From a virus, in the IMG/VR virus record IMGVR_UViG_3300032893_000005, positions 1 through 64,000 of that record: DNA of 64,000 nt, one strand, 5' to 3'. The translations under genes were made by a program, and so were the position numbers. The first letter of the stretch is position 1. The number at the start of each line of letters is the position of its first letter. The notes under the pieces were generated by a model. The model searched no databases, was not told where the DNA came from, and saw nothing but the letters and a program-made list of their open reading frames with translations. Below are positions 1 through 64,000 of the stretch, piece after piece.

Positions 1-3000
1 GTCTGAAACTGATCGTGGCCTCGCCTATCTTGAACGTGCTTACTGGCGTTGAACGAGCGAGTGCTGAAACCTGTGTCGTGCTCGCTGCCGCCTGGCCTAG
101 CAGAGTCATGGGCATGTTCTATGCTCTCTTGATGTTCAGAATGCAGCTTCTTCTCAACGTCTTCAGACAGCATGTCAGCCATGCGATGGCCTTCCTGCTG
201 CATCTTGGCCCAAGACTGCGTCAGGCGGTCTACCTTAGCCTTGTGAGCGTGCTTCAGGTACTGGTCGAAGGCCTTAGCTTGCTTGGCGCCAGAACTGTAC
301 GCTGCCTCGTGGATCTCAGGCAGACGGTTTAGAGCGTGAGCCATGCGCTGGCGCCCTTCCTGCGTGTTCACCACTTCACTTATGTGCCTTAACAGCTCAG
401 ACTTGTCATCGACCGGATACCCGTTGTCGACCATAGTGGCTCTGATAGCATGTAAGTCGTGTGGATGAACGAAGCTCAGGAGGTGGTCGACTGCGGGCTC
501 GCCGTGGTTGTCCATCAGGTAGTTGATGGGATACTCTAAGCCTTCGCTCTTGAAGATCTTAGAGTCAACGATTGCTCTAGCTGCTGCCGCATGGCGCTCC
601 CGCTCGACGTCGCTTAGCATACCGACATTCTTAGTGTCTTGAGCGCTAACACCAGCGAGCCGTGCGAGCTTAGGCTGCATCATGAACGCAGTTTTCTCGT
701 CCGACTGACGTTGCTCCGGCGTCATGGTAGAAGAAGCGGTAACTTGACCGAGCTGCTTCTGATACTCCCTCGGTGTCATACTGTCGGGTGTCATTAGTTG
801 ATGAGCGTACTCGTGCTCGGGCGAACCCCGCTCAGGCGTGAACAGAAGCTCGTTCTGCTTAGGGCCAACGCCGAAGCGATCTTGCCGGGACGCTCTCGCC
901 TTTATGCCTTGGCGTCCAAGCCAGCCGATGAAGCGCTTAGTGCGGTCATCGGAGCTTAAGTTCCGAGTCTTCTGACGCACGTTCTTCGAGCGCTTCTCTA
1001 GGACATCCTTCTCGGACGCCGCGAGCTGCTCATCTTCGTACTGAGTCAGGAAGTCGTGTAGTGGCTTCTGGGCAGGATGGAGGGCATCACGCTGAACCTT
1101 GAACCGGTTTTCCCAGATCAACTTCTTGGTAGCCGGAGACATGTTCGGCTGAGTCATGATGAGGTATCCAACGTCGCCGGGAGAATACTTTAGAGCTTTC
1201 TCGACGACCTTGTGCAGGAGTGGACCAGGAAGTTGGTTGACCGGCTCCTTACCATAACCGTGGTAGTGGTCTAAGCGTGACCAGCCGTTGTCCAGGGCAT
1301 TGACGTACTTCTCAACGACGTCAGCCGGTACGTCCGGGTGATTAACGATGGCCCTCTTGAGAGAAGACCTGTTGTTCCACGGAACCTGGTCAAACGAAGC
1401 GTGCAAGTTCCTGATCTCGTCAGGAGACATGCGATCGCGACGTATCAACTTCAGAGCCGAGTGGTCAAGCGGCGTCATGTTCATGTGATTGCGGCCTCTG
1501 GGAACTAACTGCATGACGTCAGACTCTTGAGCCGGTACAGGATTATGGCTAGAGACTAGGAACTCCTGCTCGTCGCCGTGATCGTCCGAAGAAGCTTCCT
1601 TAGGACCAACGTCGTACGAGTACCATACCTTACTGAGTGGAACCCATCGACGGTGTGCATGTTCTCCCAGAACTGGATGCTTCGTGTCAGAGTACGAAGC
1701 GAGAGCGTGGTCGGGTCCAGGAGTAGCGGTGCTGAGGCCACGAGTGAGGGCGACGCTGGGAACGCCGTTGACGTTCTTGATGTGCTGACCTGAGTATGTC
1801 TGAAGGAACTGATGTAACTTATTCTTGTGCTGGATGAGTTCGGCAGCCAATCCTTGAGCCTCGGCGACGAACTTCCTTAGAGCTGTCTTCCCGATGAGCC
1901 CGTTCTTCTTGCCCGCGTCACCCTTCTGATGATGAGTTAGGAAGTCAGAGTCGAGTACGTCCCTAGTTCCAGGATCAGCACCGTTGTAGGCATGTGCGTT
2001 TTCGATCCTGTGGATCATGTACTTGAGTGCCAACGCTCTTGGATGATGCGGTGAGTTCTTATATGACCGATAGAGGTCCTCAAGAGTAGCCTGGGGAGTT
2101 ATGGTCGTGTTTGGCTCGAGTTCGTCATTTTTCATCGGAAGATCTGGGTTATCGATCCGATGTTCTTCTTCGTCTGGATTATAGTCTGCCAATACCTTCT
2201 TAGGTTTGTAGTACGGGCCGACCTGACTCTCATCAATCACGTCTCCGTTAAGAGACTGCTGAAAGTTTGCGAACTCTTGTCCTGCGGGAGAGAAGTCTTT
2301 CCTAAGGTCTTCAAGACTGTCTTCACTCTTCTTGACCTTACTGAAACCGCGATCGTTGTAGCGAGCAAGCTCCTCGTCACCTCCACGATCGTGCTTCGCC
2401 TGATCCCAAGGATCGTCGAAGTGCATCTCTCGAACGGTAGGAACGTGCTTCCCTTCCTTCAACTCTTCGCCGTCTATGTGGTGACGGAAGTAGAGCGAGT
2501 TGCCGTGCTTGTCGCGTATGCCTGTGTAGAAGTCTTCGGGAGGCTCGGTGAACCACTGAGTGCCAGAGCCCTCGAGGTACTTGCCAGCATTTGGGCCATT
2601 GTAGAAGAAGAGCTTATGGTTGAACCCGTCAGACTCGATCGCACTCTCTTGGCCGTGCGCCTTGGCAATCTTGTGAAGAAGCTCAATGTTCTTAGGGCTT
2701 CTGACCATGATGGAGTTCTCAGGCGCACCGTAGTGTCCTTCTACCATCTGAGCATCTTCGCCTAGGTTCTTGAGTCGATCAACGACTTCTTCCGGCGTGC
2801 CCGAGGTCTGCTTAGGGTACATCGGGTTTTCGACAGTGAACAGGAAGTGATGTCCGAGAGTATGATCCTCAGACTTCTTCAGCAGAGAAGCCTTCTCGTG
2901 ATGCTCGGGCCGGATCTGCTCCTCAGCCTCGATCTCCTGAGGATGAAAGATGGCTACGACGTTACTCATCGTGCCGTGGCCAGAGTTCGTGAAGCCGTGG

Positions 3001-3329
3001 TAGCCGCGATCCTTGATCGCCTGCAGGTACTCGTCAGAAGTGACGAGGCCGGGGTTGGTGGTCTGGCCGGAGTTCTTCAGCTCTTGGTAGATGCTGTCTG
3101 GATCTTTGTAGACGTCGTAGATTCGCTGGCCAGGATGCAATGTTGCCCGATAGACGTGCGAGGCGCCGCTGGTTACGACGTTCTCTGGCGTAGTACCTTC
3201 AAGGTACCAATAACTACGAGTTACAGATGGAACTCCTTGTTTATTTTCTTCAGCAGGAGCGCCAGTCCCCTGCATCTCGGGGTTAATGGACTTAAGGTTT
3301 GACTTACGTGAATAATGAATTAGTTTCAT
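1..3329 (-). CDS. Giant polyvalent virion-type protein A, C-terminus beyond the window
   Basis: The frame is open from an ATG at 3329 to the left edge, at least 1,109 codons, with no stop. Residues 1-145 resemble the ADP-ribosyltransferase-like domain of phage polyvalent proteins: a SYWYLEG segment, then YRATLHPG, then a GYHGF...VVAIFHP ending. Residues 155-330 hold a GQESAI motif seen in some phage proteins of unknown function. Around residues 525-590 a TRGLS / LASYS / EQEFLV series fits the R, S-x-S and E-x-E signature of a second ADP-ribosyltransferase. Residues 620-760 look like helical leucine-rich-variant repeats (NHPDVPADVVEKY). An HEYAH triplet near residue 840 could be a zinc site but is weak. 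KKSE or LAASE tags lie at 151, 333 and 769, with a KSE at 927, between apparent domains. The ATG overlaps the preceding stop as ATGA. The enzymatic assignments are inference from motifs. Confidence 0.8.
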   Translation of the reverse strand, partial: MKLIHYSRKSNLKSINPEMQGTGAPAEENKQGVPSVTRSYWYLEGTTPENVVTSGASHVYRATLHPGQRIYDVYKDPDSIYQELKNSGQTTNPGLVTSDEYLQAIKDRGYHGFTNSGHGTMSNVVAIFHPQEIEAEEQIRPEHHEKASLLKKSEDHTLGHHFLFTVENPMYPKQTSGTPEEVVDRLKNLGEDAQMVEGHYGAPENSIMVRSPKNIELLHKIAKAHGQESAIESDGFNHKLFFYNGPNAGKYLEGSGTQWFTEPPEDFYTGIRDKHGNSLYFRHHIDGEELKEGKHVPTVREMHFDDPWDQAKHDRGGDEELARYNDRGFSKVKKSEDSLEDLRKDFSPAGQEFANFQQSLNGDVIDESQVGPYYKPKKVLADYNPDEEEHRIDNPDLPMKNDELEPNTTITPQATLEDLYRSYKNSPHHPRALALKYMIHRIENAHAYNGADPGTRDVLDSDFLTHHQKGDAGKKNGLIGKTALRKFVAEAQGLAAELIQHKNKLHQFLQTYSGQHIKNVNGVPSVALTRGLSTATPGPDHALASYSDTKHPVLGEHAHRRWVPLSKVWYSYDVGPKEASSDDHGDEQEFLVSSHNPVPAQESDVMQLVPRGRNHMNMTPLDHSALKLIRRDRMSPDEIRNLHASFDQVPWNNRSSLKRAIVNHPDVPADVVEKYVNALDNGWSRLDHYHGYGKEPVNQLPGPLLHKVVEKALKYSPGDVGYLIMTQPNMSPATKKLIWENRFKVQRDALHPAQKPLHDFLTQYEDEQLAASEKDVLEKRSKNVRQKTRNLSSDDRTKRFIGWLGRQGIKARASRQDRFGVGPKQNELLFTPERGSPEHEYAHQLMTPDSMTPREYQKQLGQVTASSTMTPEQRQSDEKTAFMMQPKLARLAGVSAQDTKNVGMLSDVERERHAAAARAIVDSKIFKSEGLEYPINYLMDNHGEPAVDHLLSFVHPHDLHAIRATMVDNGYPVDDKSELLRHISEVVNTQEGRQRMAHALNRLPEIHEAAYSSGAKQAKAFDQYLKHAHKAKVDRLTQSWAKMQQEGHRMADMLSEDVEKKLHSEHQESIEHAHDSARPGGSEHDTGFSTRSFNASKHVQDRRGHDQFQ

Positions 3330-3925
3330 GGCAATACAAACCTAACTCTTCCGTCTATCAAGACTTTCTTGCGCCTTCGTATAGAGGCAGCATGATTGCG
3401 AACGTGCCCTGCTGACTTTTTTCGTCCCAGTGCGGCCTTGGAAAGTTTCTCTTTATGTTCTTCGCTTAGAGGCCTGCCTTTCATCTTAGACGGTTTACCG
3501 GCCCTAGCCAATACACGCTTCTGAATATGTTCTGCGGACTGCTTTCTGCCACGCCAGTGGCTGGTGCCCGGTTTAAACTCAGTAGAAGGGCTAGCATGTT
3601 TGCCTTTATTAGCAATGGAGATTTTTTCCTTTACTACTTCAGACTTCTTTACTCCAGCAGATCCTTCTCCTCCCACAGACATATTAGCTTCGCAATACCC
3701 GAGGCTTTTATATAGGCGTATGAGTTCAATCTCCTTATCGAAGGCTTGTTTTTCCGTGAGATTTTTCGCAACAAACTCAAGCCTGCATTGAGTAAACTTC
3801 ATGATGTTTTTGAAGTAGCGGTTCCTGCCATCACTTTTCTTGTAAGCTCTCTTGCCGCATCCTTTACCTACGTAAAATGGGGTATTGGTATCTAATCTGA
3901 TATATCTATAAACGTAAAAGTTCAT
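3326..3925 (-). CDS. GIY-YIG homing endonuclease with NUMOD3-like repeats
   Basis: The 199-residue protein opens with a GIY-YIG fold signature (YVYRYI, then YVGKG about ten residues later) and has two NUMOD3-like DNA-binding segments in its second half (HWRGRKQSAEH and MKGRPLSEEHKEK). Freestanding enzymes of this kind cut target DNA and spread themselves by gene conversion. The gene is visibly more AT-rich than its neighbours. It overlaps both neighbours by four bases (ATGA), so it sits in the operon without an intergenic gap and is presumably translated by coupling. It lies between two polyvalent-protein genes and may have split or joined them. Confidence 0.9.
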   Translation of the reverse strand: MNFYVYRYIRLDTNTPFYVGKGCGKRAYKKSDGRNRYFKNIMKFTQCRLEFVAKNLTEKQAFDKEIELIRLYKSLGYCEANMSVGGEGSAGVKKSEVVKEKISIANKGKHASPSTEFKPGTSHWRGRKQSAEHIQKRVLARAGKPSKMKGRPLSEEHKEKLSKAALGRKKSAGHVRNHAASIRRRKKVLIDGRVRFVLP

Positions 3926-4335
3926 AAATTACCACCGCCTAAGTCTTCCTGAGGAGTGGTGTACTGGAACTTACTGTCGTGGTCGTCCTGAGCCCGCTGA
4001 AGCAACTGGAAGTACTCGGGCTTAAGGACCTCGTCCTTGTGAGTCCACTCTTCCGGCTTGAACTTCTGAGCATGCTCTTCCCTTGCTTCGTGAAGCGCCT
4101 GGTCAAACTCAGCCTGACCTTCCGGGTCATCGCTGTAGTGATCGCGAAACACTTGAGGAGAGAAGTCGGCCATGTGGTGCTCGAACGCCAAGTTATGGTC
4201 AACGTAGTTGCTACGATGTAGGCCGTAGTTGTGTGCCCTGAACTTCTTCCGGTGCTCGTTGAGTGCGTTCTCGTAGTCTGACTTCGCCTTGAACTGCTTG
4301 AGGATGCCGACGACGTAGTTAGGATCGTTCATCAT
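3922..4335 (-). CDS. Hypothetical protein between the two polyvalent proteins
   Basis: A 137-residue, charged, His- and Tyr-rich protein with no domain that I recognise. It overlaps the 3' end of the large upstream gene by 17 bases and the downstream endonuclease start by four. Its tail (PQEDLGGGNL) resembles the linker-like tail of the upstream protein (EEEVDLNKGGG) and an internal linker there (QQEDLG). It may therefore be one further module of an ancestral polyprotein now separated by a stop codon. Function unknown. Confidence 0.7.
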   Translation of the reverse strand: MMNDPNYVVGILKQFKAKSDYENALNEHRKKFRAHNYGLHRSNYVDHNLAFEHHMADFSPQVFRDHYSDDPEGQAEFDQALHEAREEHAQKFKPEEWTHKDEVLKPEYFQLLQRAQDDHDSKFQYTTPQEDLGGGNL

Positions 4336-7300
4336 CGCCTCCTCCCTTGTTCAAGTCTACCTCTTCTTCTTCGGATGCCGCGAGCTTGTCGTCGTCATCC
4401 TTGAAGCGTATCTTATCACCAAACATCTTCTTCTGTCGACGCTCTTCGATTTGACGCGCCCTGGCATGCTCTGGGTTATCGATCCAGCCTTGCAGAGGGT
4501 GAAAGATGATCTTCCTTGAGAGAACGTCCTCGATGCGCTGCCTGTTCTCGGGAGTGAGGAAGCGAGACTGACGAACTAGGTCAACCCACTTCTCCTTCTT
4601 CTTGCCGATGTTAACTCGAGTGCCAATTACTTGTGGAGGATCTTCAACTGACATGTACGGTGGAGCATCTTTACCTTCGGCTTCTGTGTAATACTTGTTG
4701 GCAGGAAGTCCAAGGTAGCGCCGGATCAACTGCTCAGCAGCCATAGGCTGAACTTCAGCGGAGTGCTTCTTCTGCTTCATGTACCCGTACTGACTCTGGA
4801 TGTCAGAGTACTGCTTGTCCATCAAAGACTGACCTGCCTTAAGGCCAACTCCCTTAGGAAGAAGCATCAAGTGAGCGATCTCATGGATCATGGCGTTCGG
4901 GTTCCACTGAGCCTCGAGCCTACCGCTTCTCCAGTCAGGCTTGTCTTCGCCTGGCTTGTCGTATCCAGGGCGGCGCTTGTTCTTCTTCTCGTCCCACTTA
5001 CCGCCGGACGGGTGAATCTTGAGCTGTAGGAAGTCTTGCGCGAACTTAGAGATATGCTTCATGTGCTTCTCGCGCATCTCAGATCCTGCGGGAGGTTGAT
5101 CCTTGGTTCCGAACACGTCGGCACGCTGCTCGCGGACGTTCTTCGACTTGTTCAACTCTTCGGACTTTCCGAACTGTTCCCTGCCGAGGTCTTCTTGCTG
5201 ATACTCCGAAGCTGCCAGTCGGCGAGGAGCCCGCCAGAGAGTATCGCTTTCCCTCCACATCTCGATCGGGTGAGTCTTAACCTTGATCGACGATGGATCA
5301 GCGATGAACCGATCGTAGACGTGCTTAGGAACGCTGATGTGTGGGATGTAGTTCGGAAACTTGTCAGGTCCGAGGTATTCCTCGAGGCCTTTGTGAACGT
5401 CCTGCATCCACTGCGGATGCTTCGTGAGCTTCAGTACGTGGTAGCGACCGTTCGGAGTATCGAAGATGTGAGGCTGAAGCTCGAACTTGTCTGGAACCAT
5501 GTGGGCCGTAGGTCCAAAGTAGTAGTCCAGGAAGTGCTTGCTTGGAGGATGCTCACCGGCGTGGCGTAGGGTTATGTGGTAGCGATGTCCGGTGACCGGA
5601 TCGCGAGTCTCGTCGTTGATCGTGACCGGCCACATCAGGTATGAGTGACCGTAATCCTTTTCGATGTGTGGAAAGTCCTTGTAGCGCCCAACTATGGGCT
5701 CGCCGACGTAGTCTGGCTCGCTCTTCTTTACCTTCATCTCTTCCCAGGTAGCGGGTTCATGAAAGAACTGATCCTCATAACCCTTCAGACTAGGATGTCC
5801 TAACTTACCCTTGGTAGGTACAAGTTCAGCCTGAACATGAGTATCTCCCCTCTTCTGAGCTGCGAGTACTCTATGATAGCCGTTAAGTAGATACATCTTT
5901 CCGTCTTTAACATGGACACCAACAGCTACCGGCTTGTCACTTACCTTAAAATCAGGAGTCCAATAAAAAGTCTTATGAGCATTTGCAACTCCTCCCGGAT
6001 CTTGATGGAGGTCTGAGATCTGGACCGTGGCAGGTTTTCGATAAACTTTCTTCTTGGCCTTATCTAGGTCATGCTCTGAGGCTGCGAGTTTCTCGGGCTT
6101 AGGCATGTAATCGGAGAAGTGACCGCGAAAGATAGAGTTGTGCTGCGGTTGGGAAGCGTCGGCAACGTAAACTTGATGGCGTTGACTTTCTTGATTGGGA
6201 TCTTTGGCGTATCGTCCAATCAACCCCTTCAGACCAGGGACGGATCTGAAGGAGAGCCACACTTTATGAGCTGCCGGTGAGACCCACGTATCAGACGACA
6301 GTCCTTGTTCCATTCCTTTCCCGTGAAGAAGTGCTGCTAGATAGGCTTGCTTACCGAGCCCTTTACCTCTCCACAACGGATGAACTTCAGACCACTGGAC
6401 TACGTTGGGTACCGTTCTTCCAGCGCCATGATACTCAGGGCCTTCGTTGGCTGTATGTACAACCGCTACGTTGGTATCGTATCCAGGATGAAAGATAGTG
6501 TGGACAAAGTTGTTTTCGTGCGGGAGCGCCTTCTTGTGCTGGTATTGACGGTATTGTAAACCATTAGGCAGCTTGACATTGTGAATGAGTTTATATTCTC
6601 TGCTATCATTGAAGATGTCATAGTCATGAGTTGCGTTCGAGGGATCTTGCTCATAGTCATACTGAAAGGGAGTCTTGCGAAGCGCCTCTGACTTCTTCAC
6701 GTCATCTTCGAGGGCGTTATGAGTGACGGTCTTGTAAGCAAGGTCCGGCAAGAGACCGGCCTTCTGATCTGCGTAGATTGTCTGGTGTGGGTTTGCGCGG
6801 TTATGCTCACCGTGCGGGCCGAAGTTGACCCAGGAGTTCTGACCGCGAGTTTCAGAAGTGAGGGCCTTCTGCGCCTCCGGCGAGTACATCTGCATGTGAT
6901 GTCGCCAAGCGTTCTCCTCACCGTTCGGACCAAAGCCGAAGCCTTCCTTCGCGTGACCGAAGTAGTCGTGCACGATCCTAAACATGTCGTTCGCCATCAT
7001 CGGCTTGCCGTGCTCGTCGAGGTGCTGAGTTGTCTGAAGCATTGGATGGGACTGGTCTACCTCGGCACCGGCTCCGTAACCGGTGCTGGTCGGGTAGTAC
7101 CACATGTGGTTGTTGTTTTCGATGTCGTGGAAGAGGTCTTTGGAGCCGTTCTTGTACGGGTTCTCCATGCCAGCAGGCATGGGCTCGATCTTTAAGCCGG
7201 TATTCTTGATGTGGGCGTACTGATCGCCGGTCTCGCGGACGAGCGCGTCGTACGCGGACTTCACTTCCGGGTGACTCGGGTCATGCTTCATCTGGTGGTA

Positions 7301-7510
7301 GGCGAGGGCGATCTTGGCAGCGTGATCACGATCAACCTTGACAGGCGCGATTGCATGGTTAAGCTGGATACCGCGTTGCGCGGCGTACTGGTCGGCGACC
7401 TGTCGGATGCGATCGTTCGGACGAGACTGCGCCTTCTCCAACTTCTCTTGGAGCTTCTGGGCCAGGACGACTTTGAAGAGGAGATCGACTTTAGACCGGA
7501 GATCAGGCAT
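4319..7510 (-). CDS. Giant polyvalent protein B: five domains separated by SE tags
   Basis: I place the start at the ATG at 7510, behind a CTGGAG ribosome site; an in-frame GTG lies at 7516. Residue numbers count from the GTG. Residues 1-270 form a domain rich in conserved aromatic and Gly residues (MFRIVHDYFGHAKEG, TRGQNSWVNFGPHGE), typical of large phage polyvalent proteins. Residues 280-470 contain a GNAT acetyltransferase-like motif (WRGKGLGKQAYLAAL). Residues 495-590 look ParB-like (LLNGYHRVLAAQKRGD). Residues 605-760 have two H-x-T/S motifs (YHITL at 646, PHISV at 725) of a 2H phosphoesterase. Residues 790-1040 carry a zincin site, HEIAH at 878, with a downstream EVQPMAAE. Tags at 274 (KKSE), 477 (LAASE), 597 (KKSE), 767 (LAASE) and 1045 (LAASE) fall exactly between domains. 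It is probably virion-packaged; that and the cleavage idea are inference. Confidence 0.88.
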   Translation of the reverse strand: MPDLRSKVDLLFKVVLAQKLQEKLEKAQSRPNDRIRQVADQYAAQRGIQLNHAIAPVKVDRDHAAKIALAYHQMKHDPSHPEVKSAYDALVRETGDQYAHIKNTGLKIEPMPAGMENPYKNGSKDLFHDIENNNHMWYYPTSTGYGAGAEVDQSHPMLQTTQHLDEHGKPMMANDMFRIVHDYFGHAKEGFGFGPNGEENAWRHHMQMYSPEAQKALTSETRGQNSWVNFGPHGEHNRANPHQTIYADQKAGLLPDLAYKTVTHNALEDDVKKSEALRKTPFQYDYEQDPSNATHDYDIFNDSREYKLIHNVKLPNGLQYRQYQHKKALPHENNFVHTIFHPGYDTNVAVVHTANEGPEYHGAGRTVPNVVQWSEVHPLWRGKGLGKQAYLAALLHGKGMEQGLSSDTWVSPAAHKVWLSFRSVPGLKGLIGRYAKDPNQESQRHQVYVADASQPQHNSIFRGHFSDYMPKPEKLAASEHDLDKAKKKVYRKPATVQISDLHQDPGGVANAHKTFYWTPDFKVSDKPVAVGVHVKDGKMYLLNGYHRVLAAQKRGDTHVQAELVPTKGKLGHPSLKGYEDQFFHEPATWEEMKVKKSEPDYVGEPIVGRYKDFPHIEKDYGHSYLMWPVTINDETRDPVTGHRYHITLRHAGEHPPSKHFLDYYFGPTAHMVPDKFELQPHIFDTPNGRYHVLKLTKHPQWMQDVHKGLEEYLGPDKFPNYIPHISVPKHVYDRFIADPSSIKVKTHPIEMWRESDTLWRAPRRLAASEYQQEDLGREQFGKSEELNKSKNVREQRADVFGTKDQPPAGSEMREKHMKHISKFAQDFLQLKIHPSGGKWDEKKNKRRPGYDKPGEDKPDWRSGRLEAQWNPNAMIHEIAHLMLLPKGVGLKAGQSLMDKQYSDIQSQYGYMKQKKHSAEVQPMAAEQLIRRYLGLPANKYYTEAEGKDAPPYMSVEDPPQVIGTRVNIGKKKEKWVDLVRQSRFLTPENRQRIEDVLSRKIIFHPLQGWIDNPEHARARQIEERRQKKMFGDKIRFKDDDDKLAASEEEEVDLNKGGGDDERS

Positions 7511-7521
7511 AGACACTCCAG

Positions 7522-7540
7522 ATTAAGATGCTGGCCTAAA
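7522..7540 (-). promoter_or_regulatory. TTTA-N7-ATCTTAAT motif, copy 1
   Basis: Read on the minus strand this is TTTA, seven bases (GGCCAGC), then ATCTTAAT. It ends 11 bases before the ATG of polyvalent protein B and is followed at once by the CTGGAG ribosome site. It is one of five copies with the same spacing, all on the minus strand ahead of late-type genes. Its closeness to the start means that, if it is a promoter, the transcript would be almost leaderless. An RNA-level role is also possible. Confidence 0.5.
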
Positions 7541-7552
7541 GTGGCGAAACTC

Positions 7553-8119
7553 TTAGGAGTTCCGAAGGGTTATCTTGTTGGATTTAGATCGATTTTCAGC
7601 AGCGGGAAGAACCTGTAAGTTCCACGGAACATGAAGACCTGATACGTTTTCACCCTGCAGTGGTATGATATGGTCAACGTCCATAGCCACACCAAACTCT
7701 TTGGTGAGCCTCACCGCAGCATCGTAGAAGATCTCGATCTGCTGAAAGTGAGTCTCGGTAAGCCAAGGAGGGGTACGTTGGAGCTTAGCAAGGTCGTGCT
7801 TGGCAGCCTTGGCGCGTGCCTTAGCTGGATTACGTCTTTGCCAACGAGTAGAATGCAGAGTATGGGCCTCGGGATGACTCTTTCTCCAAGCCTCTCTTTG
7901 CTTAGATCGCTTTTCTACATTTTTTTGATAAAGAGATGAAAAACACGCCTTACAAGTACGCTGCAAACCATCGCCATTACAGCGATTTTTATGGAAACTG
8001 TCGAGAGATTTTTTATTTTTGCAAATTGAACAGTGTTTAAGGTGTGCTGAGCCGGACGCTACTCCGGCGGCATGCGTACTAGAGTTCATGCTTTCGCAGA
8101 TTACCTCTGTCTTCGGCAT
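7553..8119 (-). CDS. HNH homing endonuclease
   Basis: A 188-residue protein. The N-terminal half has a zinc-finger-like Cys set (CSICKNKKSLDSFH, then CKAC), as in many phage HNH proteins. The C-terminus carries the HNH core: DVDHIIPLQG, then NLQVLPAAENRSKSN. This is a nicking or cutting nuclease typical of freestanding phage homing genes. A GGAGAAGA ribosome site precedes the ATG. The 3' half of the reading frame from about 7900 to 8040 is AT-rich compared with flanking genes, consistent with recent arrival. It lies between a neck-like virion gene and polyvalent protein B. Confidence 0.9.
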   Translation of the reverse strand: MPKTEVICESMNSSTHAAGVASGSAHLKHCSICKNKKSLDSFHKNRCNGDGLQRTCKACFSSLYQKNVEKRSKQREAWRKSHPEAHTLHSTRWQRRNPAKARAKAAKHDLAKLQRTPPWLTETHFQQIEIFYDAAVRLTKEFGVAMDVDHIIPLQGENVSGLHVPWNLQVLPAAENRSKSNKITLRNS

Positions 8120-8224
8120 CAGGTATTGTCTTCTCCCTGCGTGTTCCAGTGACTTATCCTTCAGGCTTTAATCCCAGCAGGCACCACAGCTTCCACGCCT
8201 TCAGCACATATTCAAAGTATCATG

Positions 8225-9133
8225 TTAGATGTTCGACATCAAGATCTTAACAGAGAAAAACGCCCTGATCAGGTCCTTGAGCTTCTCAGCCTTCTCTTCG
8301 AGTTCCTGATAACGCAGCGCATAAATCTGGTTACCGGGACCGGAGATCGACTGCGACGCGCCGTCGAGTCCTATGGACTGAGAGTTGTACTTGTTCAGAG
8401 GTGCCAGCATCGACAGAACTTCCATCGCGGCGTACGTTCCAATCAGGTCGTTTACCACTGAAGGTACTGAGTTTTCTTGAAAACCCGACGAGTACTTAAT
8501 ATACCAAAATCCAGGAACGTACTGTAACTTAGTGAAAACACTAAACAAAGCCGCAGCAGCACCACCGTACGAACCACCGGGGATCGTGCCGTTGATCGCG
8601 GACTGAAGTGGAACGAAGTCGAGGATGCCCTTGCGAGCCAAGCTCATGTTGACCCAGTCGAGGGTGAAGGTGTAGAGGATCACGCCTTCGCTCGTGGGGT
8701 CGTTCGTAGGATCATCGTAGGGAGCGCTCACGCCGTTCTGAACCGAGTAGGAAGACGACGTTCTGATCGAGATCTCGTGGAGGGTCGTGACGTTGCGGCG
8801 ACCGACCGAGATCTGACCCCAGCCTTGGTCCCACTTCGTCTTGTCCCACATGTCTTTGTAGACGCGGGTGACCGGGAAGACGTCGATGTTGCACTCAAGC
8901 TCGACGCGGGCCGCGCCGTTGTCGATGATCTCCTTCAGAGTCTCGTCGGACAGCGTCTGCTTGGTGAGTGGATGCTTTAGGGGTATGCCGAACAGCCATC
9001 GGGCCTTGAGGCGGTCGACGTCGAGGTACTTTTCGACGCGGGTGAAGCCCGCAGCTCCCTTGCCGTTGACCGTCTGCACGTTCTGTGGGTACGTGCCTGA
9101 TATGTTTGGCTTGAAGTTTGACTGATCGCTCAT
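8225..9133 (-). CDS. Virion structural protein, probably neck or adaptor
   Basis: A 302-residue protein. Conserved-looking stretches are LDVDRLKARWLFGIPL near the N-terminus, a central YVPGFWYIKYSSGF, and a C-terminal segment with DGASQSIS followed by a helical RYQELEEKAEKL tail. Proteins of this pattern occur among structural genes of large myoviruses. I cannot assign it firmly to a neck, adaptor or baseplate role. Two further small virion-like genes follow directly upstream on the same strand, and the three are probably co-transcribed. Confidence 0.7.
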   Translation of the reverse strand: MSDQSNFKPNISGTYPQNVQTVNGKGAAGFTRVEKYLDVDRLKARWLFGIPLKHPLTKQTLSDETLKEIIDNGAARVELECNIDVFPVTRVYKDMWDKTKWDQGWGQISVGRRNVTTLHEISIRTSSSYSVQNGVSAPYDDPTNDPTSEGVILYTFTLDWVNMSLARKGILDFVPLQSAINGTIPGGSYGGAAAALFSVFTKLQYVPGFWYIKYSSGFQENSVPSVVNDLIGTYAAMEVLSMLAPLNKYNSQSIGLDGASQSISGPGNQIYALRYQELEEKAEKLKDLIRAFFSVKILMSNI

Positions 9134-9140
9134 GTTCTAC

Positions 9141-9548
9141 CTAACACTGAAAGGGTGACTGAGGAGCGACGTTCACGACGTTGCGTGCGATCGCCTGCAT
9201 GACGCTTGCGCCCTGAACGAGCTTGATGCCAAGGTTCACACCTGCCATCTTCATGGTATCGGCAGAGGTAAGGCTCACAGACCAGATCGACGGGTCGCCC
9301 GCGATCGGCTGCGATCCGACCTTCGAGAAGGCGTTGGCGTCGTTGTTCGAGAAGAAGTTGACGGTGAGGGCCGCGCCAGCGGCGGGCATGTAGCGGGAGT
9401 AGACGTTTGCGGGGCCGAGCGGCTGATCGAGGTCGACGAGCTGCATCCAGATCTGGCCGGTGTCGCCCGCGAAGAACGCAGCCTGGTTGAGGTACTTGAG
9501 CTGGTTCAGAGTAGAGTTTGGGTCGAGGATTGCGATGCCTAGTCTCAT
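9141..9548 (-). CDS. Hypothetical virion-associated protein
   Basis: A 135-residue protein of mixed, beta-rich appearance (for example QIWMQLVDLDQPLG and SIWSVSLTSADT), without signal peptide or charged clusters. It lies 8 bases from the next structural gene and ends one base before the coiled-coil gene at 9549 begins its stop. The context suggests a minor virion protein. I recognise no family. Confidence 0.65.
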   Translation of the reverse strand: MRLGIAILDPNSTLNQLKYLNQAAFFAGDTGQIWMQLVDLDQPLGPANVYSRYMPAAGAALTVNFFSNNDANAFSKVGSQPIAGDPSIWSVSLTSADTMKMAGVNLGIKLVQGASVMQAIARNVVNVAPQSPFQC

Positions 9549-9890
9549 TTAAATCTTCCCCATCAGCATTCTTACGAGCTGTGCGATGTAGTACATCGCT
9601 GCGGGAAACGCGACGAGCGCGATCATGATCTTACCGAGGAAGTTGACGTTGTTGACGTGCTTCTGAATCGGCGCGATCTTCCCTTCCAGCTCTTGCTTGA
9701 TCAACTCGTTCTGCTCTCGCGCTAGCCGCACTGACTCCATGTGCTGCCTTAAGTTCTCTTCCTGGACGGCCAGGATCTTGTTTACCGACTTCATCTCACC
9801 CTTCAGTTCACTCACGTCAGCCCCTATGAGGCCTACCTTGGTGTCTAGGGAGGCAATCTGGGCGATTGTCTTGGAGTCTCTTGGAGGCAT
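9549..9890 (-). CDS. Coiled-coil protein with C-terminal membrane segment
   Basis: A 113-residue protein. Residues 10-75 form heptad-rich charged helix suited to a coiled coil (LDTKVGLIGADVSELKG, then a Glu/Arg-rich stretch). Residues 83-108 are a hydrophobic membrane span ending in a basic tail. This layout, helix first and one C-terminal anchor, resembles XhlA-type or holin-associated membrane proteins, and a lysis or membrane-tether role is plausible but unproven. The upstream 58 bases lead to motif copy 2. Confidence 0.65.
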   Translation of the reverse strand: MPPRDSKTIAQIASLDTKVGLIGADVSELKGEMKSVNKILAVQEENLRQHMESVRLAREQNELIKQELEGKIAPIQKHVNNVNFLGKIMIALVAFPAAMYYIAQLVRMLMGKI

Positions 9891-9947
9891 TGCGTTATCC
9901 TGGAAAGGTCGTTAAAGGCGAAAGAATGGCGCTGTGCACGATTGAGG

Positions 9948-9966
9948 ATTAAGATCTTGAGCTAAA
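9948..9966 (-). promoter_or_regulatory. TTTA-N7-ATCTTAAT motif, copy 2
   Basis: On the minus strand: TTTA, GCTCAAG, ATCTTAAT, preceded by TTAAGGG as in copy 4. It lies in the gap between the gene ending at 9970 and the coiled-coil gene starting at 9890, 57 bases before that ATG. Of the five copies this one leaves the most normal 5' leader. Confidence 0.5.
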
Positions 9967-9969
9967 CCC

Positions 9970-10146
9970 TTAAAACGACTCGCAATAAGCGACAAAGTCC
10001 AGGTCAAAGAGGTGCCAGTGCTTCTGCACCAGTCGCGCTGCCTCGCGCTCAGAGCCCAGGTCCAGTAATGACCTCATCCGCTTAAGACGGTTCCGGTAAG
10101 TTGTGAACTTACTGATTTTATTGACGATTTTGGGAAACTGTCGCAT
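9970..10146 (-). CDS. Small basic hypothetical protein
   Basis: About 58 residues from the ATG at 10146; an upstream in-frame start at 10179 would make 69. A strong GGAGGGAG ribosome site lies about 12 bases before the shorter start and would be internal to the longer one, so I prefer the shorter. The product is rich in Arg and Lys with a FTTYRNRLKRMR helix. No family recognised. Confidence 0.5.
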   Translation of the reverse strand: MRQFPKIVNKISKFTTYRNRLKRMRSLLDLGSEREAARLVQKHWHLFDLDFVAYCESF

Positions 10147-10312
10147 TGTCCATCTTGTCTCCCTCCAAGTTGTGGTCAAGTATAAGTACGCCCTACTCGT
10201 TCAAGGTAGGTATTTGCTGCACGGCGGCTCGTTTCTGCAGCCTCGCTGTACCGTTCCTGCGGAGACCCCTAACTTGATCTCACCACGCACTCATACAGAC
10301 CTAGGTCAGTAT

Positions 10313-10771
10313 CTACCGGCCCGGCGGAGGTGTCAAGCCTACTCTTGAATCAAACCCATTCATGTAGTAGCCGTACATGAAAGCCTTGGACTGCGCGTCA
10401 CCGTTGTAGTACCCGCTGAATTTCACTCCAGGGAACCACGTCGCACAGAGCTTCTTTGCTACCTTGTCTGTGTACGCCTCTGCGCGGTAAGCGTAGGCGA
10501 TCCTCCACTCCAGCGACATCTTTTCGACCTTACTCCAGGCCCTTGAGTTCGGCCCGGCGTGATAGATGGGGTACTTTCCGTCTATCTGGTTGACGTGATG
10601 GCCGAGTTCGTGGCAGAAGGTTGAGATGAAGTAGGCCTTAGACCCGCCAGTTCCCACTCGGATGCGCCCGTCGAGTTCGGCGGTCCCTGTCATACCCTCT
10701 TCAAAGATTACGCGAGCGCCGTACAGCTTCGCGATGGAGACCATGTAGTTCTTGAGCTTCCTGTGCGTCAT
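10313..10771 (-). CDS. HExxH zinc metalloprotease-like protein
   Basis: The reading frame opens at 10909, but I place the start at the ATG at 10771, giving 152 residues. A TTGCAA-18-TATCCT promoter ends exactly seven bases before this ATG, and the upstream 46 codons run antisense to the tRNA-like RNA. The protein has a clear zinc site (STFCHELGHHVNQ) followed by an EAYTDKVAKK helix whose Glu could be the third ligand. Such short zincins occur in phages as peptidoglycan or protein-cleaving enzymes; the substrate is unknown. If the promoter call is right the message is leaderless. Confidence 0.75.
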   Translation of the reverse strand: MTHRKLKNYMVSIAKLYGARVIFEEGMTGTAELDGRIRVGTGGSKAYFISTFCHELGHHVNQIDGKYPIYHAGPNSRAWSKVEKMSLEWRIAYAYRAEAYTDKVAKKLCATWFPGVKFSGYYNGDAQSKAFMYGYYMNGFDSRVGLTPPPGR

Positions 10772-10778
10772 CTGTCTC

Positions 10779-10808
10779 AGGATAGCACAATACGTCAAAA
10801 ATTTGCAA
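10779..10808 (-). promoter_or_regulatory. Leftward sigma-70-type promoter for the metalloprotease
   Basis: Minus strand: -35 TTGCAA (10808-10803), 18-base spacer, -10 TATCCT (10784-10779). The hexamer ends seven bases before the ATG at 10771, so transcription would begin at or next to the start codon. The TTGCAA is self-complementary and is shared with the rightward promoter. Confidence 0.6.
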
Positions 10809-10832
10809 TACCTTACCGCGTTGTGATATATT
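10803..10832 (+). promoter_or_regulatory. Rightward extended -10 promoter for the tRNA-like RNA
   Basis: Plus strand: -35 TTGCAA (10803-10808), 18-base spacer, -10 TATATT (10827-10832) preceded by TG one base upstream, an extended -10. The predicted start at about 10839-10841 coincides with the first base of the acceptor stem of the RNA at 10841. Confidence 0.65.
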
Positions 10833-10840
10833 CTGGCTGT

Positions 10841-10960
10841 GCCTCTGAGACCTTTACTAGGCTGGTAGTAGGGCCTAGCTTGGATGAACGACTGCAGTCG
10901 GGCATTCATTACGTGGCAGGCCAGCCGCGTTGGATGCGGGTTCGACTCCCGCCAGGGGCG
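10841..10960 (+). ncRNA. tRNA-like RNA with enlarged core, about 120 nt
   Basis: The ends form a seven-pair acceptor stem: GCCTCTG (10841-10847) with CAGGGGC (10953-10959), one G-U pair. Directly inside the 3' strand lies a perfect T-arm, GCGGG-TTCGACT-CCCGC (10936-10952). The interior of 88 nt holds hairpins CTAGGC/GCCTAG (10857-10878), ATGAA/TTCAT (10884-10909) and ACGTGGC/GCCGCGT (10911-10930), instead of normal D and anticodon arms. CCA is not encoded. From memory, the stretch GGATGCGGGTTCGACTCCCG resembles the 3' tRNA-like domain of bacterial tmRNA. A well-placed extended -10 promoter supports a real transcript. It is not a standard tRNA: position 8 is not U and no five-pair, seven-loop anticodon arm is evident. 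Confidence 0.55.
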
Positions 10961-10980
10961 GCCTTTTCAATGGAGGAAGT

Positions 10981-11244
10981 ATGGACCTAAAGACAGCGTT
11001 CTTCGTACTCATGATCGCACTTGCCTACGCGCACCTCGCCTTCGCGGACGCCAACGACTACACCGTCGACTTTCCTACCAGTGACGCCAACCATAAAGAG
11101 TCTGTCTTGATCATCTGCAACATGAAGACGAACGTCTGCACGAAGGAAGTTTACAAGAACGACGAACTCGTGCATAAGACGTATGACAAGACCAAGGCCA
11201 CTAAAGCGCTGGAGAGGATTGAAGATGTACAGAACAATGAGTGA
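10981..11244 (+). CDS. Small secreted hypothetical protein
   Basis: 87 residues from the ATG at 10981, behind TGGAGGAAG. Residues 1-22 are a signal peptide (charged start, hydrophobic core, then an AFA-like cleavage site). The mature part has two Cys (IICNMKTNVC) that could form a disulfide in the periplasm. The frame runs upstream through the tRNA-like RNA, but the ribosome site fixes the start. It may be co-transcribed with that RNA. Function unknown. Confidence 0.7.
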   Translation: MDLKTAFFVLMIALAYAHLAFADANDYTVDFPTSDANHKESVLIICNMKTNVCTKEVYKNDELVHKTYDKTKATKALERIEDVQNNE

Positions 11245-11467
11245 GAGTAAGGCTCTAGGAGAGGTGTCTGCCAAGGTCAGAAACCTGATCTTGGAGTTAC
11301 CGGAGCCGAGCATGATGTCCAAGGAGGAAGAAGGGTACTTGAAGCAGGCCGTGACCGGCGTGCTGGCAGTCCTTGAGTCGCGCGGGACAATCCGCCGTGG
11401 CTTTGAGTTCAACATCAACTTCGTCCATATGGGCGTCGACTTCACACATCCCGATGATAGAGCCTAA
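11225..11467 (+). CDS. Hypothetical protein
   Basis: About 80 residues from the ATG at 11225, overlapping the end of the secreted protein gene by 20 bases. An upstream in-frame start at 11183 looks less likely because it lies deeper in that gene. The sequence is a Glu-rich helical N-terminus followed by a short beta-like FEFNINFVHMG segment. No family recognised; it overlaps the PcfJ-like gene start by 14 bases, suggesting coupled translation. Confidence 0.6.
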   Translation: MYRTMSESKALGEVSAKVRNLILELPEPSMMSKEEEGYLKQAVTGVLAVLESRGTIRRGFEFNINFVHMGVDFTHPDDRA

Positions 11468-13589
11468 CTGGAAGTTCGCCAAGAATGGGACGAAGTACTG
11501 GACGTGGCTCGTCGCCCAAGACGATCCGAACATGACTTACCAGGTCACCAGGCTCTCGTTCTTCAAGACCGCAAACAAGGTAACGCTTCGCGCCAAGGTA
11601 GCGTCTCACAAGTACGTGTCGTCTCGAGTAAAGGAGACCAAGACTCGCGAGATGAACATCATGTCGTTCTACCTTCGCAAGGGTAAGACGCTCGAGGTCT
11701 ACCGCCGGAAGAACATAGGCTTCCCGCACATCTTGTCCGAGAAGAAGATGAAGTTCAACAACATCTCGAACGAGCTTCAGTCGCACATAGGCCAGATCGC
11801 CAGCCTCGTCAAGTACTCGGGCAAGATCAACAAGATGTTCCATACGCACAAGGTGACTGACTATGCACTTCAGATCTGGTTCTGCCGCTACCTCGAGGCC
11901 GCGCTCAAGGACCTGATGAAGGACAACGGCATCGAGTACAATGTTCCGGATGAAGACTACGACCCGCACCTTCGCTTCGCAGCCAGCATCATCGAGTACC
12001 GCTACCCGATCATCAAGACGCTCAGGCAGGACTGGATCAAGTATCACAGGTCACAGATAGTACCAGGGATCATAGATAAAGCGACGTCGGTAAACAGGGA
12101 GACTGGCCTTGGCAATCCAGAAGTCAAGAAGATCATCCCGTCGTACCGCTTCCACCTAGGACACATAAGACCGATCGTGCTGAAGGAGCTTGCGAAGTGC
12201 AAGGACATCAAGGATGTCGTACGCCGGTTCACAGGGAACGAGGGAAAGCTCTCAACCAAGTCTGTCTTTCAGTGCTTCTACGCCACGATGCACGACTTCT
12301 ACAGCGAAGACCAGTACCGGTCGAACAACCTGTCGGGCAAAGTTCGCGCTCACGAAGTTAGGGAGAAGTACTCAGGAAACGTCTACATGACGATCACCGG
12401 CGGCATCGACGTCAACCTCCTCCTCATGGCGCTCTCGCTCAAGGGCATCCTAACGACCGATCACATGAACAACGTGCTAGGTAACTACCTCTTATCGAAG
12501 CAGTCTGCAGGCTTCCGAGGGTCGAGCAGCTTCTCGAGCGGGATCTACTCACTGCTGGTGGACGCTGCGAAGGACAACCTGTACGACCCGCGTGACGTCG
12601 CCTACAAGTACGCGTTCGAGAACGACCGATCGTGCATAGTTGCGTGGAGGAAATCCCTCAAGAAGTTCCGTAAGGACGACAAGATCGTCATGACCAGGGT
12701 GCGGGAGTTCATAAAGCTGCTTGGTAACTCAAAGAAGATAGCTGACCTCGTCAACGATGACAGCCTCTCGTTCTTCAACGACACGTTCAAGCAATGGTGG
12801 GTCGCAAACGGCAAGATCGCGATGCCGGACAAGATCAAGAGCCTTCGCGAACTGCATGACTACATTGCAAAGGAGTACAGGAAGCTCACGTCGAAGGACT
12901 TCGACCTCGGCCTGATGGAAGTCGACTGGGTGAAGCCCCTGCACGGACTTGAGTTCTCAGACATCAGGACCAAGCGCCACTACATGATCCAGATTCCTCA
13001 GTCGAACTTCGACATCGTCGAGTGGGGCCAGCAGATGAACAACTGCATCGGCGGTTACGGTACCCGCGTCCGCGATGGTAATGGGAAGCAAGTCCTACTT
13101 GCCGTCTGGGTCGCCGGTAAGATGAAGTACAACCTCGAGATCTACGACAAGCAGGTGAAGCAGTTCTACGGCAAGGGGAACTCGACAGCCGACAGGGACG
13201 ACAAGGAAGTCTTCATGGCTTCGTTCAAGTTCCTGAAGGACTACGACGGTATGTTCCGGTACGAGATCCAGGCAGTTCAGGAAGACATCGCGCGGGCTCT
13301 TCAGCTCCCGCCAGGTGATCTACTTGCTAACCCTGAGTACGGCATCGCGGCTCAACGACGCGAAGAAGATCACTACCTTGACGCTATGAGATACGCCATG
13401 GCTCAACCGCAGCAGGTCGTGGTGCCTCCGCCTCCAGGCATCGAGGGAGAGCCTGAAGTGGTCAACATCGAATTGCCGCAGGTCGAGCCGGTCAGGTATC
13501 AGCTCTACAGAGCGCGGGCTGGCGGCGATGATAACGGTGTCAGAGTAAACTGGGACTTATGGGAACAAGAACAAGCCGAGGAGGGCTGA
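11454..13589 (+). CDS. PcfJ-like domain protein
   Basis: I use the ATG at 11454 (MIEPNWKFAKNG), giving 711 residues; the longer frame from 11373 runs over the preceding gene. Near residue 510 is the PcfJ-like core: a QQMNNCIGGY motif, a VRDGNGKQVLLAVW strand, NLEIYDKQVKQFYGKGN and so on. PcfJ-like proteins were first noted on conjugative plasmids and are found in many phages; their biochemical role is not settled. The N-terminal 450 residues are basic and of unknown fold, and the last 60 are Pro- and Val-rich, likely a flexible tail. The gene is flanked by small unknown genes on the same strand. Confidence 0.8.
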   Translation: MIEPNWKFAKNGTKYWTWLVAQDDPNMTYQVTRLSFFKTANKVTLRAKVASHKYVSSRVKETKTREMNIMSFYLRKGKTLEVYRRKNIGFPHILSEKKMKFNNISNELQSHIGQIASLVKYSGKINKMFHTHKVTDYALQIWFCRYLEAALKDLMKDNGIEYNVPDEDYDPHLRFAASIIEYRYPIIKTLRQDWIKYHRSQIVPGIIDKATSVNRETGLGNPEVKKIIPSYRFHLGHIRPIVLKELAKCKDIKDVVRRFTGNEGKLSTKSVFQCFYATMHDFYSEDQYRSNNLSGKVRAHEVREKYSGNVYMTITGGIDVNLLLMALSLKGILTTDHMNNVLGNYLLSKQSAGFRGSSSFSSGIYSLLVDAAKDNLYDPRDVAYKYAFENDRSCIVAWRKSLKKFRKDDKIVMTRVREFIKLLGNSKKIADLVNDDSLSFFNDTFKQWWVANGKIAMPDKIKSLRELHDYIAKEYRKLTSKDFDLGLMEVDWVKPLHGLEFSDIRTKRHYMIQIPQSNFDIVEWGQQMNNCIGGYGTRVRDGNGKQVLLAVWVAGKMKYNLEIYDKQVKQFYGKGNSTADRDDKEVFMASFKFLKDYDGMFRYEIQAVQEDIARALQLPPGDLLANPEYGIAAQRREEDHYLDAMRYAMAQPQQVVVPPPPGIEGEPEVVNIELPQVEPVRYQLYRARAGGDDNGVRVNWDLWEQEQAEEG

Positions 13590-13590
13590 C

Positions 13591-13941
13591 ATGACAGACA
13601 AGGAAAAACTTCTGAACTTGGACAGTACGATCGCGTCACTCAGAGAGATACGGGCTGAGCTGAAGAAGAAGATCGACAAGGCGCCGAAGGATATGATGGA
13701 CGAGCTGGAAGACATCGTAGGTGACTTCCTGAACCGCAACGAGAAGGCGGTCATTACCAGGATCTTCGTCCCAGCACACAAGGCCGAGAAGTGGCTCGTC
13801 GACAGGATCGAAGCAACAAAGAAAGATCCAGAAGCGGGTATGTTCGCCGGACTCACCGGTGTCGTACTTCACAACGGCGGTCAGTTCTACGCAACCACTT
13901 GGGGAGGCGACAGCTACCGGCTCCTCGTCGAGTACCCTTAA
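13591..13941 (+). CDS. Hypothetical protein with N-terminal coiled coil
   Basis: A 116-residue protein starting two bases after the stop of the PcfJ-like gene, with an AGGAGGGCTGAC ribosome site in the preceding frame. Residues 1-40 are Leu/Lys/Glu-rich heptads, and the rest is mixed alpha-beta (VVLHNGGQFYATTWGGD). No family recognised. It is the last plus-strand gene before a terminator and converges on the capsid gene. Confidence 0.65.
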   Translation: MTDKEKLLNLDSTIASLREIRAELKKKIDKAPKDMMDELEDIVGDFLNRNEKAVITRIFVPAHKAEKWLVDRIEATKKDPEAGMFAGLTGVVLHNGGQFYATTWGGDSYRLLVEYP

Positions 13942-13972
13942 AAACAAAAAACCCAGGCTTGCGGCCTGGGTT
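13941..13972 (-). terminator. Intrinsic terminator after the major capsid gene
   Basis: AACCCAGG (13950-13957) pairs with CCTGGGTT (13965-13972) around a seven-base loop. Read leftward the hairpin is followed by a T-rich run, the complement of AAAAACAAAAA at 13940-13950. The T-run direction shows that it stops minus-strand transcription from the capsid operon. On the plus strand it lacks a downstream T-run but may still act weakly. Confidence 0.8.
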
Positions 13973-14002
13973 CTGTCAGCGTGAGCTGTTTGAGGGGTAA
14001 CC

Positions 14003-15391
14003 TTACTGAGTAAGGTTGTCGACCAGCATGTTGAAGCGGGGAAGCTTCACGACAGCGGTACAGAACCGGAAGTATGCCTTCGGCATGGTCAAGTCTGTGC
14101 GAGCAAGCTCGTAGGACTTGAAGGGCGAGAGTTCGGAGATCTCCAAACCGCGCATGTCGAGGGCGAAGCCAGTCACGAAGCCGGGGACGCGGTTGTTGAG
14201 GTCGTTGAAGACCACAGCCGAGGAGCCCATAGCTTTTACGCGACCGATGTACTGGGTAGCGGTTCCGTTGGCCAGCGAGCGGTACACGTTGTAGTACAAC
14301 ACGCGGGGACCAGCGTTCGGAGTGATGGTCAGGTTGACCTGGTTACCGGTAGCGGCGATCGTAGCAGCGGGCGACAACGAGGCAGCGGGCGACTCACCGA
14401 CTTCGTTTACTGCAGTAGCGATGTACTGGTAAACTTCGCCAGCGTTGAAGCTGGTCGAGGCAGCGGCCTGAGCCGAAGCCAAGGAGGGAGCAGCGGGCGA
14501 ACCGACGAGGACGCGGGCCGGAGCGGTCTTACCAGACAAGAACCGGCTGGACTCGAGGCTGATGGCACCGCCAGCAACGAACTGTTCTTTGAGAGTCGCG
14601 CCAGTGGCGTGCTGGGGAGAACCAGCCAAGAAGATGCGTTCCTTGTTGAACGCGATCTTGTTGTAAGCCGAGAGAGTCAAGGGGTCCAGGTAGATCTTCT
14701 CAGGAGCACCGTGGTTCATCTGCGTACGAGCGTACACATCTTCGATCGTGGTCTGAGTGAGCTGACCGTTCTGGTTCAACTGAACCGACTGGTTGGCACC
14801 GTACTCAGAGAACATCAAGTCCTTAGCGCTGTCGAGGTAGTCGCCGATGCGGATCTGGGGGTCCAGACCTTGCATGCCGGGTTCTTGCTCGGCCATCGCC
14901 AACGGGTTACCGTCGAAGGCACCGCTGTCGGAGTAAGCGGACTTACCACGGAACAGGTGGAACTCGATGTCACCGGCGATCTTTAAGGCTGCGTCAGCGT
15001 CAGCGCGATCTTCCGAGTTCACACCGTCAAAGGTCTGAACCAGAGTCGACTGGAGAGTAACCCGACGGATGTGGACGTAGTAGGCCATCGGAACCACTGC
15101 ACGAATGTACGTGCTGGTATGTTCTTGACCGACTGCACCTTCGTTAACGGCTGATCCGCCGAAAACACCGTAGTCGAGTTGACGGTTGAACTGAACAAGC
15201 GTCCCTTTAGCGGGAGTGGATTTGAAAATCCGTTGCAGCTTGATCATCTGATCTGTGAACGTAGCCACGTTCATGACCGGACTGAGGTCCTCCATCTGGA
15301 GGGCTGAACCTTGGGTGAGAGACGACGGTTGAGCATTATACCCACCGGCTTCAATCGTCTTTCTTAGTTCTTCAACTTGTTGTTGCAACAC
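14003..15391 (-). CDS. Major capsid protein
   Basis: A 462-residue protein starting with GTG at 15391 behind AGGAGAAAAAC. It lies directly downstream of the scaffold-like and protease genes, the usual order for head genes. The N-terminal segment AGGYNAQPSSLTQGSALQ is followed by a helical LSPVMNVATFTDQMIKLQRIFK region, typical of myovirus capsid subunits, where the first residues are often trimmed by the prohead protease. Residues 300-400 look like an inserted fibronectin III or Ig-like domain (YQYIATAVNEVGESP, then VLYYNVYRS), which may be exposed on the capsid. A terminator follows. Confidence 0.85.
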   Translation of the reverse strand: MLQQQVEELRKTIEAGGYNAQPSSLTQGSALQMEDLSPVMNVATFTDQMIKLQRIFKSTPAKGTLVQFNRQLDYGVFGGSAVNEGAVGQEHTSTYIRAVVPMAYYVHIRRVTLQSTLVQTFDGVNSEDRADADAALKIAGDIEFHLFRGKSAYSDSGAFDGNPLAMAEQEPGMQGLDPQIRIGDYLDSAKDLMFSEYGANQSVQLNQNGQLTQTTIEDVYARTQMNHGAPEKIYLDPLTLSAYNKIAFNKERIFLAGSPQHATGATLKEQFVAGGAISLESSRFLSGKTAPARVLVGSPAAPSLASAQAAASTSFNAGEVYQYIATAVNEVGESPAASLSPAATIAATGNQVNLTITPNAGPRVLYYNVYRSLANGTATQYIGRVKAMGSSAVVFNDLNNRVPGFVTGFALDMRGLEISELSPFKSYELARTDLTMPKAYFRFCTAVVKLPRFNMLVDNLTQ

Positions 15392-15408
15392 GTTTTTCTC
15401 CTTTTACC

Positions 15409-16434
15409 TTACTGAATCACTTTTAACAGTTCGGGTGAACGCTTTCCTGTGGCATAGAAGTCCAGGATTGCGTCATGTTCTTTCTTCGAGAAGGTAGCGA
15501 GCTTCTTGTTGTCAGAAGTCACATCCTTCAGCTTCTTCGTGATGTCCTCTTTGGACATCTTCTCGACTTCGGCCTTCTTCAAGGCCTCTTCGCCGCGATC
15601 AACGAACTGTACGTCAGTGATGCTGTTGGCAGCACGAACCTTCGGACGGTTGATCATGTGCGAGACGATGGCGGTCATGTCACCGAGAGCCTTCTTCAGC
15701 TCTTCGTTTTCCTTCTCGGCCTTCGTCATGCGCTCTTCAGCTTTAGCGAGCTTCTCGCCAACTTCCTTCTCAGCCATAGCCATTGCCATAGCGGGAGCAG
15801 GAGCTTGGGCGGGAGCGCCGGGAGCAGCGGGCGAACCTTGAGGAGCAGCGGCAGAACCCGAGGCAGAAGCCATGCGGGCTTCCATCTCAGCCTTCACCTT
15901 CTGGCTCAGCTCTTGAAGCATGTCGTCGTCCAACTGTTGAAGTTGGCTTTCGATGCTTTCCAGCTCAGCACCGGCGGCGGGAGCCGACTCGGACGGAGCG
16001 GGAGCAGATGCAGAGGGGTCGGCAGCGGGGCTCGAAGCAGAAGCCGAAGCTTCGGGAGCTTGCGACTCGTATCCAGAACCTGAAGAAGACTCGTCGTCTT
16101 TCTTCATGCTGGCCGAGCTGGACGAGCTTGAGGACTCTTCACGCTTGGCAACACTGGAACTCGAGCTGGACGAAGAAGACTCTTCACCCTTCTCAACAGA
16201 CTTGCCCTTGGCGTTGCCGGGGCTGTCAGAGTTCAGTTCTTTGCCAGGACGCGATTCAGAGATCGGTTTGGTCTTGTTCGAGGGCTGCGCAGAGTCTGCG
16301 TTCAGCTCCTTGCCAGGACGCGAGAGATCTGCTTTGTTCAGATCTGTGCCTTCCGGCTGAGTTTTCAGAAGTTTCTGGACTTCAGTACTAACTTCAGCGA
16401 GAAGAGCTTTAATGTCGACGTTTTCAACTGACAT
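15409..16434 (-). CDS. Prohead scaffold-like protein with Ser-rich tracts
   Basis: A 341-residue acidic protein between the capsid and protease genes. It carries a repeated SRPGKELN(A/S)DS unit near residues 39 and 63, two long serine runs each following Glu-rich lysine spacers, a Pro/Ala/Ser-rich centre, and a C-terminal coiled coil (EKLAKAEERMTKAEKENEEL). Position, charge and coiled coil fit a scaffold or core protein that is digested during maturation. The low-complexity tracts are unusual for a scaffold. No sequence motif proves the role. Confidence 0.65.
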   Translation of the reverse strand: MSVENVDIKALLAEVSTEVQKLLKTQPEGTDLNKADLSRPGKELNADSAQPSNKTKPISESRPGKELNSDSPGNAKGKSVEKGEESSSSSSSSSVAKREESSSSSSSASMKKDDESSSGSGYESQAPEASASASSPAADPSASAPAPSESAPAAGAELESIESQLQQLDDDMLQELSQKVKAEMEARMASASGSAAAPQGSPAAPGAPAQAPAPAMAMAMAEKEVGEKLAKAEERMTKAEKENEELKKALGDMTAIVSHMINRPKVRAANSITDVQFVDRGEEALKKAEVEKMSKEDITKKLKDVTSDNKKLATFSKKEHDAILDFYATGKRSPELLKVIQ

Positions 16435-16466
16435 GTTTCTCTTCCTTTCTTAAGGAGAAGTTAGGC

Positions 16467-16943
16467 TTACTGACCAGACAACGGCCACTGGATGTCGGGG
16501 CGGATCGTAGTAGCGAGCGAAGCAGAACCACCGACGGTGCCGTCAGAGTTCAACTGGCTCAAGGCCGGAGCGGTACCGTTCGGCAGAATCCAGCGCTCTT
16601 GCAACAGAGACATGCGGGAAACTTCGTTGTTCACGAACGATGCGTACTTCACGTCGACGATCGATGCGTTGGCATCGGCAGCAGCAGCTTCTTCCAAGAC
16701 TTGACACTTCAGGGGAGCCCAGATAGCTTGTGAGTTACCGACGCTGTCGGTGAAGTCAGAAGCGATCTTCAGGATCTTGACTGCCATAGCTTGATGCGAA
16801 GAGCCGAAGCTCACCAGCAAGCTGGCGCCAGAAGCATCATACTGAACAGAGATGGTCGCCGAAGGAATGAAGAGAGCGAGGCGCTCTTTCAGCTTCAACA
16901 GAAGCGTTGATTCTTTCGCGATTGATTGAGAGTTACTAGCCAT
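16467..16943 (-). CDS. Hypothetical head protein
   Basis: A 158-residue protein between the scaffold-like and protease genes. The N-terminal 65 residues resemble a small alpha-beta domain (LFIPSATISVQYDASG); the C-terminal part is Ala- and Ser-rich. Position suggests a decoration, head-completion or core protein, but I recognise no family. AAGGGAG precedes the ATG. Motif copy 3 lies about 50 bases upstream of the start. Confidence 0.65.
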   Translation of the reverse strand: MASNSQSIAKESTLLLKLKERLALFIPSATISVQYDASGASLLVSFGSSHQAMAVKILKIASDFTDSVGNSQAIWAPLKCQVLEEAAAADANASIVDVKYASFVNNEVSRMSLLQERWILPNGTAPALSQLNSDGTVGGSASLATTIRPDIQWPLSGQ

Positions 16944-16994
16944 TTGCGATCTCCCTTAAGGTTCACTTTGGACGCATTGCGTGACTGCTATATA

Positions 16995-17013
16995 CTCAAG
17001 ATTTGGACGTAAA
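16995..17013 (-). promoter_or_regulatory. TTTA-N7-ATCTTgag motif, copy 3 (variant)
   Basis: On the minus strand: TTTA, CGTCCAA, ATCTTGAG, directly followed by TATATAG. It has the same seven-base spacing as the other four copies but ends GAG in place of AAT. It lies in the 120-base gap ahead of the gene starting at 16943, leaving a leader of about 51 bases. Confidence 0.45.
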
Positions 17014-17063
17014 TCTACGAGAACACTGCGTTAAATGACGCGACTTGCTAAAAAACGACCAGG

Positions 17064-18014
17064 TTAGATGGCCTTAAATAAACGCTCGTAAATTACCGTA
17101 AACTCCTGCTCATACCGCTTGAGGCGGCGCTGACGGAGAACCTTCATGATGTTTCCGATCTGCTGTTCCTTCAGGCCGGGTACGGCTGCGGAGATCAGGT
17201 CGCGGCTTATCGGCTTCTCACCTAAAGCGGACTCGAGCTTGTCGAGGTGCGACTTGGACGTCTGCAGGGCCGAGCCCTGAGAGAGTGCAGAGGGAGCGGC
17301 GTTCATACCACCGGCGGCGATCGTCTTCTTGAGTTTACGCAAAGCGTTCGTCAAGCCGAAGTCGTCCAGTACGAAGAACTGACGCTCGTTGTTGAAGCTA
17401 GTTAGGAAAACACTACCGTCCTGGGACGCCTTGGTAACTACCTCGGGCGTGGTGTCTCGCGACGCTGTGTCTTTGATAACCGCTTGAATAACCGCTGCTT
17501 TATTGCATGGCTTGGCCGTAGCCGCCACGCGCCGGATGATGGTTTCCTTAAGGTTACCACCTTCCCGCTTAAGGACGTTACCCTCGACCGAGAACCCGAT
17601 CATGTGATCGAAGTTGCCGTCGCGGGCCTGTCGGATGATCGCTGAAGCCGCCTGAGCATTCGGATGATCCGGCGAGTCAAAGAACTCACAGTATCCGAAG
17701 ATCAGGGGAACCTTCAGGTCGTTCCACGCCTTCTTCTCGAGGTCGTTGTCACAGTCTTCTTCGCCGAAGATCTTCTTGGCGTCCATGACTCGACCGACTA
17801 TCGTATTGAAACCTCTCTCTTTTTCAGCATTGGTGCTCTCAAGATCATCCTTGCCAAGGTCGTCGGGGTTGACGTGCTCGGTGTTGATCGGCGCGTTGCC
17901 GTTCTTGAGCGAACTTATGTCGGCGCCCTTGACGTCGAGCGTCTCGCCGGAGGTATCCGGGCACTCGGCGGTAAGTACGGCAGCAACGACTATGTTCTTC
18001 CTAAGAGCTTCCAT
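17064..18014 (-). CDS. Prohead protease
   Basis: A 316-residue protein. Residues 8-60 show the start typical of phage prohead proteases (VVAAVLTAECPDTSGE, then APINTEHV with the likely catalytic His). The catalytic Ser lies in HMIGFSVEGNVLKREGG near residue 142. The C-terminal region contains AGGMNAAPSALSQGSALQ, nearly the same as a stretch at the N-terminus of the major capsid protein, followed by a basic helical tail. Proteases of this class cut scaffold and capsid N-termini inside the prohead and then digest themselves. The shared motif may be a docking or cleavage site. Confidence 0.85.
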   Translation of the reverse strand: MEALRKNIVVAAVLTAECPDTSGETLDVKGADISSLKNGNAPINTEHVNPDDLGKDDLESTNAEKERGFNTIVGRVMDAKKIFGEEDCDNDLEKKAWNDLKVPLIFGYCEFFDSPDHPNAQAASAIIRQARDGNFDHMIGFSVEGNVLKREGGNLKETIIRRVAATAKPCNKAAVIQAVIKDTASRDTTPEVVTKASQDGSVFLTSFNNERQFFVLDDFGLTNALRKLKKTIAAGGMNAAPSALSQGSALQTSKSHLDKLESALGEKPISRDLISAAVPGLKEQQIGNIMKVLRQRRLKRYEQEFTVIYERLFKAI

Positions 18015-18022
18015 GATCCACT

Positions 18023-18041
18023 ATTAAGATCTAGGCTTAAA
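18023..18041 (-). promoter_or_regulatory. TTTA-N7-ATCTTAAT motif, copy 4
   Basis: On the minus strand: TTTA, AGCCTAG, ATCTTAAT, ending eight bases before the ATG of the prohead protease. It is preceded by TTAAGGG as in copy 2, making 26 aligned bases with few differences between the two. GATAAATA, close to the T4 late-promoter core TATAAATA, lies about 16 bases further upstream on the same strand. Confidence 0.5.
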
Positions 18042-18091
18042 CCCTTAATTTAACTACTATTTATCATATTGGGGCGTCGCATTAAATTACT

Positions 18092-18120
18092 TTGCAAATC
18101 TGATCGAGATCGACGATACT
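18092..18120 (+). promoter_or_regulatory. Sigma-70-type promoter of the 18 kb gene cluster
   Basis: -35 TTGCAA (18092-18097), 17-base spacer, -10 GATACT (18115-18120). A purine-rich AGAGGGGGG ribosome site follows before the ATG at 18143. It lies in the divergent region shared with the prohead protease gene. Confidence 0.5.
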
Positions 18121-18142
18121 GAGTGGGTAGAGGGGGGTATTT

Positions 18143-18454
18143 ATGAGAATGGTTTGCCACAACGCATTGTCTGGGATGACTCAAGAACAGCACCAAGAGA
18201 TGGTTCGCAAGCAAATAGCCGAGCATAAAGCATCGGTCCTGCGGATGTTTGATCAAGGATGCACACCGGCGTCGATGTACGTCATGGGCATGCTCTCTGA
18301 CGCCCAGGAAGCTATGAGCATGGGCATGATGGACGTTGCCATGACGACCCTCAACGATGCCAAGATCATCATCTCCGAACGCTTGACTACCCGCGATCCT
18401 CAAGGCCGTCACGACTTCAACGAGATTGAGAAGCCCTTCAGGAAGAGAGGCTAA
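18143..18454 (+). CDS. Hypothetical helical protein, Met-rich
   Basis: A 103-residue protein with many Met and Gln residues and two predicted long helices (EQHQEMVRKQIAEHK, then SDAQEAMSMGMMD). First gene of a plus-strand cluster of seven small genes between the two late blocks. Ribosome site AGAGGGGGG. No family recognised. Confidence 0.65.
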   Translation: MRMVCHNALSGMTQEQHQEMVRKQIAEHKASVLRMFDQGCTPASMYVMGMLSDAQEAMSMGMMDVAMTTLNDAKIIISERLTTRDPQGRHDFNEIEKPFRKRG

Positions 18455-18455
18455 G

Positions 18456-18791
18456 ATGAAGTACGATGCGATCGTCATGAAGGCTGGAACCACTCCTATC
18501 CCCGACGACCACCATCGCGTCTTCCAGGCTGGGTATGTGTCCGGCAACGGATGGCGTGCCTGCGGATATGGCAAGACAATCTGGGAAGCCCGCCGGAACC
18601 TCGAGCAGCGCTTGCTCGAGCAACAACTTGAGTCTTTATGTGCCGTCGTGCAAAGTATGACCCGTGACCATGGTCCAGGCTACCGCATGAGCGGCTCCGA
18701 CGCTCGCAAGTTAGTAGAGAACGCGATAGCAGAGACCAAGCAGGCATACCGATACGAAGAGCAGTTTTTTGACGAGAGGGATGGTCAATGA
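18456..18791 (+). CDS. Hypothetical protein
   Basis: 111 residues from the ATG at 18456, one base after the preceding stop; an upstream in-frame start at 18426 would overlap that gene. The N-terminal 45 residues form a small mixed domain (GYVSGNGWRACGYGKTIWEARRN), somewhat like HicB-type or other short RNase H-like folds, but I would not assign it. The rest is helical. Overlaps the next gene by four bases. Confidence 0.6.
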   Translation: MKYDAIVMKAGTTPIPDDHHRVFQAGYVSGNGWRACGYGKTIWEARRNLEQRLLEQQLESLCAVVQSMTRDHGPGYRMSGSDARKLVENAIAETKQAYRYEEQFFDERDGQ

Positions 18792-19012
18792 TCGGCCAAA
18801 CTTGTAATCCGAGGTTCAAGATCGAAGTTGTGCGCCGCTGCGTGGGCATCCCGCCGTTCAATGACCTGTCCGAGCAGCAGCTCGAGGACCTGTATCAGAT
18901 CGTCGATAACGAAGCTGAAGGGTTCGATGGTGAACCTATAAGCCTGGACCAGATGATAACGCGAATGACACAGCGCTTTAACGCTTACGGCCTCGCGCCG
19001 AGCATAAACTAG
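18788..19012 (+). CDS. Hypothetical small protein
   Basis: 74 residues, acidic and helical (SEQQLEDLYQIVDNEAEGF). Its ATG overlaps the preceding stop as ATGA, so translation is probably coupled. No family recognised. Confidence 0.6.
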   Translation: MIGQTCNPRFKIEVVRRCVGIPPFNDLSEQQLEDLYQIVDNEAEGFDGEPISLDQMITRMTQRFNAYGLAPSIN

Positions 19013-19020
19013 GAGGATGT

Positions 19021-19440
19021 GTGGTTGAGATCTACCGGAATTTGAATCGAAGAGACGGAGTGTGGTTCTCCATCCGCAGTCGCAAGACTGGCCGCGTCAT
19101 TCAGCGCGTCAACTTGACCGGGGGCGACGAGTTACTCCTCAAGGACGTGACTTTCCGCGTCAGCGAAGCTGGTCGGACCCGCGTTCGCCGCGAGAAGCGC
19201 AAGAACGTGCACGCTTTGATGGTGGGAACGAAGGTTACGCTGAACCACCTCACGCCGTTCGGCAACGATGGCATGTACAGGAAGTACCGCGTGAGCTATA
19301 ACCCATACCGCGACGACAACTTTGTCGGAACTCGATACCTGGAGAACGGACAGTCTGAGAAGATCGTCCTTTACGAAGCTGCCTTCGTCACGATGGACGA
19401 CGGCGGTGTCATTGCTTGGATATACAAGGAGAAAAAATGA
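19021..19440 (+). CDS. Hypothetical basic protein
   Basis: 139 residues starting with GTG at 19021, well placed behind AGGAGG. The sequence is Arg/Lys-rich and beta-like (KVTLNHLTPFGNDGMYRKYRVSYNP), suggesting a small nucleic-acid-binding barrel, which is inference only. Its stop overlaps the next ATG as ATGA. Confidence 0.65.
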   Translation: MVEIYRNLNRRDGVWFSIRSRKTGRVIQRVNLTGGDELLLKDVTFRVSEAGRTRVRREKRKNVHALMVGTKVTLNHLTPFGNDGMYRKYRVSYNPYRDDNFVGTRYLENGQSEKIVLYEAAFVTMDDGGVIAWIYKEKK

Positions 19441-20006
19441 AACAGATAGGACCGATGCAGATTCTTCTGCACATCTACTCGATCTTGAGGTTCAACGGAC
19501 CTATGGCTATGCCAGAGATCGTTGAGAAGTTACTCTTGCGAGGGATCAAGCTCGACAGCAACAGCATACCCAAGCTGCACAGGCTCATCAACACAGAACC
19601 AGCAGCCAGGTTCGGCATCCGTCGCATGGTCAGCACTCAGGTATTCATGATCATGCCAGAAGCTGTCACCGCCAACATCATCAAGAGACCAGTCGAAAAG
19701 ATGCCACTTCCTGTACCACAGGCTGCCCCTCAAAACAAACCTAAGTACGAAAGTGATGACGTCGCCGAGATGAAGTCGCAGATCATCGACTTCTGCAAGA
19801 AGAACAACCGAGCCCCGTCGCAGCTTATAGAGTCAGAGAAGAAGATGTACATCTTCATCTTAAATCACTCTAAGAAGGATGAGACGTTCCGTGAAGCAGT
19901 AGCTCCGTACCGTGGACGTCAACGTGGTCGTCATATGACTCGCAAGCTTGCCGACGAGATCGAGGTTGGCATGCAACTTGCTGAGTCGGGAGGTTCTGGA
20001 CTGTGA
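19437..20006 (+). CDS. Hypothetical protein with HTH-like N-terminus
   Basis: 189 residues from the ATG at 19437. Residues 5-75 look like a winged-helix segment (LLHIYSILRFNGPMAMPEIVEKLLLRG, a basic helix after a turn), followed by a Pro-rich linker and a basic C-terminal helix (YRGRQRGRHMTRKLADEI). A DNA-binding regulator is plausible. The gene sits between small genes with overlapping starts and stops. Confidence 0.6.
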   Translation: MKQIGPMQILLHIYSILRFNGPMAMPEIVEKLLLRGIKLDSNSIPKLHRLINTEPAARFGIRRMVSTQVFMIMPEAVTANIIKRPVEKMPLPVPQAAPQNKPKYESDDVAEMKSQIIDFCKKNNRAPSQLIESEKKMYIFILNHSKKDETFREAVAPYRGRQRGRHMTRKLADEIEVGMQLAESGGSGL

Positions 20007-20266
20007 TGGAGATAAATGGTCTCGTAAACATGCAAATCCTGCTCGACGAGTATGCCGGGAAGCACCTCGTTCAGGCAGAGTTCGTTAACAAGATGCGGGA
20101 ACAGCTCGACTTGCTCGAGCGCTACCTGCTCGCCCACGACAAGTGGAACCGCGAGCAGTTGACTGCCTTCGTGGAAGGCCGTCCACCATACTGGCACGAA
20201 GTTCGAGCGAATCCGAAGGACTTCCCTACTAACAAGGAGCTGTCAGATGAGTACCGAAAAGCCTAG
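20006..20266 (+). CDS. Hypothetical helical protein
   Basis: 86 residues from the ATG at 20006, sharing one base with the preceding stop; a GTG at 20003 is the alternative. Mostly charged helix (KMREQLDLLERYLLAHDKWNREQ). No family recognised. Overlaps the next gene by 20 bases. Confidence 0.6.
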   Translation: MEINGLVNMQILLDEYAGKHLVQAEFVNKMREQLDLLERYLLAHDKWNREQLTAFVEGRPPYWHEVRANPKDFPTNKELSDEYRKA

Positions 20267-20492
20267 GGTAAGGTTCTGCTGGGAATGTGGGCGAAAACTT
20301 TGGGGTAACGGCCACGTAAGTGCGACGCTCAAGGCTGACGGCCATGAGAGGGTGATGCATAAGGGATGCTTTGAGGAGAACAAGGCTGACTTTACTGAGG
20401 CCCGCGTTGTTTCGCGATCTCGTCGTGACCCTTCCCAACGTAGATCACCTTCCCGCGTGAATCGAAGCCAAATCCAGGCATTAAAACAGTGA
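20247..20492 (+). CDS. Small zinc-finger-like protein overlapping a convergent gene
   Basis: 81 residues. The N-terminal half has a CWECG pair and a later HKGC that together could bind zinc. The C-terminal 33 residues are Arg/Ser-rich and are encoded antisense to the last 101 bases of the minor head protein gene. The ATG lies in the preceding gene behind AAGGAGCTGTCAG. The tail may be a recent extension into the neighbour. Confidence 0.55.
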   Translation: MSTEKPRVRFCWECGRKLWGNGHVSATLKADGHERVMHKGCFEENKADFTEARVVSRSRRDPSQRRSPSRVNRSQIQALKQ

Positions 20493-21213
20493 CGACGTCC
20501 CGACAGTTTGGGTGAGTAAGCGTAACAGATGGGTTACGACTGCCAGATTTCTTGCCTGGATCAGCTACAAGCTCAGACATGTAGTACAGGCGCGGTGTAA
20601 CGCGGTCTTCCATAGTCCAAAGTCGCCAGCAGTCCGTGCATCTCTTGTCATCTAAGACACCAATCTTGAATACGACGGGGTCAGAGATCCCGATTCTTTG
20701 CGCGACTGCTAAGATACCGTCGGCTGAGCCTATGTTCTGCGAGTTCGACAGCTCAACTTGAGTGATGCCGTCGACTGCCTTCACGATCTTCTTACGCTGG
20801 GACTCGAGTTCGTCGCGTACGCCGTCAAGTATCTTCTGACCGTCCTCAGTCTTGAGCCAGCTTGCCGGATCTTGCTTGTCTATCTTGCTCTTCCGGTTAG
20901 CTTCGTCGAGCGCGTCAGACACGGTTCGTACGGTATCAGCCTGAACCTTTGCCTTCATCGAGTCGAGGTACTGGCTGGTAACTGCTTCAAGCTTCTTGAT
21001 GCTGGTCTGGTCAGGGAACTGAGTGCCAGCCCCATGGATGGAGTTGGCGTGAAGGTACGCGTGGAGGATAGTGGCCTTCGGATCGTAGTCGCGCATCTGG
21101 AAGATCATGCTGCGAGCGACTGACTGGGGTCCGACGAGGCGGATCTTCGCGTTGTTGAAGTACATGTCGACGATGCTGATGATGATCTTACGTAGTGCTT
21201 CAGTCATGGTCAT
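20392..21213 (-). CDS. Mu F-like minor head protein
   Basis: A 273-residue protein next to the portal. Its C-terminal half has the signature of the Mu gpF / SPP1 gp7 family: LDDKRCTDCWRLW, then PRLYYMSEL, then LTHPNCRDVV with a following hydrophobic PGF. Such proteins bind the portal and are packaged in the head, some being ejected with the DNA. The N-terminal part is helical. The start overlaps the portal gene by 14 bases, and the end overlaps a plus-strand gene by 101. Confidence 0.85.
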   Translation of the reverse strand: MTMTEALRKIIISIVDMYFNNAKIRLVGPQSVARSMIFQMRDYDPKATILHAYLHANSIHGAGTQFPDQTSIKKLEAVTSQYLDSMKAKVQADTVRTVSDALDEANRKSKIDKQDPASWLKTEDGQKILDGVRDELESQRKKIVKAVDGITQVELSNSQNIGSADGILAVAQRIGISDPVVFKIGVLDDKRCTDCWRLWTMEDRVTPRLYYMSELVADPGKKSGSRNPSVTLTHPNCRDVVTVLMPGFGFDSRGKVIYVGKGHDEIAKQRGPQ

Positions 21214-23281
21214 GGCCGTCGTGAGGTTTCTTGCCCTCTACCGCGCCCATGATCTCATCGAACATCTTCTTTGAGTCGCGCTCGAAGGCTTCTGTCTGCT
21301 TCTTGCGAATCGCCTTGTGTAGCTTCAGCATCTCTTTGCGGTTGATCGGAAGATCCCTCTCTGCCTTAGTGAGAGCTTCGCCGATCTGACCCATCGCTGA
21401 GTCTAGGTCGGACTGTTCTGGCTGCTGTTCTTGGTCGGGCTGAGCCTTCTGGCCGCGCTGCTGACCCTCGTGTGGAGGAACGCTGGAGTCACCCTGTTCT
21501 GGGTTACCTTGACCATCCCCACCCTGTTCTGGGTTACCCCCACCTTGCTGAGCCTGAAGTGCCATCTGCTGCTGTTGCATCTGCATCTGCTGTTGCTGCA
21601 TCTGAAGGTTCATGAACGTGAACCATGCCTGGTTGTTTATGTAGAACGCAAGCTCAGGATGCTGTGTCGGATCGCCGTAGCCCTTGCACTTGTCTGGATC
21701 AAAGGCTTCCTTGATCTCGCCCATCGTGTAGTACTTCTCGACGTTCGCCATGTACGCGGCGTTCAGTGGGAAGTCTCCACCGATCGGGACGTGCTTCTTC
21801 TCGACGCGGTCCATGATGTCGTTCATGGTCAGGTAGATCGCTGAGTCCTGCTGGAGGCGAGTTGCTTCCTTCTCAGGACTGTCGGCGTCTAAGCCTTCGA
21901 GCGAGATGCGTACGAGCTTTGACCACTCGGGGTTGATGAGCGGGAGCAAGCGCTCGTTCAAGAACGCTTCGATGCTCTTTAAGATCGGGCGAAGACCGTT
22001 GTCGCGGGCTGCGACCATCTTCCACTCGTTGTTTGACTCGGCTAGCGACTGAGAGTTCGTACCCTTCGAGAGGTACGAGAGGGCTGCGACCTCGTCCGGC
22101 GACATCTGGTATGCCGCAAGGATCATGCGCTTGTTCAAGTCGGCTAGGTACTGGAACTCCATGTCCCGGCCAGCAGCGTCGAGTGGCTGGATCGTGATCT
22201 TGTCGTTCTGGCCTACGCCGAACACCGGCATGCGCCAGGCGGCGTTGGCCGAGTTGATGTGGGCAGTCATCTGAGCGCGGATCGCCTGGATGTCGTCTGC
22301 GTCAAGGTTCTCCGACTGGAACACCATCACGTTACGTGCGGCGCGTCCGTTAAGGAAGAACATCTTGTTGTGAGTGGTCAGGTTGATGTGTGTGACGACC
22401 GAGTTGATCAAGCGCTCGATCGGACTAACCGGGTAGCCAGCGCGATCGATGTCGGTCGACGGAGTAAGCGACCAGACAAGCATCTGCTTGTCGGTGAAGA
22501 CCTGGTATGGGCGATCATCGATGACCTGAACCCAGGTATAGTCGCCGTTCGTGAACCTGTCTACGTCGATCTTCTTGTCGGAACCCTGGTTAAGGCGGTC
22601 AAGGATCTTCTTGGCCTGCTCGCGGATAGACTCAAGGTGCTTCTCGTTCGACTTCATGTCGTTCGCGAAGTAGATCGTACCAGCATCAGACGCACGCCAA
22701 CTGTGGAACTTTCCGATCTCGTTTACTCGAACCTCAGAAGCGAACCAGCCGTAGAGGAGGACGTCCTCTGTGATCATGTGCAGCCACTGAGAGAACGTGC
22801 ACTTATCTTTGTCCTTGATGCCGTCGTTGCTACCGCAGTTCAGCAAGATCTCGCGGAGTTTAGGAACGATCTCCTTCTTGATCTTGTCGATCTGCTCTTC
22901 TTCCATCTCCTCGTAGAGGTGTGGCTGAGGGTTTATGACGAAGCCGATGTCGAAGCGGTTCGGGCGCGGATCGCCGTATAGGGAGATCTGCTTGCCACGA
23001 AGGGGTAAGATGATGCCGCCGACCAACTCCTCAGTGTCGCGAGTGCGCTTGAGGATGACCGGAGGGATTGCGAAGATGCGACGCTTGTAGACGGCAGCGT
23101 ACTGCTCGGCCTTCTGCGGATCTTCCGTGAACGACAGCTTGATGGCCTCAAGGTCTTGGGCCTTCTTCAGCGTACCTAGGATCTGACTGATCGGGTCCTG
23201 GGAGTTGTTTCCAGGGTCCATGACGTCAGTCATGATCTTTCGGAACTTTGGATCTGTCTGTGTTGGCAGTTTGTCAGCCAT
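21200..23281 (-). CDS. Portal protein
   Basis: A 693-residue protein of the length and placement of a large myovirus portal, downstream of the terminase and directly before the minor head protein. Notable segments are a WLHMITEDVLLYGWFASEV helix, NSVVTHINLTTHNKMFFLNG around residues 310-330, and MILAAYQMSPDEVAALSYLSKG near 400, typical of the portal wing and stem. The C-terminus has long Gln/Met and Gly/Gln tracts and an acidic His-rich tail. The portal forms the dodecameric ring through which DNA enters and leaves the capsid. Confidence 0.85.
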   Translation of the reverse strand: MADKLPTQTDPKFRKIMTDVMDPGNNSQDPISQILGTLKKAQDLEAIKLSFTEDPQKAEQYAAVYKRRIFAIPPVILKRTRDTEELVGGIILPLRGKQISLYGDPRPNRFDIGFVINPQPHLYEEMEEEQIDKIKKEIVPKLREILLNCGSNDGIKDKDKCTFSQWLHMITEDVLLYGWFASEVRVNEIGKFHSWRASDAGTIYFANDMKSNEKHLESIREQAKKILDRLNQGSDKKIDVDRFTNGDYTWVQVIDDRPYQVFTDKQMLVWSLTPSTDIDRAGYPVSPIERLINSVVTHINLTTHNKMFFLNGRAARNVMVFQSENLDADDIQAIRAQMTAHINSANAAWRMPVFGVGQNDKITIQPLDAAGRDMEFQYLADLNKRMILAAYQMSPDEVAALSYLSKGTNSQSLAESNNEWKMVAARDNGLRPILKSIEAFLNERLLPLINPEWSKLVRISLEGLDADSPEKEATRLQQDSAIYLTMNDIMDRVEKKHVPIGGDFPLNAAYMANVEKYYTMGEIKEAFDPDKCKGYGDPTQHPELAFYINNQAWFTFMNLQMQQQQMQMQQQQMALQAQQGGGNPEQGGDGQGNPEQGDSSVPPHEGQQRGQKAQPDQEQQPEQSDLDSAMGQIGEALTKAERDLPINRKEMLKLHKAIRKKQTEAFERDSKKMFDEIMGAVEGKKPHDGHDHD

Positions 23282-24516
23282 TATTCACCTGAAGCTACTA
23301 GAACTTCTGTAGGGTTCAAGCTCATGTTGTGGATTACGAGCATGTAGTACGGGCCTGTCTTGAGGAGCAGTCCAGGCTTCTCGACGTTGTTTGGCTCGAT
23401 CGACGGGATAACTTGAGTGTTGTCAGAGGCGTCTGCGTTAAACCGGACAGAGATCGTGTCGACGCATGCGATAAGCGCGAACGTCTTCGCCGCGCTGTAG
23501 ATGACCATGCCAGCAGCGGTAGGCATTATGCCAGTCTCAAGAGGTAGGCCGCCTTGGCTTCCGACCGAGAACTCGATCCAGTTAGGGGTAACGTCGCTGA
23601 TCTCGTAGGACCCCAGCGAAGCCGGAGAAAACCCCATAGACAGGATGACAGTATCGCCAATCTGGACTTGGTTTGAGTTGCCGCCGCCAGAGCTGTAGAC
23701 GTAGAACTTAGTCGGGTCCAACACCGTCCATGTTTCGCCAGTTCCGTTCACGTTCTTAATGCTGATTGAACTAGCGGTCTTCGCGATGATGACGAACTCG
23801 CCCTGGTTCGTAGCAGAGTTTCCTACTCCAGGCTCTAGCTTCAAGATGTCACCGACCACGATGTTGGTCGTGTTGATGCCCGTGATGGCGTTTGCGCCGT
23901 TAGCAAGCTGGATAACTGCAGACAAGCTTGGGATCTGGGTTCCGTCGCCGGAAGTAAGCCCAACCTGGTTCGAAGGGTTCGCGATGTTCCAGGCGCTGAT
24001 TAGGGACGAGATCGAAGAGGTGCCGTCGCCGGTCAACGCTATAGAGTTACCGACGGTACCGGCGGTCACCGCCGTAAGAGTGACGTCGGTAGTCATGCCA
24101 GCAACTTGACCTGAGAACGACGCGGGGACAGCCGCAACGGAAGGGGCTGTGAACGTAGCGACCGGTCCGCTCATGGTCATGGTGAACACGGTCGTACCGT
24201 CAACTCCTGGGAGCCGATCGGTGCGAAACGATGGAGGAGTGCCAGCCGAAGCTGTTAGGCGGTAGATGTTGGTGGAAGGATCAGGCAGGGACACGTCGAA
24301 GGCAGTTGTGCCGTCGATCGCAAGAGTTCGAGTTCCGTTGTAAATAGTCCGTACTTCACCAGGAGCGAGCTTGTAGGTCGGACCCGACGGGTTGTCCACA
24401 GAGATACCTGGGATCTTGTAGGTCAGATCGAAGTTCCTGACCAGCGGGTTGTTGGACGCCTGGTTGTCCGAGAAGGCCAGGGCGTTCACTTGGAGGTTAA
24501 TCTGACTCATCTTCAC
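23281..24516 (-). CDS. Structural protein with repeated beta domains
   Basis: A 411-residue, Thr/Ser/Gly-rich protein lacking charge clusters. Residues 145-215 form a domain common in environmental phage virion proteins (VTLTAVTAGTVGNSIALTGD, then SLISAWNIANPSNQVGLTSGD). The C-terminal 130 residues are also beta-rich. It lies between terminase and portal, an unusual place for a fibre-like protein, and ends where the portal begins. It may decorate the head or neck. Start ATG at 24516, or 24510. Confidence 0.65.
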   Translation of the reverse strand: MKMSQINLQVNALAFSDNQASNNPLVRNFDLTYKIPGISVDNPSGPTYKLAPGEVRTIYNGTRTLAIDGTTAFDVSLPDPSTNIYRLTASAGTPPSFRTDRLPGVDGTTVFTMTMSGPVATFTAPSVAAVPASFSGQVAGMTTDVTLTAVTAGTVGNSIALTGDGTSSISSLISAWNIANPSNQVGLTSGDGTQIPSLSAVIQLANGANAITGINTTNIVVGDILKLEPGVGNSATNQGEFVIIAKTASSISIKNVNGTGETWTVLDPTKFYVYSSGGGNSNQVQIGDTVILSMGFSPASLGSYEISDVTPNWIEFSVGSQGGLPLETGIMPTAAGMVIYSAAKTFALIACVDTISVRFNADASDNTQVIPSIEPNNVEKPGLLLKTGPYYMLVIHNMSLNPTEVLVASGE

Positions 24517-24538
24517 TCCCTACACTTGACTGCTATGG

Positions 24539-24557
24539 ATTAAGATCTGGCGATAAC
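24539..24557 (-). promoter_or_regulatory. TTTA-N7-ATCTTAAT motif, copy 5 (GTTA variant)
   Basis: On the minus strand: GTTA, TCGCCAG, ATCTTAAT, in the short gap between the terminase stop and the structural gene start, leaving a leader of about 22 bases with a GGGAGTGAAG ribosome site. The first box differs by one base from TTTA. Confidence 0.5.
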
Positions 24558-24570
24558 TCAGTGTTTTCAC

Positions 24571-26439
24571 TTATATATCCCAATAGTTAGTTTTCGACTT
24601 TGAGGTCTGCAAGCCTTCACCACCGCCGCCGGTTTCGACCGACTGTCGGATCTGATCGCTCAGCCAGTTTTCCTGTTTCTTTGCCACAGCTTGCTGATAC
24701 TGCTTCGGATCTTCCTTCGGCTTCTCATCAACTTGTCCGGCTGTACTCGCGGCCACTCCGCCGGTTCGGGTCTTCCAACGGTTGATGGCTGCATAACGCA
24801 AAGCATCAATAGAATGGTTGAACTCGTCAACCGGTACGTCCGTAAGCTTACCACCCGCGTCGTGATCGTAGTGGTACTTCTCCATCTCCGAGCACATGAA
24901 GTCGCAGTTTCCCTTGATGCCAAAGAACGCCGTGGTACCGCCGGTAGAGTAGAGCTTCTGGCGGATGAGCGTGATGCCGTTCTCGATCTGGCCGGACTTG
25001 TCGAAGTCGTCGAACACCTTCACGACCTTGCGAAGCATCTTGTTCAGCTCAGGACGCGAGGTATCGGGGTAGAGCGTGTGGAAGTCGTACTTCTTCTTCA
25101 TGCTGAAGACGAGTTCCTTCAACTGCTCAGGCTCAAGCTCGGCCTGGGCCGTGACGTTCATGATGTAGATTATGCCGTTGCCGTCTTCGTAGATGACCAC
25201 GACGACTGCAGGATGCGTGCTCCCGTGGTCGAGCCCTGCGTACCGCTTCACACCCTTCTGGATCATGAAGTTGACCAGCTCAGACTCAGCCAGCTCCCGG
25301 CCAGGATCGGTACCGGTGAAGATCCTGTACATCTCGCGCGGCGTCTTCTCAAACACAACTCTCTTGAACTTGGCGAAGATCAGACCCTCCGACGAAGGCT
25401 CCATCGACATCTTCTGCGACAAGAACCAGGAAAGGTCGGCCTTCTTAAACTCCGCGATGACCGACTGGGTGGGACGAAGCGTGCGGCAGGTAGAAGTCTG
25501 CTTCTTGAGGTCACCGGCGCATACGGCGGCCAGCGGACAGGAGAAGCATCCCTTGTACGCGTTGATCCTCTCCATCTTCGACTGCGTTGACTCGTCGGTC
25601 TTGTTGAACTCCTCCTGAGTCATCTTGATGTTTTCTTTGGCGTTGACGTAGTAGGTGAACGGTTCGGTGCCGGAGATCGAGTCAGGGCAGCGCTTGGTGT
25701 TCTCTAAGATCGTCCAGAACCTGAACAGCATCCCAGACTTCTCGCGGTTCTCGTACTCAGTCTCGATGACCGTGTACCGACCCTTGCGAGAAGAGATGCC
25801 AAACTGGAACCATGGCTTCCCGTCGTTCGTGTATACCGGGATACCGCCGACGTCCTGGTAAGCAGCCATCTTCTCCTTGCTAAGAGATGAAAGCTCGTCA
25901 AGGGAGACGATCGGAGCGTGAGATCCTTGAACAGCCATCGGAGATATAGACAAGATCTCAACGTCCACCTCTTCGCCGTCGACGACGAACGTAGTCTTGC
26001 TCTGGGTTGGGTCAGATAACAAGAAGTCTCTGAGGTAGGGTCTGGAAACGAACTTCTTGAAGTACAGGTATGCACGACGAGCTTGATCCTTCGTACCGCC
26101 AAGGTGAACGACTGCTCGACCAAAGTGAAGCGGCAAGATGACCTGAAGTACGGCAACGGCCAGAGTCTTCTGAGAAGCTCGACCGGCGATGTACATGAGC
26201 GAGACCGGCTCCTCGCGGTGATCGTCCGCGCAGAGCTGGTAGATCTCCCAGACCATGTCTAGTGGGTTCGAGTCTGCGAACCGGGATACCGTGCAGTCAG
26301 CAAGGTCGACGTTCATGAAGAACTTGCCCCAGTTGTGCAAGTCTTCGCGAGTCTTGCACCGCATGCGGACTAAGTCCTTGCACAGAAGAGCCTTCTCCTC
26401 TGGCGTCAAACCTTCTAAGAGTTTCTCGATCTCGTTCAT
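24571..26439 (-). CDS. Terminase large subunit
   Basis: A 622-residue DNA-packaging motor. The ATPase shows a degenerate Walker A, AGRASQKT at 85-92, with Gln where Gly is usual, and a Walker B VSLDE at 178-182. The C-terminal RNase H-like nuclease has YAGLDHGSTHP near 390, a second Asp in LYPDTSRP and a third in DEFNHSIDAL. Between the two is a four-Cys cluster (C298, C301, C307, C318) that could bind zinc or an iron-sulfur centre; this is not usual in T4 gp17. The small subunit candidate overlaps its start by four bases. Confidence 0.92.
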   Translation of the reverse strand: MNEIEKLLEGLTPEEKALLCKDLVRMRCKTREDLHNWGKFFMNVDLADCTVSRFADSNPLDMVWEIYQLCADDHREEPVSLMYIAGRASQKTLAVAVLQVILPLHFGRAVVHLGGTKDQARRAYLYFKKFVSRPYLRDFLLSDPTQSKTTFVVDGEEVDVEILSISPMAVQGSHAPIVSLDELSSLSKEKMAAYQDVGGIPVYTNDGKPWFQFGISSRKGRYTVIETEYENREKSGMLFRFWTILENTKRCPDSISGTEPFTYYVNAKENIKMTQEEFNKTDESTQSKMERINAYKGCFSCPLAAVCAGDLKKQTSTCRTLRPTQSVIAEFKKADLSWFLSQKMSMEPSSEGLIFAKFKRVVFEKTPREMYRIFTGTDPGRELAESELVNFMIQKGVKRYAGLDHGSTHPAVVVVIYEDGNGIIYIMNVTAQAELEPEQLKELVFSMKKKYDFHTLYPDTSRPELNKMLRKVVKVFDDFDKSGQIENGITLIRQKLYSTGGTTAFFGIKGNCDFMCSEMEKYHYDHDAGGKLTDVPVDEFNHSIDALRYAAINRWKTRTGGVAASTAGQVDEKPKEDPKQYQQAVAKKQENWLSDQIRQSVETGGGGEGLQTSKSKTNYWDI

Positions 26440-27119
26440 TCCTGCGGTTTACCCTTATTCTGAACAGACCCGGCAAGTGCCCGGAGGATCTTCGACTGAA
26501 GTTCCTGAGTTATGGCCGGACGTGAGGGCTCTTGAGTGTTCACGGTTACGCCCTGGTTGACGTTGATCTGCGTAAGGCTAGCTGGGGCCTTGGCCTTATC
26601 TTCTCCGGTGATCTTAGAGATAGTCTCGATCACTTCCTTGTACATCTTCATGCTGGTGATCTGGAACTCAGGCAGGTCATCGGCATTGCCGGTCTGGAGG
26701 TACTTGAGCATCTTCTCGCGGTGCTGCTTGTGCATCACGGACATCGTGTTCGTTAAGAACTCGATCGACTCCATCTTCTGGCGCTGTAGGCTCGCCACGG
26801 CACGCTTCGTCAAGTTGACGGTATACTCGTCCCTCTCTCGGTCCCACTCGAACTTCTTGCGACAGTAGAGGACGTCGGCCTCGCTGAACCCCTTGTTCTG
26901 GGCCGCGATCTCAGCGCACGAGTACCCTTGTATGAACAGTGCGGCCATCTGAGCAGAGAGAGTCGGTGAGATCGGCTTGAAGCCGGTATCCACCGCTCTC
27001 CTCAAGAGTTCCTTCTCATGCTCCGTCCATCCAAGCAGCTCGATGACTGTTGGCTGCTGTGTCACAGGAGTAGTGTCCGGGGGTAGGACCTCTGGTATGC
27101 TAGGCTTGTTCTGTTCCAT
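26436..27119 (-). CDS. Probable terminase small subunit
   Basis: A 227-residue protein directly upstream of the large subunit and overlapping it by four bases. A helix-turn-helix-like segment (ALFIQGYSCAEIAAQNKGFSE) is followed by a long charged helix and a disordered Pro/Thr-rich tail, the general plan of DNA-recognising small terminases. The assignment rests on context and architecture and not on a family-specific motif. Confidence 0.65.
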   Translation of the reverse strand: MEQNKPSIPEVLPPDTTPVTQQPTVIELLGWTEHEKELLRRAVDTGFKPISPTLSAQMAALFIQGYSCAEIAAQNKGFSEADVLYCRKKFEWDRERDEYTVNLTKRAVASLQRQKMESIEFLTNTMSVMHKQHREKMLKYLQTGNADDLPEFQITSMKMYKEVIETISKITGEDKAKAPASLTQINVNQGVTVNTQEPSRPAITQELQSKILRALAGSVQNKGKPQE

Positions 27120-27489
27120 CGATATACACCTTCACTGTTTGTACCCAACCAGACAACAAGGCCATAGTCCAGGTTCTGAGGTTAAGAGCTGCGATAGCTC
27201 GCTCCTGTTCGTAAACCTTCTTCGGTATCCGGTACTTGAATACCTTGTACCACCACCCTTTTCGGGGAAGCGGCTTCGACTTCTCCGTGACCAAGTCGTA
27301 CACGATCATCTTCTCGTCCGGCACTATCTTAAAGGTGCTCGGCAGAGAGATGTTGCAGCACGCTATGGTATACTTCTCCATCTGAATGGTCAGGTAGTCG
27401 TGCAAGATGCCGTAGTGCACCAGCGCGATCTTCGCAAGGATGTAGTCTTGGTCCTGCGAGTTTATATTAGACTGCTTACCTTGTGCCAA
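27100..27489 (-). CDS. Hypothetical protein
   Basis: 129 residues, overlapping the terminase small subunit by 20 bases and the nuclease gene by 28. Contains a basic KSKPLPRKGWWYKVFKYRIPKK patch (positions about 73-95 of the protein), suggesting nucleic acid or phosphate contact. No family recognised. Confidence 0.6.
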   Translation of the reverse strand: MAQGKQSNINSQDQDYILAKIALVHYGILHDYLTIQMEKYTIACCNISLPSTFKIVPDEKMIVYDLVTEKSKPLPRKGWWYKVFKYRIPKKVYEQERAIAALNLRTWTMALLSGWVQTVKVYIDGTEQA

Positions 27490-28481
27490 ACCTTCTCCCT
27501 TATCTCGGGTTGTATGTCTGCGACTTCAAGGACGTACTTCTTCATAGCCTGCTTGATGTCTCCAGACTCTTCGATCGACACCCTTCCCTCGAGCTTCTTC
27601 TTGATGTTCGGAACAAAGCGAACTCGACCTACTAGGTTCACGTTCTCTTTGGTGAAGGCTTCGTAGAACTCCTCGCTGCCTTCGACGGTGACCTTGATCT
27701 CATCGCCGATCTTGGCATTCAAGGCGTCGACGTTGACCTTTACGACCCCGCCATCTTCCGTATACTTCCACGAAAAGTAACGCTTGGCCAGGTGATCCGT
27801 ACAGATCGGGGCCAGCTCAAAGGTGTGAACCTTGCCGTCGGAGATGTGATAGATGAACTTTGAGTCATTCGCCTCACCGCGAGTTACCATACGCGGAGTT
27901 CCGACGTACGTCACTTTGCCGATAGTCTGGGCTTTGTGTATGTGGCCGGAGATGATGGCTCTGTAGTTGAGGTCTGCGCCTTTGACTCCATGTGGTATCG
28001 GGGTTCCGTTCTCGTAGCATGCACCATCAAACGTCTGGTGACAGAGTAGGATCTTGTCTTGCGTATTGGCGAAGCCATTTGCGACTGATACGAACTTGTC
28101 GTTGTCGTGCATGAACGCAACGTAGACGTAGTCATCATCCCAGGCAGTGCTAGACACAACCTTAACATTCTGAAGCTCGCCGAACGTCGCCTCGCAGATG
28201 TTTATCTGTGCGTTGGATGGTGATATGCCGTCGTGGTTACCAGAAATGATCCAAACTTGAGCGACCGTGGCTATCTCCTGCAAGTATCTACGATAAATAT
28301 GGATTATCTCCTGTCGCACTACTGCATGTGTGTGAAACATGTCGCCTAGAAAGATAACTCTCTTAGGCGATCGATCGATAGCCTGCTGGAGTATGAACTC
28401 GAGTAGGCGTACCGTATCGCCCAAGTTTGATACCTGGGCGTGCATGTCTCCGATGATGAGGTCGTTGTGCCTAGTTGTCAC
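27462..28481 (-). CDS. gp47/SbcD-like recombination nuclease subunit
   Basis: A 339-residue calcineurin-fold nuclease. Metal-binding motifs in order: IIGDMHAQ, VIFLGDMFHTH, IISGNHDG, LLCHQTFD and ISGHIHKAQ, followed by a C-terminal capping region. This is the Mre11/SbcD/T4 gp47 pattern. It partners with the gp46-like ATPase at 34507, encoded on the other strand 6 kb away; in T4 the two genes are close together. Together they resect DNA ends for recombination-dependent replication. Confidence 0.88.
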   Translation of the reverse strand: MTTRHNDLIIGDMHAQVSNLGDTVRLLEFILQQAIDRSPKRVIFLGDMFHTHAVVRQEIIHIYRRYLQEIATVAQVWIISGNHDGISPSNAQINICEATFGELQNVKVVSSTAWDDDYVYVAFMHDNDKFVSVANGFANTQDKILLCHQTFDGACYENGTPIPHGVKGADLNYRAIISGHIHKAQTIGKVTYVGTPRMVTRGEANDSKFIYHISDGKVHTFELAPICTDHLAKRYFSWKYTEDGGVVKVNVDALNAKIGDEIKVTVEGSEEFYEAFTKENVNLVGRVRFVPNIKKKLEGRVSIEESGDIKQAMKKYVLEVADIQPEIREKVWHKVSSLI

Positions 28482-28761
28482 TTACGCCTACCGTGAGGTT
28501 CTCGGGAAGCAGGATGAACTCGACCCCGTCGTCAGACAGGCGATGGCGCTCAGAGAAGGTCGTGAGCTTTGAGATCTCAGCCTTGAAGTATATGGTCTGA
28601 CCAGCCTTGAACTGCTTAGAGTCAAACACGACCTTGCTTGAGATGATCGTCCTCATAGTTCGATCTGTACCAGAGAATCCAGCAACGATCCTCTTGCTCT
28701 CGCCCTTGTCGTGCCCAAGCTCTATGGGAGCAACTGCGACGTAGTCATTTAAGGTCTTCAA
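28471..28761 (-). CDS. GroES-like co-chaperonin candidate
   Basis: A 96-residue protein. The order of elements fits the GroES ten-kilodalton fold: LNDYVAVAPIE at the start, a variable mobile-loop region, then VFDSKQFKAGQTIYFKAE, matching the GroES 'V-GD-V-F' strand, and DDGVEFILLPENLTVGV at the end like the GroES C-terminal strand. Phage gp31-type co-chaperonins are similarly divergent. The presence of a phage GroEL-like gene at 32427 makes the assignment attractive. It overlaps both neighbours, the nuclease and the sigma factor. Confidence 0.6.
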   Translation of the reverse strand: MKTLNDYVAVAPIELGHDKGESKRIVAGFSGTDRTMRTIISSKVVFDSKQFKAGQTIYFKAEISKLTTFSERHRLSDDGVEFILLPENLTVGVSDN

Positions 28762-29746
28762 CGTGTACCTCCGTAAGTATTCCCTGAACGCCTTTGAGGG
28801 TCAGGATCTTCTTTTCAAGTAAAGTGAGCGTCATCATGAAGTCTTGAAGATGGCTCATCAGGTTGTTGTGCTCGACCATCAAGTATGGATCGTTGTTTGA
28901 GTCGCTAGGATGGGCAAGCGTGTCTACCATCCTCAGGTCAGTTCCCTCAAACTCCTTGTCCAAGGACATGTAGGAAGACGCTGCTATGAGGTCGTTGATC
29001 TCAGACTCCGATGAGTCCGGCACCAGCTTCGCGATCTCCTCTGCCTTAGCGTTGGGGAGCTTCTCGAGGATGCGTCTGATCTTGTAGAGTTTCTTACCTG
29101 CGTGTGGTCCGATCGAGACGCTTAGGTTCAGTAGGTTCCCGTTGATCAGGTAGGCTACCATCCATCCGATCGCGAACTGGTGAAACGGAGTTCCGTCTTC
29201 TAGGATGAACTTGTCGACCGCAGCGATCAGACCCTCGTTGGAGTTCTGGATTAGGTCTGAGAAGTCCATGGTAGCTGACGTGCGAACGTGACCCTTGGCT
29301 CGATTCATTCCAAGCCTCAGGTACATGTTTACTATCGACTCGCGAACCATCTTGATGTCTTCGAAAGTTTCCTTGAGGGCAGGGCTCTCCTTGCCAAGAG
29401 CCTTCAGGGTGTCCATGGCGAACTTGCAGAACTGGAAGTTTACCTTCACGTCGTGAAGCATCTTCGGCTTCGAGTGATCGATCGCGTAGTTGACGGTTTC
29501 CTTGTACGCACCTTCCTTCTCTCTGAAGTAAGGGCGAGCAGTCAGGATGTTGCCTTCTTGGTAGCGGATGAACTTGATGAACTCGTGGTAGACCTGCTTG
29601 CCGCCGCCTACCGACTTCAGCTTTCGCGAGAACTGGTTCTCCAGGCCGTAGAGCTTCTTGAAGAGGTCCTCTACGCTCGCTTGGTCGAGACCTTCCATCG
29701 CCTCGTTCATCTCCTTTACGTACATCTGTACTACTGTAATGCTCAT
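28745..29746 (-). CDS. Sigma-70-family RNA polymerase sigma factor lacking a clear region 4 HTH
   Basis: A 333-residue protein. Residues 135-205 match sigma region 2 (MDFSDLIQNSNEGLIAAVDKF, then FHQFAIGWMVAYLING). Residues 205-270 look like region 3 (SIGPHAGKKLYKIRR, KAEEIAKLV, MSLDKEF). Residues 295-325 keep only the first helix of region 4 (MTLTLLEKKILTLKGVQG) and then end, so the -35-binding helix-turn-helix appears to be missing. That fits a phage late sigma that, like T4 gp55, reads only a -10-type element. The five TTTA-N7-ATCTTAAT motifs are candidate targets. Confidence 0.8.
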   Translation of the reverse strand: MSITVVQMYVKEMNEAMEGLDQASVEDLFKKLYGLENQFSRKLKSVGGGKQVYHEFIKFIRYQEGNILTARPYFREKEGAYKETVNYAIDHSKPKMLHDVKVNFQFCKFAMDTLKALGKESPALKETFEDIKMVRESIVNMYLRLGMNRAKGHVRTSATMDFSDLIQNSNEGLIAAVDKFILEDGTPFHQFAIGWMVAYLINGNLLNLSVSIGPHAGKKLYKIRRILEKLPNAKAEEIAKLVPDSSESEINDLIAASSYMSLDKEFEGTDLRMVDTLAHPSDSNNDPYLMVEHNNLMSHLQDFMMTLTLLEKKILTLKGVQGILTEVHVEDLK

Positions 29747-29747
29747 C

Positions 29748-31178
29748 TCATCCTGCCATCTTCACTACTTGAACAGGGCCAACTTCTGAGAAGTAACTCA
29801 TGCAGATGTCACCATGCCTCTTGAGCATGGGGACGTTGGTTATCCTGAAGGCAACGACCTTACACTCGTACTTACCGGTTGGAGGGTCGATGCGTGTACT
29901 CCTACCGATTGGACCTTGCTTAACCTTCGTTCCTGCCTTGTTGCCGAGCCAAGAGATCGTCAGTCTGTTTGGCTTGAAGTCGGTACCGGTCGTCACAGCC
30001 GAAGTTCCGACGACGCACTTTATCTTACCAGCGTTGAACTCTTCGCAGATCGCGTTGCCGTCGGCTTCACCTGAAGCGAACTTGTACGGTACACGCAAGA
30101 GGACTGATAAGATCTCGTTCTGGACGTACTCGTCGACCAAGATCAAGGTCGGCATGCCGCCGAGAACAGCTTCGTTTGCCAGACCTGCGACCATGTGCGC
30201 TATGTCGTAGTTCTTGTAGATGTGGGTCTGGTTCATCTTCACTACGTTATCTGATTTATACGTCGACTTGCTGCTTACGTCAAACACTAAGAACGACAGC
30301 TTAGCAAGTACGCCGTCGGTGATCGCCTGCTGGATCGTGTACGTGTAGACGCGCTTCCCTATGATGCCTTCCAGCATGAGGTCCTTGCCGTCGTTTCGCT
30401 CTTGGGTAGCTGAGAGGAACCATCGGTATGGGCAATGGGCGAGGAGGTCGCAGCAGAAGTACTGGAACTCTTTCGCCGGGAGCGTGTGGCTCTCGTCTGA
30501 GATGAAGACCTTGTACTTGAGGAACTCCTTCTTCATCTCTGGGTCCTTGACCATAGAGAGGCTCTTGCCTACACAGATCAGGATGTCTTTGCCGATCTCC
30601 TTCTTCCCAGCGCCGAACATGCCGACGCGCTTCTTCCCGAAGTACCTGATGGCTTCCTTGTAGAACGCCTTCGCAAGGTTCGTCTTCGGAGTGGAGATTA
30701 TGACTGGGATACCGGCGGCCTTGGTGAGGAGGTGTGCCAGGAAGCTCTTGCCGACGCCAGTTGCCATCTCGACGTGCGAGTGTGGGTTCGCAAGTAGGGC
30801 GGTGAAACCCTTCGTCTGGTGGGCCATAGGATCATACGGCGGCTTGTTGTCCCAGGGGATGAGCTTAAACTCTGGAAGTTCTACCTTAGACTCGAACGTC
30901 GTTCCGGGGAAAGCTTCCTGAACGCGGGTTTGAAGGCCTGACAGGAACCAGTAGTTGTTTCCATCAAACTCGAGCATGCTCCTGTTCAGGTCAGGCTTCA
31001 GCTTCTCGATGCGCTCTAGGCAATAAGCCTCTCCCCACTTGTGCTTCATCTTGGCAAGCGTCTTGATCTGACGCTCGACGGTACGATCCTTGTACGCAAG
31101 GAGACTCCGCAGCTTCGAGATCTCCTCGTCGCTGGCATAAACTACTATCTTTACTGGGTTTTCTTGAACAAGTTGCAT
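29748..31178 (-). CDS. UvsW-like superfamily 2 helicase
   Basis: A 476-residue SF2 helicase: motif I EMATGVGKSFLAHLL, motif II FISDESH, motif III FLSATQ, then in the second RecA lobe VVGTSAVTTGTDFKPN and motif VI IGRSTRIDP. A 100-residue N-terminal extension precedes the core. UvsW-like enzymes unwind branched DNA and reverse stalled forks. It is the first gene of the leftward block that includes the sigma factor and terminase. A sigma-70-type promoter lies about 60-90 bases upstream. Confidence 0.88.
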   Translation of the reverse strand: MQLVQENPVKIVVYASDEEISKLRSLLAYKDRTVERQIKTLAKMKHKWGEAYCLERIEKLKPDLNRSMLEFDGNNYWFLSGLQTRVQEAFPGTTFESKVELPEFKLIPWDNKPPYDPMAHQTKGFTALLANPHSHVEMATGVGKSFLAHLLTKAAGIPVIISTPKTNLAKAFYKEAIRYFGKKRVGMFGAGKKEIGKDILICVGKSLSMVKDPEMKKEFLKYKVFISDESHTLPAKEFQYFCCDLLAHCPYRWFLSATQERNDGKDLMLEGIIGKRVYTYTIQQAITDGVLAKLSFLVFDVSSKSTYKSDNVVKMNQTHIYKNYDIAHMVAGLANEAVLGGMPTLILVDEYVQNEILSVLLRVPYKFASGEADGNAICEEFNAGKIKCVVGTSAVTTGTDFKPNRLTISWLGNKAGTKVKQGPIGRSTRIDPPTGKYECKVVAFRITNVPMLKRHGDICMSYFSEVGPVQVVKMAG

Positions 31179-31237
31179 CTGGCCTTTGTATCGGTTTGAG
31201 ACATGGCGTCAATTTTACTTGACAACCATCTCAGACA

Positions 31238-31265
31238 GGATAGTGCCAGATTGTGTAAAGGTCAA
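31238..31265 (-). promoter_or_regulatory. Sigma-70-type promoter of the leftward helicase operon
   Basis: Minus strand: TTGACC (31265-31260), 17-base spacer, TATCCT (31243-31238). It leaves a leader of about 55 bases before the helicase ATG. A second, weaker TTGACG (31212-31207) with TACAAA lies nearer the start. The same TATCCT -10 recurs at 10779 and 55659. Confidence 0.6.
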
Positions 31266-31963
31266 GAGAGAGGATTGTCCCTCTTTCGACGCTCCTCAGC
31301 CGTGCGCTTCTCGACGAGGTCTCGGTACTCTTTGCTGCCCACTCTTGGAAGCGGTGCGTCATGCCTGGTAACAATACTCTGTTGTTCACTTACGAGGAGA
31401 GGGACGGTCTCTAAAGCCGTCCCGATCGTACTTCGTGGGACGTTAGTACTACGTACTCCGTCCCCAAGTCCGTCCCCAAGTCCGTCCCCAAGTCCGTCCC
31501 CACTTTTTCCTTGTCGTTTTATGAAAGAAAAACACTCGTTAAGAAGCTCTTCTCGGGAACGGCCCTTCATATGTTTTAGTAGGTCTGAGTCAACAACCTC
31601 CACTATCCATGGCTTACTCTTCTCCTGACTGATGAGCTTCAAGATGTTCGCGGTGAACAGAGCCGATAAGATCTCAGTCCATCGATCGTTCCTGATCCCA
31701 AAGCTGACATGGTTCTTATCCTCCCTGATCAACTTCATGGTCAAGTCTCTGGTCATACATATAATCTGTCGATTGTGATAGTGCAGTGCGTTGTAAATGG
31801 ATACGATGGCTTTCTGGGTATTGTTGTTGGCTTGGTCATAGAGTGACTTACACTCGATCCAACGAGGCTCACGAAGGGCCTCTTCGTTGAGGGTTTTCGT
31901 GTATCGCAGGCAGATCAAAGACTCTTTCGCTTCACCTATCGTGTTCAGTGTTTTCAAATCCAC
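31262..31963 (-). CDS. Hypothetical protein with GDGL repeat, replication-initiator-like N-terminus
   Basis: A 233-residue protein starting with GTG at 31963, overlapping the upstream gene by 32 bases. Residues 60-140 have a winged-helix feel (SIYNALHYHNRQIICMTRDLTMKL, then GIRNDRWTEILSALFTANIL). Residues 158-173 are four GDG(L/V) repeats, followed by a basic C-terminal tail. Function unknown; a DNA-binding regulator is possible. Confidence 0.6.
   Translation of the reverse strand: MDLKTLNTIGEAKESLICLRYTKTLNEEALREPRWIECKSLYDQANNNTQKAIVSIYNALHYHNRQIICMTRDLTMKLIREDKNHVSFGIRNDRWTEILSALFTANILKLISQEKSKPWIVEVVDSDLLKHMKGRSREELLNECFSFIKRQGKSGDGLGDGLGDGLGDGVRSTNVPRSTIGTALETVPLLVSEQQSIVTRHDAPLPRVGSKEYRDLVEKRTAEERRKRDNPLS
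31457..31502. repeat. 12-bp in-frame tandem repeat (GDGL)
   Basis: Nearly four perfect copies of a 12-base unit read on the plus strand as TCCGTCCCCAAG. They encode GDGL units in the minus-strand gene. Slippage would add or remove four residues without a frameshift. Confidence 0.9.
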
Positions 31964-32351
31964 AGAATATGCTCCTAGAGGGTAAATAGTCCTTGATTAT
32001 ATCGTTGACGGTCGCCACTGTTATGTTTGACGTATCGCGGCGTACGAACTCACCGTTCTTGTTCTGCGCCGGGATCATATCTAAGATCAGGCGCTCAAGC
32101 CAACCAGCAAACTCACGCGACTTGTACTCGCCCCAAGTATCAAGATTTTCGCTCATCTCTTCAGGAACAGTGTCATAAGTGAACTGCCACACGAAAACCT
32201 TAGTGATTTTTCTATTCCAGGGCCTGCAGTATGACAACATGCGTTCAGGACTTGAGAACTTGCCAACCTTAAAACCATCGACACCTTCAAAGGTGATGAT
32301 GTAGAATCCGGGTAACTTTGGAAGTTCTCTAAACCAGCGAGTAGGTCTCAT
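31932..32351 (-). CDS. GIY-YIG-like (T5orf172/MUG113-type) domain protein
   Basis: 139 residues from the ATG at 32351; a TTG at 32357 is the alternative. The N-terminus PGFYIITFEGVDGFKVGKFS followed by PERML...CRPWN is like the T5orf172/MUG113 branch of GIY-YIG nucleases (GIY-like 'FYII', YIG-like 'FKVGK'). The rest is helical with RPW and ERLILDMIPAQNKNGEFV, where N-K-N-G-E-F commonly follows in this family. The -10 of a strong promoter ends seven bases before the ATG, so the message may be leaderless. Confidence 0.65.
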   Translation of the reverse strand: MRPTRWFRELPKLPGFYIITFEGVDGFKVGKFSSPERMLSYCRPWNRKITKVFVWQFTYDTVPEEMSENLDTWGEYKSREFAGWLERLILDMIPAQNKNGEFVRRDTSNITVATVNDIIKDYLPSRSIFCGFENTEHDR

Positions 32352-32358
32352 AGCCAAG

Positions 32359-32388
32359 AATATAATTCATGTATTGACCACTCGTCAA
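32359..32388 (-). promoter_or_regulatory. Leftward promoter with TSS at or next to the ATG
   Basis: Minus strand: TTGACG (32388-32383), 18-base spacer, TATATT (32364-32359). Seven bases separate the -10 from the ATG at 32351. It interlocks with the rightward groEL promoter. Confidence 0.6.
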
Positions 32389-32402
32389 GCTACTGCTAAC
32401 CT
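32374..32402 (+). promoter_or_regulatory. Candidate groEL promoter
   Basis: TTGACC (32374-32379), 17-base spacer, TAACCT (32397-32402). The -10 is weak, three of six consensus bases. The leader to the ATG at 32427 holds a GAAGGAGAAG ribosome site. Confidence 0.4.
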
Positions 32403-32426
32403 CAGAAGAGGCAATGAAGGAGAAGT

Positions 32427-34232
32427 ATGTACCAGAGAGAACTAACGAAAGCGAAGACTGCAGCCAAGACGATGACGTCCGACAAGGACAAACTTAAAGA
32501 AATCGTCTTAAGCACCGTTGGACGAGCCGCACGCATGGTCGGCGATACTCTTGGTCCGAACGGAAAAGTTGTCTTGATCGAGAGGCAGGAAAACTTGCCG
32601 CCGTTCACCACCAAAGACGGCATCACCGTCTTCAACTCGATGGCGTTCTCGGACCCAACTGCTCAGGCAGTGCTAGAAGTTGCTCGCGACTCGAGTTCCA
32701 AGACTAACTCTGAGGCTGGCGACGGTACCACGACCGCAACGATCTTGGCTGAGGCCCTGATTCGACGCGGGTTCGAGTACATCGAGAAGAATCCCCACAC
32801 GTCTCCGCAGAAGATCATGCGAGACCTAGAGTTCGCGTTCAAGCAGGTCGTAGAGCCTTTCATTAAGGAGAAGTCTCTCAAGATCCCAGCAAAGGACAGC
32901 GACAACCTTCTTCGCAAAGTCTCGACGATCGCAACTAACAACGACGTTGAGATGACCGACGCCGTTCTCGAAGCGTTCGACCTCGTCGGACACAACGGGA
33001 ACATCACCGTGGCGGAGTCTCCCGGATCTTCCGGCTTCGCAGTGGAGCGCGTCGAAGGCTTCCCGATCGCAGTCGGCTTCGAAGAAACTGCCGGTCGCTA
33101 CATCGAAGAGTTCATCAACGACAAGGGCAACTACCGCATCCAGCTCGAGCGTCCGTGGTTCATCCTGTACAACGGAAAGCTCAACGAGCTTGGGCACCTC
33201 CTACCGATCATCGGCATCCTTGGTCAAGGATACGAGGACTCGATCAAGAAGAAGGAGAAGTTCAGCCCGAACGTGGTCGTAGTAGCTCACCAGTTCTCTG
33301 ACCAAGTCCTCTCTGCCTTCGCGTCGAACTTCGCTGACCCTGGCACGCTTAACATCGTACCCCTTCGTACTATGATGACTCAGCAGGCGAACAGCCCGTA
33401 CCACTTCCTGGTGGACCTGTCAGCCTTCACCGGTGCGACCGTGTTCGACCCGCTCACTAAACCGCTCGAGACGGCAAAGCTTGCAGACCTCGGCTTGGAG
33501 ACTATGGACTTGTTCGAGTCATACCGCTACCGCTCCGTCGTGTTTGGAAAACCGCACGAGGTGAACATCTTGGGTAGGGTAGAAGAACTCGAGCAGCAAG
33601 CGAAGCAGGCCGAGAGCATTCTGGACGGAGAGATCCTCCAGGAACGCATGGCACTCCTGACCGGAGGCATCGCTCGCCTGAAAGTACTCGGAAGTTCAGA
33701 AGCTGAGTTGAAGGAGAAGCGTCACCGCGTCGAAGATGCGGTCGCCTCCATCAAGGGAGCGCTCAAGTACGGCGCTCTGCCCGGCGGCGGCAAGACACTG
33801 CTTGCACTTCGCTCTAAGCTGCTCAGCTCTGACGTGTCAGACGCAGTGAAGCAGATCCTCGCTGAGTCCCTCGCAACTCCGTTCGTTCGCTTGCTCGACA
33901 ACGGCGGGTATAACCCCGACGAGATCGGCCAAGTTCTCGGCGGCATGGGAGTAGACCAAGAAGACTCGTTCATGACCACGTACGACGCCCTCAACCACAA
34001 GTTCGGAAACGCCGTATCAATCGGCGTGCTGGACTCCGCTTCTGCCGTCTTGATGGCGATCAAGAACAGCTTGGCCGTCGCCAAGATGCTCATGACCTTG
34101 TCAGGCATCGTAGTGTTCAAGCGCGATCATGCCTTGGAAGACAGCGTCAGCAAGAGTTACGCAGCCGAGCAAGAAGTTATGGAAGCCGCAGTTCAGCGAG
34201 CCTACAAAGAGAAGTTCGAGCCGCCGAACTAA
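32427..34232 (+). CDS. GroEL-like chaperonin
   Basis: A 601-residue divergent group I chaperonin, longer than the 548 of E. coli GroEL. The ATP site is clear: DTLGPNGKVVLI, DGITVFNSM, and GDGTTTATILAEAL with the conserved Asp. The second catalytic Asp lies in RHRVEDAVASIKGAL, followed by YGALPGGGKTLL. The apical region differs strongly from the host type, and the C-terminal GGM tail is absent. Phage chaperonins of this kind fold capsid or other virion proteins. It heads a long plus-strand block, divergent from a GIY-YIG-like gene, and a GroES-like candidate lies at 28471. Confidence 0.93.
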   Translation: MYQRELTKAKTAAKTMTSDKDKLKEIVLSTVGRAARMVGDTLGPNGKVVLIERQENLPPFTTKDGITVFNSMAFSDPTAQAVLEVARDSSSKTNSEAGDGTTTATILAEALIRRGFEYIEKNPHTSPQKIMRDLEFAFKQVVEPFIKEKSLKIPAKDSDNLLRKVSTIATNNDVEMTDAVLEAFDLVGHNGNITVAESPGSSGFAVERVEGFPIAVGFEETAGRYIEEFINDKGNYRIQLERPWFILYNGKLNELGHLLPIIGILGQGYEDSIKKKEKFSPNVVVVAHQFSDQVLSAFASNFADPGTLNIVPLRTMMTQQANSPYHFLVDLSAFTGATVFDPLTKPLETAKLADLGLETMDLFESYRYRSVVFGKPHEVNILGRVEELEQQAKQAESILDGEILQERMALLTGGIARLKVLGSSEAELKEKRHRVEDAVASIKGALKYGALPGGGKTLLALRSKLLSSDVSDAVKQILAESLATPFVRLLDNGGYNPDEIGQVLGGMGVDQEDSFMTTYDALNHKFGNAVSIGVLDSASAVLMAIKNSLAVAKMLMTLSGIVVFKRDHALEDSVSKSYAAEQEVMEAAVQRAYKEKFEPPN

Positions 34233-34241
34233 GGAGACACC

Positions 34242-34523
34242 GTGCCACTGTTCCTGTTCAAGTGCAACTTATGCTCTAACGAGATCAAGAAGCTCCTCGA
34301 CAAGCGCCCTGGCTTCCTCCAGTGCGAGTGCGGCGGTGCGATGGAAGTTCAGCAGCCCGACGTTAGCACCACCAGCGTTGAGGTCGTCGACAACGGTGCC
34401 ATGATCAAGAAGGTCGAGCTTCGCCGCGACGCCGTAGCTAAGGCGAAGGAGAAGGGCGATCGGTACATCCAGACTATGGAAACCAGGGATAAGATCTTGA
34501 GGAAAAATGAAGATAACACTTGA
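34242..34523 (+). CDS. Zinc-ribbon small protein
   Basis: 93 residues starting with GTG at 34242 behind AAGGAGACACC. The N-terminus has CNLC then CECG, a four-Cys zinc ribbon like the FmdB/regulatory type (PLFLFKC). The C-terminal half is a charged helix. Overlaps the gp46-like gene by 17 bases. Role unknown. Confidence 0.7.
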   Translation: MPLFLFKCNLCSNEIKKLLDKRPGFLQCECGGAMEVQQPDVSTTSVEVVDNGAMIKKVELRRDAVAKAKEKGDRYIQTMETRDKILRKNEDNT

Positions 34524-36639
34524 TAGCTGGACCGTCGATGACTTTCAGAGCATCGGCCCCAACCAGACAGTCGAGCTGAGCCCAGGCCTTTGGGCTGTTC
34601 GCGGAGAGAACCAGGACGACGGCGGATCTAACGGGTCCGGCAAGTCCAGCCTCACTCGCGCAATCAAGGTCGGCACGTTCGGCCCCAAGTTCTGCGACGT
34701 CAACGTCGACGAGCTTAGGAACTGGAACGGTAAGGGCAAGGCTAGGATTCGACTCAACTACACAGTCGACGGCCTGTCACTCGCGATCGACCGTACGCTC
34801 GGCGGCAAGCTGAAGGCTTGGCATGACGGCAAGGAACTTGAGGGCACCAGCGAGCAGGTCCAAGAGAAGATAAACGGTATCCTGAAGCTGACTCCAGAGC
34901 AGATCCTCTATCTGACCGACAAGGCTCAGGGATCGTTCGGTGGGTTCCTCCTGAAGAAGGACAAGGATAAGAAGGAGTTCCTGGGCTCGTTCTTCGAGAT
35001 GGAGAAGCTGGAGAGCGCCGCTGAAGAAGTCTCGGAAGACCTCAAGGACAAGCTGTCCGAGGCCGAGTCCACGATGTCCTGGATCAAGCAGCTTCGCACT
35101 AAGGTCGCCGAGATCGAACCATACATCAGCGACGTTACGTCTAAGATCGCCGAGCGCACGTCGCCCGAGTACACAGCACAGCTCGTCCTAACTCAGACTC
35201 AGATCCAAGAGTTGAAGAGTGAGAAGGAAGCTATTAAGACTGGACTAGAGAAGGCTGCCGCCGATCCGTCTCTCCTGAAGAAGGATTGCCCCACTTATGA
35301 TCAGATGGTTCAGGCTGCCGAGAGGTTAAAGTCTGTCGCTGGGAGTACCGGCGAATCGATGGCGGCCATCAATGCTCGACTTACCGAGCTGACTACTAAG
35401 CTAAACAGTAAGGTCGAAGTTCCCAAGGAGATGACGGACTCCCTTGCCATGATCGACCAGGCCATATCGAACTTTCACCAGGTCATGAGTAACAAGGCTA
35501 GCCTCTCTACTCGGGTCACCACTGCGACAGAGGCCATCAGTAAGTCTAGGGCATCCATAGATGCTATGAAGCCAGACACCTGCTATACCTGCGGTCAGTC
35601 GATCTCCTCTCACATATTCGAGGACCTGCGCTCCAAGGCTATGGGCGAGCATGAGAAGTTGGTCATAGCCCATCAGGAAGCTCAGGCCAAGCTAGAAGAG
35701 CTGAACAAGTTCTGCAGCGGCAGCGAGATCGCCGGTCTAACCAGTGCCAGAGACGGCGCCGTCAAGCAGATCGAGGAGTTCAACAAGTCACAGGACTCAT
35801 CCACGCTCAAGGCTGAGGCTGAGGAGCTGAAGGCAAAGCTTACGAACCTGAACTCTCTGGTGGACTCTGCCAAGAGAGAGCTATCGTTCCACGAGCAGAC
35901 CGTCAACACGTACGCAAACAACGCCTTGAGAGAGGCCAGAACTCGAGATGCTGAGATCGACAAGAGCTTGGCATCTCTGAACTTGCTTGTTAAAGAGCGT
36001 GAAGGCCAAGTGGCGTCCTTGAAGGCGTCCCTTACCTCCCTTGAAGCTCAACGCTCAAAGACGGTAGAGGAAGTAAACCGGTCCGAGAAGCAGCATGAAG
36101 AACTCCTGGCCGAGATAAACGTCTTGACGAAGGCAGCCGAAGTTCTGTCGCACAACGGGTTCCTCGGCTACATCTTTGACACCATCCTTGACGAGCTGAA
36201 CGCCAACCTGAACGAGAACCTTAAGTCTATACCGGTCGCGGCTAAGTTCAGCCTGTACTTTACGCCTGACACAGTAGTAAAGACGACCAAGTCGATCAGC
36301 AAGACCATATCTTACAAGCTGTTCTCTGGTACCCAAGAAGTGTCGTTCGCGACCTTGTCCGGCGGTGAGCAACTGTCAGTCATCCTGTCAGTCGACGAAG
36401 CTCTGGAAACTGTACTGAGCAAGCGACTTGGCGTATCCCTGTCCTGGAAGGTGTTTGACGAGCAGTTCTTCTGGATCGACGAGCACAGTAAAGAGTGCAT
36501 CTTGGACTTCCTTAGACTTAAGGCACAAGATAAAGCCTACCTGATCATCGATCACGCTGGTGAGTTCAACGCGGCCATCGACAACAGGATCAACGTCATC
36601 AAGAAGAACGGTATAGCAACGGTCGAGATATGCCAGTGA
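34507..36639 (+). CDS. gp46/SbcC-like SMC-type ATPase
   Basis: A 710-residue ATPase with Walker A GGSNGSGKSSL near residue 38, long coiled coils, a zinc hook CYTCGQ near 360, the signature LSGGEQLSVILSVDEAL and a Walker B ending in VFDEQFFWID. This is the Rad50/SbcC/T4 gp46 layout. With the gp47-like nuclease it processes double-strand ends. The ATG overlaps the preceding gene, and the stop overlaps the next start as TGATG. Confidence 0.9.
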   Translation: MKITLDSWTVDDFQSIGPNQTVELSPGLWAVRGENQDDGGSNGSGKSSLTRAIKVGTFGPKFCDVNVDELRNWNGKGKARIRLNYTVDGLSLAIDRTLGGKLKAWHDGKELEGTSEQVQEKINGILKLTPEQILYLTDKAQGSFGGFLLKKDKDKKEFLGSFFEMEKLESAAEEVSEDLKDKLSEAESTMSWIKQLRTKVAEIEPYISDVTSKIAERTSPEYTAQLVLTQTQIQELKSEKEAIKTGLEKAAADPSLLKKDCPTYDQMVQAAERLKSVAGSTGESMAAINARLTELTTKLNSKVEVPKEMTDSLAMIDQAISNFHQVMSNKASLSTRVTTATEAISKSRASIDAMKPDTCYTCGQSISSHIFEDLRSKAMGEHEKLVIAHQEAQAKLEELNKFCSGSEIAGLTSARDGAVKQIEEFNKSQDSSTLKAEAEELKAKLTNLNSLVDSAKRELSFHEQTVNTYANNALREARTRDAEIDKSLASLNLLVKEREGQVASLKASLTSLEAQRSKTVEEVNRSEKQHEELLAEINVLTKAAEVLSHNGFLGYIFDTILDELNANLNENLKSIPVAAKFSLYFTPDTVVKTTKSISKTISYKLFSGTQEVSFATLSGGEQLSVILSVDEALETVLSKRLGVSLSWKVFDEQFFWIDEHSKECILDFLRLKAQDKAYLIIDHAGEFNAAIDNRINVIKKNGIATVEICQ

Positions 36640-37004
36640 TGAAGCGGGTACAGAAGAAGACAGACACGCCTGATAACGTGTGGAGAGAGATCTCGATGGA
36701 AGACCTCGTCTTCGTCTGCTACGGTCCGATGGGCGACTCTCGGGCCGTCATGATCGACCGCGATGACAAGGCCAAGGTAAAGACTCTGTACGTATTCCAG
36801 TCAAAGGATGCCGCAGTGCACTACGTGAAGGAGATGGGATCAAACTTCTTCAGCGGAGAAGTGAAGCTTGGCTTCCTGATCGAGAAGCTTCGGTCAGTGT
36901 ACGAAGAGGAAAAGGATCACCAAGTCAAGTGTGTATTGACAGGCCTGGAGCAAGACGGTATCCTGTACGAACTTGACGTTCTATGGCAATTATTCACTCA
37001 TTAA
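36639..37004 (+). CDS. Hypothetical protein
   Basis: 121 residues from the ATG at 36639 (an ATG at 36630 is also in frame). Mixed alpha-beta (LVFVCYGPMGDSRAVMIDRDD, then KTLYVFQSKDAAVHYV). No family recognised. It follows the gp46-like gene with a one-base overlap. Confidence 0.6.
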   Translation: MKRVQKKTDTPDNVWREISMEDLVFVCYGPMGDSRAVMIDRDDKAKVKTLYVFQSKDAAVHYVKEMGSNFFSGEVKLGFLIEKLRSVYEEEKDHQVKCVLTGLEQDGILYELDVLWQLFTH

Positions 37005-37013
37005 GGAGTCACG

Positions 37014-37298
37014 ATGGACGAAGCTAAAGAGAACAAGCTGCAGAAGCTGATGAAGAAGGTCGAGGAGACTTTCGTCGATTCAGTTCGTGCTGCGAGCAAC
37101 GAGAAGTTACGTGACGAGATCATCAAGTTGACCGGCGAGATCGACGAGCAGATGGAGTCGAAGAAGAACAACACCGTACTTGCAGAGCACCGCGCCAACG
37201 CGAAGGCTTTGGCTGACGGATACAACAACGTGATCAAGGATCGCAAAGACCGCATCTCATTGATCATGCTTCTGCTGGAGAGTCGGGGAAACCTGTGA
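37014..37298 (+). CDS. Hypothetical coiled-coil protein
   Basis: 94 residues, almost wholly charged helix (ENKLQKLMKKVEETF, then DEQMESKKNNTVLAEHRANAK). AAGGAGTCACG precedes the ATG. The stop overlaps the start of the trypsin-like protease gene. Role unknown. Confidence 0.6.
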   Translation: MDEAKENKLQKLMKKVEETFVDSVRAASNEKLRDEIIKLTGEIDEQMESKKNNTVLAEHRANAKALADGYNNVIKDRKDRISLIMLLLESRGNL

Positions 37299-38218
37299 AA
37301 CTTTTCGCCCCGGTCCTTATGTTCCTCGCACTTCCCTCGCTGGCGATCGCCGAGCAGAACATCATTCAGAGAGTTGCTCCGAGCATCCACAAGGTCATTA
37401 CCTTCAAGAACCGTAAGGAAGACGACGTTAGTGGGTACGCCACTGCGTTCTTCGCAAAGCTACCTGACGGAAAAGTTCTCGGCATCACCAACAACCACGT
37501 CTGCGCCGTGATGATCGGAAAAGGTCGCGAGACGTTTCTTCGACTCGTCGACAGTAAGGAGAAGATCAACTACGACAAGGAAGCCTTGAAGGTCGACAAG
37601 ATCTCCATGGCCATGGGCGAAGACATCTGCTTCTTCTCCGTGAAGGGAGAGCCCGGCTCTTACCTCGAACTAGGCAACGACGTCACGAAGCTGGACAAGA
37701 TCTCTGTGGTCGGCTATCCCGGCATGCAGTTTAACATCATAGCCGAAGACGGTTACTCGTCCGACTCCATCACCCTGAACGAGGCCGCTGATTTAGTTAA
37801 ATGCCTTGGACCAGTCAACAACGAGTTCGACTACCTGATGTGCAACTCATTCAAAGGCGTGACCTTAAGTTTTCACGACGTTAGTCAGTTCCAGATCACT
37901 CCGAACATTGGGCCAGGATTTTCTGGTTCTCCAGTGATCGATCCACAAGGTAAAGTCATAGGTCTTATCGCAAGGTACGTTGAGCCTACTGAGGAGTACA
38001 CGAACGGACACGGCCTGTTCATACCAGTAAGTAAGATCAAGAAGTACGCCGAGAAGGTCGAACTCTTGAGTCCTGATGATAACCGTGTCATACTGTTCAA
38101 CTTCACTAGAAACGTAGGCATCGGCATCCATGAGTTCCTGGAGTACCAGCAGCGCGAGCGAGAGCAGTTCATCAAAGAATTACCGAAGAGGTTGATGCGT
38201 GAAAGTAATGGCCCTTGA
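37295..38218 (+). CDS. Secreted trypsin-like serine protease
   Basis: A 307-residue protein starting with GTG at 37295. Residues 1-19 are a Sec signal peptide ending in an AIA site. The chymotrypsin-fold triad is visible: His68 in ITNNHVCAV, Asp110 in MGEDICFFSV, and Ser in GPGFSGSPVID near residue 207. No PDZ domain is attached, unlike HtrA/Deg proteases; a separate PDZ protein lies at 62972. It is presumably exported to the host periplasm, where it could degrade envelope proteins or aid lysis. Such a gene is unusual in a phage. The gene overlaps the resolvase gene by 20 bases. Confidence 0.85.
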   Translation: MKLFAPVLMFLALPSLAIAEQNIIQRVAPSIHKVITFKNRKEDDVSGYATAFFAKLPDGKVLGITNNHVCAVMIGKGRETFLRLVDSKEKINYDKEALKVDKISMAMGEDICFFSVKGEPGSYLELGNDVTKLDKISVVGYPGMQFNIIAEDGYSSDSITLNEAADLVKCLGPVNNEFDYLMCNSFKGVTLSFHDVSQFQITPNIGPGFSGSPVIDPQGKVIGLIARYVEPTEEYTNGHGLFIPVSKIKKYAEKVELLSPDDNRVILFNFTRNVGIGIHEFLEYQQREREQFIKELPKRLMRESNGP

Positions 38219-38780
38219 TCCAGCAGGCGAGTCGTTCGGAGTAGTGGTCTTAGAACCCACTCCGTCCGGCATGCTAGGCATCTCCTGGAGTCACCTCCTC
38301 TCTGCCCCTTCAGAGTGGGGCATCTCCCAGAAGAACTGCTACATGGCACACGCCGTTGCCGCGATGATCGCCCTAGAAAAGCCTGATCACGTAGTAAGCG
38401 AGAAGCCTTGGGGCATGGGGTTCTCGAAGCAGTCTCTAACCGAGCTGATCGGCGCGATAAAGGCTGAGATCTGGGATGACATATCGTGGCAAAGCATCTC
38501 CGAGGCACGACGCTCTGTGCTGGGAGACGGATGGGGAGACTCCACGAAGCAGATGTCTGCCGAGTGGATCGAGCAATACCCCTGGTCACCCGGAGCTAAG
38601 AAGTTCATCCGCGCACAGCTTGAGAAGGCCAACCCGGAAACCAAGGATGGGTACGACATCCTAGATGCAATTCTACATGGCTTGTGTTTTATGGTGAGCA
38701 AGGGTATTATAGCTCCTAAGCACAAGGAGCCTAAGGCTAAGAAGGAAAGAAAGAAGAAGGTGAAAGATGCAGTCGTTTGA
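38199..38780 (+). CDS. RuvC-like Holliday junction resolvase
   Basis: A 193-residue protein starting with GTG. The acidic residues of the RuvC/RNase H fold appear in order: ALDPAGESFG at the start, VVSEKPWGMG near residue 66, and DGYDILDAILHG near 150. A basic Lys-rich tail follows. It probably cuts branched DNA before packaging, possibly sharing that job with the endonuclease VII gene at 63496. Assignment by motif order only. Confidence 0.7.
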   Translation: MKVMALDPAGESFGVVVLEPTPSGMLGISWSHLLSAPSEWGISQKNCYMAHAVAAMIALEKPDHVVSEKPWGMGFSKQSLTELIGAIKAEIWDDISWQSISEARRSVLGDGWGDSTKQMSAEWIEQYPWSPGAKKFIRAQLEKANPETKDGYDILDAILHGLCFMVSKGIIAPKHKEPKAKKERKKKVKDAVV

Positions 38781-39588
38781 TCCAGATGAGTATAACATGG
38801 GAGATCAAGCTGACCAGCTCATCCAAGAAGTTCAGCAGACCGAGGCTGAAGAGGCACAGGTAGAAGCTGAGACTGACGAGGCCCTCGCCGCCGCCATGAT
38901 GCGGATGGAAGAGGCAAACCTTTGGAAGATCCTCATCAAACAAGACGTGTTCGAGCAAGGTTCTGCCCGTCCCGAGATCCTTACCGCAGCTAACAAGAAG
39001 TTGAAGAAGTTTGCACTTACGCAGCTCAACCAACTCTTAAACATTGGCCAGCAAGAGCAAGAGAAGAAGCAGGAGTTCCCCCTCTCTAGGGAAGAGATCT
39101 TCGCACTGAAGGTACTCGCCTCCCGCCTTCTCAAGACAGAGACTCCGTCTGTGCCAGTCCCGACCGATACCGAGCGCGTTCCGAGCGTTAGGACCGTTGC
39201 CGCGCCTGAGCCGTCTGTTCGTACGGTATCTGCCGCCGAGCCGTCAGTGCGTAAGGTAGCTCCTGCTCAGCCGCAGCAGAGACAGGCTCCTCCAAAGCAG
39301 CCTGGAAGGGTAGCTCCTAAGGTTCCAGGTCGTACTCCTAAGAAGGGTGCCGACGCTGGATATGCCTTACCTAAGAATCGACGCCCTATGCCGACAGCAG
39401 ACCAGCTGATCGGAACCATGCAGCAGCCTAAGGTCGCGGTTACCGCTGAAAACATCTCTCAGCGAGACATGAACGTCGTAAACCCGCAAGACCTTGTGAG
39501 TAATTTAGTTCAGCAGTTGACCGGCGGTAACGTAGTAGCGAACGACACGTCGACCACTGATGCAGATGACGTTAACTCAAGAATGTAA
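38767..39588 (+). CDS. Hypothetical protein with PSVRTV repeats
   Basis: A 273-residue protein. The first 115 residues are acidic helix (EVQQTEAEEAQVEAE), and residues 135-170 contain three copies of PSVR(T/K)V followed by a Pro/Gln-rich disordered stretch. The 14-base overlap with the resolvase gene suggests coupled translation. It may be an adaptor or scaffold with a flexible middle. No family recognised. Confidence 0.6.
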   Translation: MQSFDPDEYNMGDQADQLIQEVQQTEAEEAQVEAETDEALAAAMMRMEEANLWKILIKQDVFEQGSARPEILTAANKKLKKFALTQLNQLLNIGQQEQEKKQEFPLSREEIFALKVLASRLLKTETPSVPVPTDTERVPSVRTVAAPEPSVRTVSAAEPSVRKVAPAQPQQRQAPPKQPGRVAPKVPGRTPKKGADAGYALPKNRRPMPTADQLIGTMQQPKVAVTAENISQRDMNVVNPQDLVSNLVQQLTGGNVVANDTSTTDADDVNSRM

Positions 39589-39611
39589 GTAAACACGAAC
39601 AGGAGAAAACA

Positions 39612-40322
39612 ATGTCCGACTCTACCCAAGAACAGCCACTCGCAGCGCCCAACGATCCAACCTCGGCACCACCTCAGGCACCGGCGCAAGATGCCGCTCC
39701 TGCTCAGTCGCCAGAACAGCCTCCTCAGGCACCGGCGGCACCGGTAGCTCCTCCTGCTCCCAAGCAAGAGGCTCCAAAGACCTTCTTGCAGCAGTTCAAC
39801 GACCTGCAGGCTGCAGTTGCCCACCACGGACGACTCTTGCAAGAAGTTGAGATGGCGTTCTCGATCACCGGCGCTACGATGAACGAGAGCATCAACGAGC
39901 AGCAGCTCATCACTGACCAACTTCAGGCCATCTACCTCCTCTCAGAGGAAGGAAAACCTCTGACTCGCGTCAACGTCGCGAACAAGGTCAACGACCTGCG
40001 CATCCTGGAAGTGCAAGCTCGCCTGAAGAAGGACGAGGAAGAAAACATCATCCGTAAGATTGACACCGTCAGCCTGCGATCGATCATCGTATACGACGAC
40101 TCTCAGAAGAACGAGGCCTACGCTGTGAAGCCGGTCTCGAAGCTTCCCAAAGAGTTGTCTGACCAGTTGGTCGGCAAGAAGGCTGGTGATACCGTCGGAA
40201 CGATGAAGATCACGGCCATCTACGAGATGGTACCGCAGACTGAACGCCAAGCGGCTCAAGAAGCCAAGGCCGCAGCACTTGCTGCCGCACAATCAGCAGC
40301 TCCGACTGCTCCCCAGGGGTAA
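39612..40322 (+). CDS. Hypothetical protein with Pro/Ala-rich N-terminus
   Basis: A 236-residue protein with a Pro/Ala/Gln tract over residues 1-55, a helix (FLQQFNDLQAAVAHHG), a region that reads like a small domain with an FKBP-like trace (LPKELSDQLVGKKAGDTVGTM), and an Ala-rich tail. ACAGGAGAAAAC precedes the ATG. It overlaps the next gene by one base. Function unknown. Confidence 0.6.
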   Translation: MSDSTQEQPLAAPNDPTSAPPQAPAQDAAPAQSPEQPPQAPAAPVAPPAPKQEAPKTFLQQFNDLQAAVAHHGRLLQEVEMAFSITGATMNESINEQQLITDQLQAIYLLSEEGKPLTRVNVANKVNDLRILEVQARLKKDEEENIIRKIDTVSLRSIIVYDDSQKNEAYAVKPVSKLPKELSDQLVGKKAGDTVGTMKITAIYEMVPQTERQAAQEAKAAALAAAQSAAPTAPQG

Positions 40323-41578
40323 TGATGAGTAAATCTAAGGCCGAGAAGTCTGTAGCTGACTCAGTCGCTGCAGACATTCGCCTGGTAGCCAAGGCTGCAG
40401 GCGTAGAACCCTGGACTCTGACGAAGGCGCAGTACAACAAGTTCGGAGGTAAGTTCTCCGAGTGGGACGTACGTAAGATTGGCGGCTTCAACAGCGTTCG
40501 CAACTCCTACTTCGCTCCGCAAGAGCCCAAGGATCACGCAATCATATCCGACATGAGCGAGATCCGCCGGGAGTACAACAAGCTCCTGAAAGACTTTGGC
40601 GACGTCGAGAGACTTCACAAGCGAGTCAGAGAGTCTTTGGTTAAGATGCCGAAGATGTCTGGCCCGATGTACAAGCCTAAGAAGGCCACGGCCAAGATCG
40701 AGCGTACCGTAAACGCGGTATGGTCAGATCACCACGTAGGATCTGACATCGTGGCTAAGGAGACCAACATCAACTACGGCAAGGTCGAGGAAGCTCGTGC
40801 CTTGGCAGCCTTAACCCTCAACATCGCAGAGTATAAGACTCAGTACCGGGACAACACCCGACTGAACCTCTTGATCCTCGGCGACTTGATCGAGAACGAG
40901 CTGCACGATCGGACGTCCGCTGACCTCCTGCATATCCAAACGTGCCGTGCGATCTTCATATATCCTCAGGCCATACGGTTCTTAGCATCTCAGTTCCGTA
41001 GGATCGACGTATCGTTCGCAGTTGGTAACCACGGTCGCGATACTGCTGTTCATCACAGTCGTGCCACGGCCCTCAAGTACAACGCGATCGAGACCACGAT
41101 CTACTACGCTATCCGCATCGCCATGTCTGAGTACAAGAACGTGTTCTTCCATCAGCCGATGACTCCTTGGGTTGAGTTCGATGCGTCTGGGTATCGCGGG
41201 TATGCGACTCACGGCGATACCAACTTGAATCCAGGCAATCCTGGCAAGAAGGTGAACATCGAGAGCCTGGAGAACCAGACCAACAAGATCAACGCTTCCT
41301 TGAAGGACACCGACGAGTACAAGATCTTCGTCTGCGGCCACATCCACCAAGCATTGCATACTAGGCTGTCAAACGGAGCACACCTCTTCCTGAACGGAGC
41401 ACTGACGCCGCCGAACACCTTCGCTCAGACCCTAAACATCATGGAAGCACCTCAGGTGCAGGTCATGTGGGAGTCTGTTCCGGGGTACCCCGTCGGCGAC
41501 GTCCGGTTCGTCGATGCATCTGACTCAGCGGGAAAAACAAAACTTGATCAGATCATCACGCCGTTCAAGGAGTTATGA
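40322..41578 (+). CDS. Calcineurin-like metallophosphoesterase
   Basis: A 418-residue protein. The N-terminal 130 residues are basic with an HTH-like KYNKFGGKFSEWDVRKIGGF segment. The catalytic part has NAVWSDHHVG, LLILGDLIEN, FAVGNHGRDT, YATHGDTN and FVCGHIHQAL, the five metal sites of the superfamily. It resembles phage phosphoesterases associated with DNA metabolism; the substrate is unknown. A DNA-binding N-terminus would suit a nuclease. Confidence 0.8.
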   Translation: MMSKSKAEKSVADSVAADIRLVAKAAGVEPWTLTKAQYNKFGGKFSEWDVRKIGGFNSVRNSYFAPQEPKDHAIISDMSEIRREYNKLLKDFGDVERLHKRVRESLVKMPKMSGPMYKPKKATAKIERTVNAVWSDHHVGSDIVAKETNINYGKVEEARALAALTLNIAEYKTQYRDNTRLNLLILGDLIENELHDRTSADLLHIQTCRAIFIYPQAIRFLASQFRRIDVSFAVGNHGRDTAVHHSRATALKYNAIETTIYYAIRIAMSEYKNVFFHQPMTPWVEFDASGYRGYATHGDTNLNPGNPGKKVNIESLENQTNKINASLKDTDEYKIFVCGHIHQALHTRLSNGAHLFLNGALTPPNTFAQTLNIMEAPQVQVMWESVPGYPVGDVRFVDASDSAGKTKLDQIITPFKEL

Positions 41579-41594
41579 TCGTAAGAGAGGCGGC

Positions 41595-41903
41595 ATGGGC
41601 CGAAACTCTAGGAGAAGCGAAGAACCTCGGGATGAGACTCTTCGCGGTAAGCTACGTGAGATGCACAAGGAGCTTAGACGTAAAGACCAAGAGATCCACC
41701 ATCTCCGAGCGGAGATAGACAGGCTCAAGGGACGGTCTAAGGTCAAGGAAAAGGAACCCGTTCGATCCCCAGAGAACCTTTGTCCTAACTGTGGCAGAGG
41801 TCACCTGGACATGGTAGAGATCCCGCGCAGAGGGATGGCGCCACTTAACTTCTTGTCCTGTGACTTCTGCGAGTACAAGGTCAAGAAAAATGACGGAAGA
41901 TGA
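41595..41903 (+). CDS. Zinc-finger protein with basic coiled coil
   Basis: 102 residues from the ATG at 41595 behind GAGAGGCGGC; a longer frame from 41514 would overlap the phosphoesterase. A basic helix (KELRRKDQEIHHLRAEIDRLK) precedes a CPNCG ... CDFC four-Cys zinc ribbon. Likely nucleic-acid binding. Overlaps the next gene by 14 bases. Confidence 0.6.
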   Translation: MGRNSRRSEEPRDETLRGKLREMHKELRRKDQEIHHLRAEIDRLKGRSKVKEKEPVRSPENLCPNCGRGHLDMVEIPRRGMAPLNFLSCDFCEYKVKKNDGR

Positions 41904-42279
41904 GGCAAGATTCTACCAAGCCCTGATGCAGAACCTCCACAACGCCGTGAGCGGCAGGAGAGTCGCGCTGGAAGGATTAGAGCAAGAGAGTGCAATGCTT
42001 GAGATCTACAGGTCTAAGCATGCTTCTCTGCTAGAGATAAAGCGAGCGGCTAGGCGAGAGTACCAGCTACTGAGCATCCAGGACCTTCGCCGCTTGAAGG
42101 CAGAGATGGACGGAGTACGCGGTGCCATCCGACAGTCCAGCGAGATAGTCTCTAGGCTGGAGACTCTGGTTAAGGACCACGACATCGAGATCAGACACCT
42201 GGGAGAACGTATCGACTACTTCGTGATCAAGACGCGACGCGGCGTAGTCCTAGACTTCAAAGGTAGGACGAGTGGATAA
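41890..42279 (+). CDS. Hypothetical coiled-coil protein
   Basis: 129 residues from the ATG at 41890. It is helical throughout, with Arg/Glu/Leu heptads (LEIKRAARREYQLLSIQDLRR). No family recognised. Its stop overlaps the GTG of the next gene. Confidence 0.6.
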   Translation: MTEDEARFYQALMQNLHNAVSGRRVALEGLEQESAMLEIYRSKHASLLEIKRAARREYQLLSIQDLRRLKAEMDGVRGAIRQSSEIVSRLETLVKDHDIEIRHLGERIDYFVIKTRRGVVLDFKGRTSG

Positions 42280-42496
42280 AGACGAACTAAGGAAAAAAGT
42301 CGAGTCTGAGACTGACTTCATCAACTCCAAGAAGTATAACAATAGTTTCAGCGAGTTCGTCGAAAACAACTCGAGTAACCGCAACAACGACAAGCTCATA
42401 TGCACGCTGCTAGTCCTGGAGCCCGACGAACTCGTCAAGCTCTGGAAGGGCATCATAGAGAAGGGTAGACGGTACTTTCGTTTTAAGGTAGATTAG
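42272..42496 (+). CDS. Hypothetical small protein before DNA polymerase
   Basis: 74 residues starting with GTG at 42272. Charged, Asn- and Ser-rich centre, ending five bases before the polymerase gene. No family recognised. Confidence 0.55.
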   Translation: MDKDELRKKVESETDFINSKKYNNSFSEFVENNSSNRNNDKLICTLLVLEPDELVKLWKGIIEKGRRYFRFKVD

Positions 42497-42501
42497 AGGG
42501 G

Positions 42502-45500
42502 ATGTCATACTTTAAGCAACTCATAAATCCACACAGTCACACGCACTATTCATTGGATGGCGCTGCGACAGTTGAGGACGTAGTCAAGCGAACCAAAGAG
42601 CTTGGTGCTACTCACGTCGCCGTGACGGAGCATGGAAACATGAACTCCGCGCTCGAGCTGTTCGAGAAGGCGGGTAAGTCAGGCCTTAAGCCCATCTGTG
42701 GGATCGAACTCTACGTTCAGTCGCCGTTCTTGGAAGAGCTTCGCAAGATCGTTACGTTTGAAGTTCAGCAGTCAGGAAAGATAAAGGATGCCGAAGACCT
42801 CGAGAAGAAGGTCGAGAAGGCTATGAAGAACGAGTACGTTCACCTCACCGTCCATTTCAAGGACGAGTGGGCCTACCAGTACTTCTGCAAGCTTACTCCT
42901 GCGATGGAAGAGCGAGCCGTGGTCAAGTGGGGAGAGCGCAAGCCGATCGCTACCCTCGAAGAGATCCGAGGAGCTGCCGGTCACATAACTATCTGCTCGT
43001 CATGCCTGATCGGGATGACTCAGAAGTTCATCCTCCCTCGCAAGAAGTCTGGCATCGCCACTCCAGAGCTGGCCGAGAAGGCTTACAGGATCATACGCGA
43101 GATAGCAGGGAAGGATGACTTCTACGTAGAGATCTTTCCTCACGAGATTACCCACGAGTGGTCTCGTCCCGACAAGGACAAGCCTGGTACCGGCAAGTTC
43201 GTTCCGCACGAGTGCACGCAGTACGCACCAGACGGCGACATCCAGAAGCCAGCCAACGAGTTCATGATCCACCTAGCCAACAAGTACAACGACCCGATCA
43301 TAGTATCACTGGACTCTCACTTCGCTTACCCAGAACAGAAGATCGTTCAAGATGCCCGGCTCGGTAACGGTGACGAGAACTGGAAGTTCTACAACTCGTA
43401 CCACATCCTTACGTCTCAAGAGGCATTCCAGTCACTCAACAAGACGCTGAAGGTCGACAAGAAGACATTCGAGGGATGGATCGATAACTCGTACAAGTTC
43501 GGCAGCCGGTTCGACAACTTCAAGCTGGTGACCTCGAAGCAGCGCTGGGTTCTCCAGCCGCTCCCTCCAAACTGGCAAGAACTTCTCCTCAAGTACATCG
43601 AAGCCTTCGGTCGAATGGACTGGAATAACCAAGCCATGCTCGAGCGTCTCAAGTACGAGATCGACGTTCTGGCAAACAACGGCAAGCTCAACCTAATGTC
43701 ATACTTCTTCACCGTGATGGACATAGCAGAGTTCTGCCGTAACAACGACGTCCTTATGAACGTGAGGGGATCTGCTGGCGGCGTACTCCTGCTCTACCTC
43801 GTAGGCGTGAGCGCCGTAAATCCTCTGAAGCATAACCTGTCGTTCGAGCGCTTCCTGACTACTGGCCGCATCAAGGCAAACACCCTGCCAGACGTGGACA
43901 TGGACATCTCCGACCAAGACAAGGTATTCGAGTATCTGACGAACAAGTACGGAGACGCCTTCTGCAGGATCTCAGTAGATTCACAGCTCAAGCTCAAGTC
44001 ATCGATCCAAGACGCTGAGCGCGTTAAGTTTGGCAAAGTTCGACCTGAAACTATGAAGCTGTGCAAGTCAATCAAGGCAGCTCCGACCGGCATGGACGAC
44101 TACTTATACGTCTTTGGCGGCGTCGACCAGCAGGGAAACCCGGTCATAGGCTTACTCGAGACCCATAAAGGCCTCAAAGATTACGCAGAGAACAATCCTG
44201 AAGTCTGGAAGCAAGTAGTGGAGATGTTGGGCATCATTCGACAGAAGAGCCAGCACGCTTGTGGCGTGGTTATCGCTGACAGGCCAGTCCAGGACTACGT
44301 TCCTGTGACCAAGGTTGGCGGAGTCCGAGTAACCGGCTTCTCCCCGAAGCAGCTCGAGGCTGCAGGCCTTGTGAAGCTGGACCTACTAGGCCTAAACACC
44401 CTTCGAGACATGAACTTATGCCTGAAGCTGATCAAGGAGCGCCACGGCGTTACCCTGGACTGGAGCAATCTGCCGTACGACGAGGAGTGCTTCAGGTGGT
44501 TCGCTGAAGGAAAGGTCGCTGGCGTATTCCAGTTCGACTCCTTCACGGCAATCCCCCTCCTCAAGGGAATAAAGCCGAGGGACATAGACGGGCTCTCTGC
44601 TACCACGGCTCTTGGCCGACCAGGTACGACCGACGCTCCTGAGAGCGCAACTTCCAGCCGTACCTTAGCCGACGTGTTCGTTGCTCGAGCGCAGGGCGAG
44701 AAGATTCGGTACGTCAACGATGACCTTGAGCCAATCTTGAAAGAAACATATGGCATCGCACTCTACCAAGAGCAGACGATCCAGATCTTCCGTGACCTGG
44801 CGAACTACACCGCAGAAGACGGTGAAGGTGTTCGTCGCGGTATCGGTAAGAAGGATGCTGACCTACTCGCCAAGTATACCAAGGACCTCAAGGACAAGGT
44901 TCTGGCGCGTGGCTGGACCGAGGAGCAGGTTCAACTTCTCATGGACCAGATCATGGCGAGTTCCCGGTACTCGTTCAACAAGTCTCACTCGACCAGCTAC
45001 GCTTACGTCGCATACGCTGGCATGTACCTGAAGATTCACTACCCTCTTGAGTTCTGGACATCGATCTTGACCTTTGCTTCTAAGAAAGACCTCAAAGACT
45101 ACTGGACGCACGTAGAAGACTTCGTGAAGTATCCTGACGTCAACAGGTCGAAGGAGACTTTCCAGATCGCCAAGAGGGAAGACGGCACTGAGTACATCCA
45201 GTCTCCGATCAACTTGATCGATGGAGTTGGACCGGCCACAGCCAAGGAGATCATCAACAAGGCACCATACGCCTCGCTCGAAGACTTCGTTAAGCGCATC
45301 AATCGACGCATCGTTAACAAGAAGATCGTAACTCGACTGGTGTTCTCTGGAACTATGGACTGCCTGATGCCAGCAGGCCTTAACGACGCTGAGAAGCTCG
45401 ACCTCTACCTTCAGACGAAGGCCCTGGTGGACAACGAGAAGAAGGAAGCTGTCCCAGCCCAGTACCTCTCGTTCACTCCGCTCATGAACTTCCTATTCAA

Positions 45501-45951
45501 GAAGGCCATCTTCAAGGTCTTCAAGGAAGACGTAACACCGCTTACGCTACCGATCTTGGCAGACCGTAGGCTCATCGCGCAGCGCGGCAACTACCTGGTA
45601 TACAAGGACCCAAACAGTAAGAAGCTTGATAACGCACCGCTCATAACGCCTAGCGACTACGAAGTATATGCAGAGGACGAAGACCTCACTGCTACCGTTG
45701 CAATGGTCGCGTACGTGACTGAGTGCGAGGAGAAGTCGTTCGCTGAAGGTTCAAAGACCATGATGAAGCTTACCCTTGAAGCCGGAGACTCGACCATCGA
45801 AACGGTAAAGTTCCCATCATGGGGAGAGACTGAACATGGGGTTGACAAAGACATAGATGGAAGCGTAGCATTGATTGTGATGACGAAGAAGTTCCAGAAG
45901 AACTTCGTAATCGATAAGATCATGAAGCTCGAGAAGATCGAAAACTTCTAA
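42502..45951 (+). CDS. DNA polymerase III alpha subunit (C-family, DnaE-like)
   Basis: A 1,149-residue replicative polymerase. Residues 10-90 are a PHP domain (NPHSHTHYSLDG, TEHGNM). The catalytic aspartates lie in LPDVDMDISD near residue 465, followed by the finger motifs SQHACGVVIAD, KLDLLGLNTLRD, GIALYQEQTIQI and SRYSFNKSHSTSYA. A helix-hairpin-helix (DGVGPATAKEIINKAP) and an OB-like C-terminal part follow. The tau-binding end seems reduced. It lies upstream of SSB, RecA, primase and helicase genes. C-family polymerases occur in some phages, but together with T4-type recombination genes this is a distinctive mix. GAGGGG precedes the ATG. Confidence 0.95.
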   Translation: MSYFKQLINPHSHTHYSLDGAATVEDVVKRTKELGATHVAVTEHGNMNSALELFEKAGKSGLKPICGIELYVQSPFLEELRKIVTFEVQQSGKIKDAEDLEKKVEKAMKNEYVHLTVHFKDEWAYQYFCKLTPAMEERAVVKWGERKPIATLEEIRGAAGHITICSSCLIGMTQKFILPRKKSGIATPELAEKAYRIIREIAGKDDFYVEIFPHEITHEWSRPDKDKPGTGKFVPHECTQYAPDGDIQKPANEFMIHLANKYNDPIIVSLDSHFAYPEQKIVQDARLGNGDENWKFYNSYHILTSQEAFQSLNKTLKVDKKTFEGWIDNSYKFGSRFDNFKLVTSKQRWVLQPLPPNWQELLLKYIEAFGRMDWNNQAMLERLKYEIDVLANNGKLNLMSYFFTVMDIAEFCRNNDVLMNVRGSAGGVLLLYLVGVSAVNPLKHNLSFERFLTTGRIKANTLPDVDMDISDQDKVFEYLTNKYGDAFCRISVDSQLKLKSSIQDAERVKFGKVRPETMKLCKSIKAAPTGMDDYLYVFGGVDQQGNPVIGLLETHKGLKDYAENNPEVWKQVVEMLGIIRQKSQHACGVVIADRPVQDYVPVTKVGGVRVTGFSPKQLEAAGLVKLDLLGLNTLRDMNLCLKLIKERHGVTLDWSNLPYDEECFRWFAEGKVAGVFQFDSFTAIPLLKGIKPRDIDGLSATTALGRPGTTDAPESATSSRTLADVFVARAQGEKIRYVNDDLEPILKETYGIALYQEQTIQIFRDLANYTAEDGEGVRRGIGKKDADLLAKYTKDLKDKVLARGWTEEQVQLLMDQIMASSRYSFNKSHSTSYAYVAYAGMYLKIHYPLEFWTSILTFASKKDLKDYWTHVEDFVKYPDVNRSKETFQIAKREDGTEYIQSPINLIDGVGPATAKEIINKAPYASLEDFVKRINRRIVNKKIVTRLVFSGTMDCLMPAGLNDAEKLDLYLQTKALVDNEKKEAVPAQYLSFTPLMNFLFKKAIFKVFKEDVTPLTLPILADRRLIAQRGNYLVYKDPNSKKLDNAPLITPSDYEVYAEDEDLTATVAMVAYVTECEEKSFAEGSKTMMKLTLEAGDSTIETVKFPSWGETEHGVDKDIDGSVALIVMTKKFQKNFVIDKIMKLEKIENF

Positions 45952-45960
45952 GGAGAAAAG

Positions 45961-46740
45961 ATGCCAGAACAAACTACCAAGACTCTTCGCGAAGAGTACT
46001 TGAAGGCCAAGCAACTCTCGAAGATGAACATCCAGGACGGAAGTCCAGAGACGAAGTTCCAGCGCGAAGGCGCAAAGAACAGAGCCGTGAGCACTCTTCC
46101 CAACATAGAGAGAGACCTGCTTGCGCGGATCACCCGCGACTCCGTAACCGTAGTGGTTACCGAAGACGCAGACGCCTTAGCCTTGGCTAGCCAGCTCGCG
46201 ACTGAGAACGACAACGTCGTGTGCTTGGGCTACAAGGACATCGATCGTCTGATTGCTCAGACCCTTTACCCGAAGGACCTCGCCGCCGGTTACCCGATCA
46301 ACGCTGAGTTCGTCTCGCGGCTGAACTCCCTCCTGGCCGGAGACGTATCTTACCAGATCGGAGCTGACTACATGCCAGCGGTGAAGCCAGCAGCTACCCT
46401 CTACGGAGTTGCCAAGACTCGTGAGGAACTTACCAAGAAGATCACGATCATGCTCCGTGGGGCCTATGGTACCGAGCTGAACCGGATCTACCTCACGAAG
46501 CGCCTCAACGAAGAGATCTTTAAGCGAATCGACAACGACAAGATCATCGCGATCTTGGTCGAAGTTCCTCTCGAGTTAGTCAAGGAGATCGGTAAAGCTA
46601 CCGGTCGCTCGGTGGTTCTCACCACCTCCAACTACCCCGGCGCCATCCAGTATGACCCGGCTATGACAGCGACACAACTGCGCTCGGCTATTGCCAAGGC
46701 CGTGACCGCAGCAAACAAAGGCACGAAAACCAAAAACTAA
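45961..46740 (+). CDS. Hypothetical protein between polymerase and SSB
   Basis: A 259-residue protein behind AAGGAGAAAAG. It has Rossmann-like alternation (VVVTEDADALALASQLAT, NDNVVCLGYKDIDRLI, IIAILVEVPLELVKEIG) and no catalytic motif that I can name. Its position inside the replication cluster suggests a polymerase or clamp-associated role, possibly structural. No family recognised. Confidence 0.65.
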   Translation: MPEQTTKTLREEYLKAKQLSKMNIQDGSPETKFQREGAKNRAVSTLPNIERDLLARITRDSVTVVVTEDADALALASQLATENDNVVCLGYKDIDRLIAQTLYPKDLAAGYPINAEFVSRLNSLLAGDVSYQIGADYMPAVKPAATLYGVAKTREELTKKITIMLRGAYGTELNRIYLTKRLNEEIFKRIDNDKIIAILVEVPLELVKEIGKATGRSVVLTTSNYPGAIQYDPAMTATQLRSAIAKAVTAANKGTKTKN

Positions 46741-46751
46741 GGAGAAAACAT

Positions 46752-47876
46752 ATGTCAGTTGGCTCATACGATCCCAACAAACCCCGCCAAGGCGGATACG
46801 GTCCCAAGAAAGTTCGCCTGGGGTTCAACCGTCAAACGAACCTGATCGTCGCTCGTCCCCTACCCCCGTTCGGGTCTCTCAAGGACAGCAACTCGATCAT
46901 GTTCTTCTGGTCAGTGATCTGGCTGGAAGGTTCCGGCGGCAAGAAGTTCCCGACCGCTTCCATCCAACGGAAGAAGAACAAGCAGATCGTTCAGGCCGAT
47001 CCTATCCTCGAGAAGGCCGCAGCGATGAAGACTATGATCGAGAACGCCCAGAAAGCGGGCGAGAATCCTCAGGTCATCGCTCAGATGCTCGAGAAGGTGA
47101 ACTCCCTGGCGCCTGACAACAAGTGCTACTTAAACGTGCTGACCCCCGACGGTCAGATCGCGATCCTGAAGATCCCATGGACTGCATGGACTCAGTTAGA
47201 AGAGAAGCTGAAGAAGCTCTCCTCCCAAGGTCTGGACGCAGTAGGAACCGGCCCCAACAGCGGACTCTTCTTCGAGTTCAAGCGCTGGAAGGACGACAAG
47301 GGAAAGACTCAGTTCTCCGTGGAGCCCGTTACCGAGCTGAAGCGTGATCCCGTCACCGGCATCATCAACCCGAGCTACAAGTTCGCGCCCCTGGACGAGA
47401 TCGTCCTGAAGCGCATCGAAGCCGAGGCTTCTGACCTCACGAAGCTCTACGAGACCCGCTCTGTAGAAGAGCAGGCCCAGCTCGCTACCCTGGACCCGGC
47501 TGTGATCAGCCGCGTGATGATGAAGTCGCGACAGGCACAGGACGACGGTGACAACGATGAGCCGGATGATACTCCGACTCAGACCCTCACCGGATACCAG
47601 ATGCCGACTACGCCCGCTGCACCTACTACACCGGCTGCTCCTGTTGGAGCCCTAGGTGCTCTGGGGGTTCAGTCGCAGATGCCCAGTACGCCAGTCCAGC
47701 CCGTTGCACCTCCTCCTCCCGCTCCGGCAGCTCCGGCAGCTCCAGCAGCCGCAGCTCCTGCTCAGACACCGACTGCTCCCACGGCACCAGCGTTCCCGGC
47801 AGCGCCAGGCATCCCTGACGACGTGAGGAAGTTCCTGTTCAATAACCAAGCCGCTCAGTCAGGAGCTAAAACCTAA
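46752..47876 (+). CDS. gp32-like single-stranded DNA-binding protein
   Basis: A 374-residue protein. The basic N-terminus (GYGPKKVRLGFNRQ) would suit the cooperativity domain. Residues 115-205 match the order of T4 gp32 core strands (CYLNVLTPDGQIAILKIPW, then GLFFEFKRWKDDKGKTQF), although the zinc ligands of T4 gp32 are not evident. The C-terminus is acidic (DDGDNDEPDD), then a Pro/Ala-rich linker, then a hydrophobic end. It sits between polymerase and the UvsY/UvsX-like genes as SSBs often do. Confidence 0.65.
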   Translation: MSVGSYDPNKPRQGGYGPKKVRLGFNRQTNLIVARPLPPFGSLKDSNSIMFFWSVIWLEGSGGKKFPTASIQRKKNKQIVQADPILEKAAAMKTMIENAQKAGENPQVIAQMLEKVNSLAPDNKCYLNVLTPDGQIAILKIPWTAWTQLEEKLKKLSSQGLDAVGTGPNSGLFFEFKRWKDDKGKTQFSVEPVTELKRDPVTGIINPSYKFAPLDEIVLKRIEAEASDLTKLYETRSVEEQAQLATLDPAVISRVMMKSRQAQDDGDNDEPDDTPTQTLTGYQMPTTPAAPTTPAAPVGALGALGVQSQMPSTPVQPVAPPPPAPAAPAAPAAAAPAQTPTAPTAPAFPAAPGIPDDVRKFLFNNQAAQSGAKT

Positions 47877-48382
47877 TGAGCGAACCAGTTGGAGTCCAGA
47901 ACTACTTGGAGTTGATTACCGGAGACGGTAAGAGCACCTTCAAGCTGGACTTCACTAAACTCAACCAAGTGGAGAGTCGAATCGAAGAGGTTCGGCTCGC
48001 CAATCCCCTCACCCTTCCAGACCTCATCGTTGACTTTACAGTAGCGATGAGTAAGGCCGCCGACTTGATCGGTCAAGTTGAGGTCGAGCTTAGGACAGCT
48101 CAGAGAGAGCTTGACATAACCGAGTCTATCGCCCTACTCGAGAGAGTCGAGATGGTGCTCAAGGATAAGAAGGTTAAGTCTAGCGCAGACACACGCAAGG
48201 CCGCAGTAGCCTTGGACAAAGAAGTTATGGCTGCCAGGGAGCGCGTCGACGTGTTGACTGCCGTGTCGAAGCTCCTGTCTAACAAGAGACTGGCGGTCGA
48301 GATGGCCTACTACAGCGCCAAGAAGGTGTGCGAGTACAACGCACTGCCCCTCTCAACACGAAACCTAGCAGGTGGAAGATAA
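47876..48382 (+). CDS. UvsY-like recombination mediator candidate
   Basis: A 168-residue helical protein between SSB and RecA, overlapping both (ATGA-type and TAATG). The C-terminal half (ADTRKAAVALDKEVMAARE, then LSNKRLAVEMAYYSAKK) resembles the pattern of T4 UvsY and phage RecF-mediator proteins, which load UvsX on gp32-coated DNA. The likeness is weak in sequence, and the call leans on context. Confidence 0.5.
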   Translation: MSEPVGVQNYLELITGDGKSTFKLDFTKLNQVESRIEEVRLANPLTLPDLIVDFTVAMSKAADLIGQVEVELRTAQRELDITESIALLERVEMVLKDKKVKSSADTRKAAVALDKEVMAARERVDVLTAVSKLLSNKRLAVEMAYYSAKKVCEYNALPLSTRNLAGGR

Positions 48383-49398
48383 TGGATTTCTTATCGAAGC
48401 TTAAGAAAGATGCAGCAAAGCTCGTAACTGGAGCCCGTGAGAGTTGGATTGCCAGGACTGCAAGCGGCGCCTTGAATTACCTGTACGGTAAGCTCATGGG
48501 CATGAAGTCTGGCTACACGCAGCTCCTGTACGGACCTCCGAAGTCTGGTAAGTCACTGATCGCGTTTGCCTACGCCGGTCAGCTTCATAAGGATGATCCA
48601 GAAGCGATCGTCCTTCACTTCGACACTGAGTTCCGTGACAACGTGGACACTTGGGTTGAAGCGTTCGGTATCGACAAGAACCGGTTCATATCGCGTCAGA
48701 CGAACAACCCGGTCGAGATCTTCGATTACATAGCGAACGAAGTTAAGGCCATGCTACAAGACGGTGCTCCGATCAAGATGATCATCATCGACTCGCTCGC
48801 CATGATCAACTACCCGAAGGAAGCCAACCGCGAGAAGACTACAGACTTCGTCATGGGCGATGCTGCCGCATACTTAGGTCCAGCAATGAAGCTGATCTTG
48901 CCAGTCATCAGAACCTTCAAGATCGCCCTCATCCTGTGCCAACACGTACGCGATAACATGGACCCCAACACGGCTAAGTATCGTCCGTACGTCATCCCTG
49001 GCGGCAAAGCACTCAAGCACTCTGTCGAGTACTGGGTTCTCTGCGAGAAGGTGAACTCTAAGGACTCGAAGACGTTCGACAGCGACAAGAAGGATGGAGC
49101 CGGTAATCCGATCCAGACAGGACATACGATCCGCGTAAGGATGGAAGAGAACTCGCTTGGACCTCAGAACAGGGCCGTAGAGATTGACCTGTCCTACACG
49201 CGTGGTATCATCAACCACGGCAAGGCCATCGCCGAGATAGCCATCAACATGGGCATCGTAGAGAGGCCGAACAACGTGCAGTACGTCTACGAAGGAAAGA
49301 AGTGGCAGGGCGCTGCGAACTTCGAGGAAGCTGTCGAGCAAGACACCGACCTCCAGCACAAGCTGGTCAACGCCATCAGAGACAACGACTTAACTTAA
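48382..49398 (+). CDS. UvsX-like RecA recombinase
   Basis: A 338-residue protein from the ATG at 48382, which overlaps the preceding stop; an upstream frame start lies at 48328. Walker A YGPPKSGKSLIAFAYA near residue 50, Walker B MIIIDSLAMIN near 135, and a RecA-type ILCQHVRDNM segment in place of the usual loop. It aligns in order with phage UvsX/RecA strand-exchange proteins. It lies between the mediator-like gene and primase, separated from the latter by a hairpin. Confidence 0.85.
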   Translation: MDFLSKLKKDAAKLVTGARESWIARTASGALNYLYGKLMGMKSGYTQLLYGPPKSGKSLIAFAYAGQLHKDDPEAIVLHFDTEFRDNVDTWVEAFGIDKNRFISRQTNNPVEIFDYIANEVKAMLQDGAPIKMIIIDSLAMINYPKEANREKTTDFVMGDAAAYLGPAMKLILPVIRTFKIALILCQHVRDNMDPNTAKYRPYVIPGGKALKHSVEYWVLCEKVNSKDSKTFDSDKKDGAGNPIQTGHTIRVRMEENSLGPQNRAVEIDLSYTRGIINHGKAIAEIAINMGIVERPNNVQYVYEGKKWQGAANFEEAVEQDTDLQHKLVNAIRDNDLT

Positions 49399-49421
49399 AC
49401 TTAGGAGCCTTCGCGCTCCGC

Positions 49422-49470
49422 CTGGGCAGCTTGCGAACCCCCTCCATCGCGGCTGCCCAGTTCTTTCTTA
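49422..49470 (+). terminator. Stem-loop with T-rich tail between recA-like and primase genes
   Basis: CTGGGCAGC (49422-49430) pairs with GCTGCCCAG (49452-49460) over a 21-base loop, followed by TTCTTTCTT. A smaller GGAGC-cttcgc-GCTCC hairpin lies just upstream (49404-49419). The loop is longer than in a classical terminator, so attenuation or an mRNA processing site are alternatives. No clear ribosome site precedes the primase ATG. Confidence 0.5.
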
Positions 49471-49478
49471 CGGTGACT

Positions 49479-50450
49479 ATGGAAGTTTCTGAGAAGATAG
49501 AGAAGTTCTTCAATAAGTACGGCATAGAAGCCAGGTACGAGACTTCCAGAAGCTACGTGTTTGACTGCCCTGCCTGCGGAGGCTCTGAGAAGTTATACGT
49601 CGAGAAGGCTACTGGCAAGACGATTTGCTTCAAGGGCGAAGATCACTCCTGTCCGAAGCCGTCCGATAAACTAGAGTTCTGCATGTCGATCGTGTCCGGG
49701 CTAGACCTGGACATGGTTAAGACTGAGTTTGAGCAGGGGCTCCTTCAGGTAGGCGACACGCTCGACATATCGTTTGACGATAAGCCGAAGGTCGCGGACG
49801 TAAAGACCATAGAACCGATCAGCCCCGGCGACCTCCCTCAAGACATCGCACCTATCTCTGCCGACATCTCAGCGCCTGGAAGGGCGTACTTGGAAGGTCG
49901 CGGGATAACCTTTGACATGATGAAGAAGTACGGGATCATGTACGCCTTCGGAGCCCGCCGAGTTATCTTCCCGGTCATCATGGACAACAAGATATACGGG
50001 TATCAGGGCCGAGCGATCGACCCGGTCGACAAGAAGGACCGGATGAGGAACCTTCCTGGTGAATGGAAGTCAAAGACTCTCATGTTTCGCGATAACTTGG
50101 TCGGGTCAGAGCACATCATCATCGCAGAAGGCCCTATCTCGGCACTGAAGTTCGAGCAGGTCGGAGGCTTCGTAGCCACGATGGGCAAGCTCGTAAGCCT
50201 AGATCAGATGCAGATGATCAAGAACTCTGGCGTGAAGAAGGTCTACATGGCCCTTGACCGTGACGCAGCGGACAACACTAAGAAGCTTCGCGACTACTTT
50301 CTCATAGAGAACAACATGCCCTGCTACTTGATCGAGGTCCCCGACCATCGGGATGACTTCGGTGACTGCACCTTCGAGGAGTGCGCTGCGGCATTTAAGG
50401 ACGCAAGGCTCGTTGCCAGAGATGAGCTTTTCCTGTACATTGAGGACTGA
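49479..50450 (+). CDS. DNA primase
   Basis: 323 residues from the ATG at 49479; the frame extends upstream through the hairpin but without a ribosome site. Residues 24-55 are a zinc-binding domain (DCPACGGSEKLYVEKA, then HSCPKP). The catalytic TOPRIM domain has IIIAEGPISALK near 210 and the metal-binding YMALDRDAADN near 255. The size fits T4 gp61-type primases. It overlaps the helicase gene by one base (TGATG). Confidence 0.88.
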   Translation: MEVSEKIEKFFNKYGIEARYETSRSYVFDCPACGGSEKLYVEKATGKTICFKGEDHSCPKPSDKLEFCMSIVSGLDLDMVKTEFEQGLLQVGDTLDISFDDKPKVADVKTIEPISPGDLPQDIAPISADISAPGRAYLEGRGITFDMMKKYGIMYAFGARRVIFPVIMDNKIYGYQGRAIDPVDKKDRMRNLPGEWKSKTLMFRDNLVGSEHIIIAEGPISALKFEQVGGFVATMGKLVSLDQMQMIKNSGVKKVYMALDRDAADNTKKLRDYFLIENNMPCYLIEVPDHRDDFGDCTFEECAAAFKDARLVARDELFLYIED

Positions 50451-52078
50451 TGAGCGATAAGAAAACCGACTACACATTTGAGTTTACTCCGGCTTACCAA
50501 GAAGCAATCGTCGGCTACTGCCTTACTGACGCCAAGTTCTTTCACCGCTGCATGAACAAGATCAAGGCTGAGTGGTTTACCTGCAGCCCTACCACGATCT
50601 CAATCTACACTCAGATGGTCGCATTCTACACTCGGCACGGATACGCTCCGAAGTGCATGGAAGTCGGAGGGATCGCCCTCCCTGAGGAGATGCTGAACGA
50701 GACGTGGTTCCTGCAGCAGTCGACCCAAGACCGCGAGAAGATCAAGACCGAGATCGTAAAGTGCATCGCTTCTCGGCAAGCAGTAAACTTCGAGACTCTG
50801 CAGAAGCAGATGACTGGCTGGCTTCGCAAGAAGATGCTGATGGAAACTCTCAGCATCGGTGCTAGCAAGCTCAACAAGAACGGGTACGACGACTCGTACG
50901 AGTGGACGTCCAAACGAGTGAAGGACATCATCGATGCATCCTTCTTCGATGAGTTTAAGACTGAGAGCTTCGAGGGCCTCCTCGAGTTCTTCCAGAAGAC
51001 TGACCCGAACAGTAGGTCGATCTCGACCGGAAGTAAGATCCTAGACAAGAGTCTAGGCGGTGGTCTATTCAAGGGTGAGACTTGCGCAGTCATGGCACCG
51101 ACGAACATGGGTAAGAGTAAGGCCCTCCTAACGATGGCAAGGCACGCTGCCGTTCAGGGATACAAGACCTTGCTGATTAGCCACGAGGATAACGCGAGCA
51201 AGATCAAGGAGCGCCTGACGGCATCGTTCGTCGGCCTTCCTCCCAAGTTCATCAGGTTTGCGCTTGCGAAGGATCACGTCAACTTCGGCGTACCGGCTGA
51301 CAAGATGGAAGCAGTTCACAGGTACGTCGTCCATCAGATCCAGCTTGCAGAAGAACTCATAGGAAGAAACCTTGTCTACTTGCCGTACATCAAGACTGGC
51401 AAGATGTTCGTTGAAGACCTGATCGTAGAGATCCAGCGCCTTCAAGAGAACGAGATCATCAAGACCGGCAAGGGCTTTGACATGATCGTGGACGACTATC
51501 CGAAGAAGCTCCGCCTGAAGAGCCGAGCTGGTGGTAAGGAAAGCCTCTACCGAGCTGAGCTGGCTGATATCTACGACATCTTTAACCAGCTAGCGGTCGA
51601 ACTTGACGCACACTGTCTAGTAGCCATCCAGGTCAACCGGGTCGGTGCCCAGATGAACAAGGGTAAGGTTGAGAACGACCGCTTCCTCGGCAACGAGGAG
51701 ATAGACGAGTCCTACGGCATCGCTCAGAACATGGGGCAAATCATCACCCTTAACAGGTCTGACGACGACAAGGGTATGAACATCCTCCACTACAACATTC
51801 CTAAGTCCAGGAACGAGAGCAACGACATCTCCGTCACGACCAGATCCGACTACGGAGCTAACCTGCTCCACGGCGACTGGGAGATGTTCCAGAAGTACGG
51901 CTCCCTTATCCTCAACAAGCCTCTCGGGTCTAACGGCTACAGCAACAACCTGAAGAGACCAGCGATAGTTTCAGATAAGGACTTGAACGAAGCTGAGGCC
52001 AATGCTAAGATTGCAATTAACCACTACCTTCAAACGAATCAGGAGCTGGCATGTTACCTACAAACTCTTGGAAGATAA
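50450..52078 (+). CDS. DnaB-like replicative helicase
   Basis: A 542-residue hexameric helicase of the DnaB/gp41 type. N-terminal helical domain, linker, then the RecA-like motor: SRSISTGSKILDKSLGGGL, Walker A APTNMGKSKALL near residue 222, LLISHEDNASKIKERL, DMIVDDYPKKL as Walker B, and VAIQVNRVG with the arginine region after it. Partner of the primase just upstream. A membrane protein gene overlaps its 3' end by 28 bases. Confidence 0.9.
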   Translation: MSDKKTDYTFEFTPAYQEAIVGYCLTDAKFFHRCMNKIKAEWFTCSPTTISIYTQMVAFYTRHGYAPKCMEVGGIALPEEMLNETWFLQQSTQDREKIKTEIVKCIASRQAVNFETLQKQMTGWLRKKMLMETLSIGASKLNKNGYDDSYEWTSKRVKDIIDASFFDEFKTESFEGLLEFFQKTDPNSRSISTGSKILDKSLGGGLFKGETCAVMAPTNMGKSKALLTMARHAAVQGYKTLLISHEDNASKIKERLTASFVGLPPKFIRFALAKDHVNFGVPADKMEAVHRYVVHQIQLAEELIGRNLVYLPYIKTGKMFVEDLIVEIQRLQENEIIKTGKGFDMIVDDYPKKLRLKSRAGGKESLYRAELADIYDIFNQLAVELDAHCLVAIQVNRVGAQMNKGKVENDRFLGNEEIDESYGIAQNMGQIITLNRSDDDKGMNILHYNIPKSRNESNDISVTTRSDYGANLLHGDWEMFQKYGSLILNKPLGSNGYSNNLKRPAIVSDKDLNEAEANAKIAINHYLQTNQELACYLQTLGR

Positions 52079-52512
52079 CCGCGATCGTGGGCATAGTCGC
52101 CCTTGTCGTCGGTTACGGAACCGCACGCATGACCGTGCCTACGAAGGTCGTCACTAAGACCCAGGAAGTCATCAGGACCGTAACGGTCGAGAACAAGGAT
52201 CAAGTTACGACAGAGACTACGATCAAGAAGCCCGACGGCACCGTGATCACTCAAGAAAGAACAGAGGACAAAGACCTCATCACCACGCACGAAGATGAGT
52301 CCATCAAGGTAGATAAGACCGTGACAAACGAGAAGCCGAGCTGGATGATCTCCGGCGGTTACGGATACGACTTCGGCGGCGGTACTCCCACTCCTACTTA
52401 CATGTTCCAAGCTCAGAAGCGAATAATTGGGAACATCTTTGCCGGTGGTATGGTCAACACCAACCTCGGGAACAGAACTAGCGGCCTGCTGACTGTAGGG
52501 TTCGAGTTCTGA
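52051..52512 (+). CDS. Membrane-anchored hypothetical protein
   Basis: 153 residues. A single N-terminal membrane span (ITAIVGIVALVVGYGTA) is followed by a Thr/Lys/Asp-rich stalk with heptad-like repeats and a Gly- and aromatic-rich beta end (SGGYGYDFGGG, LLTVGFEF) that looks like a short outer-membrane-style strand. A spanin-like envelope role is possible but unproven. The ATG lies inside the helicase gene. Confidence 0.6.
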   Translation: MLPTNSWKITAIVGIVALVVGYGTARMTVPTKVVTKTQEVIRTVTVENKDQVTTETTIKKPDGTVITQERTEDKDLITTHEDESIKVDKTVTNEKPSWMISGGYGYDFGGGTPTPTYMFQAQKRIIGNIFAGGMVNTNLGNRTSGLLTVGFEF

Positions 52513-52724
52513 TGAAGAAGGAAGGGGTCTCACCACATGACCTCGAGAAGTCTCTCAACCAGAGAGACTTTAGCCAGGTAAAAGACCTGGCACTGGCTAG
52601 GTTTAGGGAGACGATGCCCGACAGGCACAGTCCAGACAACCACATGGCGAGCTGCTACACGCATGGGGTCCTGATACTACTTGCGTCCAAAGGATACGAA
52701 CTTGTCAAGAAGGAGACAAAGTGA
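52512..52724 (+). CDS. Hypothetical small protein
   Basis: 70 residues, charged, with HDLEKSLNQRDFSQVKDLALARF. Starts at a TGATG junction and ends overlapping the AAA+ gene. No family recognised. Confidence 0.55.
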   Translation: MKKEGVSPHDLEKSLNQRDFSQVKDLALARFRETMPDRHSPDNHMASCYTHGVLILLASKGYELVKKETK

Positions 52725-53731
52725 GCACCACAAGTAAGAGTAAGTTTAAGATCAAGAAAGTCACCAAGTTTGATGACCTGCTCGGCGAAGCAGGAAGCAA
52801 GGTTGAGCTTCCTACCTCAGACCTATGCCTCACTTCTGACACAGTGATCGCCCAGTTCGACTACGAAGAGGGCGACGAACAAGAGGAGCAGAAGAAGATC
52901 AAGGTTCATCCTGGCATCTACACGATGACCATGACTATGGCTGGTATGCGGCTGGATCAGACTGAGCTTCGCACTGACGAGCTGCTTGCTGGGGTTGCAA
53001 ACACGACAACGATCGTCAACCAGGGAAAACACTTCTTCAAGAAGCTCCACGTCTACCAGAAGCGCAAGCGCCCGGCAAAGCGCTCGATCTTGTTCTACAG
53101 CGGACCCGGCATGGGCAAGAGCGCAGCCATCCGCTTCTCGATCAAGGAGCTGGTCGCAGAAGATCCTGGAACCGTTGCCTTGATCTGGCCGTCTTCTGAA
53201 GTAAAGCCTGAGCACGTTGGGCGCTTCTTCACCTTCAACGCTGAATATGTCCAGGGATGTACCCGAGTCATCCTGGTCGTAGAAGAGATCGGCGGCAGCG
53301 AGGAAGATGGGGCACACGCAAGGCGTGAGGTTAGCGCTGGACTACTCAACTTCCTGGACGGCATCAACGTGACCTTCAAGCTCCCTACCTTCATCGTAGC
53401 TACCACGAACTACCCGCAGAACCTCCTGAAGGAACTCGCGGATCGCCCTGGTCGCTTCGACCGACTCATCGAGCTGGACCCGCCGTCACTGGCCGAGAAG
53501 ATCAAGCTTCTTGAGTTCTTCGAAGGTCGACCTTTGAACGAGTCCGAGCAAGCTGCGCTCGCCGCTAACGACGCCAAGGACCTCAGCATAGCGCATATCC
53601 AAGAGATCGGCATACGCGCCGAGATCGAGGACCTATCCTTCGAGGAAGTCATCAGGCAGATGGTCGAACATCGTGCTCGCTTCGCCAAAGGATTCGACAA
53701 GAAAGGATCGCTGGGCTTACACCGTGACTGA
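52721..53731 (+). CDS. AAA+ ATPase
   Basis: A 336-residue protein starting with GTG at 52721. Walker A YSGPGMGKSAAI near residue 125, Walker B VILVVEEIGG near 185, sensor 1 FIVATTNYP and an arginine finger DRPGRFDRLIELD. This is the FtsH/BCS1/p97 type of AAA core. The N-terminal 110 residues may bind the substrate. The protein could act with the ClpP-like protease encoded just downstream, which lacks its own ATPase, though that pairing is inference. Confidence 0.85.
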   Translation: MSTTSKSKFKIKKVTKFDDLLGEAGSKVELPTSDLCLTSDTVIAQFDYEEGDEQEEQKKIKVHPGIYTMTMTMAGMRLDQTELRTDELLAGVANTTTIVNQGKHFFKKLHVYQKRKRPAKRSILFYSGPGMGKSAAIRFSIKELVAEDPGTVALIWPSSEVKPEHVGRFFTFNAEYVQGCTRVILVVEEIGGSEEDGAHARREVSAGLLNFLDGINVTFKLPTFIVATTNYPQNLLKELADRPGRFDRLIELDPPSLAEKIKLLEFFEGRPLNESEQAALAANDAKDLSIAHIQEIGIRAEIEDLSFEEVIRQMVEHRARFAKGFDKKGSLGLHRD

Positions 53732-53954
53732 AGTCTGGTCGATCATCTTCACCTACCAAGACCGGGAGGGACAGTACGTCCAGCGGGAAGTCTTTAGGTC
53801 GGAAGAGATCGCGGCCCTCAAGGTCTCAGCCGAGATCAGAACGCGCATAGAACGACTTGGCATGAAGTTCTACTGGAGCCAGGTCAAGAAGCTCGATGAC
53901 GCAGAGCTTCAAACACTCGAGGATTACGTTTACGAAGACGTCATGGTACACTAG
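53724..53954 (+). CDS. Hypothetical small protein
   Basis: About 76 residues from the GTG at 53724, overlapping the AAA+ stop by eight bases; an upstream frame start at 53673 seems less likely. Contains FTYQDREGQYVQREVFRSEE. No family recognised. Lies between the AAA+ and ClpP-like genes. Confidence 0.5.
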   Translation: MTEVWSIIFTYQDREGQYVQREVFRSEEIAALKVSAEIRTRIERLGMKFYWSQVKKLDDAELQTLEDYVYEDVMVH

Positions 53955-53960
53955 GGGCAT

Positions 53961-54548
53961 ATGTCAGCGAACAAACTTGACAGCATCAAGACAATCCATG
54001 AAGCCGACGTCGACGTTAAGAACCGTCGCGTCTACCTGTTTACCGACGTATCCCCTGACTCCGCTAGGAAGACGGTTCAGAGCCTTCACTTTCTTGACAA
54101 GACCGAAGGTGAGATCTACGTCTACTTTAACACTCCTGGCGGCGAGTGGGACGATGGGATCGCCATCTACAACGCCATATTACACTGTAAAAACACTATC
54201 ATAGGCGTAGTCATCGGGCAATGCTCGAGCATGGGCTCAGTCATCCTGCAGGCATGTGACCGTCGCGTAATTCATCAATACTGCTGCATGCTAGTCCACC
54301 CTGGAAGTGCCAGACACAGCTCAGTCGTTCCTGACTTCATCGAGCGGGCCGAGTTTGAGAAGAAGACGTTGGAGATTATGAACAGGATCTACTACGACCG
54401 CATGAAGCAGACGATCACTGATCCAGAAAACTTGCCATCGTTCAAAAAATTTGTTAGCTTTATATCGCGAGATCGCTACATCTTTGCCGAGGAAGCAGTT
54501 GAGCTTGGCTTGGTTGATGAGATGACGATTCTCGAACAGGAGGAGTAG
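53961..54548 (+). CDS. ClpP-like serine protease
   Basis: A 195-residue protein of the ClpP/SppA fold. The nucleophile lies in GQCSSMGSVILQA near residue 92, the His in MLVHPGSARH near 113, and an acidic residue in the C-terminal AVELGLVDEMT, typical of ClpP. The substrate-groove motif FNTPGGEWDDGIAIY is also present. ClpP-like proteins in phages serve as prohead proteases or regulators; here the prohead protease is a different gene. An AAA+ ATPase gene lies immediately upstream and could feed it. Confidence 0.88.
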   Translation: MSANKLDSIKTIHEADVDVKNRRVYLFTDVSPDSARKTVQSLHFLDKTEGEIYVYFNTPGGEWDDGIAIYNAILHCKNTIIGVVIGQCSSMGSVILQACDRRVIHQYCCMLVHPGSARHSSVVPDFIERAEFEKKTLEIMNRIYYDRMKQTITDPENLPSFKKFVSFISRDRYIFAEEAVELGLVDEMTILEQEE

Positions 54549-54550
54549 TG

Positions 54551-55099
54551 ATGGAGGAGCAGAAGGGTACGATCGACGAAGGACTGGTGGAAGCCATCGC
54601 TGAAGCCGATGCCAATGCTGACGAGGCAAAGCCAGAAGAGAAGAAGGCTGCCCCGCTCTCTAAGAAGGTTGAGAAGCAGCGCAAGGCTCAGGAAAAGCAG
54701 TTTAAGAAGATGATGGATAACTTTCGCGCAAACCGCGTGAAGGCAAACCAGACTCTGAAGTTCCGGCTAGACCTCCTAAAGCGCCAGCTTGGAAAAGATG
54801 ACTTCAACGCACTCAAGTCGATCTGCACCGTCGAAGTTCCAGAGCAGAAGGATGCTGACGGAAAGGTTATCCAAGAGGCAAAGACCGTCGTCAACAAGCA
54901 AGCCCTGCTCGTCGAAGCTAGTCACTTACTGGTCTTGATGCGCGAAGAGCGCATGAAGAAGGGGCTTCGCAAGCGCACTACCGGTCGCTCCAGCGATCGC
55001 AAGGCACACAAGTCGATGCTTGCGTTCTTGACTAAGCGCAACAAGCAGAGTGCTGCCGAGAACGTCACCGCGAAGGTGATCGCAGGCAAGCAGGGGTAG
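54551..55099 (+). CDS. Hypothetical Lys/Glu-rich protein
   Basis: About 182 residues from the ATG at 54551, three bases after the preceding stop overlaps a GTG. Long charged helix, Ala/Glu-rich N-terminus and basic C-terminus (RKRTTGRSSDRKAHKSML). May bind nucleic acid; no family recognised. Confidence 0.6.
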   Translation: MEEQKGTIDEGLVEAIAEADANADEAKPEEKKAAPLSKKVEKQRKAQEKQFKKMMDNFRANRVKANQTLKFRLDLLKRQLGKDDFNALKSICTVEVPEQKDADGKVIQEAKTVVNKQALLVEASHLLVLMREERMKKGLRKRTTGRSSDRKAHKSMLAFLTKRNKQSAAENVTAKVIAGKQG

Positions 55100-55330
55100 A
55101 TGTTCTTCCTAGTCATCGTCGGGTTCTTACTGATGCTGTCCGGTCAAGGAGAGGTGGGTTTCCTACTCATGCTCCTTGGCCTGATCTTCTTAGTAGTCGA
55201 GCATCAGAGCCTGTCTGAGAACCCGCCGTCCAAGTGTCCGCCGCACAGGTGGACTCGCCGCGAGAACGGCGACATGTGGTGCCCCGAGTGCAAGCGTACT
55301 CCGCAAGGGAGAAGGTTCAGTGGAGATTGA
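55100..55330 (+). CDS. Small membrane protein with cytoplasmic Cys tail
   Basis: 76 residues. Two adjacent hydrophobic segments (residues 1-15 and 20-35) followed by a hydrophilic tail with CPPH and CPEC, a possible zinc site. Follows the previous stop directly and overlaps the next GTG by 11 bases. Could be a holin-like or membrane accessory protein; unproven. Confidence 0.55.
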   Translation: MFFLVIVGFLLMLSGQGEVGFLLMLLGLIFLVVEHQSLSENPPSKCPPHRWTRRENGDMWCPECKRTPQGRRFSGD

Positions 55331-55649
55331 GATCCCCAACGACTTCATCGAGGCGCTTATCGGAAGGCTTGGCATCTTAAGGCCTAGGGTCGAGATCAAC
55401 CCGAAGAACCAGACCGTTGGCTATCGGTTCAAGAACGATGACATAAACATAGAAGCCATCGTCGGAGCAGTAATCGTAGCGAACCAGTCACCGCGACCTC
55501 CAGGCATCCCTATCTTGCCAAATGCCATTGGCTTGAACTTCCAGCAGGTTGAGATCCTCAGCGGTCGATACGACTCTTTGATCTGTACTACCCTATACAA
55601 CATGTCCGTCCTGGACTACGTCGGGGAGCACAGGATTGACTTCAACTGA
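55320..55649 (+). CDS. Hypothetical protein
   Basis: 109 residues starting with GTG at 55320. Mixed alpha-beta, Ile-rich (NDFIEALIGRLGILRPRVEIN). No family recognised. A promoter for the subtilase begins within its last codons. Confidence 0.55.
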   Translation: MEIEIPNDFIEALIGRLGILRPRVEINPKNQTVGYRFKNDDINIEAIVGAVIVANQSPRPPGIPILPNAIGLNFQQVEILSGRYDSLICTTLYNMSVLDYVGEHRIDFN

Positions 55650-55664
55650 GACTTCCCTTATCCT
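55636..55664 (+). promoter_or_regulatory. Sigma-70-type promoter of the subtilisin-like protease gene
   Basis: TTGACT (55636-55641), 17-base spacer, TATCCT (55659-55664). A GATCAGGAGGGAAG ribosome site follows before the ATG at 55681. The -35 lies inside the preceding gene. Confidence 0.6.
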
Positions 55665-55680
55665 GAGATCAGGAGGGAAG

Positions 55681-56502
55681 ATGCTCGTTAAGTCTCTGGT
55701 AGCCGCTAACGTAGCCGCTATGATGTTCGTCTTCGTGATACTTTCAGGAGCCACGTCGTGCTCTATCGAGAAAGTCAAGGAAACTTTTCCCGCACCGTCG
55801 TCTGGCGACATCTTAGTGATGATGATCGATACCGGCATCGACGCCGATCATAAGCTTCTAAAAGACTACGTCGACCGCAGCAGAAGCGTCGACCTCGAAG
55901 ACGGAGATGACCAGGGCGACGCGCACGGAACCCACGTCGCCGGACTCATAGTCTACGGCAGGACCATAGACGAAGGTCACCCTGTTGGCCTATGCCACAG
56001 AGTCAGGATCATCTCCTGCAACAAGCTGCACAGAGACAACAGTGACATACCAGCATGCCTAGACCTTGCCCTGAAGATGGGAGTTCAGTACATAAACATC
56101 TCCGGCGGAGGCGATAAGGCCATGCCTCTCGAGAGGACTCTCATGCAAGAGCTTGACTCTAAGGGCGTCGTGATAGTGATGGCTGCTGGCAACGAGAATA
56201 ACGACCTCGCGGAGAAGCCGTACTACCCAGCATCCTACAAGCTCAAGCACAGCATCGTCGTAGCAAATGGAACCGACAGAGAGCACAAGGCTCTAACCTC
56301 CAACTACGGAACTGATGTGGTATGGGAATGGGGTAGCGATGTACTGTCGACAGCTCCCATGGACAGATTCGACCGCATGACTGGAACCTCCCAGGCAGCG
56401 CCCATACGCCTGCACAAGATCTTGATGTCTCTTTGTGAGACAGGAGTAAACTATAAACTTTACAACGCGCCTTTCCGTGATACGATGGTGCGATACAAAT
56501 AG
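55681..56502 (+). CDS. Secreted subtilisin-like protease
   Basis: 273 residues from the ATG at 55681, fixed by AGGAGGGAAG. Residues 1-26 are an export signal ending in SGATSC, which could be a lipobox. The catalytic triad is in subtilase order: Asp50 in MMIDTGIDADHK, His82 in DAHGTHVAGLI, and Ser in MTGTSQAAPI near residue 240, with the oxyanion Asn in AAGNENND. There is no large propeptide. An exported, possibly lipid-anchored serine protease is unusual for a phage and, with the trypsin-like enzyme, points to action in the host envelope. Its own promoter lies just upstream. Confidence 0.88.
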   Translation: MLVKSLVAANVAAMMFVFVILSGATSCSIEKVKETFPAPSSGDILVMMIDTGIDADHKLLKDYVDRSRSVDLEDGDDQGDAHGTHVAGLIVYGRTIDEGHPVGLCHRVRIISCNKLHRDNSDIPACLDLALKMGVQYINISGGGDKAMPLERTLMQELDSKGVVIVMAAGNENNDLAEKPYYPASYKLKHSIVVANGTDREHKALTSNYGTDVVWEWGSDVLSTAPMDRFDRMTGTSQAAPIRLHKILMSLCETGVNYKLYNAPFRDTMVRYK

Positions 56503-56510
56503 GAGAGGAC

Positions 56511-56849
56511 ATGGAAGCAGCTATGGACCAAAACGAACAGTCTGTGATGACTCCCGAACAGAAGACAGATCGCATGCTCAAGATCATAGAGCGCCTTGCG
56601 ACCATCGAGATGACGCTCAACGCTGTCAAGAGCTTGTACAACGAGAAGGACAGCTTGACCCTTGAGTTGAAAGACCTGATGGGCGTCGGCGTCGAGCTGA
56701 CCCACGGCGACGCGATCATAAAGGTGGTCGACAACTTCGCCGAGAAGAACACCGTGTTTCGAACCGCTGGCGTGAAGCGCTTCGAGCTTGAGATCGACTC
56801 GGTCTCAGCTCGCGTGGAGAAGCTCCTCAAGAAGGAGAAGAAGAAGTGA
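56511..56849 (+). CDS. Hypothetical coiled-coil protein
   Basis: 112 residues behind AGGAGAGGAC. Long helical heptads (MLKIIERLATIEMTLNAVKSL) and a basic end. No family recognised. The stop overlaps the next start. Confidence 0.6.
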   Translation: MEAAMDQNEQSVMTPEQKTDRMLKIIERLATIEMTLNAVKSLYNEKDSLTLELKDLMGVGVELTHGDAIIKVVDNFAEKNTVFRTAGVKRFELEIDSVSARVEKLLKKEKKK

Positions 56850-57166
56850 TGGACCTTAACCAGTCTGAAAACTTATGCCGTAAGCTCGGTAACGTGATCG
56901 ACTTGGTTAAGCCAACCGCGAGCCAGGACTTTGGTCAAGTTACGGAAGACATCGAAGGGTTCACCGTCCTAAGCAGCATCAACTGCCTCAAGGCTGGTCT
57001 CTTCCAGTGTCGCCTGTCTGTGGCCGGTGACTACGTGAAGACCAAGAGTGGATTGAAGCAGGTGTCTGGCATCTCGCAGACTGGGACCAAGCAAGAAGTG
57101 ATCGACTGGGTCAAGTACACTCTGCCCATGTTCATCAGCAGCCTCAAGAAGTCGGCGGATGCATGA
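56849..57166 (+). CDS. Hypothetical protein
   Basis: About 105 residues from the ATG at 56849 (GTG at 56846 also in frame). Mixed alpha-beta with two Cys (INCLKAGLFQCRLSV). No family recognised. Overlaps the peptide deformylase gene by four bases. Confidence 0.6.
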   Translation: MDLNQSENLCRKLGNVIDLVKPTASQDFGQVTEDIEGFTVLSSINCLKAGLFQCRLSVAGDYVKTKSGLKQVSGISQTGTKQEVIDWVKYTLPMFISSLKKSADA

Positions 57167-57642
57167 GCTTAGTCGTCCTGACTGACGACCACCCAGTCCT
57201 GAAGATGAAGAGTGAGAAGGTTGAAGCTGCAGCCTTAGCAGCCTTGGATACTTTCATGAAGGAGTTGGTCGAAGTGATGAAGGCCAACAACGGTATCGGC
57301 ATAGCAGCACCTCAAGTTGGAGTACTGAAGCAGATCATCGTGATAAACACCAAGCTGGTCGGCGGCACTCTTGAGAACGAGATCATGATCAACCCAGTAA
57401 TCGTAAAGCAGAGTCATGAGAAAAGTACAGACAGCGAGGGATGCCTCAGCTTGCCTGGTAAGCACTACCTAGTTCAGAGAAGGGACGAAGTCTTCGTCTC
57501 GTACATGACTCCGGCGGGAAAGACCAGGTCCCAGAACCTGTCGGAGATCGATGCCCGGTGCGTACAACATGAGGTGGACCATCTTCGCGGTATATTGATG
57601 AGTGATGTTGGAGTTCCAGTTGAAGATCCTAAGACTACGTGA
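57163..57642 (+). CDS. def: Peptide deformylase
   Basis: A 159-residue zinc or iron enzyme that removes the formyl group from new proteins. All three signature motifs are present: GIGIAAPQVG near residue 43, EGCLSLPG near 90, and QHEVDHLRG near 131. Length fits the phage and marine-phage short form. In phages it is thought to support fast turnover of host or phage proteins. The gene overlaps its upstream neighbour as ATGA. Confidence 0.95.
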   Translation: MSLVVLTDDHPVLKMKSEKVEAAALAALDTFMKELVEVMKANNGIGIAAPQVGVLKQIIVINTKLVGGTLENEIMINPVIVKQSHEKSTDSEGCLSLPGKHYLVQRRDEVFVSYMTPAGKTRSQNLSEIDARCVQHEVDHLRGILMSDVGVPVEDPKTT

Positions 57643-57760
57643 TCGCTTACTATTACTGCTCCTCATCGTGGTCGCCACTGTAGCCTTGACTATCAACTTT
57701 GCATGGTGTTATCTTAGTGACATGTATCACCGGAGGAAAGATGACTCGAAAAGATCGTGA
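57605..57760 (+). CDS. Possible 51-residue single-pass membrane protein
   Basis: An ATG at 57605 opens 51 codons ending at TGA 57758-57760, spanning the gap between the deformylase and the next gene. The product has a basic amphipathic start, a very hydrophobic stretch (RLLLLLLIVVATVALTINFA) and a Lys/Arg/Asp tail, as in small phage membrane proteins. It overlaps genes at both ends, has no strong ribosome site, and contains the promoter at 57686. It may therefore be chance. Confidence 0.35.
   Translation: MLEFQLKILRLRDRLLLLLLIVVATVALTINFAWCYLSDMYHRRKDDSKRS
57686..57715 (+). promoter_or_regulatory. Candidate sigma-70-type promoter
   Basis: TTGACT (57686-57691), 18-base spacer, TATCTT (57710-57715), followed by CGGAGGAAAG and the ATG at 57741. 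It suits the gene starting there. Confidence 0.5.
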
Positions 57761-58052
57761 AGAGCTGAACGCCATGTCCCTTGACGTGTACGGCAACAGG
57801 AATGCCTGGGCAAAGCAAGTTCGCAAAGGTGAGTATCGCTCGGAAGCCTCTATGACTAACAGTGGTCAGCCGATCAACGTCAAGCGTTGGTACCCGATCA
57901 CGCCGGAAGAAGCGAAGAAGCGCATGGAGAAGATGTTGGCCGATCGTGCGTTGGCAAAGATTGAAGCACAGAAGAAGCCACTTGAACTTAAAGGAGGGCC
58001 AGATGGCTCGGAAAAGCAAGAAAGCAAAGAAATCGCGCAGCCCGCGCAGTAA
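57741..58052 (+). CDS. Hypothetical protein
   Basis: 103 residues from the ATG at 57741 behind GGAGGAAAG; an in-frame ATG at 57699 lies upstream in the promoter. Charged, with a YPITPEEAKKRMEKM segment and a disordered Gly/Lys/Gln tail. No family recognised. Overlaps the next gene by 50 bases. Confidence 0.6.
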   Translation: MTRKDREELNAMSLDVYGNRNAWAKQVRKGEYRSEASMTNSGQPINVKRWYPITPEEAKKRMEKMLADRALAKIEAQKKPLELKGGPDGSEKQESKEIAQPAQ

Positions 58053-58560
58053 TCCCGTCGTCGAGGCTCTTACCGCTGTCAGCGGCGAGCTGAACGGCAT
58101 CAACGAGCGCCTGAACACAGTTCAGGAAAACGTCGAGACGCTTCGCGGAGAAGTGTCGGAAGTGAAGACTACGACGTCTTCGCTGAAGACCGATGCTGCT
58201 CCTGCGGCACCAGCAAACACCGATGCGCTGGACGCCCTGGTCAAGACACAACAAGTTGAGGCTGCTAAGCGCTTGCGTGAGGAAGTCCTCCCTGAGGCAC
58301 GCCGCGCTCAGCGCTTCTACGGATACTTGACCCTGTCGGTTAACGGCGGTGAGTTCAAGATGGAGAAGATCGAGAGTGTATCGCGCCTTGAAGAAGTTCT
58401 TAAGGGCGTCGAGGACGGCACGATTCGCATCTTGATGAACCCCTTCGCAGCTCAGCCGACTGCTCACGTCGAGAAGGTGTCTGAAGTAACGCAGGCTCTG
58501 AAAGCCACGGAGACTCCTAAGCGGGGCCTCTTGCAACGCCTGCTCGACCTAGGGAAGTAA
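58003..58560 (+). CDS. Hypothetical protein with basic start and coiled coil
   Basis: 185 residues from the ATG at 58003 behind AAAGGAGGGCC; the frame starts earlier at 57862 but without such a site. Residues 1-18 are Lys/Arg/Ser-rich, then a coiled coil (GELNGINERLNTVQENVETL), a linker, and a small alpha-beta end. No family recognised. Confidence 0.6.
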   Translation: MARKSKKAKKSRSPRSNPVVEALTAVSGELNGINERLNTVQENVETLRGEVSEVKTTTSSLKTDAAPAAPANTDALDALVKTQQVEAAKRLREEVLPEARRAQRFYGYLTLSVNGGEFKMEKIESVSRLEEVLKGVEDGTIRILMNPFAAQPTAHVEKVSEVTQALKATETPKRGLLQRLLDLGK

Positions 58561-59229
58561 GTGAAGATAACCTGCCTCTCAGACACACACATGCGCCTCG
58601 ACAAGGTCCCTGCCCTTCCGGGTGGGGACACGATCGTTCACTCTGGTGACTTGACCGGTCGCGGTGAGATCTGGGAGATGGAGCGAGAACTGAAGAAGTT
58701 AGGGGACCTTAAGAAGCGGTACCAGTATGTTCACTGCATATACGTGGCCGGTAACCACGACTGGCTTGCCTTCCGTGATCAGACTAGGGTACGAGAACTT
58801 TGTAAGAAGAACGGCATCATCTACCTCCAAGACGAAGAAGTGACCCTCGACGGGGTAAGGTTCTACGGCTCTCCGTGGCAGCCTGCCTTCTGCGGATGGG
58901 CATTTAACCTCCCACGCGGCGAAGCCTTAAGGAAGGTATGGGATCAGATCCCCACCAATGGCATAGATTACCTTATCACTCACGGCCCACCTTATGGTAT
59001 CCTGGACGAGGTCGTTAAGGTTGATGGAACCTCTTACCACCCGCCGGAGCTTGTCGGATGTGCTGACCTACTGAACAGACTGCTTCACGTTAAGCCGAAG
59101 GTTCACCAGTTTGGTCACATCCACTGCGCTTCTGGCGAGAAGACGTTCATGGACATAAAGTTCATCAACGCGAGCATGTGTGATGAGATGTATATGGTAA
59201 CCAATCCGGTAAGGGAAGTAGAGATCTAA
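58561..59229 (+). CDS. Calcineurin-like metallophosphoesterase
   Basis: 222 residues starting with GTG. Motifs: CLSDTHMR, IVHSGDLTGRG, YVAGNHDWLA, LITHGPPYG and HQFGHIHCA. This small form matches the MPPED1/UDP-sugar-hydrolase-like branch of phosphoesterases found in phages and bacteria. Substrate unknown. It is one of two phosphoesterase genes flanking an HNH homing endonuclease gene. Confidence 0.8.
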   Translation: MKITCLSDTHMRLDKVPALPGGDTIVHSGDLTGRGEIWEMERELKKLGDLKKRYQYVHCIYVAGNHDWLAFRDQTRVRELCKKNGIIYLQDEEVTLDGVRFYGSPWQPAFCGWAFNLPRGEALRKVWDQIPTNGIDYLITHGPPYGILDEVVKVDGTSYHPPELVGCADLLNRLLHVKPKVHQFGHIHCASGEKTFMDIKFINASMCDEMYMVTNPVREVEI

Positions 59230-59232
59230 TCC

Positions 59233-59736
59233 ATGAGTAAGACGATACCGCTCACGAAAGGATACGTGACTGTCGTTGACGATGAAGATTACGATATGCT
59301 CATGCAGTGGAAGTGGCAAGCGCGGCCAACCAGAAGTAGTGGAAAGTACATCAGAAACAAGACTGATGTTTATGCTGCCAGAACCGGTAAAGATAAAGGC
59401 CGGTCGTATCCAATCCTCCTACATCGACTGATTATGGGCTTCCCAGCCTGCCAGGTAGACCATAAAAACGGCAATACTCTCGATAATCAAAAAACCAACT
59501 TAAGACTGTGTACAAACTCTAGTAACCGGGCCAACAGCGCGAAGATGTCTGGCAGATCGTCTAGCTATAAAGGTGTCACTTGGGACAAAAATCGATCAAA
59601 GTGGAAGACTGCTATTAAAGTAAATGGTAAGATGATTAACGCAGGTCGGTTCGACGACGAGATCTTAGCAGCTAAAACATATGACGAACTTGCATTAAAG
59701 TACTTTGGAGAGTTTGCTAAAACAAACTTTAAGTAA
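59233..59736 (+). CDS. HNH homing endonuclease with AP2-like domain
   Basis: 167 residues. HNH core LHRLIMGFPACQVDHKNGN, then LRLCTNSSNRAN; the C-terminus is AP2/NUMOD-like (SSYKGVTWDKNRSKWKTAI). Lower GC and a different codon style from both neighbours suggest recent arrival. It separates two metallophosphoesterase genes. Confidence 0.9.
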   Translation: MSKTIPLTKGYVTVVDDEDYDMLMQWKWQARPTRSSGKYIRNKTDVYAARTGKDKGRSYPILLHRLIMGFPACQVDHKNGNTLDNQKTNLRLCTNSSNRANSAKMSGRSSSYKGVTWDKNRSKWKTAIKVNGKMINAGRFDDEILAAKTYDELALKYFGEFAKTNFK

Positions 59737-60519
59737 ATGACGAAGCCGGTCGCTCTAATAGGAGATGTTCATGCGATACCTGACGAGTTTCAGGAACTCC
59801 TGGCATGGATCAACGATCAGGGCATCCCAAATAACAGGATCTGGGTCCTCGGGGACTTGTGGGATCGCGGTCCTGACTCGGGAGCGATCAGCCGCATCTG
59901 TCGTCAGCGCGGGATCAACTCGATCTTGGGAAACCATGAGCAGTCGATCATCAACCGCTGGTCTGCCAAGGTCAAGGGTAACAAGATGCGTCATCCGAAC
60001 CCCGACAAAGAGCGCACGATCGCATCAGTTACCCAGGAAGACATCGACTGGGCTTCAAAGCTACCGCCTATCCACATCTTCGACGACTTGAAGCTAGTCA
60101 TAGCCCACGGCGGCGTCTGGCCCCGCATACCGTTCTACAAGCAGCCCAAGAACGTCATCAGGGCTCAGATGATCCAGGCATGGAACCCTGGACCGTCGAG
60201 GTGGTGGGGTCCGCAGGCTAAGGCGGGCAGCGGATACTCAGAAGAGGAGTCCTACGCTCAGGGCTGGAGGCGATGGTACGAGGTCTACGATCACCAGTAC
60301 GACATCGCGTTTGGCCACAGCGTCTTCCAGCAGCCTCTTATCTATAAGAATCCAGGCGCCGGGACCGTGTTCGGCTTGGATACCGGCGGAGTATTTGGTG
60401 GTTGTCTGACCGGCATGATATACTACGGAAAAGGCGAGTACCACATCAAGCAGGTGACGGCGAAGAAGGTGTACTGCCAAGACATGAACAAGCAGTTTGG
60501 GGTCGACGATGAAGGATAA
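59737..60519 (+). CDS. PPP-type metallophosphatase (ApaH/PrpA-like)
   Basis: 260 residues. Motifs of serine/threonine-phosphatase-type phosphoesterases: LIGDVHAIP, VLGDLWDRGPDSG, ILGNHEQSII, LVIAHGGVWP, and FGHSVFQQ near the end. Lambda NinI and ApaH are relatives. It could remove phosphates from proteins or dinucleotides during infection. Start directly follows the HNH stop. Confidence 0.8.
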   Translation: MTKPVALIGDVHAIPDEFQELLAWINDQGIPNNRIWVLGDLWDRGPDSGAISRICRQRGINSILGNHEQSIINRWSAKVKGNKMRHPNPDKERTIASVTQEDIDWASKLPPIHIFDDLKLVIAHGGVWPRIPFYKQPKNVIRAQMIQAWNPGPSRWWGPQAKAGSGYSEEESYAQGWRRWYEVYDHQYDIAFGHSVFQQPLIYKNPGAGTVFGLDTGGVFGGCLTGMIYYGKGEYHIKQVTAKKVYCQDMNKQFGVDDEG

Positions 60520-60967
60520 GATACACGTAGACATCAACACCCAAGAGCGCATAGTCCTGTGGAACGACCAGGCGGTCTTCGTAGACTGCGACGACACTAT
60601 GATCTTATGGTCTTACCCGGAAGGCATCGACACGCGGCACTTAACCCATGCCAAGGATGTTCATGGAAACGATACGTTAGTATTCTTGAATCATCAACGC
60701 CACATAGACTTCGTAAAGCGCCTGTACAGGCAGGGCGTAATGGTCATCGTATGGAGCGCAGCCGGAACACGCTGGGCAGACCATACCGCCGACATCCTAG
60801 GACTTGATGGCTTCGTGACGGTGACCATGTGCAAGCCGAAGTTCATGCTGGACGATCTGTCAGCCGACAAGTTCATGCCTAAGAACACGTTCCTTGATCC
60901 TTTTAATCCTATGAAGGACAAGGACGAGGACAACCGCTTCCACACGGATGGCAAAGATGAGCCGTAA
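60509..60967 (+). CDS. HAD-like phosphatase or nucleotidase
   Basis: 152 residues from the ATG at 60509, overlapping the phosphatase end by 11 bases. Motif I FVDCDDTMILW (D-x-D), motif II VIVWSAAGTRWAD, a Lys in MCKPKFM and an acidic pair after it, DD. These define the HAD superfamily; T4 kinase-phosphatase and 5'-nucleotidase forms are relatives. Substrate unknown. Confidence 0.75.
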   Translation: MKDKIHVDINTQERIVLWNDQAVFVDCDDTMILWSYPEGIDTRHLTHAKDVHGNDTLVFLNHQRHIDFVKRLYRQGVMVIVWSAAGTRWADHTADILGLDGFVTVTMCKPKFMLDDLSADKFMPKNTFLDPFNPMKDKDEDNRFHTDGKDEP

Positions 60968-61193
60968 GCTCCGACCGCTTGGTCAGGTAACCCAGGACAT
61001 GGAACCCCTCCTGTTCGAGATGTGCGACGATCATGACCTTCAGCACGGGGAGATCCTTGGCCTGGTCAAGGCTTGGCTGGACATCCACTACCCGGCTGGA
61101 CGCGAAGAGTACGTTGACGGCAGTGGACATCCTGTGGTAAAGATCGTAGAGTATAGGCCTGTAACACAAACTCCTAAGGAGAAGAAAAAATGA
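60957..61193 (+). CDS. Hypothetical small protein
   Basis: 78 residues from the ATG at 60957 (60948 is also in frame), overlapping the HAD gene. Acidic middle (LFEMCDDHDLQHGEILGLV) and a Lys-rich end. No family recognised. Confidence 0.55.
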   Translation: MSRKLRPLGQVTQDMEPLLFEMCDDHDLQHGEILGLVKAWLDIHYPAGREEYVDGSGHPVVKIVEYRPVTQTPKEKKK

Positions 61194-61618
61194 AGAAGTT
61201 GCTCTTAGCGGCCATCGCCGCCGCAGTCGTCCTCGCAGGTACGGTGCAGTATGCCGCGTACCAAGTTGCTCACCAGTCGTACGTCACCCAGCTCACCTCG
61301 AAGGAGCAGTTGACGAAGAGCCTTCAGGATCTTCAGACTAGCAAGCTCACTACGGCTCTAATTCTTGTCACCAGCGGCGACAAGGAGATGGAAGCTATGT
61401 TCAAGGCATCGGCTAAGAAGTACCACGGCAAGATCTTGTTCTTGGAAGTCGATCCTTCTAAAGTTCAGGAAGCCTCCGTTGGCGAAGACCCCGCAGTGGT
61501 GGTCGTCGACAAGGTCGTCGGCCTGCAAGTTCTGCGCGGTAAGGCGCCGAGCCAGCAAGCCCTCGACAACGTGATCGAGCAGCTACTCGCCATCAACGGA
61601 CAGTTCCAGCGTAAGTAG
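61190..61618 (+). CDS. Exported or membrane-anchored hypothetical protein
   Basis: 142 residues behind AAGGAGAAGAAAAA, with an overlap to the previous stop as ATGA. Residues 1-20 are a signal peptide or membrane anchor (LLLAAIAAAVVLAG). The rest has a thioredoxin-like alternation (TALILVTSGDKEMEAMF, then ILFLEVDPSKV) but lacks a CxxC. Periplasmic role likely; function unknown. Confidence 0.6.
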   Translation: MKKLLLAAIAAAVVLAGTVQYAAYQVAHQSYVTQLTSKEQLTKSLQDLQTSKLTTALILVTSGDKEMEAMFKASAKKYHGKILFLEVDPSKVQEASVGEDPAVVVVDKVVGLQVLRGKAPSQQALDNVIEQLLAINGQFQRK

Positions 61619-62056
61619 ATGAAGATCATCTTCGTCGGCTGCAATCCTTCTCCGAAGAACGCGGACAGTCGGGTACCCTTCGTAGGTACCCGTTCTGGCT
61701 CCATCTTCTTTCGGTGGACGGAAGAGCTTGGTCTGAGCCGGGACCAGTACGAGATCATCAACGTGTCGAGCAAGGTGACCAAGTCGTCGGCTCAAGTCAA
61801 GAAGTCAGACATCTCTCTGGAGCAGGTCGCGAAGGCGATCTTGCTCTTGTCTGGCAAGAAGACGAAGATCATCACTCTAGGAACTATGGCCGCCTGGGCT
61901 CTCGAGCAGCTCAAGATCGACCACTTCTCGCTACCTCACCCGTCGGGGCTTAACCGCAAGCTCAACGACAAGAACTTCGCGAAGGAACAGTTACGCCTAT
62001 GCAAGAAGTACCTAAGAAGCGATTCGACTTCGGATTCGGCGAAGCCGTCTGCGTAA
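61619..62056 (+). CDS. Uracil-DNA glycosylase superfamily protein
   Basis: 145 residues. Motifs of the UDG fold: FVGCNPSPKN then VPFVGTRSG at the start, ITLGTMAAWAL in the middle, and LPHPSGLNRKL near residue 105 with the His-Pro-Ser signature. Closest in style to the family 4/5 or other small UDG-like proteins; the Asp or Asn of motif A cannot be fixed, so activity is uncertain. It could excise uracil or another altered base. The end overlaps the aminotransferase gene. Confidence 0.7.
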   Translation: MKIIFVGCNPSPKNADSRVPFVGTRSGSIFFRWTEELGLSRDQYEIINVSSKVTKSSAQVKKSDISLEQVAKAILLLSGKKTKIITLGTMAAWALEQLKIDHFSLPHPSGLNRKLNDKNFAKEQLRLCKKYLRSDSTSDSAKPSA

Positions 62057-62985
62057 GAGAAGTCCTCGCTAACTTCTATACTCCGCACATGGGAGAGCAC
62101 AACACGATCCTCTCGGTTCGTGACATGGGTTATCCGGGCACAGGCCCCGGACTCCCAGAGCTGATCGAAGACACCCGCAGCGTCATACGTGACGAGACGG
62201 GCTACAACTACAAGCATGTCCTGATTACGGCTGGAGCTGCTCAAGCAATCATCGTTGCCGTCAAAGCACTGTCTCTGAGCGACTGCACGTTTGTCAGGTA
62301 CCACGAGCCGTACTTCTCTCACTACCCGTCATTGATAGAGATGGCCGGGGCCAACCCGGTCCCGTTCGCGGACGACGCAATCGAGTACAGGGACGAGGTC
62401 CGTCTGGTTGACTCTCCGTCAAACCCTGAGGGGAAAACACGACTCGACGACTGCGACATCTGGGATGCTACGTACGCGAACCGAATCTACAGCAAGCTCC
62501 ATGCTGCTAATCCTAAGCATAAGATCATGATCGGCAGCTTCGGGAAGCTGCTTGGACTCAACGGCGTTCGCCTTGGGTGGATCGCAACAGATGACTCGTA
62601 CTTGTTTGATAAGATGGTTGACATAAACTACCACATGACCCTAGGCGTGAGCGTTCCCTCTCAGCGGCTCGTCTCGAGCATCATAGAGAACGTAGAGATG
62701 GGTCAGTTCACTCAAGAAGCGGCCTTACAGATCGACTGTAACCGCGAGGAGATGTCAAAGCTCGAGTACTTGTCTGGAGACGATGAAGTACCATCAAGCG
62801 GCATGTTCTACTGGGCTTCCATGGACTCGAAGGCTCGCGGCCTACTGAAGATCGCGGGAGTTAAGTGGATAGAAGGGACTGACTGCGGCGGGACAGAATA
62901 TCACTTAAGGTTAAACCTTGCTCAGTCAAGAAAGCTCACTCAAGAGATGGTGAGGGCGGTCAGGAAGCTCGATGGAAAGAAGTAG
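61999..62985 (+). CDS. PLP-dependent class I/II aminotransferase
   Basis: 328 residues, overlapping the UDG-like gene by 58 bases. Fold type I landmarks: LITAGAAQAIIVAVKAL, DSPSNPEGKT, WDATYANRIY, and the PLP lysine in GSFGKLLGLNGVRLGW near residue 179; the substrate Arg is in the final HLRLNLAQSRKL. It resembles HisC/CobD-size aminotransferases. A PLP enzyme is rare in a phage; it might serve amino-acid, cofactor or modified-base metabolism. The start codon could also be a later Met, since the overlap is long. Confidence 0.82.
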   Translation: MQEVPKKRFDFGFGEAVCVREVLANFYTPHMGEHNTILSVRDMGYPGTGPGLPELIEDTRSVIRDETGYNYKHVLITAGAAQAIIVAVKALSLSDCTFVRYHEPYFSHYPSLIEMAGANPVPFADDAIEYRDEVRLVDSPSNPEGKTRLDDCDIWDATYANRIYSKLHAANPKHKIMIGSFGKLLGLNGVRLGWIATDDSYLFDKMVDINYHMTLGVSVPSQRLVSSIIENVEMGQFTQEAALQIDCNREEMSKLEYLSGDDEVPSSGMFYWASMDSKARGLLKIAGVKWIEGTDCGGTEYHLRLNLAQSRKLTQEMVRAVRKLDGKK

Positions 62986-63493
62986 TCACAAGTACGTACT
63001 AGCAAGCGCTATCGCCCATGCGCTGATCTTCCTGTCGATGTCTCCGATGCATGGATGTGTGACCGGCAGTAAGGGCGCTGCGATGAAGATGGCGAACGGT
63101 GCCCAGTCAGGCGTTAAGCACGTAGAACATGTAACCGTTGACCTGATCACCGAGGAGATCAAGGATAAGAAGACTGACGAGGGGAAGACTAAAGACAAGA
63201 AGCCAGGCCTTGTCACTGAGCCCGCAAAGATGGTTCACGAGAACGACGACTGCAAGCGCTGGTTTGGCGGCATAGGCATCACAGTGACCAACCTTAATGC
63301 CCTAGGCGTCGAGATCTTGAAAGTTCACCATGGGTATCCTGCCGAGAGAGCAGGTCTCATGGCCGGAGACGTGATCATCCACGTGAGTGACAGGGAGATT
63401 CGCGGAGAGGTTGGAACTGAGGTTACACTGACGGTACTCCGAAGCGGAGCGCCTATCATGTTTACGATGCTTAGGGACAAGATCTGTTATTAA
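62972..63493 (+). CDS. Exported PDZ-domain protein
   Basis: 173 residues. An N-terminal hydrophobic stretch (VLASAIAHALIFLSM) followed by HGC suggests an export signal, perhaps a lipoprotein. A Lys/Glu/Asp linker leads to a C-terminal PDZ domain: GIGITVTNLNALGVEILKV, then AERAGLMAGDVIIHVSD and VTLTVLRSG. PDZ domains bind protein C-termini and usually join proteases; the trypsin-like protease at 37295 lacks one. Overlaps the aminotransferase stop by 14 bases. Confidence 0.75.
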   Translation: MERSSHKYVLASAIAHALIFLSMSPMHGCVTGSKGAAMKMANGAQSGVKHVEHVTVDLITEEIKDKKTDEGKTKDKKPGLVTEPAKMVHENDDCKRWFGGIGITVTNLNALGVEILKVHHGYPAERAGLMAGDVIIHVSDREIRGEVGTEVTLTVLRSGAPIMFTMLRDKICY

Positions 63494-63495
63494 AT

Positions 63496-63924
63496 ATGGC
63501 ATATAACCCTGAAAGCAGTAGAAAGTGGTATCAGAAAAATCGCGAAAAACGACTCGCAGCGATGCTGGAGAGGTATCAAGACCCTGAAGTAAAGAAACGA
63601 AAACAGGAATATGACCGTCAAAGGCGACAGCGCCTGAAGGATGCAGGAGAAAAACAGTTTTCAGAAGCTCAGAGGCAGACCCACTACCGAAAACGGTACG
63701 GTATAGATATAAATATTTACGAAAAAATGTTAGAAAGTCAAAACGGCTGTTGTGCTATATGCGGGACGGCTCAAGCAGAATTAAAGAAAACTTTAGCCGT
63801 AGACCATTGTCATGTGACAGGCAGGGTGCGCGGTCTTTTATGTGATCCATGCAATAAAGGTTTAGGTTACTTCAGAGATAGTTTAGAGATTATGAGTAGG
63901 GCCATAGATTATCTTAAGGATTAA
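63496..63924 (+). CDS. Recombination endonuclease VII-like protein
   Basis: 142 residues. The C-terminal half has the endonuclease VII/gp49 zinc-HNH layout: YEKMLESQNGCCAICGTA, then VDHCHVTGRVRGLLCDPCN and KGLGYFRD. T4 gp49 cuts branched DNA before packaging; many phages also carry copies that behave as mobile HNH genes. The gene is AT-rich against its neighbours, which favours a mobile or recently acquired copy. The N-terminus is basic helix. Confidence 0.88.
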   Translation: MAYNPESSRKWYQKNREKRLAAMLERYQDPEVKKRKQEYDRQRRQRLKDAGEKQFSEAQRQTHYRKRYGIDINIYEKMLESQNGCCAICGTAQAELKKTLAVDHCHVTGRVRGLLCDPCNKGLGYFRDSLEIMSRAIDYLKD

Positions 63925-64000
63925 ACCATCGCGTACCGCCAGGTTTATATGATCCAAATGGTTTATTTTGGAAATGTACCCAGTTTTGATTGCCATTCTC
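63914..64000 (-). CDS. C-terminal fragment of a minus-strand gene entering at the right edge
   Basis: From the right edge to a TAA at 63914-63916 the minus strand is open for 28 codons with a plausible protein-like end (NKPFGSYKPGGTRWFNP). It converges on and overlaps the endonuclease VII gene by 11 bases. Too short to identify; the AT-rich composition hints at another mobile-type gene. Confidence 0.35.
   Translation of the reverse strand, partial: ENGNQNWVHFQNKPFGSYKPGGTRWFNP

Follow-up and report, generated by a model that had tools for sequence, protein, structure and literature searches.

A short recurring peptide at the domain joints of putative head-cargo proteins in relatives of Myxococcus phage Mx1

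Phage proteins in which 2-15 unrelated domains share one chain, among them GNAT, ART, zincin and DNA-binding types, have been described as polyvalent proteins (Iyer et al. 2017, PMC5512222). Their entry into the host with the DNA and their proteolytic processing were both predicted, with embedded zincins or C-terminal assemblin-like peptidases as the predicted cutters; mapped sites were not seen there (PMC5512222). Head proteases that cut at short motifs are known from T4, phiKZ and SPN3US (PMC9026906, PMC10052503). In T4, gp21 breaks the scaffold down into many fragments and trims N-terminal targeting leaders from packaged proteins (PMC9026906). The Dar proteins of phage P1 are large, head-packaged and anti-restriction; DarB carries a 30-residue N-terminal packaging signal and DarA is believed to be processed, at a cut site not determined in that paper, where no repeated joint tag was seen (PMC9024508).

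We examined a window of 64,000 nucleotides, positions 1 to 64,000 of the IMG/VR record IMGVR_UViG_3300032893_000005, in which two neighboring genes encode large tagged proteins, here protein P1 and protein P2. Like polyvalent proteins they join several domain types on one chain, and like the Dar proteins they are large and probably packaged in the head. Unlike polyvalent proteins (PMC5512222), they carry a short joint tag, Phi-x-K-S-E (Phi being L, M, I, V or F), that scaffold and portal share, which points to a separate head protease. A short motif, a putative N-terminal targeting leader on putatively packaged proteins and a serine protease are shared with the T4 system of internal proteins, Alt and gp21 (PMC9026906). 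However, the T4 motif is L/I-X-E, and its internal-protein and Alt cuts lie at ends, not between enzyme units (PMC9026906). The fit to a T4-type pattern suggested in the initial annotation did not hold: counted back from the final Glu, K or A occupies the third place, and the hydrophobic residue comes fifth. In the giant phages phiKZ and SPN3US the protease cuts the portal, ejected proteins and itself, likewise at a short motif, but one of the form S/A-X-E or A-X-E; cutting at the SPN3US sites removes N-terminal propeptides, or a C-terminal one in the protease, and the capsid protein is also cut, whereas the capsid protein here lacks Phi-x-K-S-E (PMC9026906, PMC10052503).

Tagged proteins and head genes of the window

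Protein P1 was read as an open reading frame with a GTG start; the previously given start, 7510, is an in-frame ATG two codons downstream.

4319..7516, minus strand: protein P1, tagged multidomain putative head-cargo protein, 1065 aa
7427..7516, minus strand: N-terminal leader helix (residues 1-30; AF2 helix 3-29), last residues LEKAQ
6719..7423, minus strand: domain 1 (residues 32-266), conserved phage domain of unknown function, by homology
6686..6700, minus strand: Tag 1, VKKSE (273-277)
6107..6619, minus strand: GNAT-like domain (about residues 300-470, limits approximate), motif WRGKGLGKQAY by eye
6074..6088, minus strand: Tag 2, LAASE (477-481)
5747..6049, minus strand: ParB-like domain (about residues 490-590, limits approximate), motif NGYHRVLAAQKRG by eye
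5717..5731, minus strand: Tag 3, VKKSE (596-600)
5246..5659, minus strand: 2H phosphoesterase-like domain (about residues 620-757), HIT and HIS motifs by eye
5204..5218, minus strand: Tag 4, LAASE (767-771)
5159..5173, minus strand: extra tag, FGKSE (782-786), in the linker shared with Tag 4
4397..5149, minus strand: zincin-like domain (about residues 790-1040), by the HExxH motif alone (HEIAH at 4871-4885)
4370..4384, minus strand: Tag 5, LAASE (1045-1049), with the C-terminus 16 residues further on

Numbered from the GTG, the KKSE and LAASE tags proposed for every domain boundary of protein P1 were confirmed at residues 273, 477, 596, 767 and 1045, and FGKSE was recognized as a sixth site that the initial annotation had not listed. 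Six copies of Phi-x-[KA]-S-E compare with 0.13 expected, and no more than three were reached in 20,000 shuffles of the protein. The copies are written in differing codons (CTCGCAGCCTCAGAG, CTGGCAGCTTCGGAG, CTCGCGGCATCCGAA), and the KKSE serine is encoded by TCA, AGC or TCT, thus by both serine codon families. This rules out DNA repeats and indicates that selection acts on the protein. Across the 154-kb record, LAASE was found four times in open reading frames of at least 80 aa, always within proteins P1 and P2. A VKKSE in the NUMOD3 reading frame at 3326-3925 was taken as chance, the sequence being homing-endonuclease-like.

The five domain identities originally assigned proved to be of mixed strength, and a Pfam search of protein P1 returned zero domains. 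Domain 1 and the 2H domain stand by homology, which places unrelated domains on one chain: domain 1 has 47% identity to cyanophage proteins and 53-59% in related phages, and the 2H domain has homologues in four relatives (L025, L057, L026, L021), that of L021 giving a predicted 2H fold match. The GNAT-like part was read from its motif and from very weak phmmer hits that fall where Pfam places GNAT in L045 and Mx1, the ParB-like part from its motif and a weak match to L031 (E 0.036), and the zincin from HEIAH. The GNAT, ParB and zincin types of the polyvalent class are thus motifs seen by eye in protein P1, where Pfam is blank, while the counterpart in Mx1 has GNAT, ART-PolyVal and NUDIX by Pfam. 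Relatives of the whole protein, the GNAT-ParB part or the zincin part were absent from the viral contigs searched, and a fold search using the protein P1 model gave nothing meaningful; past domain 1 the quality of that AF2 model is too low for Tags 2-5 to be located relative to folded parts.

Protein P2, which neighbors protein P1 and bears the same type of tag, had not been noted in the initial annotation. Its domain 1 has homologous stretches in L006, L021 and L034, its domain 2 is S-AdoMet lyase-like, and it has an HEYAH zincin-like region.

3..3329, minus strand: protein P2, second tagged multidomain protein, truncated by the contig start
2868-2882: P2 tag LKKSE
2322-2336: P2 tag VKKSE
1011-1025: P2 tag LAASE
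543-557: P2 tag IFKSE

The prohead protease gene reported initially is indeed present, with an invariant His and Ser-x-Glu-Gly (alignment A7), and the scaffold of the window carries K-A-E versions of the motif only.

17064..18014, minus strand: prohead protease, the proposed cutter (phrog_1028, E 9e-6)
15409..16434, minus strand: scaffold, by composition, directly before the capsid gene
15736-15750: scaffold tag LAKAE
15715-15729: scaffold tag MTKAE
15568-15582: scaffold tag LKKAE
14003..15391, minus strand: major capsid protein, untagged (phrog_752, E 3e-41)
21200..23281, minus strand: portal, with C-terminal LTKAE at 21359-21373

The motif across related head loci

Following the suggestion that the tags be sought in related phages, the head-gene loci of about 46 relatives (Myxococcus phage Mx1 and IMG/VR contigs) were compared; a search of bacterial genomes for a relative of the capsid protein found none. 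KSE was the most over-represented tripeptide of these loci (227 seen, 62.5 expected), and in 188 of the 227 a hydrophobic residue stands two before the K, which gives the full form Phi-x-K-S-E. The motif is clade-wide and is concentrated in typical substrates of prohead proteases: it was counted 132 times in scaffolds (3.0 expected), 10 times in portals (0.45 expected), 44 times in large cargo, that is, large head-locus, proteins (6.9 expected) and 23 times in the proteases themselves (2.65 expected). For the proteases, only sites beyond residue 40 were counted, because an IAASE near the start of several of these proteins forms a conserved strand in their fold and hence is no site. Capsid, terminase and tail controls contained none (2.7 expected), and scrambled versions of the motif were not enriched in scaffolds. 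Phi-x-A-S-E was also not enriched in the relatives' scaffolds (1 against 3.9 expected), and the KKSE tag is well supported as a candidate site while support for LAASE comes mainly from within this phage. In the scaffolds of more distant relatives L, F or Q takes the place of the Glu after Phi-x-K-S, so the cutting after Glu that had been proposed is one of three candidates for the bond, beside K|S and S|E.

Tags lie at 20 of the 24 joints between recognized domains (1.6 expected), a count that is descriptive, as the joint test was set up after tags had been seen at several joints, and in which some joints are related by descent. Protein P1 has a tag at each of its boundaries, but this is not a general rule, with 4 of the 24 joints in relatives untagged. 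Domains of protein P1 recur in relatives in other orders with tags at the joints, and none of 39 sites fell inside a Pfam domain (6.6 expected). A first boundary test, on all BLAST alignment ends, gave 158 against 126 expected, and 102 against 89 for the strict motif, within chance; it is weak because most alignment ends are not domain joints. The expectation that structure prediction would place tags in linkers was borne out in a two-domain protein of L021, where both sites lie in low-confidence segments flanking the domains modelled by AF2. Leaders in the relatives end in Phi-x-K-[SA]-E.

Probable processing of head cargo and its alternatives

We consider it probable, at roughly three chances in four, that proteins P1 and P2 are polyvalent head cargo cut at the tags by the phage's own prohead protease, with the products delivered along with the DNA. 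They would be made as single chains and enter the prohead, where the protease would cut the inter-domain linkers at Phi-x-K-S-E, and probably also at LAASE, while digesting the scaffold at the identical motif. The products, separate GNAT, ParB-like, 2H phosphoesterase, zincin, S-AdoMet lyase and ART-like units, would be packed alongside the DNA and delivered on infection; the case for delivery comes from where the genes lie, from the kinds of domain and from precedent. The untagged joints, the K-A-E forms in the window's own scaffold and the lack of LAASE as a clade-wide motif weigh against this reading. The head-processed polyprotein first proposed is retained as a prediction from sequence, as the motif is concentrated at joints and in scaffold, protease, portal and large head proteins, with LAASE less supported than KKSE.

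An embedded zincin could instead cut its own chain, with the tags, or at least LAASE, as its sites. An HExxH lies downstream of a LAASE tag in both proteins, LAASE is restricted to these two within the record, and zincin processing was proposed for polyvalent proteins (PMC5512222). We regard this as unlikely, since KSE is also abundant, in scaffolds, portals and cargo alike, in phages that lack a zincin of this kind among their head cargo; the co-occurrence of tag and embedded HExxH holds in proteins P1 and P2 but fails across KSE-bearing phages such as Mx1, whose only HExxH matches are implausible as a cargo zincin. The zincin regions of the two proteins also do not align to each other.

The presence of Phi-x-K-S-E in scaffold, portal and cargo, and its absence from non-head proteins, would also fit a motif that stays uncut and serves docking or packaging by binding to capsid, scaffold or protease, more copies allowing more large cargo to be packed. 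Such a role appears quite improbable, as it leaves unexplained why copies sit at joints, at the ends of leaders and not within them, and after the catalytic domain of the protease. It is more doubtful again that the tags are ordinary flexible linkers, functionless and copied with shuffled domains: shuffling between proteins is visible, but the differing codons from both serine families indicate that the peptide itself is conserved, and scaffolds and portals show the motif just as strongly.

Consequences for the phage group

Beyond cleavage of these two proteins, we somewhat favor a broader reading in which Phi-x-K-S-E is a standard cleavable joint, a modular connector for shuffled enzymes that are packaged into the head on precursor chains and released from one another by the head protease, whose specificity would co-evolve with scaffold and cargo. 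The precursors of this lineage would then be a phage analogue of RNA-virus polyproteins. The units named in this connection are 2H phosphodiesterase, S-AdoMet lyase, lysozyme, ART, NUDIX, GNAT and kinase, which are counter-defence and takeover enzymes.

Myxococcus phage Mx1, which has putative cargo proteins of 1479 aa and 619 aa, can be cultivated on M. xanthus, so the idea is directly testable. If the tags are cut, the packing of unrelated enzymes in a fixed ratio would be reconciled with their separate action, and one motif would reveal, from sequence, the head proteins and their unit limits in a large, mostly uncultured phage group. Many of these units are of unknown function or counter-defence-like, and the motif would offer a route to finding new ones.

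Motif enrichment in head proteins

The capsid gene of the window phage was SPO1-like, its product sharing 51% identity with the capsid protein of the Myxococcus phage Mx1 and 44-70% with those of about 46 IMG/VR loci. We assessed peptide over-representation in the head regions of Mx1 and these loci without searching for the tag. Among 542 non-redundant plus-strand proteins, no other tripeptide came close to the enrichment of KSE (227 vs 62.5 in shuffled sequences), the runner-up reaching half its z-score. It was noted that L, M, I, V or F (hereafter Phi) stood two residues before the lysine in 188 of the 227 cases. Phi-x-K-S-E was enriched in scaffolds (132 vs 3.0 expected), protease proteins past residue 40 (23 vs 2.65), portals (10 vs 0.45) and the remaining large head-locus proteins (44 vs 6.9), with none in capsid, terminase, sheath and completion proteins (2.7 expected). 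Within scaffolds, letter-scrambled versions fell under expectation, and KSE lacking the hydrophobic residue was not enriched. One portal site recurred at an equivalent C-terminal position in Mx1, in loci L006, L009, L016, L017 and L055, and in the window phage, where it reads LTKAE. As judged from sequence, Phi-x-K-S-E probably marks the substrates of the head protease.

17064-18014, minus: prohead protease, with post-catalytic stretch KKTIAAGGMNAAPSALSQGSALQ
14003-15391, minus: capsid protein, N-terminus RKTIEAGGYNAQPSSLTQGSALQ

The invariant His and Ser-x-Glu-Gly were present in all ten aligned proteases, and several relatives' proteases carried a site directly past the catalytic domain. The post-catalytic stretch is homologous to the capsid N-terminus and was kept in relatives and one Herelleviridae phage; its profile weakly matched SPO1 capsid protein 9vel (residues 18-72). 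The Mx1 protease ORF (L011:13002-16721; 1239 aa) had extra cargo-like domains fused behind the protease, and similar-looking ORFs of 1.9-2.2 thousand aa occupied the equivalent place elsewhere (L040:1144-7599, L041:1831-8034, L047:2183-7969). A Pfam intein-splicing domain was found in one protease protein (L058:312-4595), and an intein-like insertion was seen by eye in a protein after the portal (L006:4482-6317).

The initial annotation had likened the tags to T4-type sites. Cutting after Glu is known at L/I-X-E in T4, S/A-X-E in phiKZ and A-X-E in SPN3US (PMC9026906, PMC10052503). The tags do end in Glu, but the T4 spacing did not hold, as the hydrophobic residue lies four before Glu. Scaffolds of more distant SPO1-like phages (capsids 25-31% identical) were enriched in KSL, KSF, AKS and KSQ in place of KSE, also with a hydrophobic residue at K-2. 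In this group (L060-L078), the motif encoded by scaffold genes preceding the capsid gene was Phi-x-K-S-L/F/Q instead of Phi-x-K-S-E, and a matching LNKAL or LRKAL stood at the N-terminus of the capsid protein, which suggests that protease specificity drifts with lineage. Across these groups the conserved core is Phi-x-K-S, the next letter varying by group, and the cut may fall before, at or after that letter.

Tagged multidomain proteins

4319-7516, minus: P1, putative head-cargo protein, 1065 residues
P1 residues 273 and 596: VKKSE (tags 1 and 3)
P1 residues 477, 767 and 1045: LAASE (tags 2, 4 and 5)
P1 residue 782: additional FGKSE, in the linker of tag 4
3-3329, minus: P2, second tagged protein, truncated at the start of the 154-kb contig (LKKSE, VKKSE, LAASE, IFKSE)
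3326-3925, minus: NUMOD3-bearing ORF flanking P1
7553-8119, minus: ORF flanking P1, HNH homing endonuclease-like by eye
151062-152354 of the record (L005), minus: further tagged protein (LPKSE, VNKAE), sharing a short domain with cargo proteins of L026, L029 and L052

The five P1 tags lay where the initial annotation had placed them; it had overlooked the nearby P2. P1 contained six Phi-x-[KA]-S-E motifs, compared to a maximum of three in 20,000 shuffles. The copies used unlike codons, serine being written as TCN in some and AGY in others; it is hence the peptide that is conserved, and a DNA repeat is excluded.

Domain 1 of P1 is assigned to a conserved phage family, and its tblastn matches in cyanophages and mycobacteriophages stopped at residues 234-270, just short of tag 1. 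Domain 4 had homologues in several relatives. In Foldseek, that of L021 matched 2H phosphodiesterases, the anti-CBASS nuclease Acb1 among them, at probability 0.96-0.98 but with E-values no better than 0.006-0.04. A Pfam search of P1 returned zero domains; motifs hint very weakly at GNAT and ParB domains, and the candidate zincin was read solely from HEIAH. Through homologues, P2 domain 2 resembles S-AdoMet lyase/DUF3293 under the Pfam cut-off, while P2 domain 1 appeared ART-like only by eye.

Tag position at domain joints

The P1 and P2 domains reappeared in relatives in different orders: 2H before domain 1 (L021), S-AdoMet lyase before domain 1 (L017, L038), and 2H, short domain, then lysozyme (L029, L026, L052). 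Phi-x-[KRA]-[SATG]-E occurred at 20 of 24 joints between recognised domains (1.6 expected) and the stricter Phi-x-K-[SA]-E at 17 (0.5 expected), in a set whose joints are partly related by descent and whose design postdates seeing tags at some of them. A cruder prior test on all alignment ends gave merely a small excess. Among 18 proteins with Pfam domains, none of 39 sites fell within a domain (6.6 expected). Structure prediction, proposed earlier for locating tags in linkers, bore this out for the L021 protein: AF2 modelled two domains, and the sites at 17-21 and 185-189 fell within low-confidence segments 1-22 and 171-215. The P1 model was too poor for placing tags 2-5, its support being limited to domain 1 and a helix in the leader (3-29).

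In several cargo proteins the first domain was preceded by a leader of 16-30 residues that closed with the motif, MSLLKHLRKALTEEYSLKKAE being one instance; the P1 leader ended in LEKAQ, without Glu. These leaders may be compared with the 10-residue capsid targeting sequence of T4 internal proteins, removed by gp21 (PMC9026906), and the 30-residue N-terminal packaging signal of phage P1 DarB (PMC9024508).

Alternatives and proposed processing

KKSE and LAASE had been annotated together as tags. Phi-x-K-S-E proved clade-wide, whereas Phi-x-A-S-E was not enriched in relatives' scaffolds (1 vs 3.9 expected) and only slightly up in other large head proteins (12 vs 7.4). LAASE was absent from every other ORF of at least 80 aa in the record, and its four copies at P1/P2 joints speak for its use in this phage, though the efficiency may differ or a separate enzyme may be involved. 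Self-cutting by an embedded zincin, as proposed for polyvalent proteins by Iyer et al. (PMC5512222), could still apply to LAASE, but leaves KSE in zincin-free proteins and phages unexplained. Were the tag a docking motif, a copy at every joint or behind a leader would be unnecessary, and neutral copying of linkers accounts for neither the codon divergence nor the scaffold tags.

Both polyvalent proteins and head proteolysis at short motifs were known previously. None of the open-access papers found described a single tag that separates packaged enzyme units and joins shuffled domains group-wide; the mapped SPN3US cuts remove end peptides, whereas here tags lie between enzyme units. Tag enrichment by protein class, position at joints and avoidance of domains were observed, while cutting, the responsible enzyme and delivery are inferred. 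Most likely, P1 and P2 would enter the prohead together with the scaffold, and the prohead protease would cleave the scaffold, itself, the portal tail and the cargo linkers, so that the freed domains would be packaged with the DNA and then delivered.
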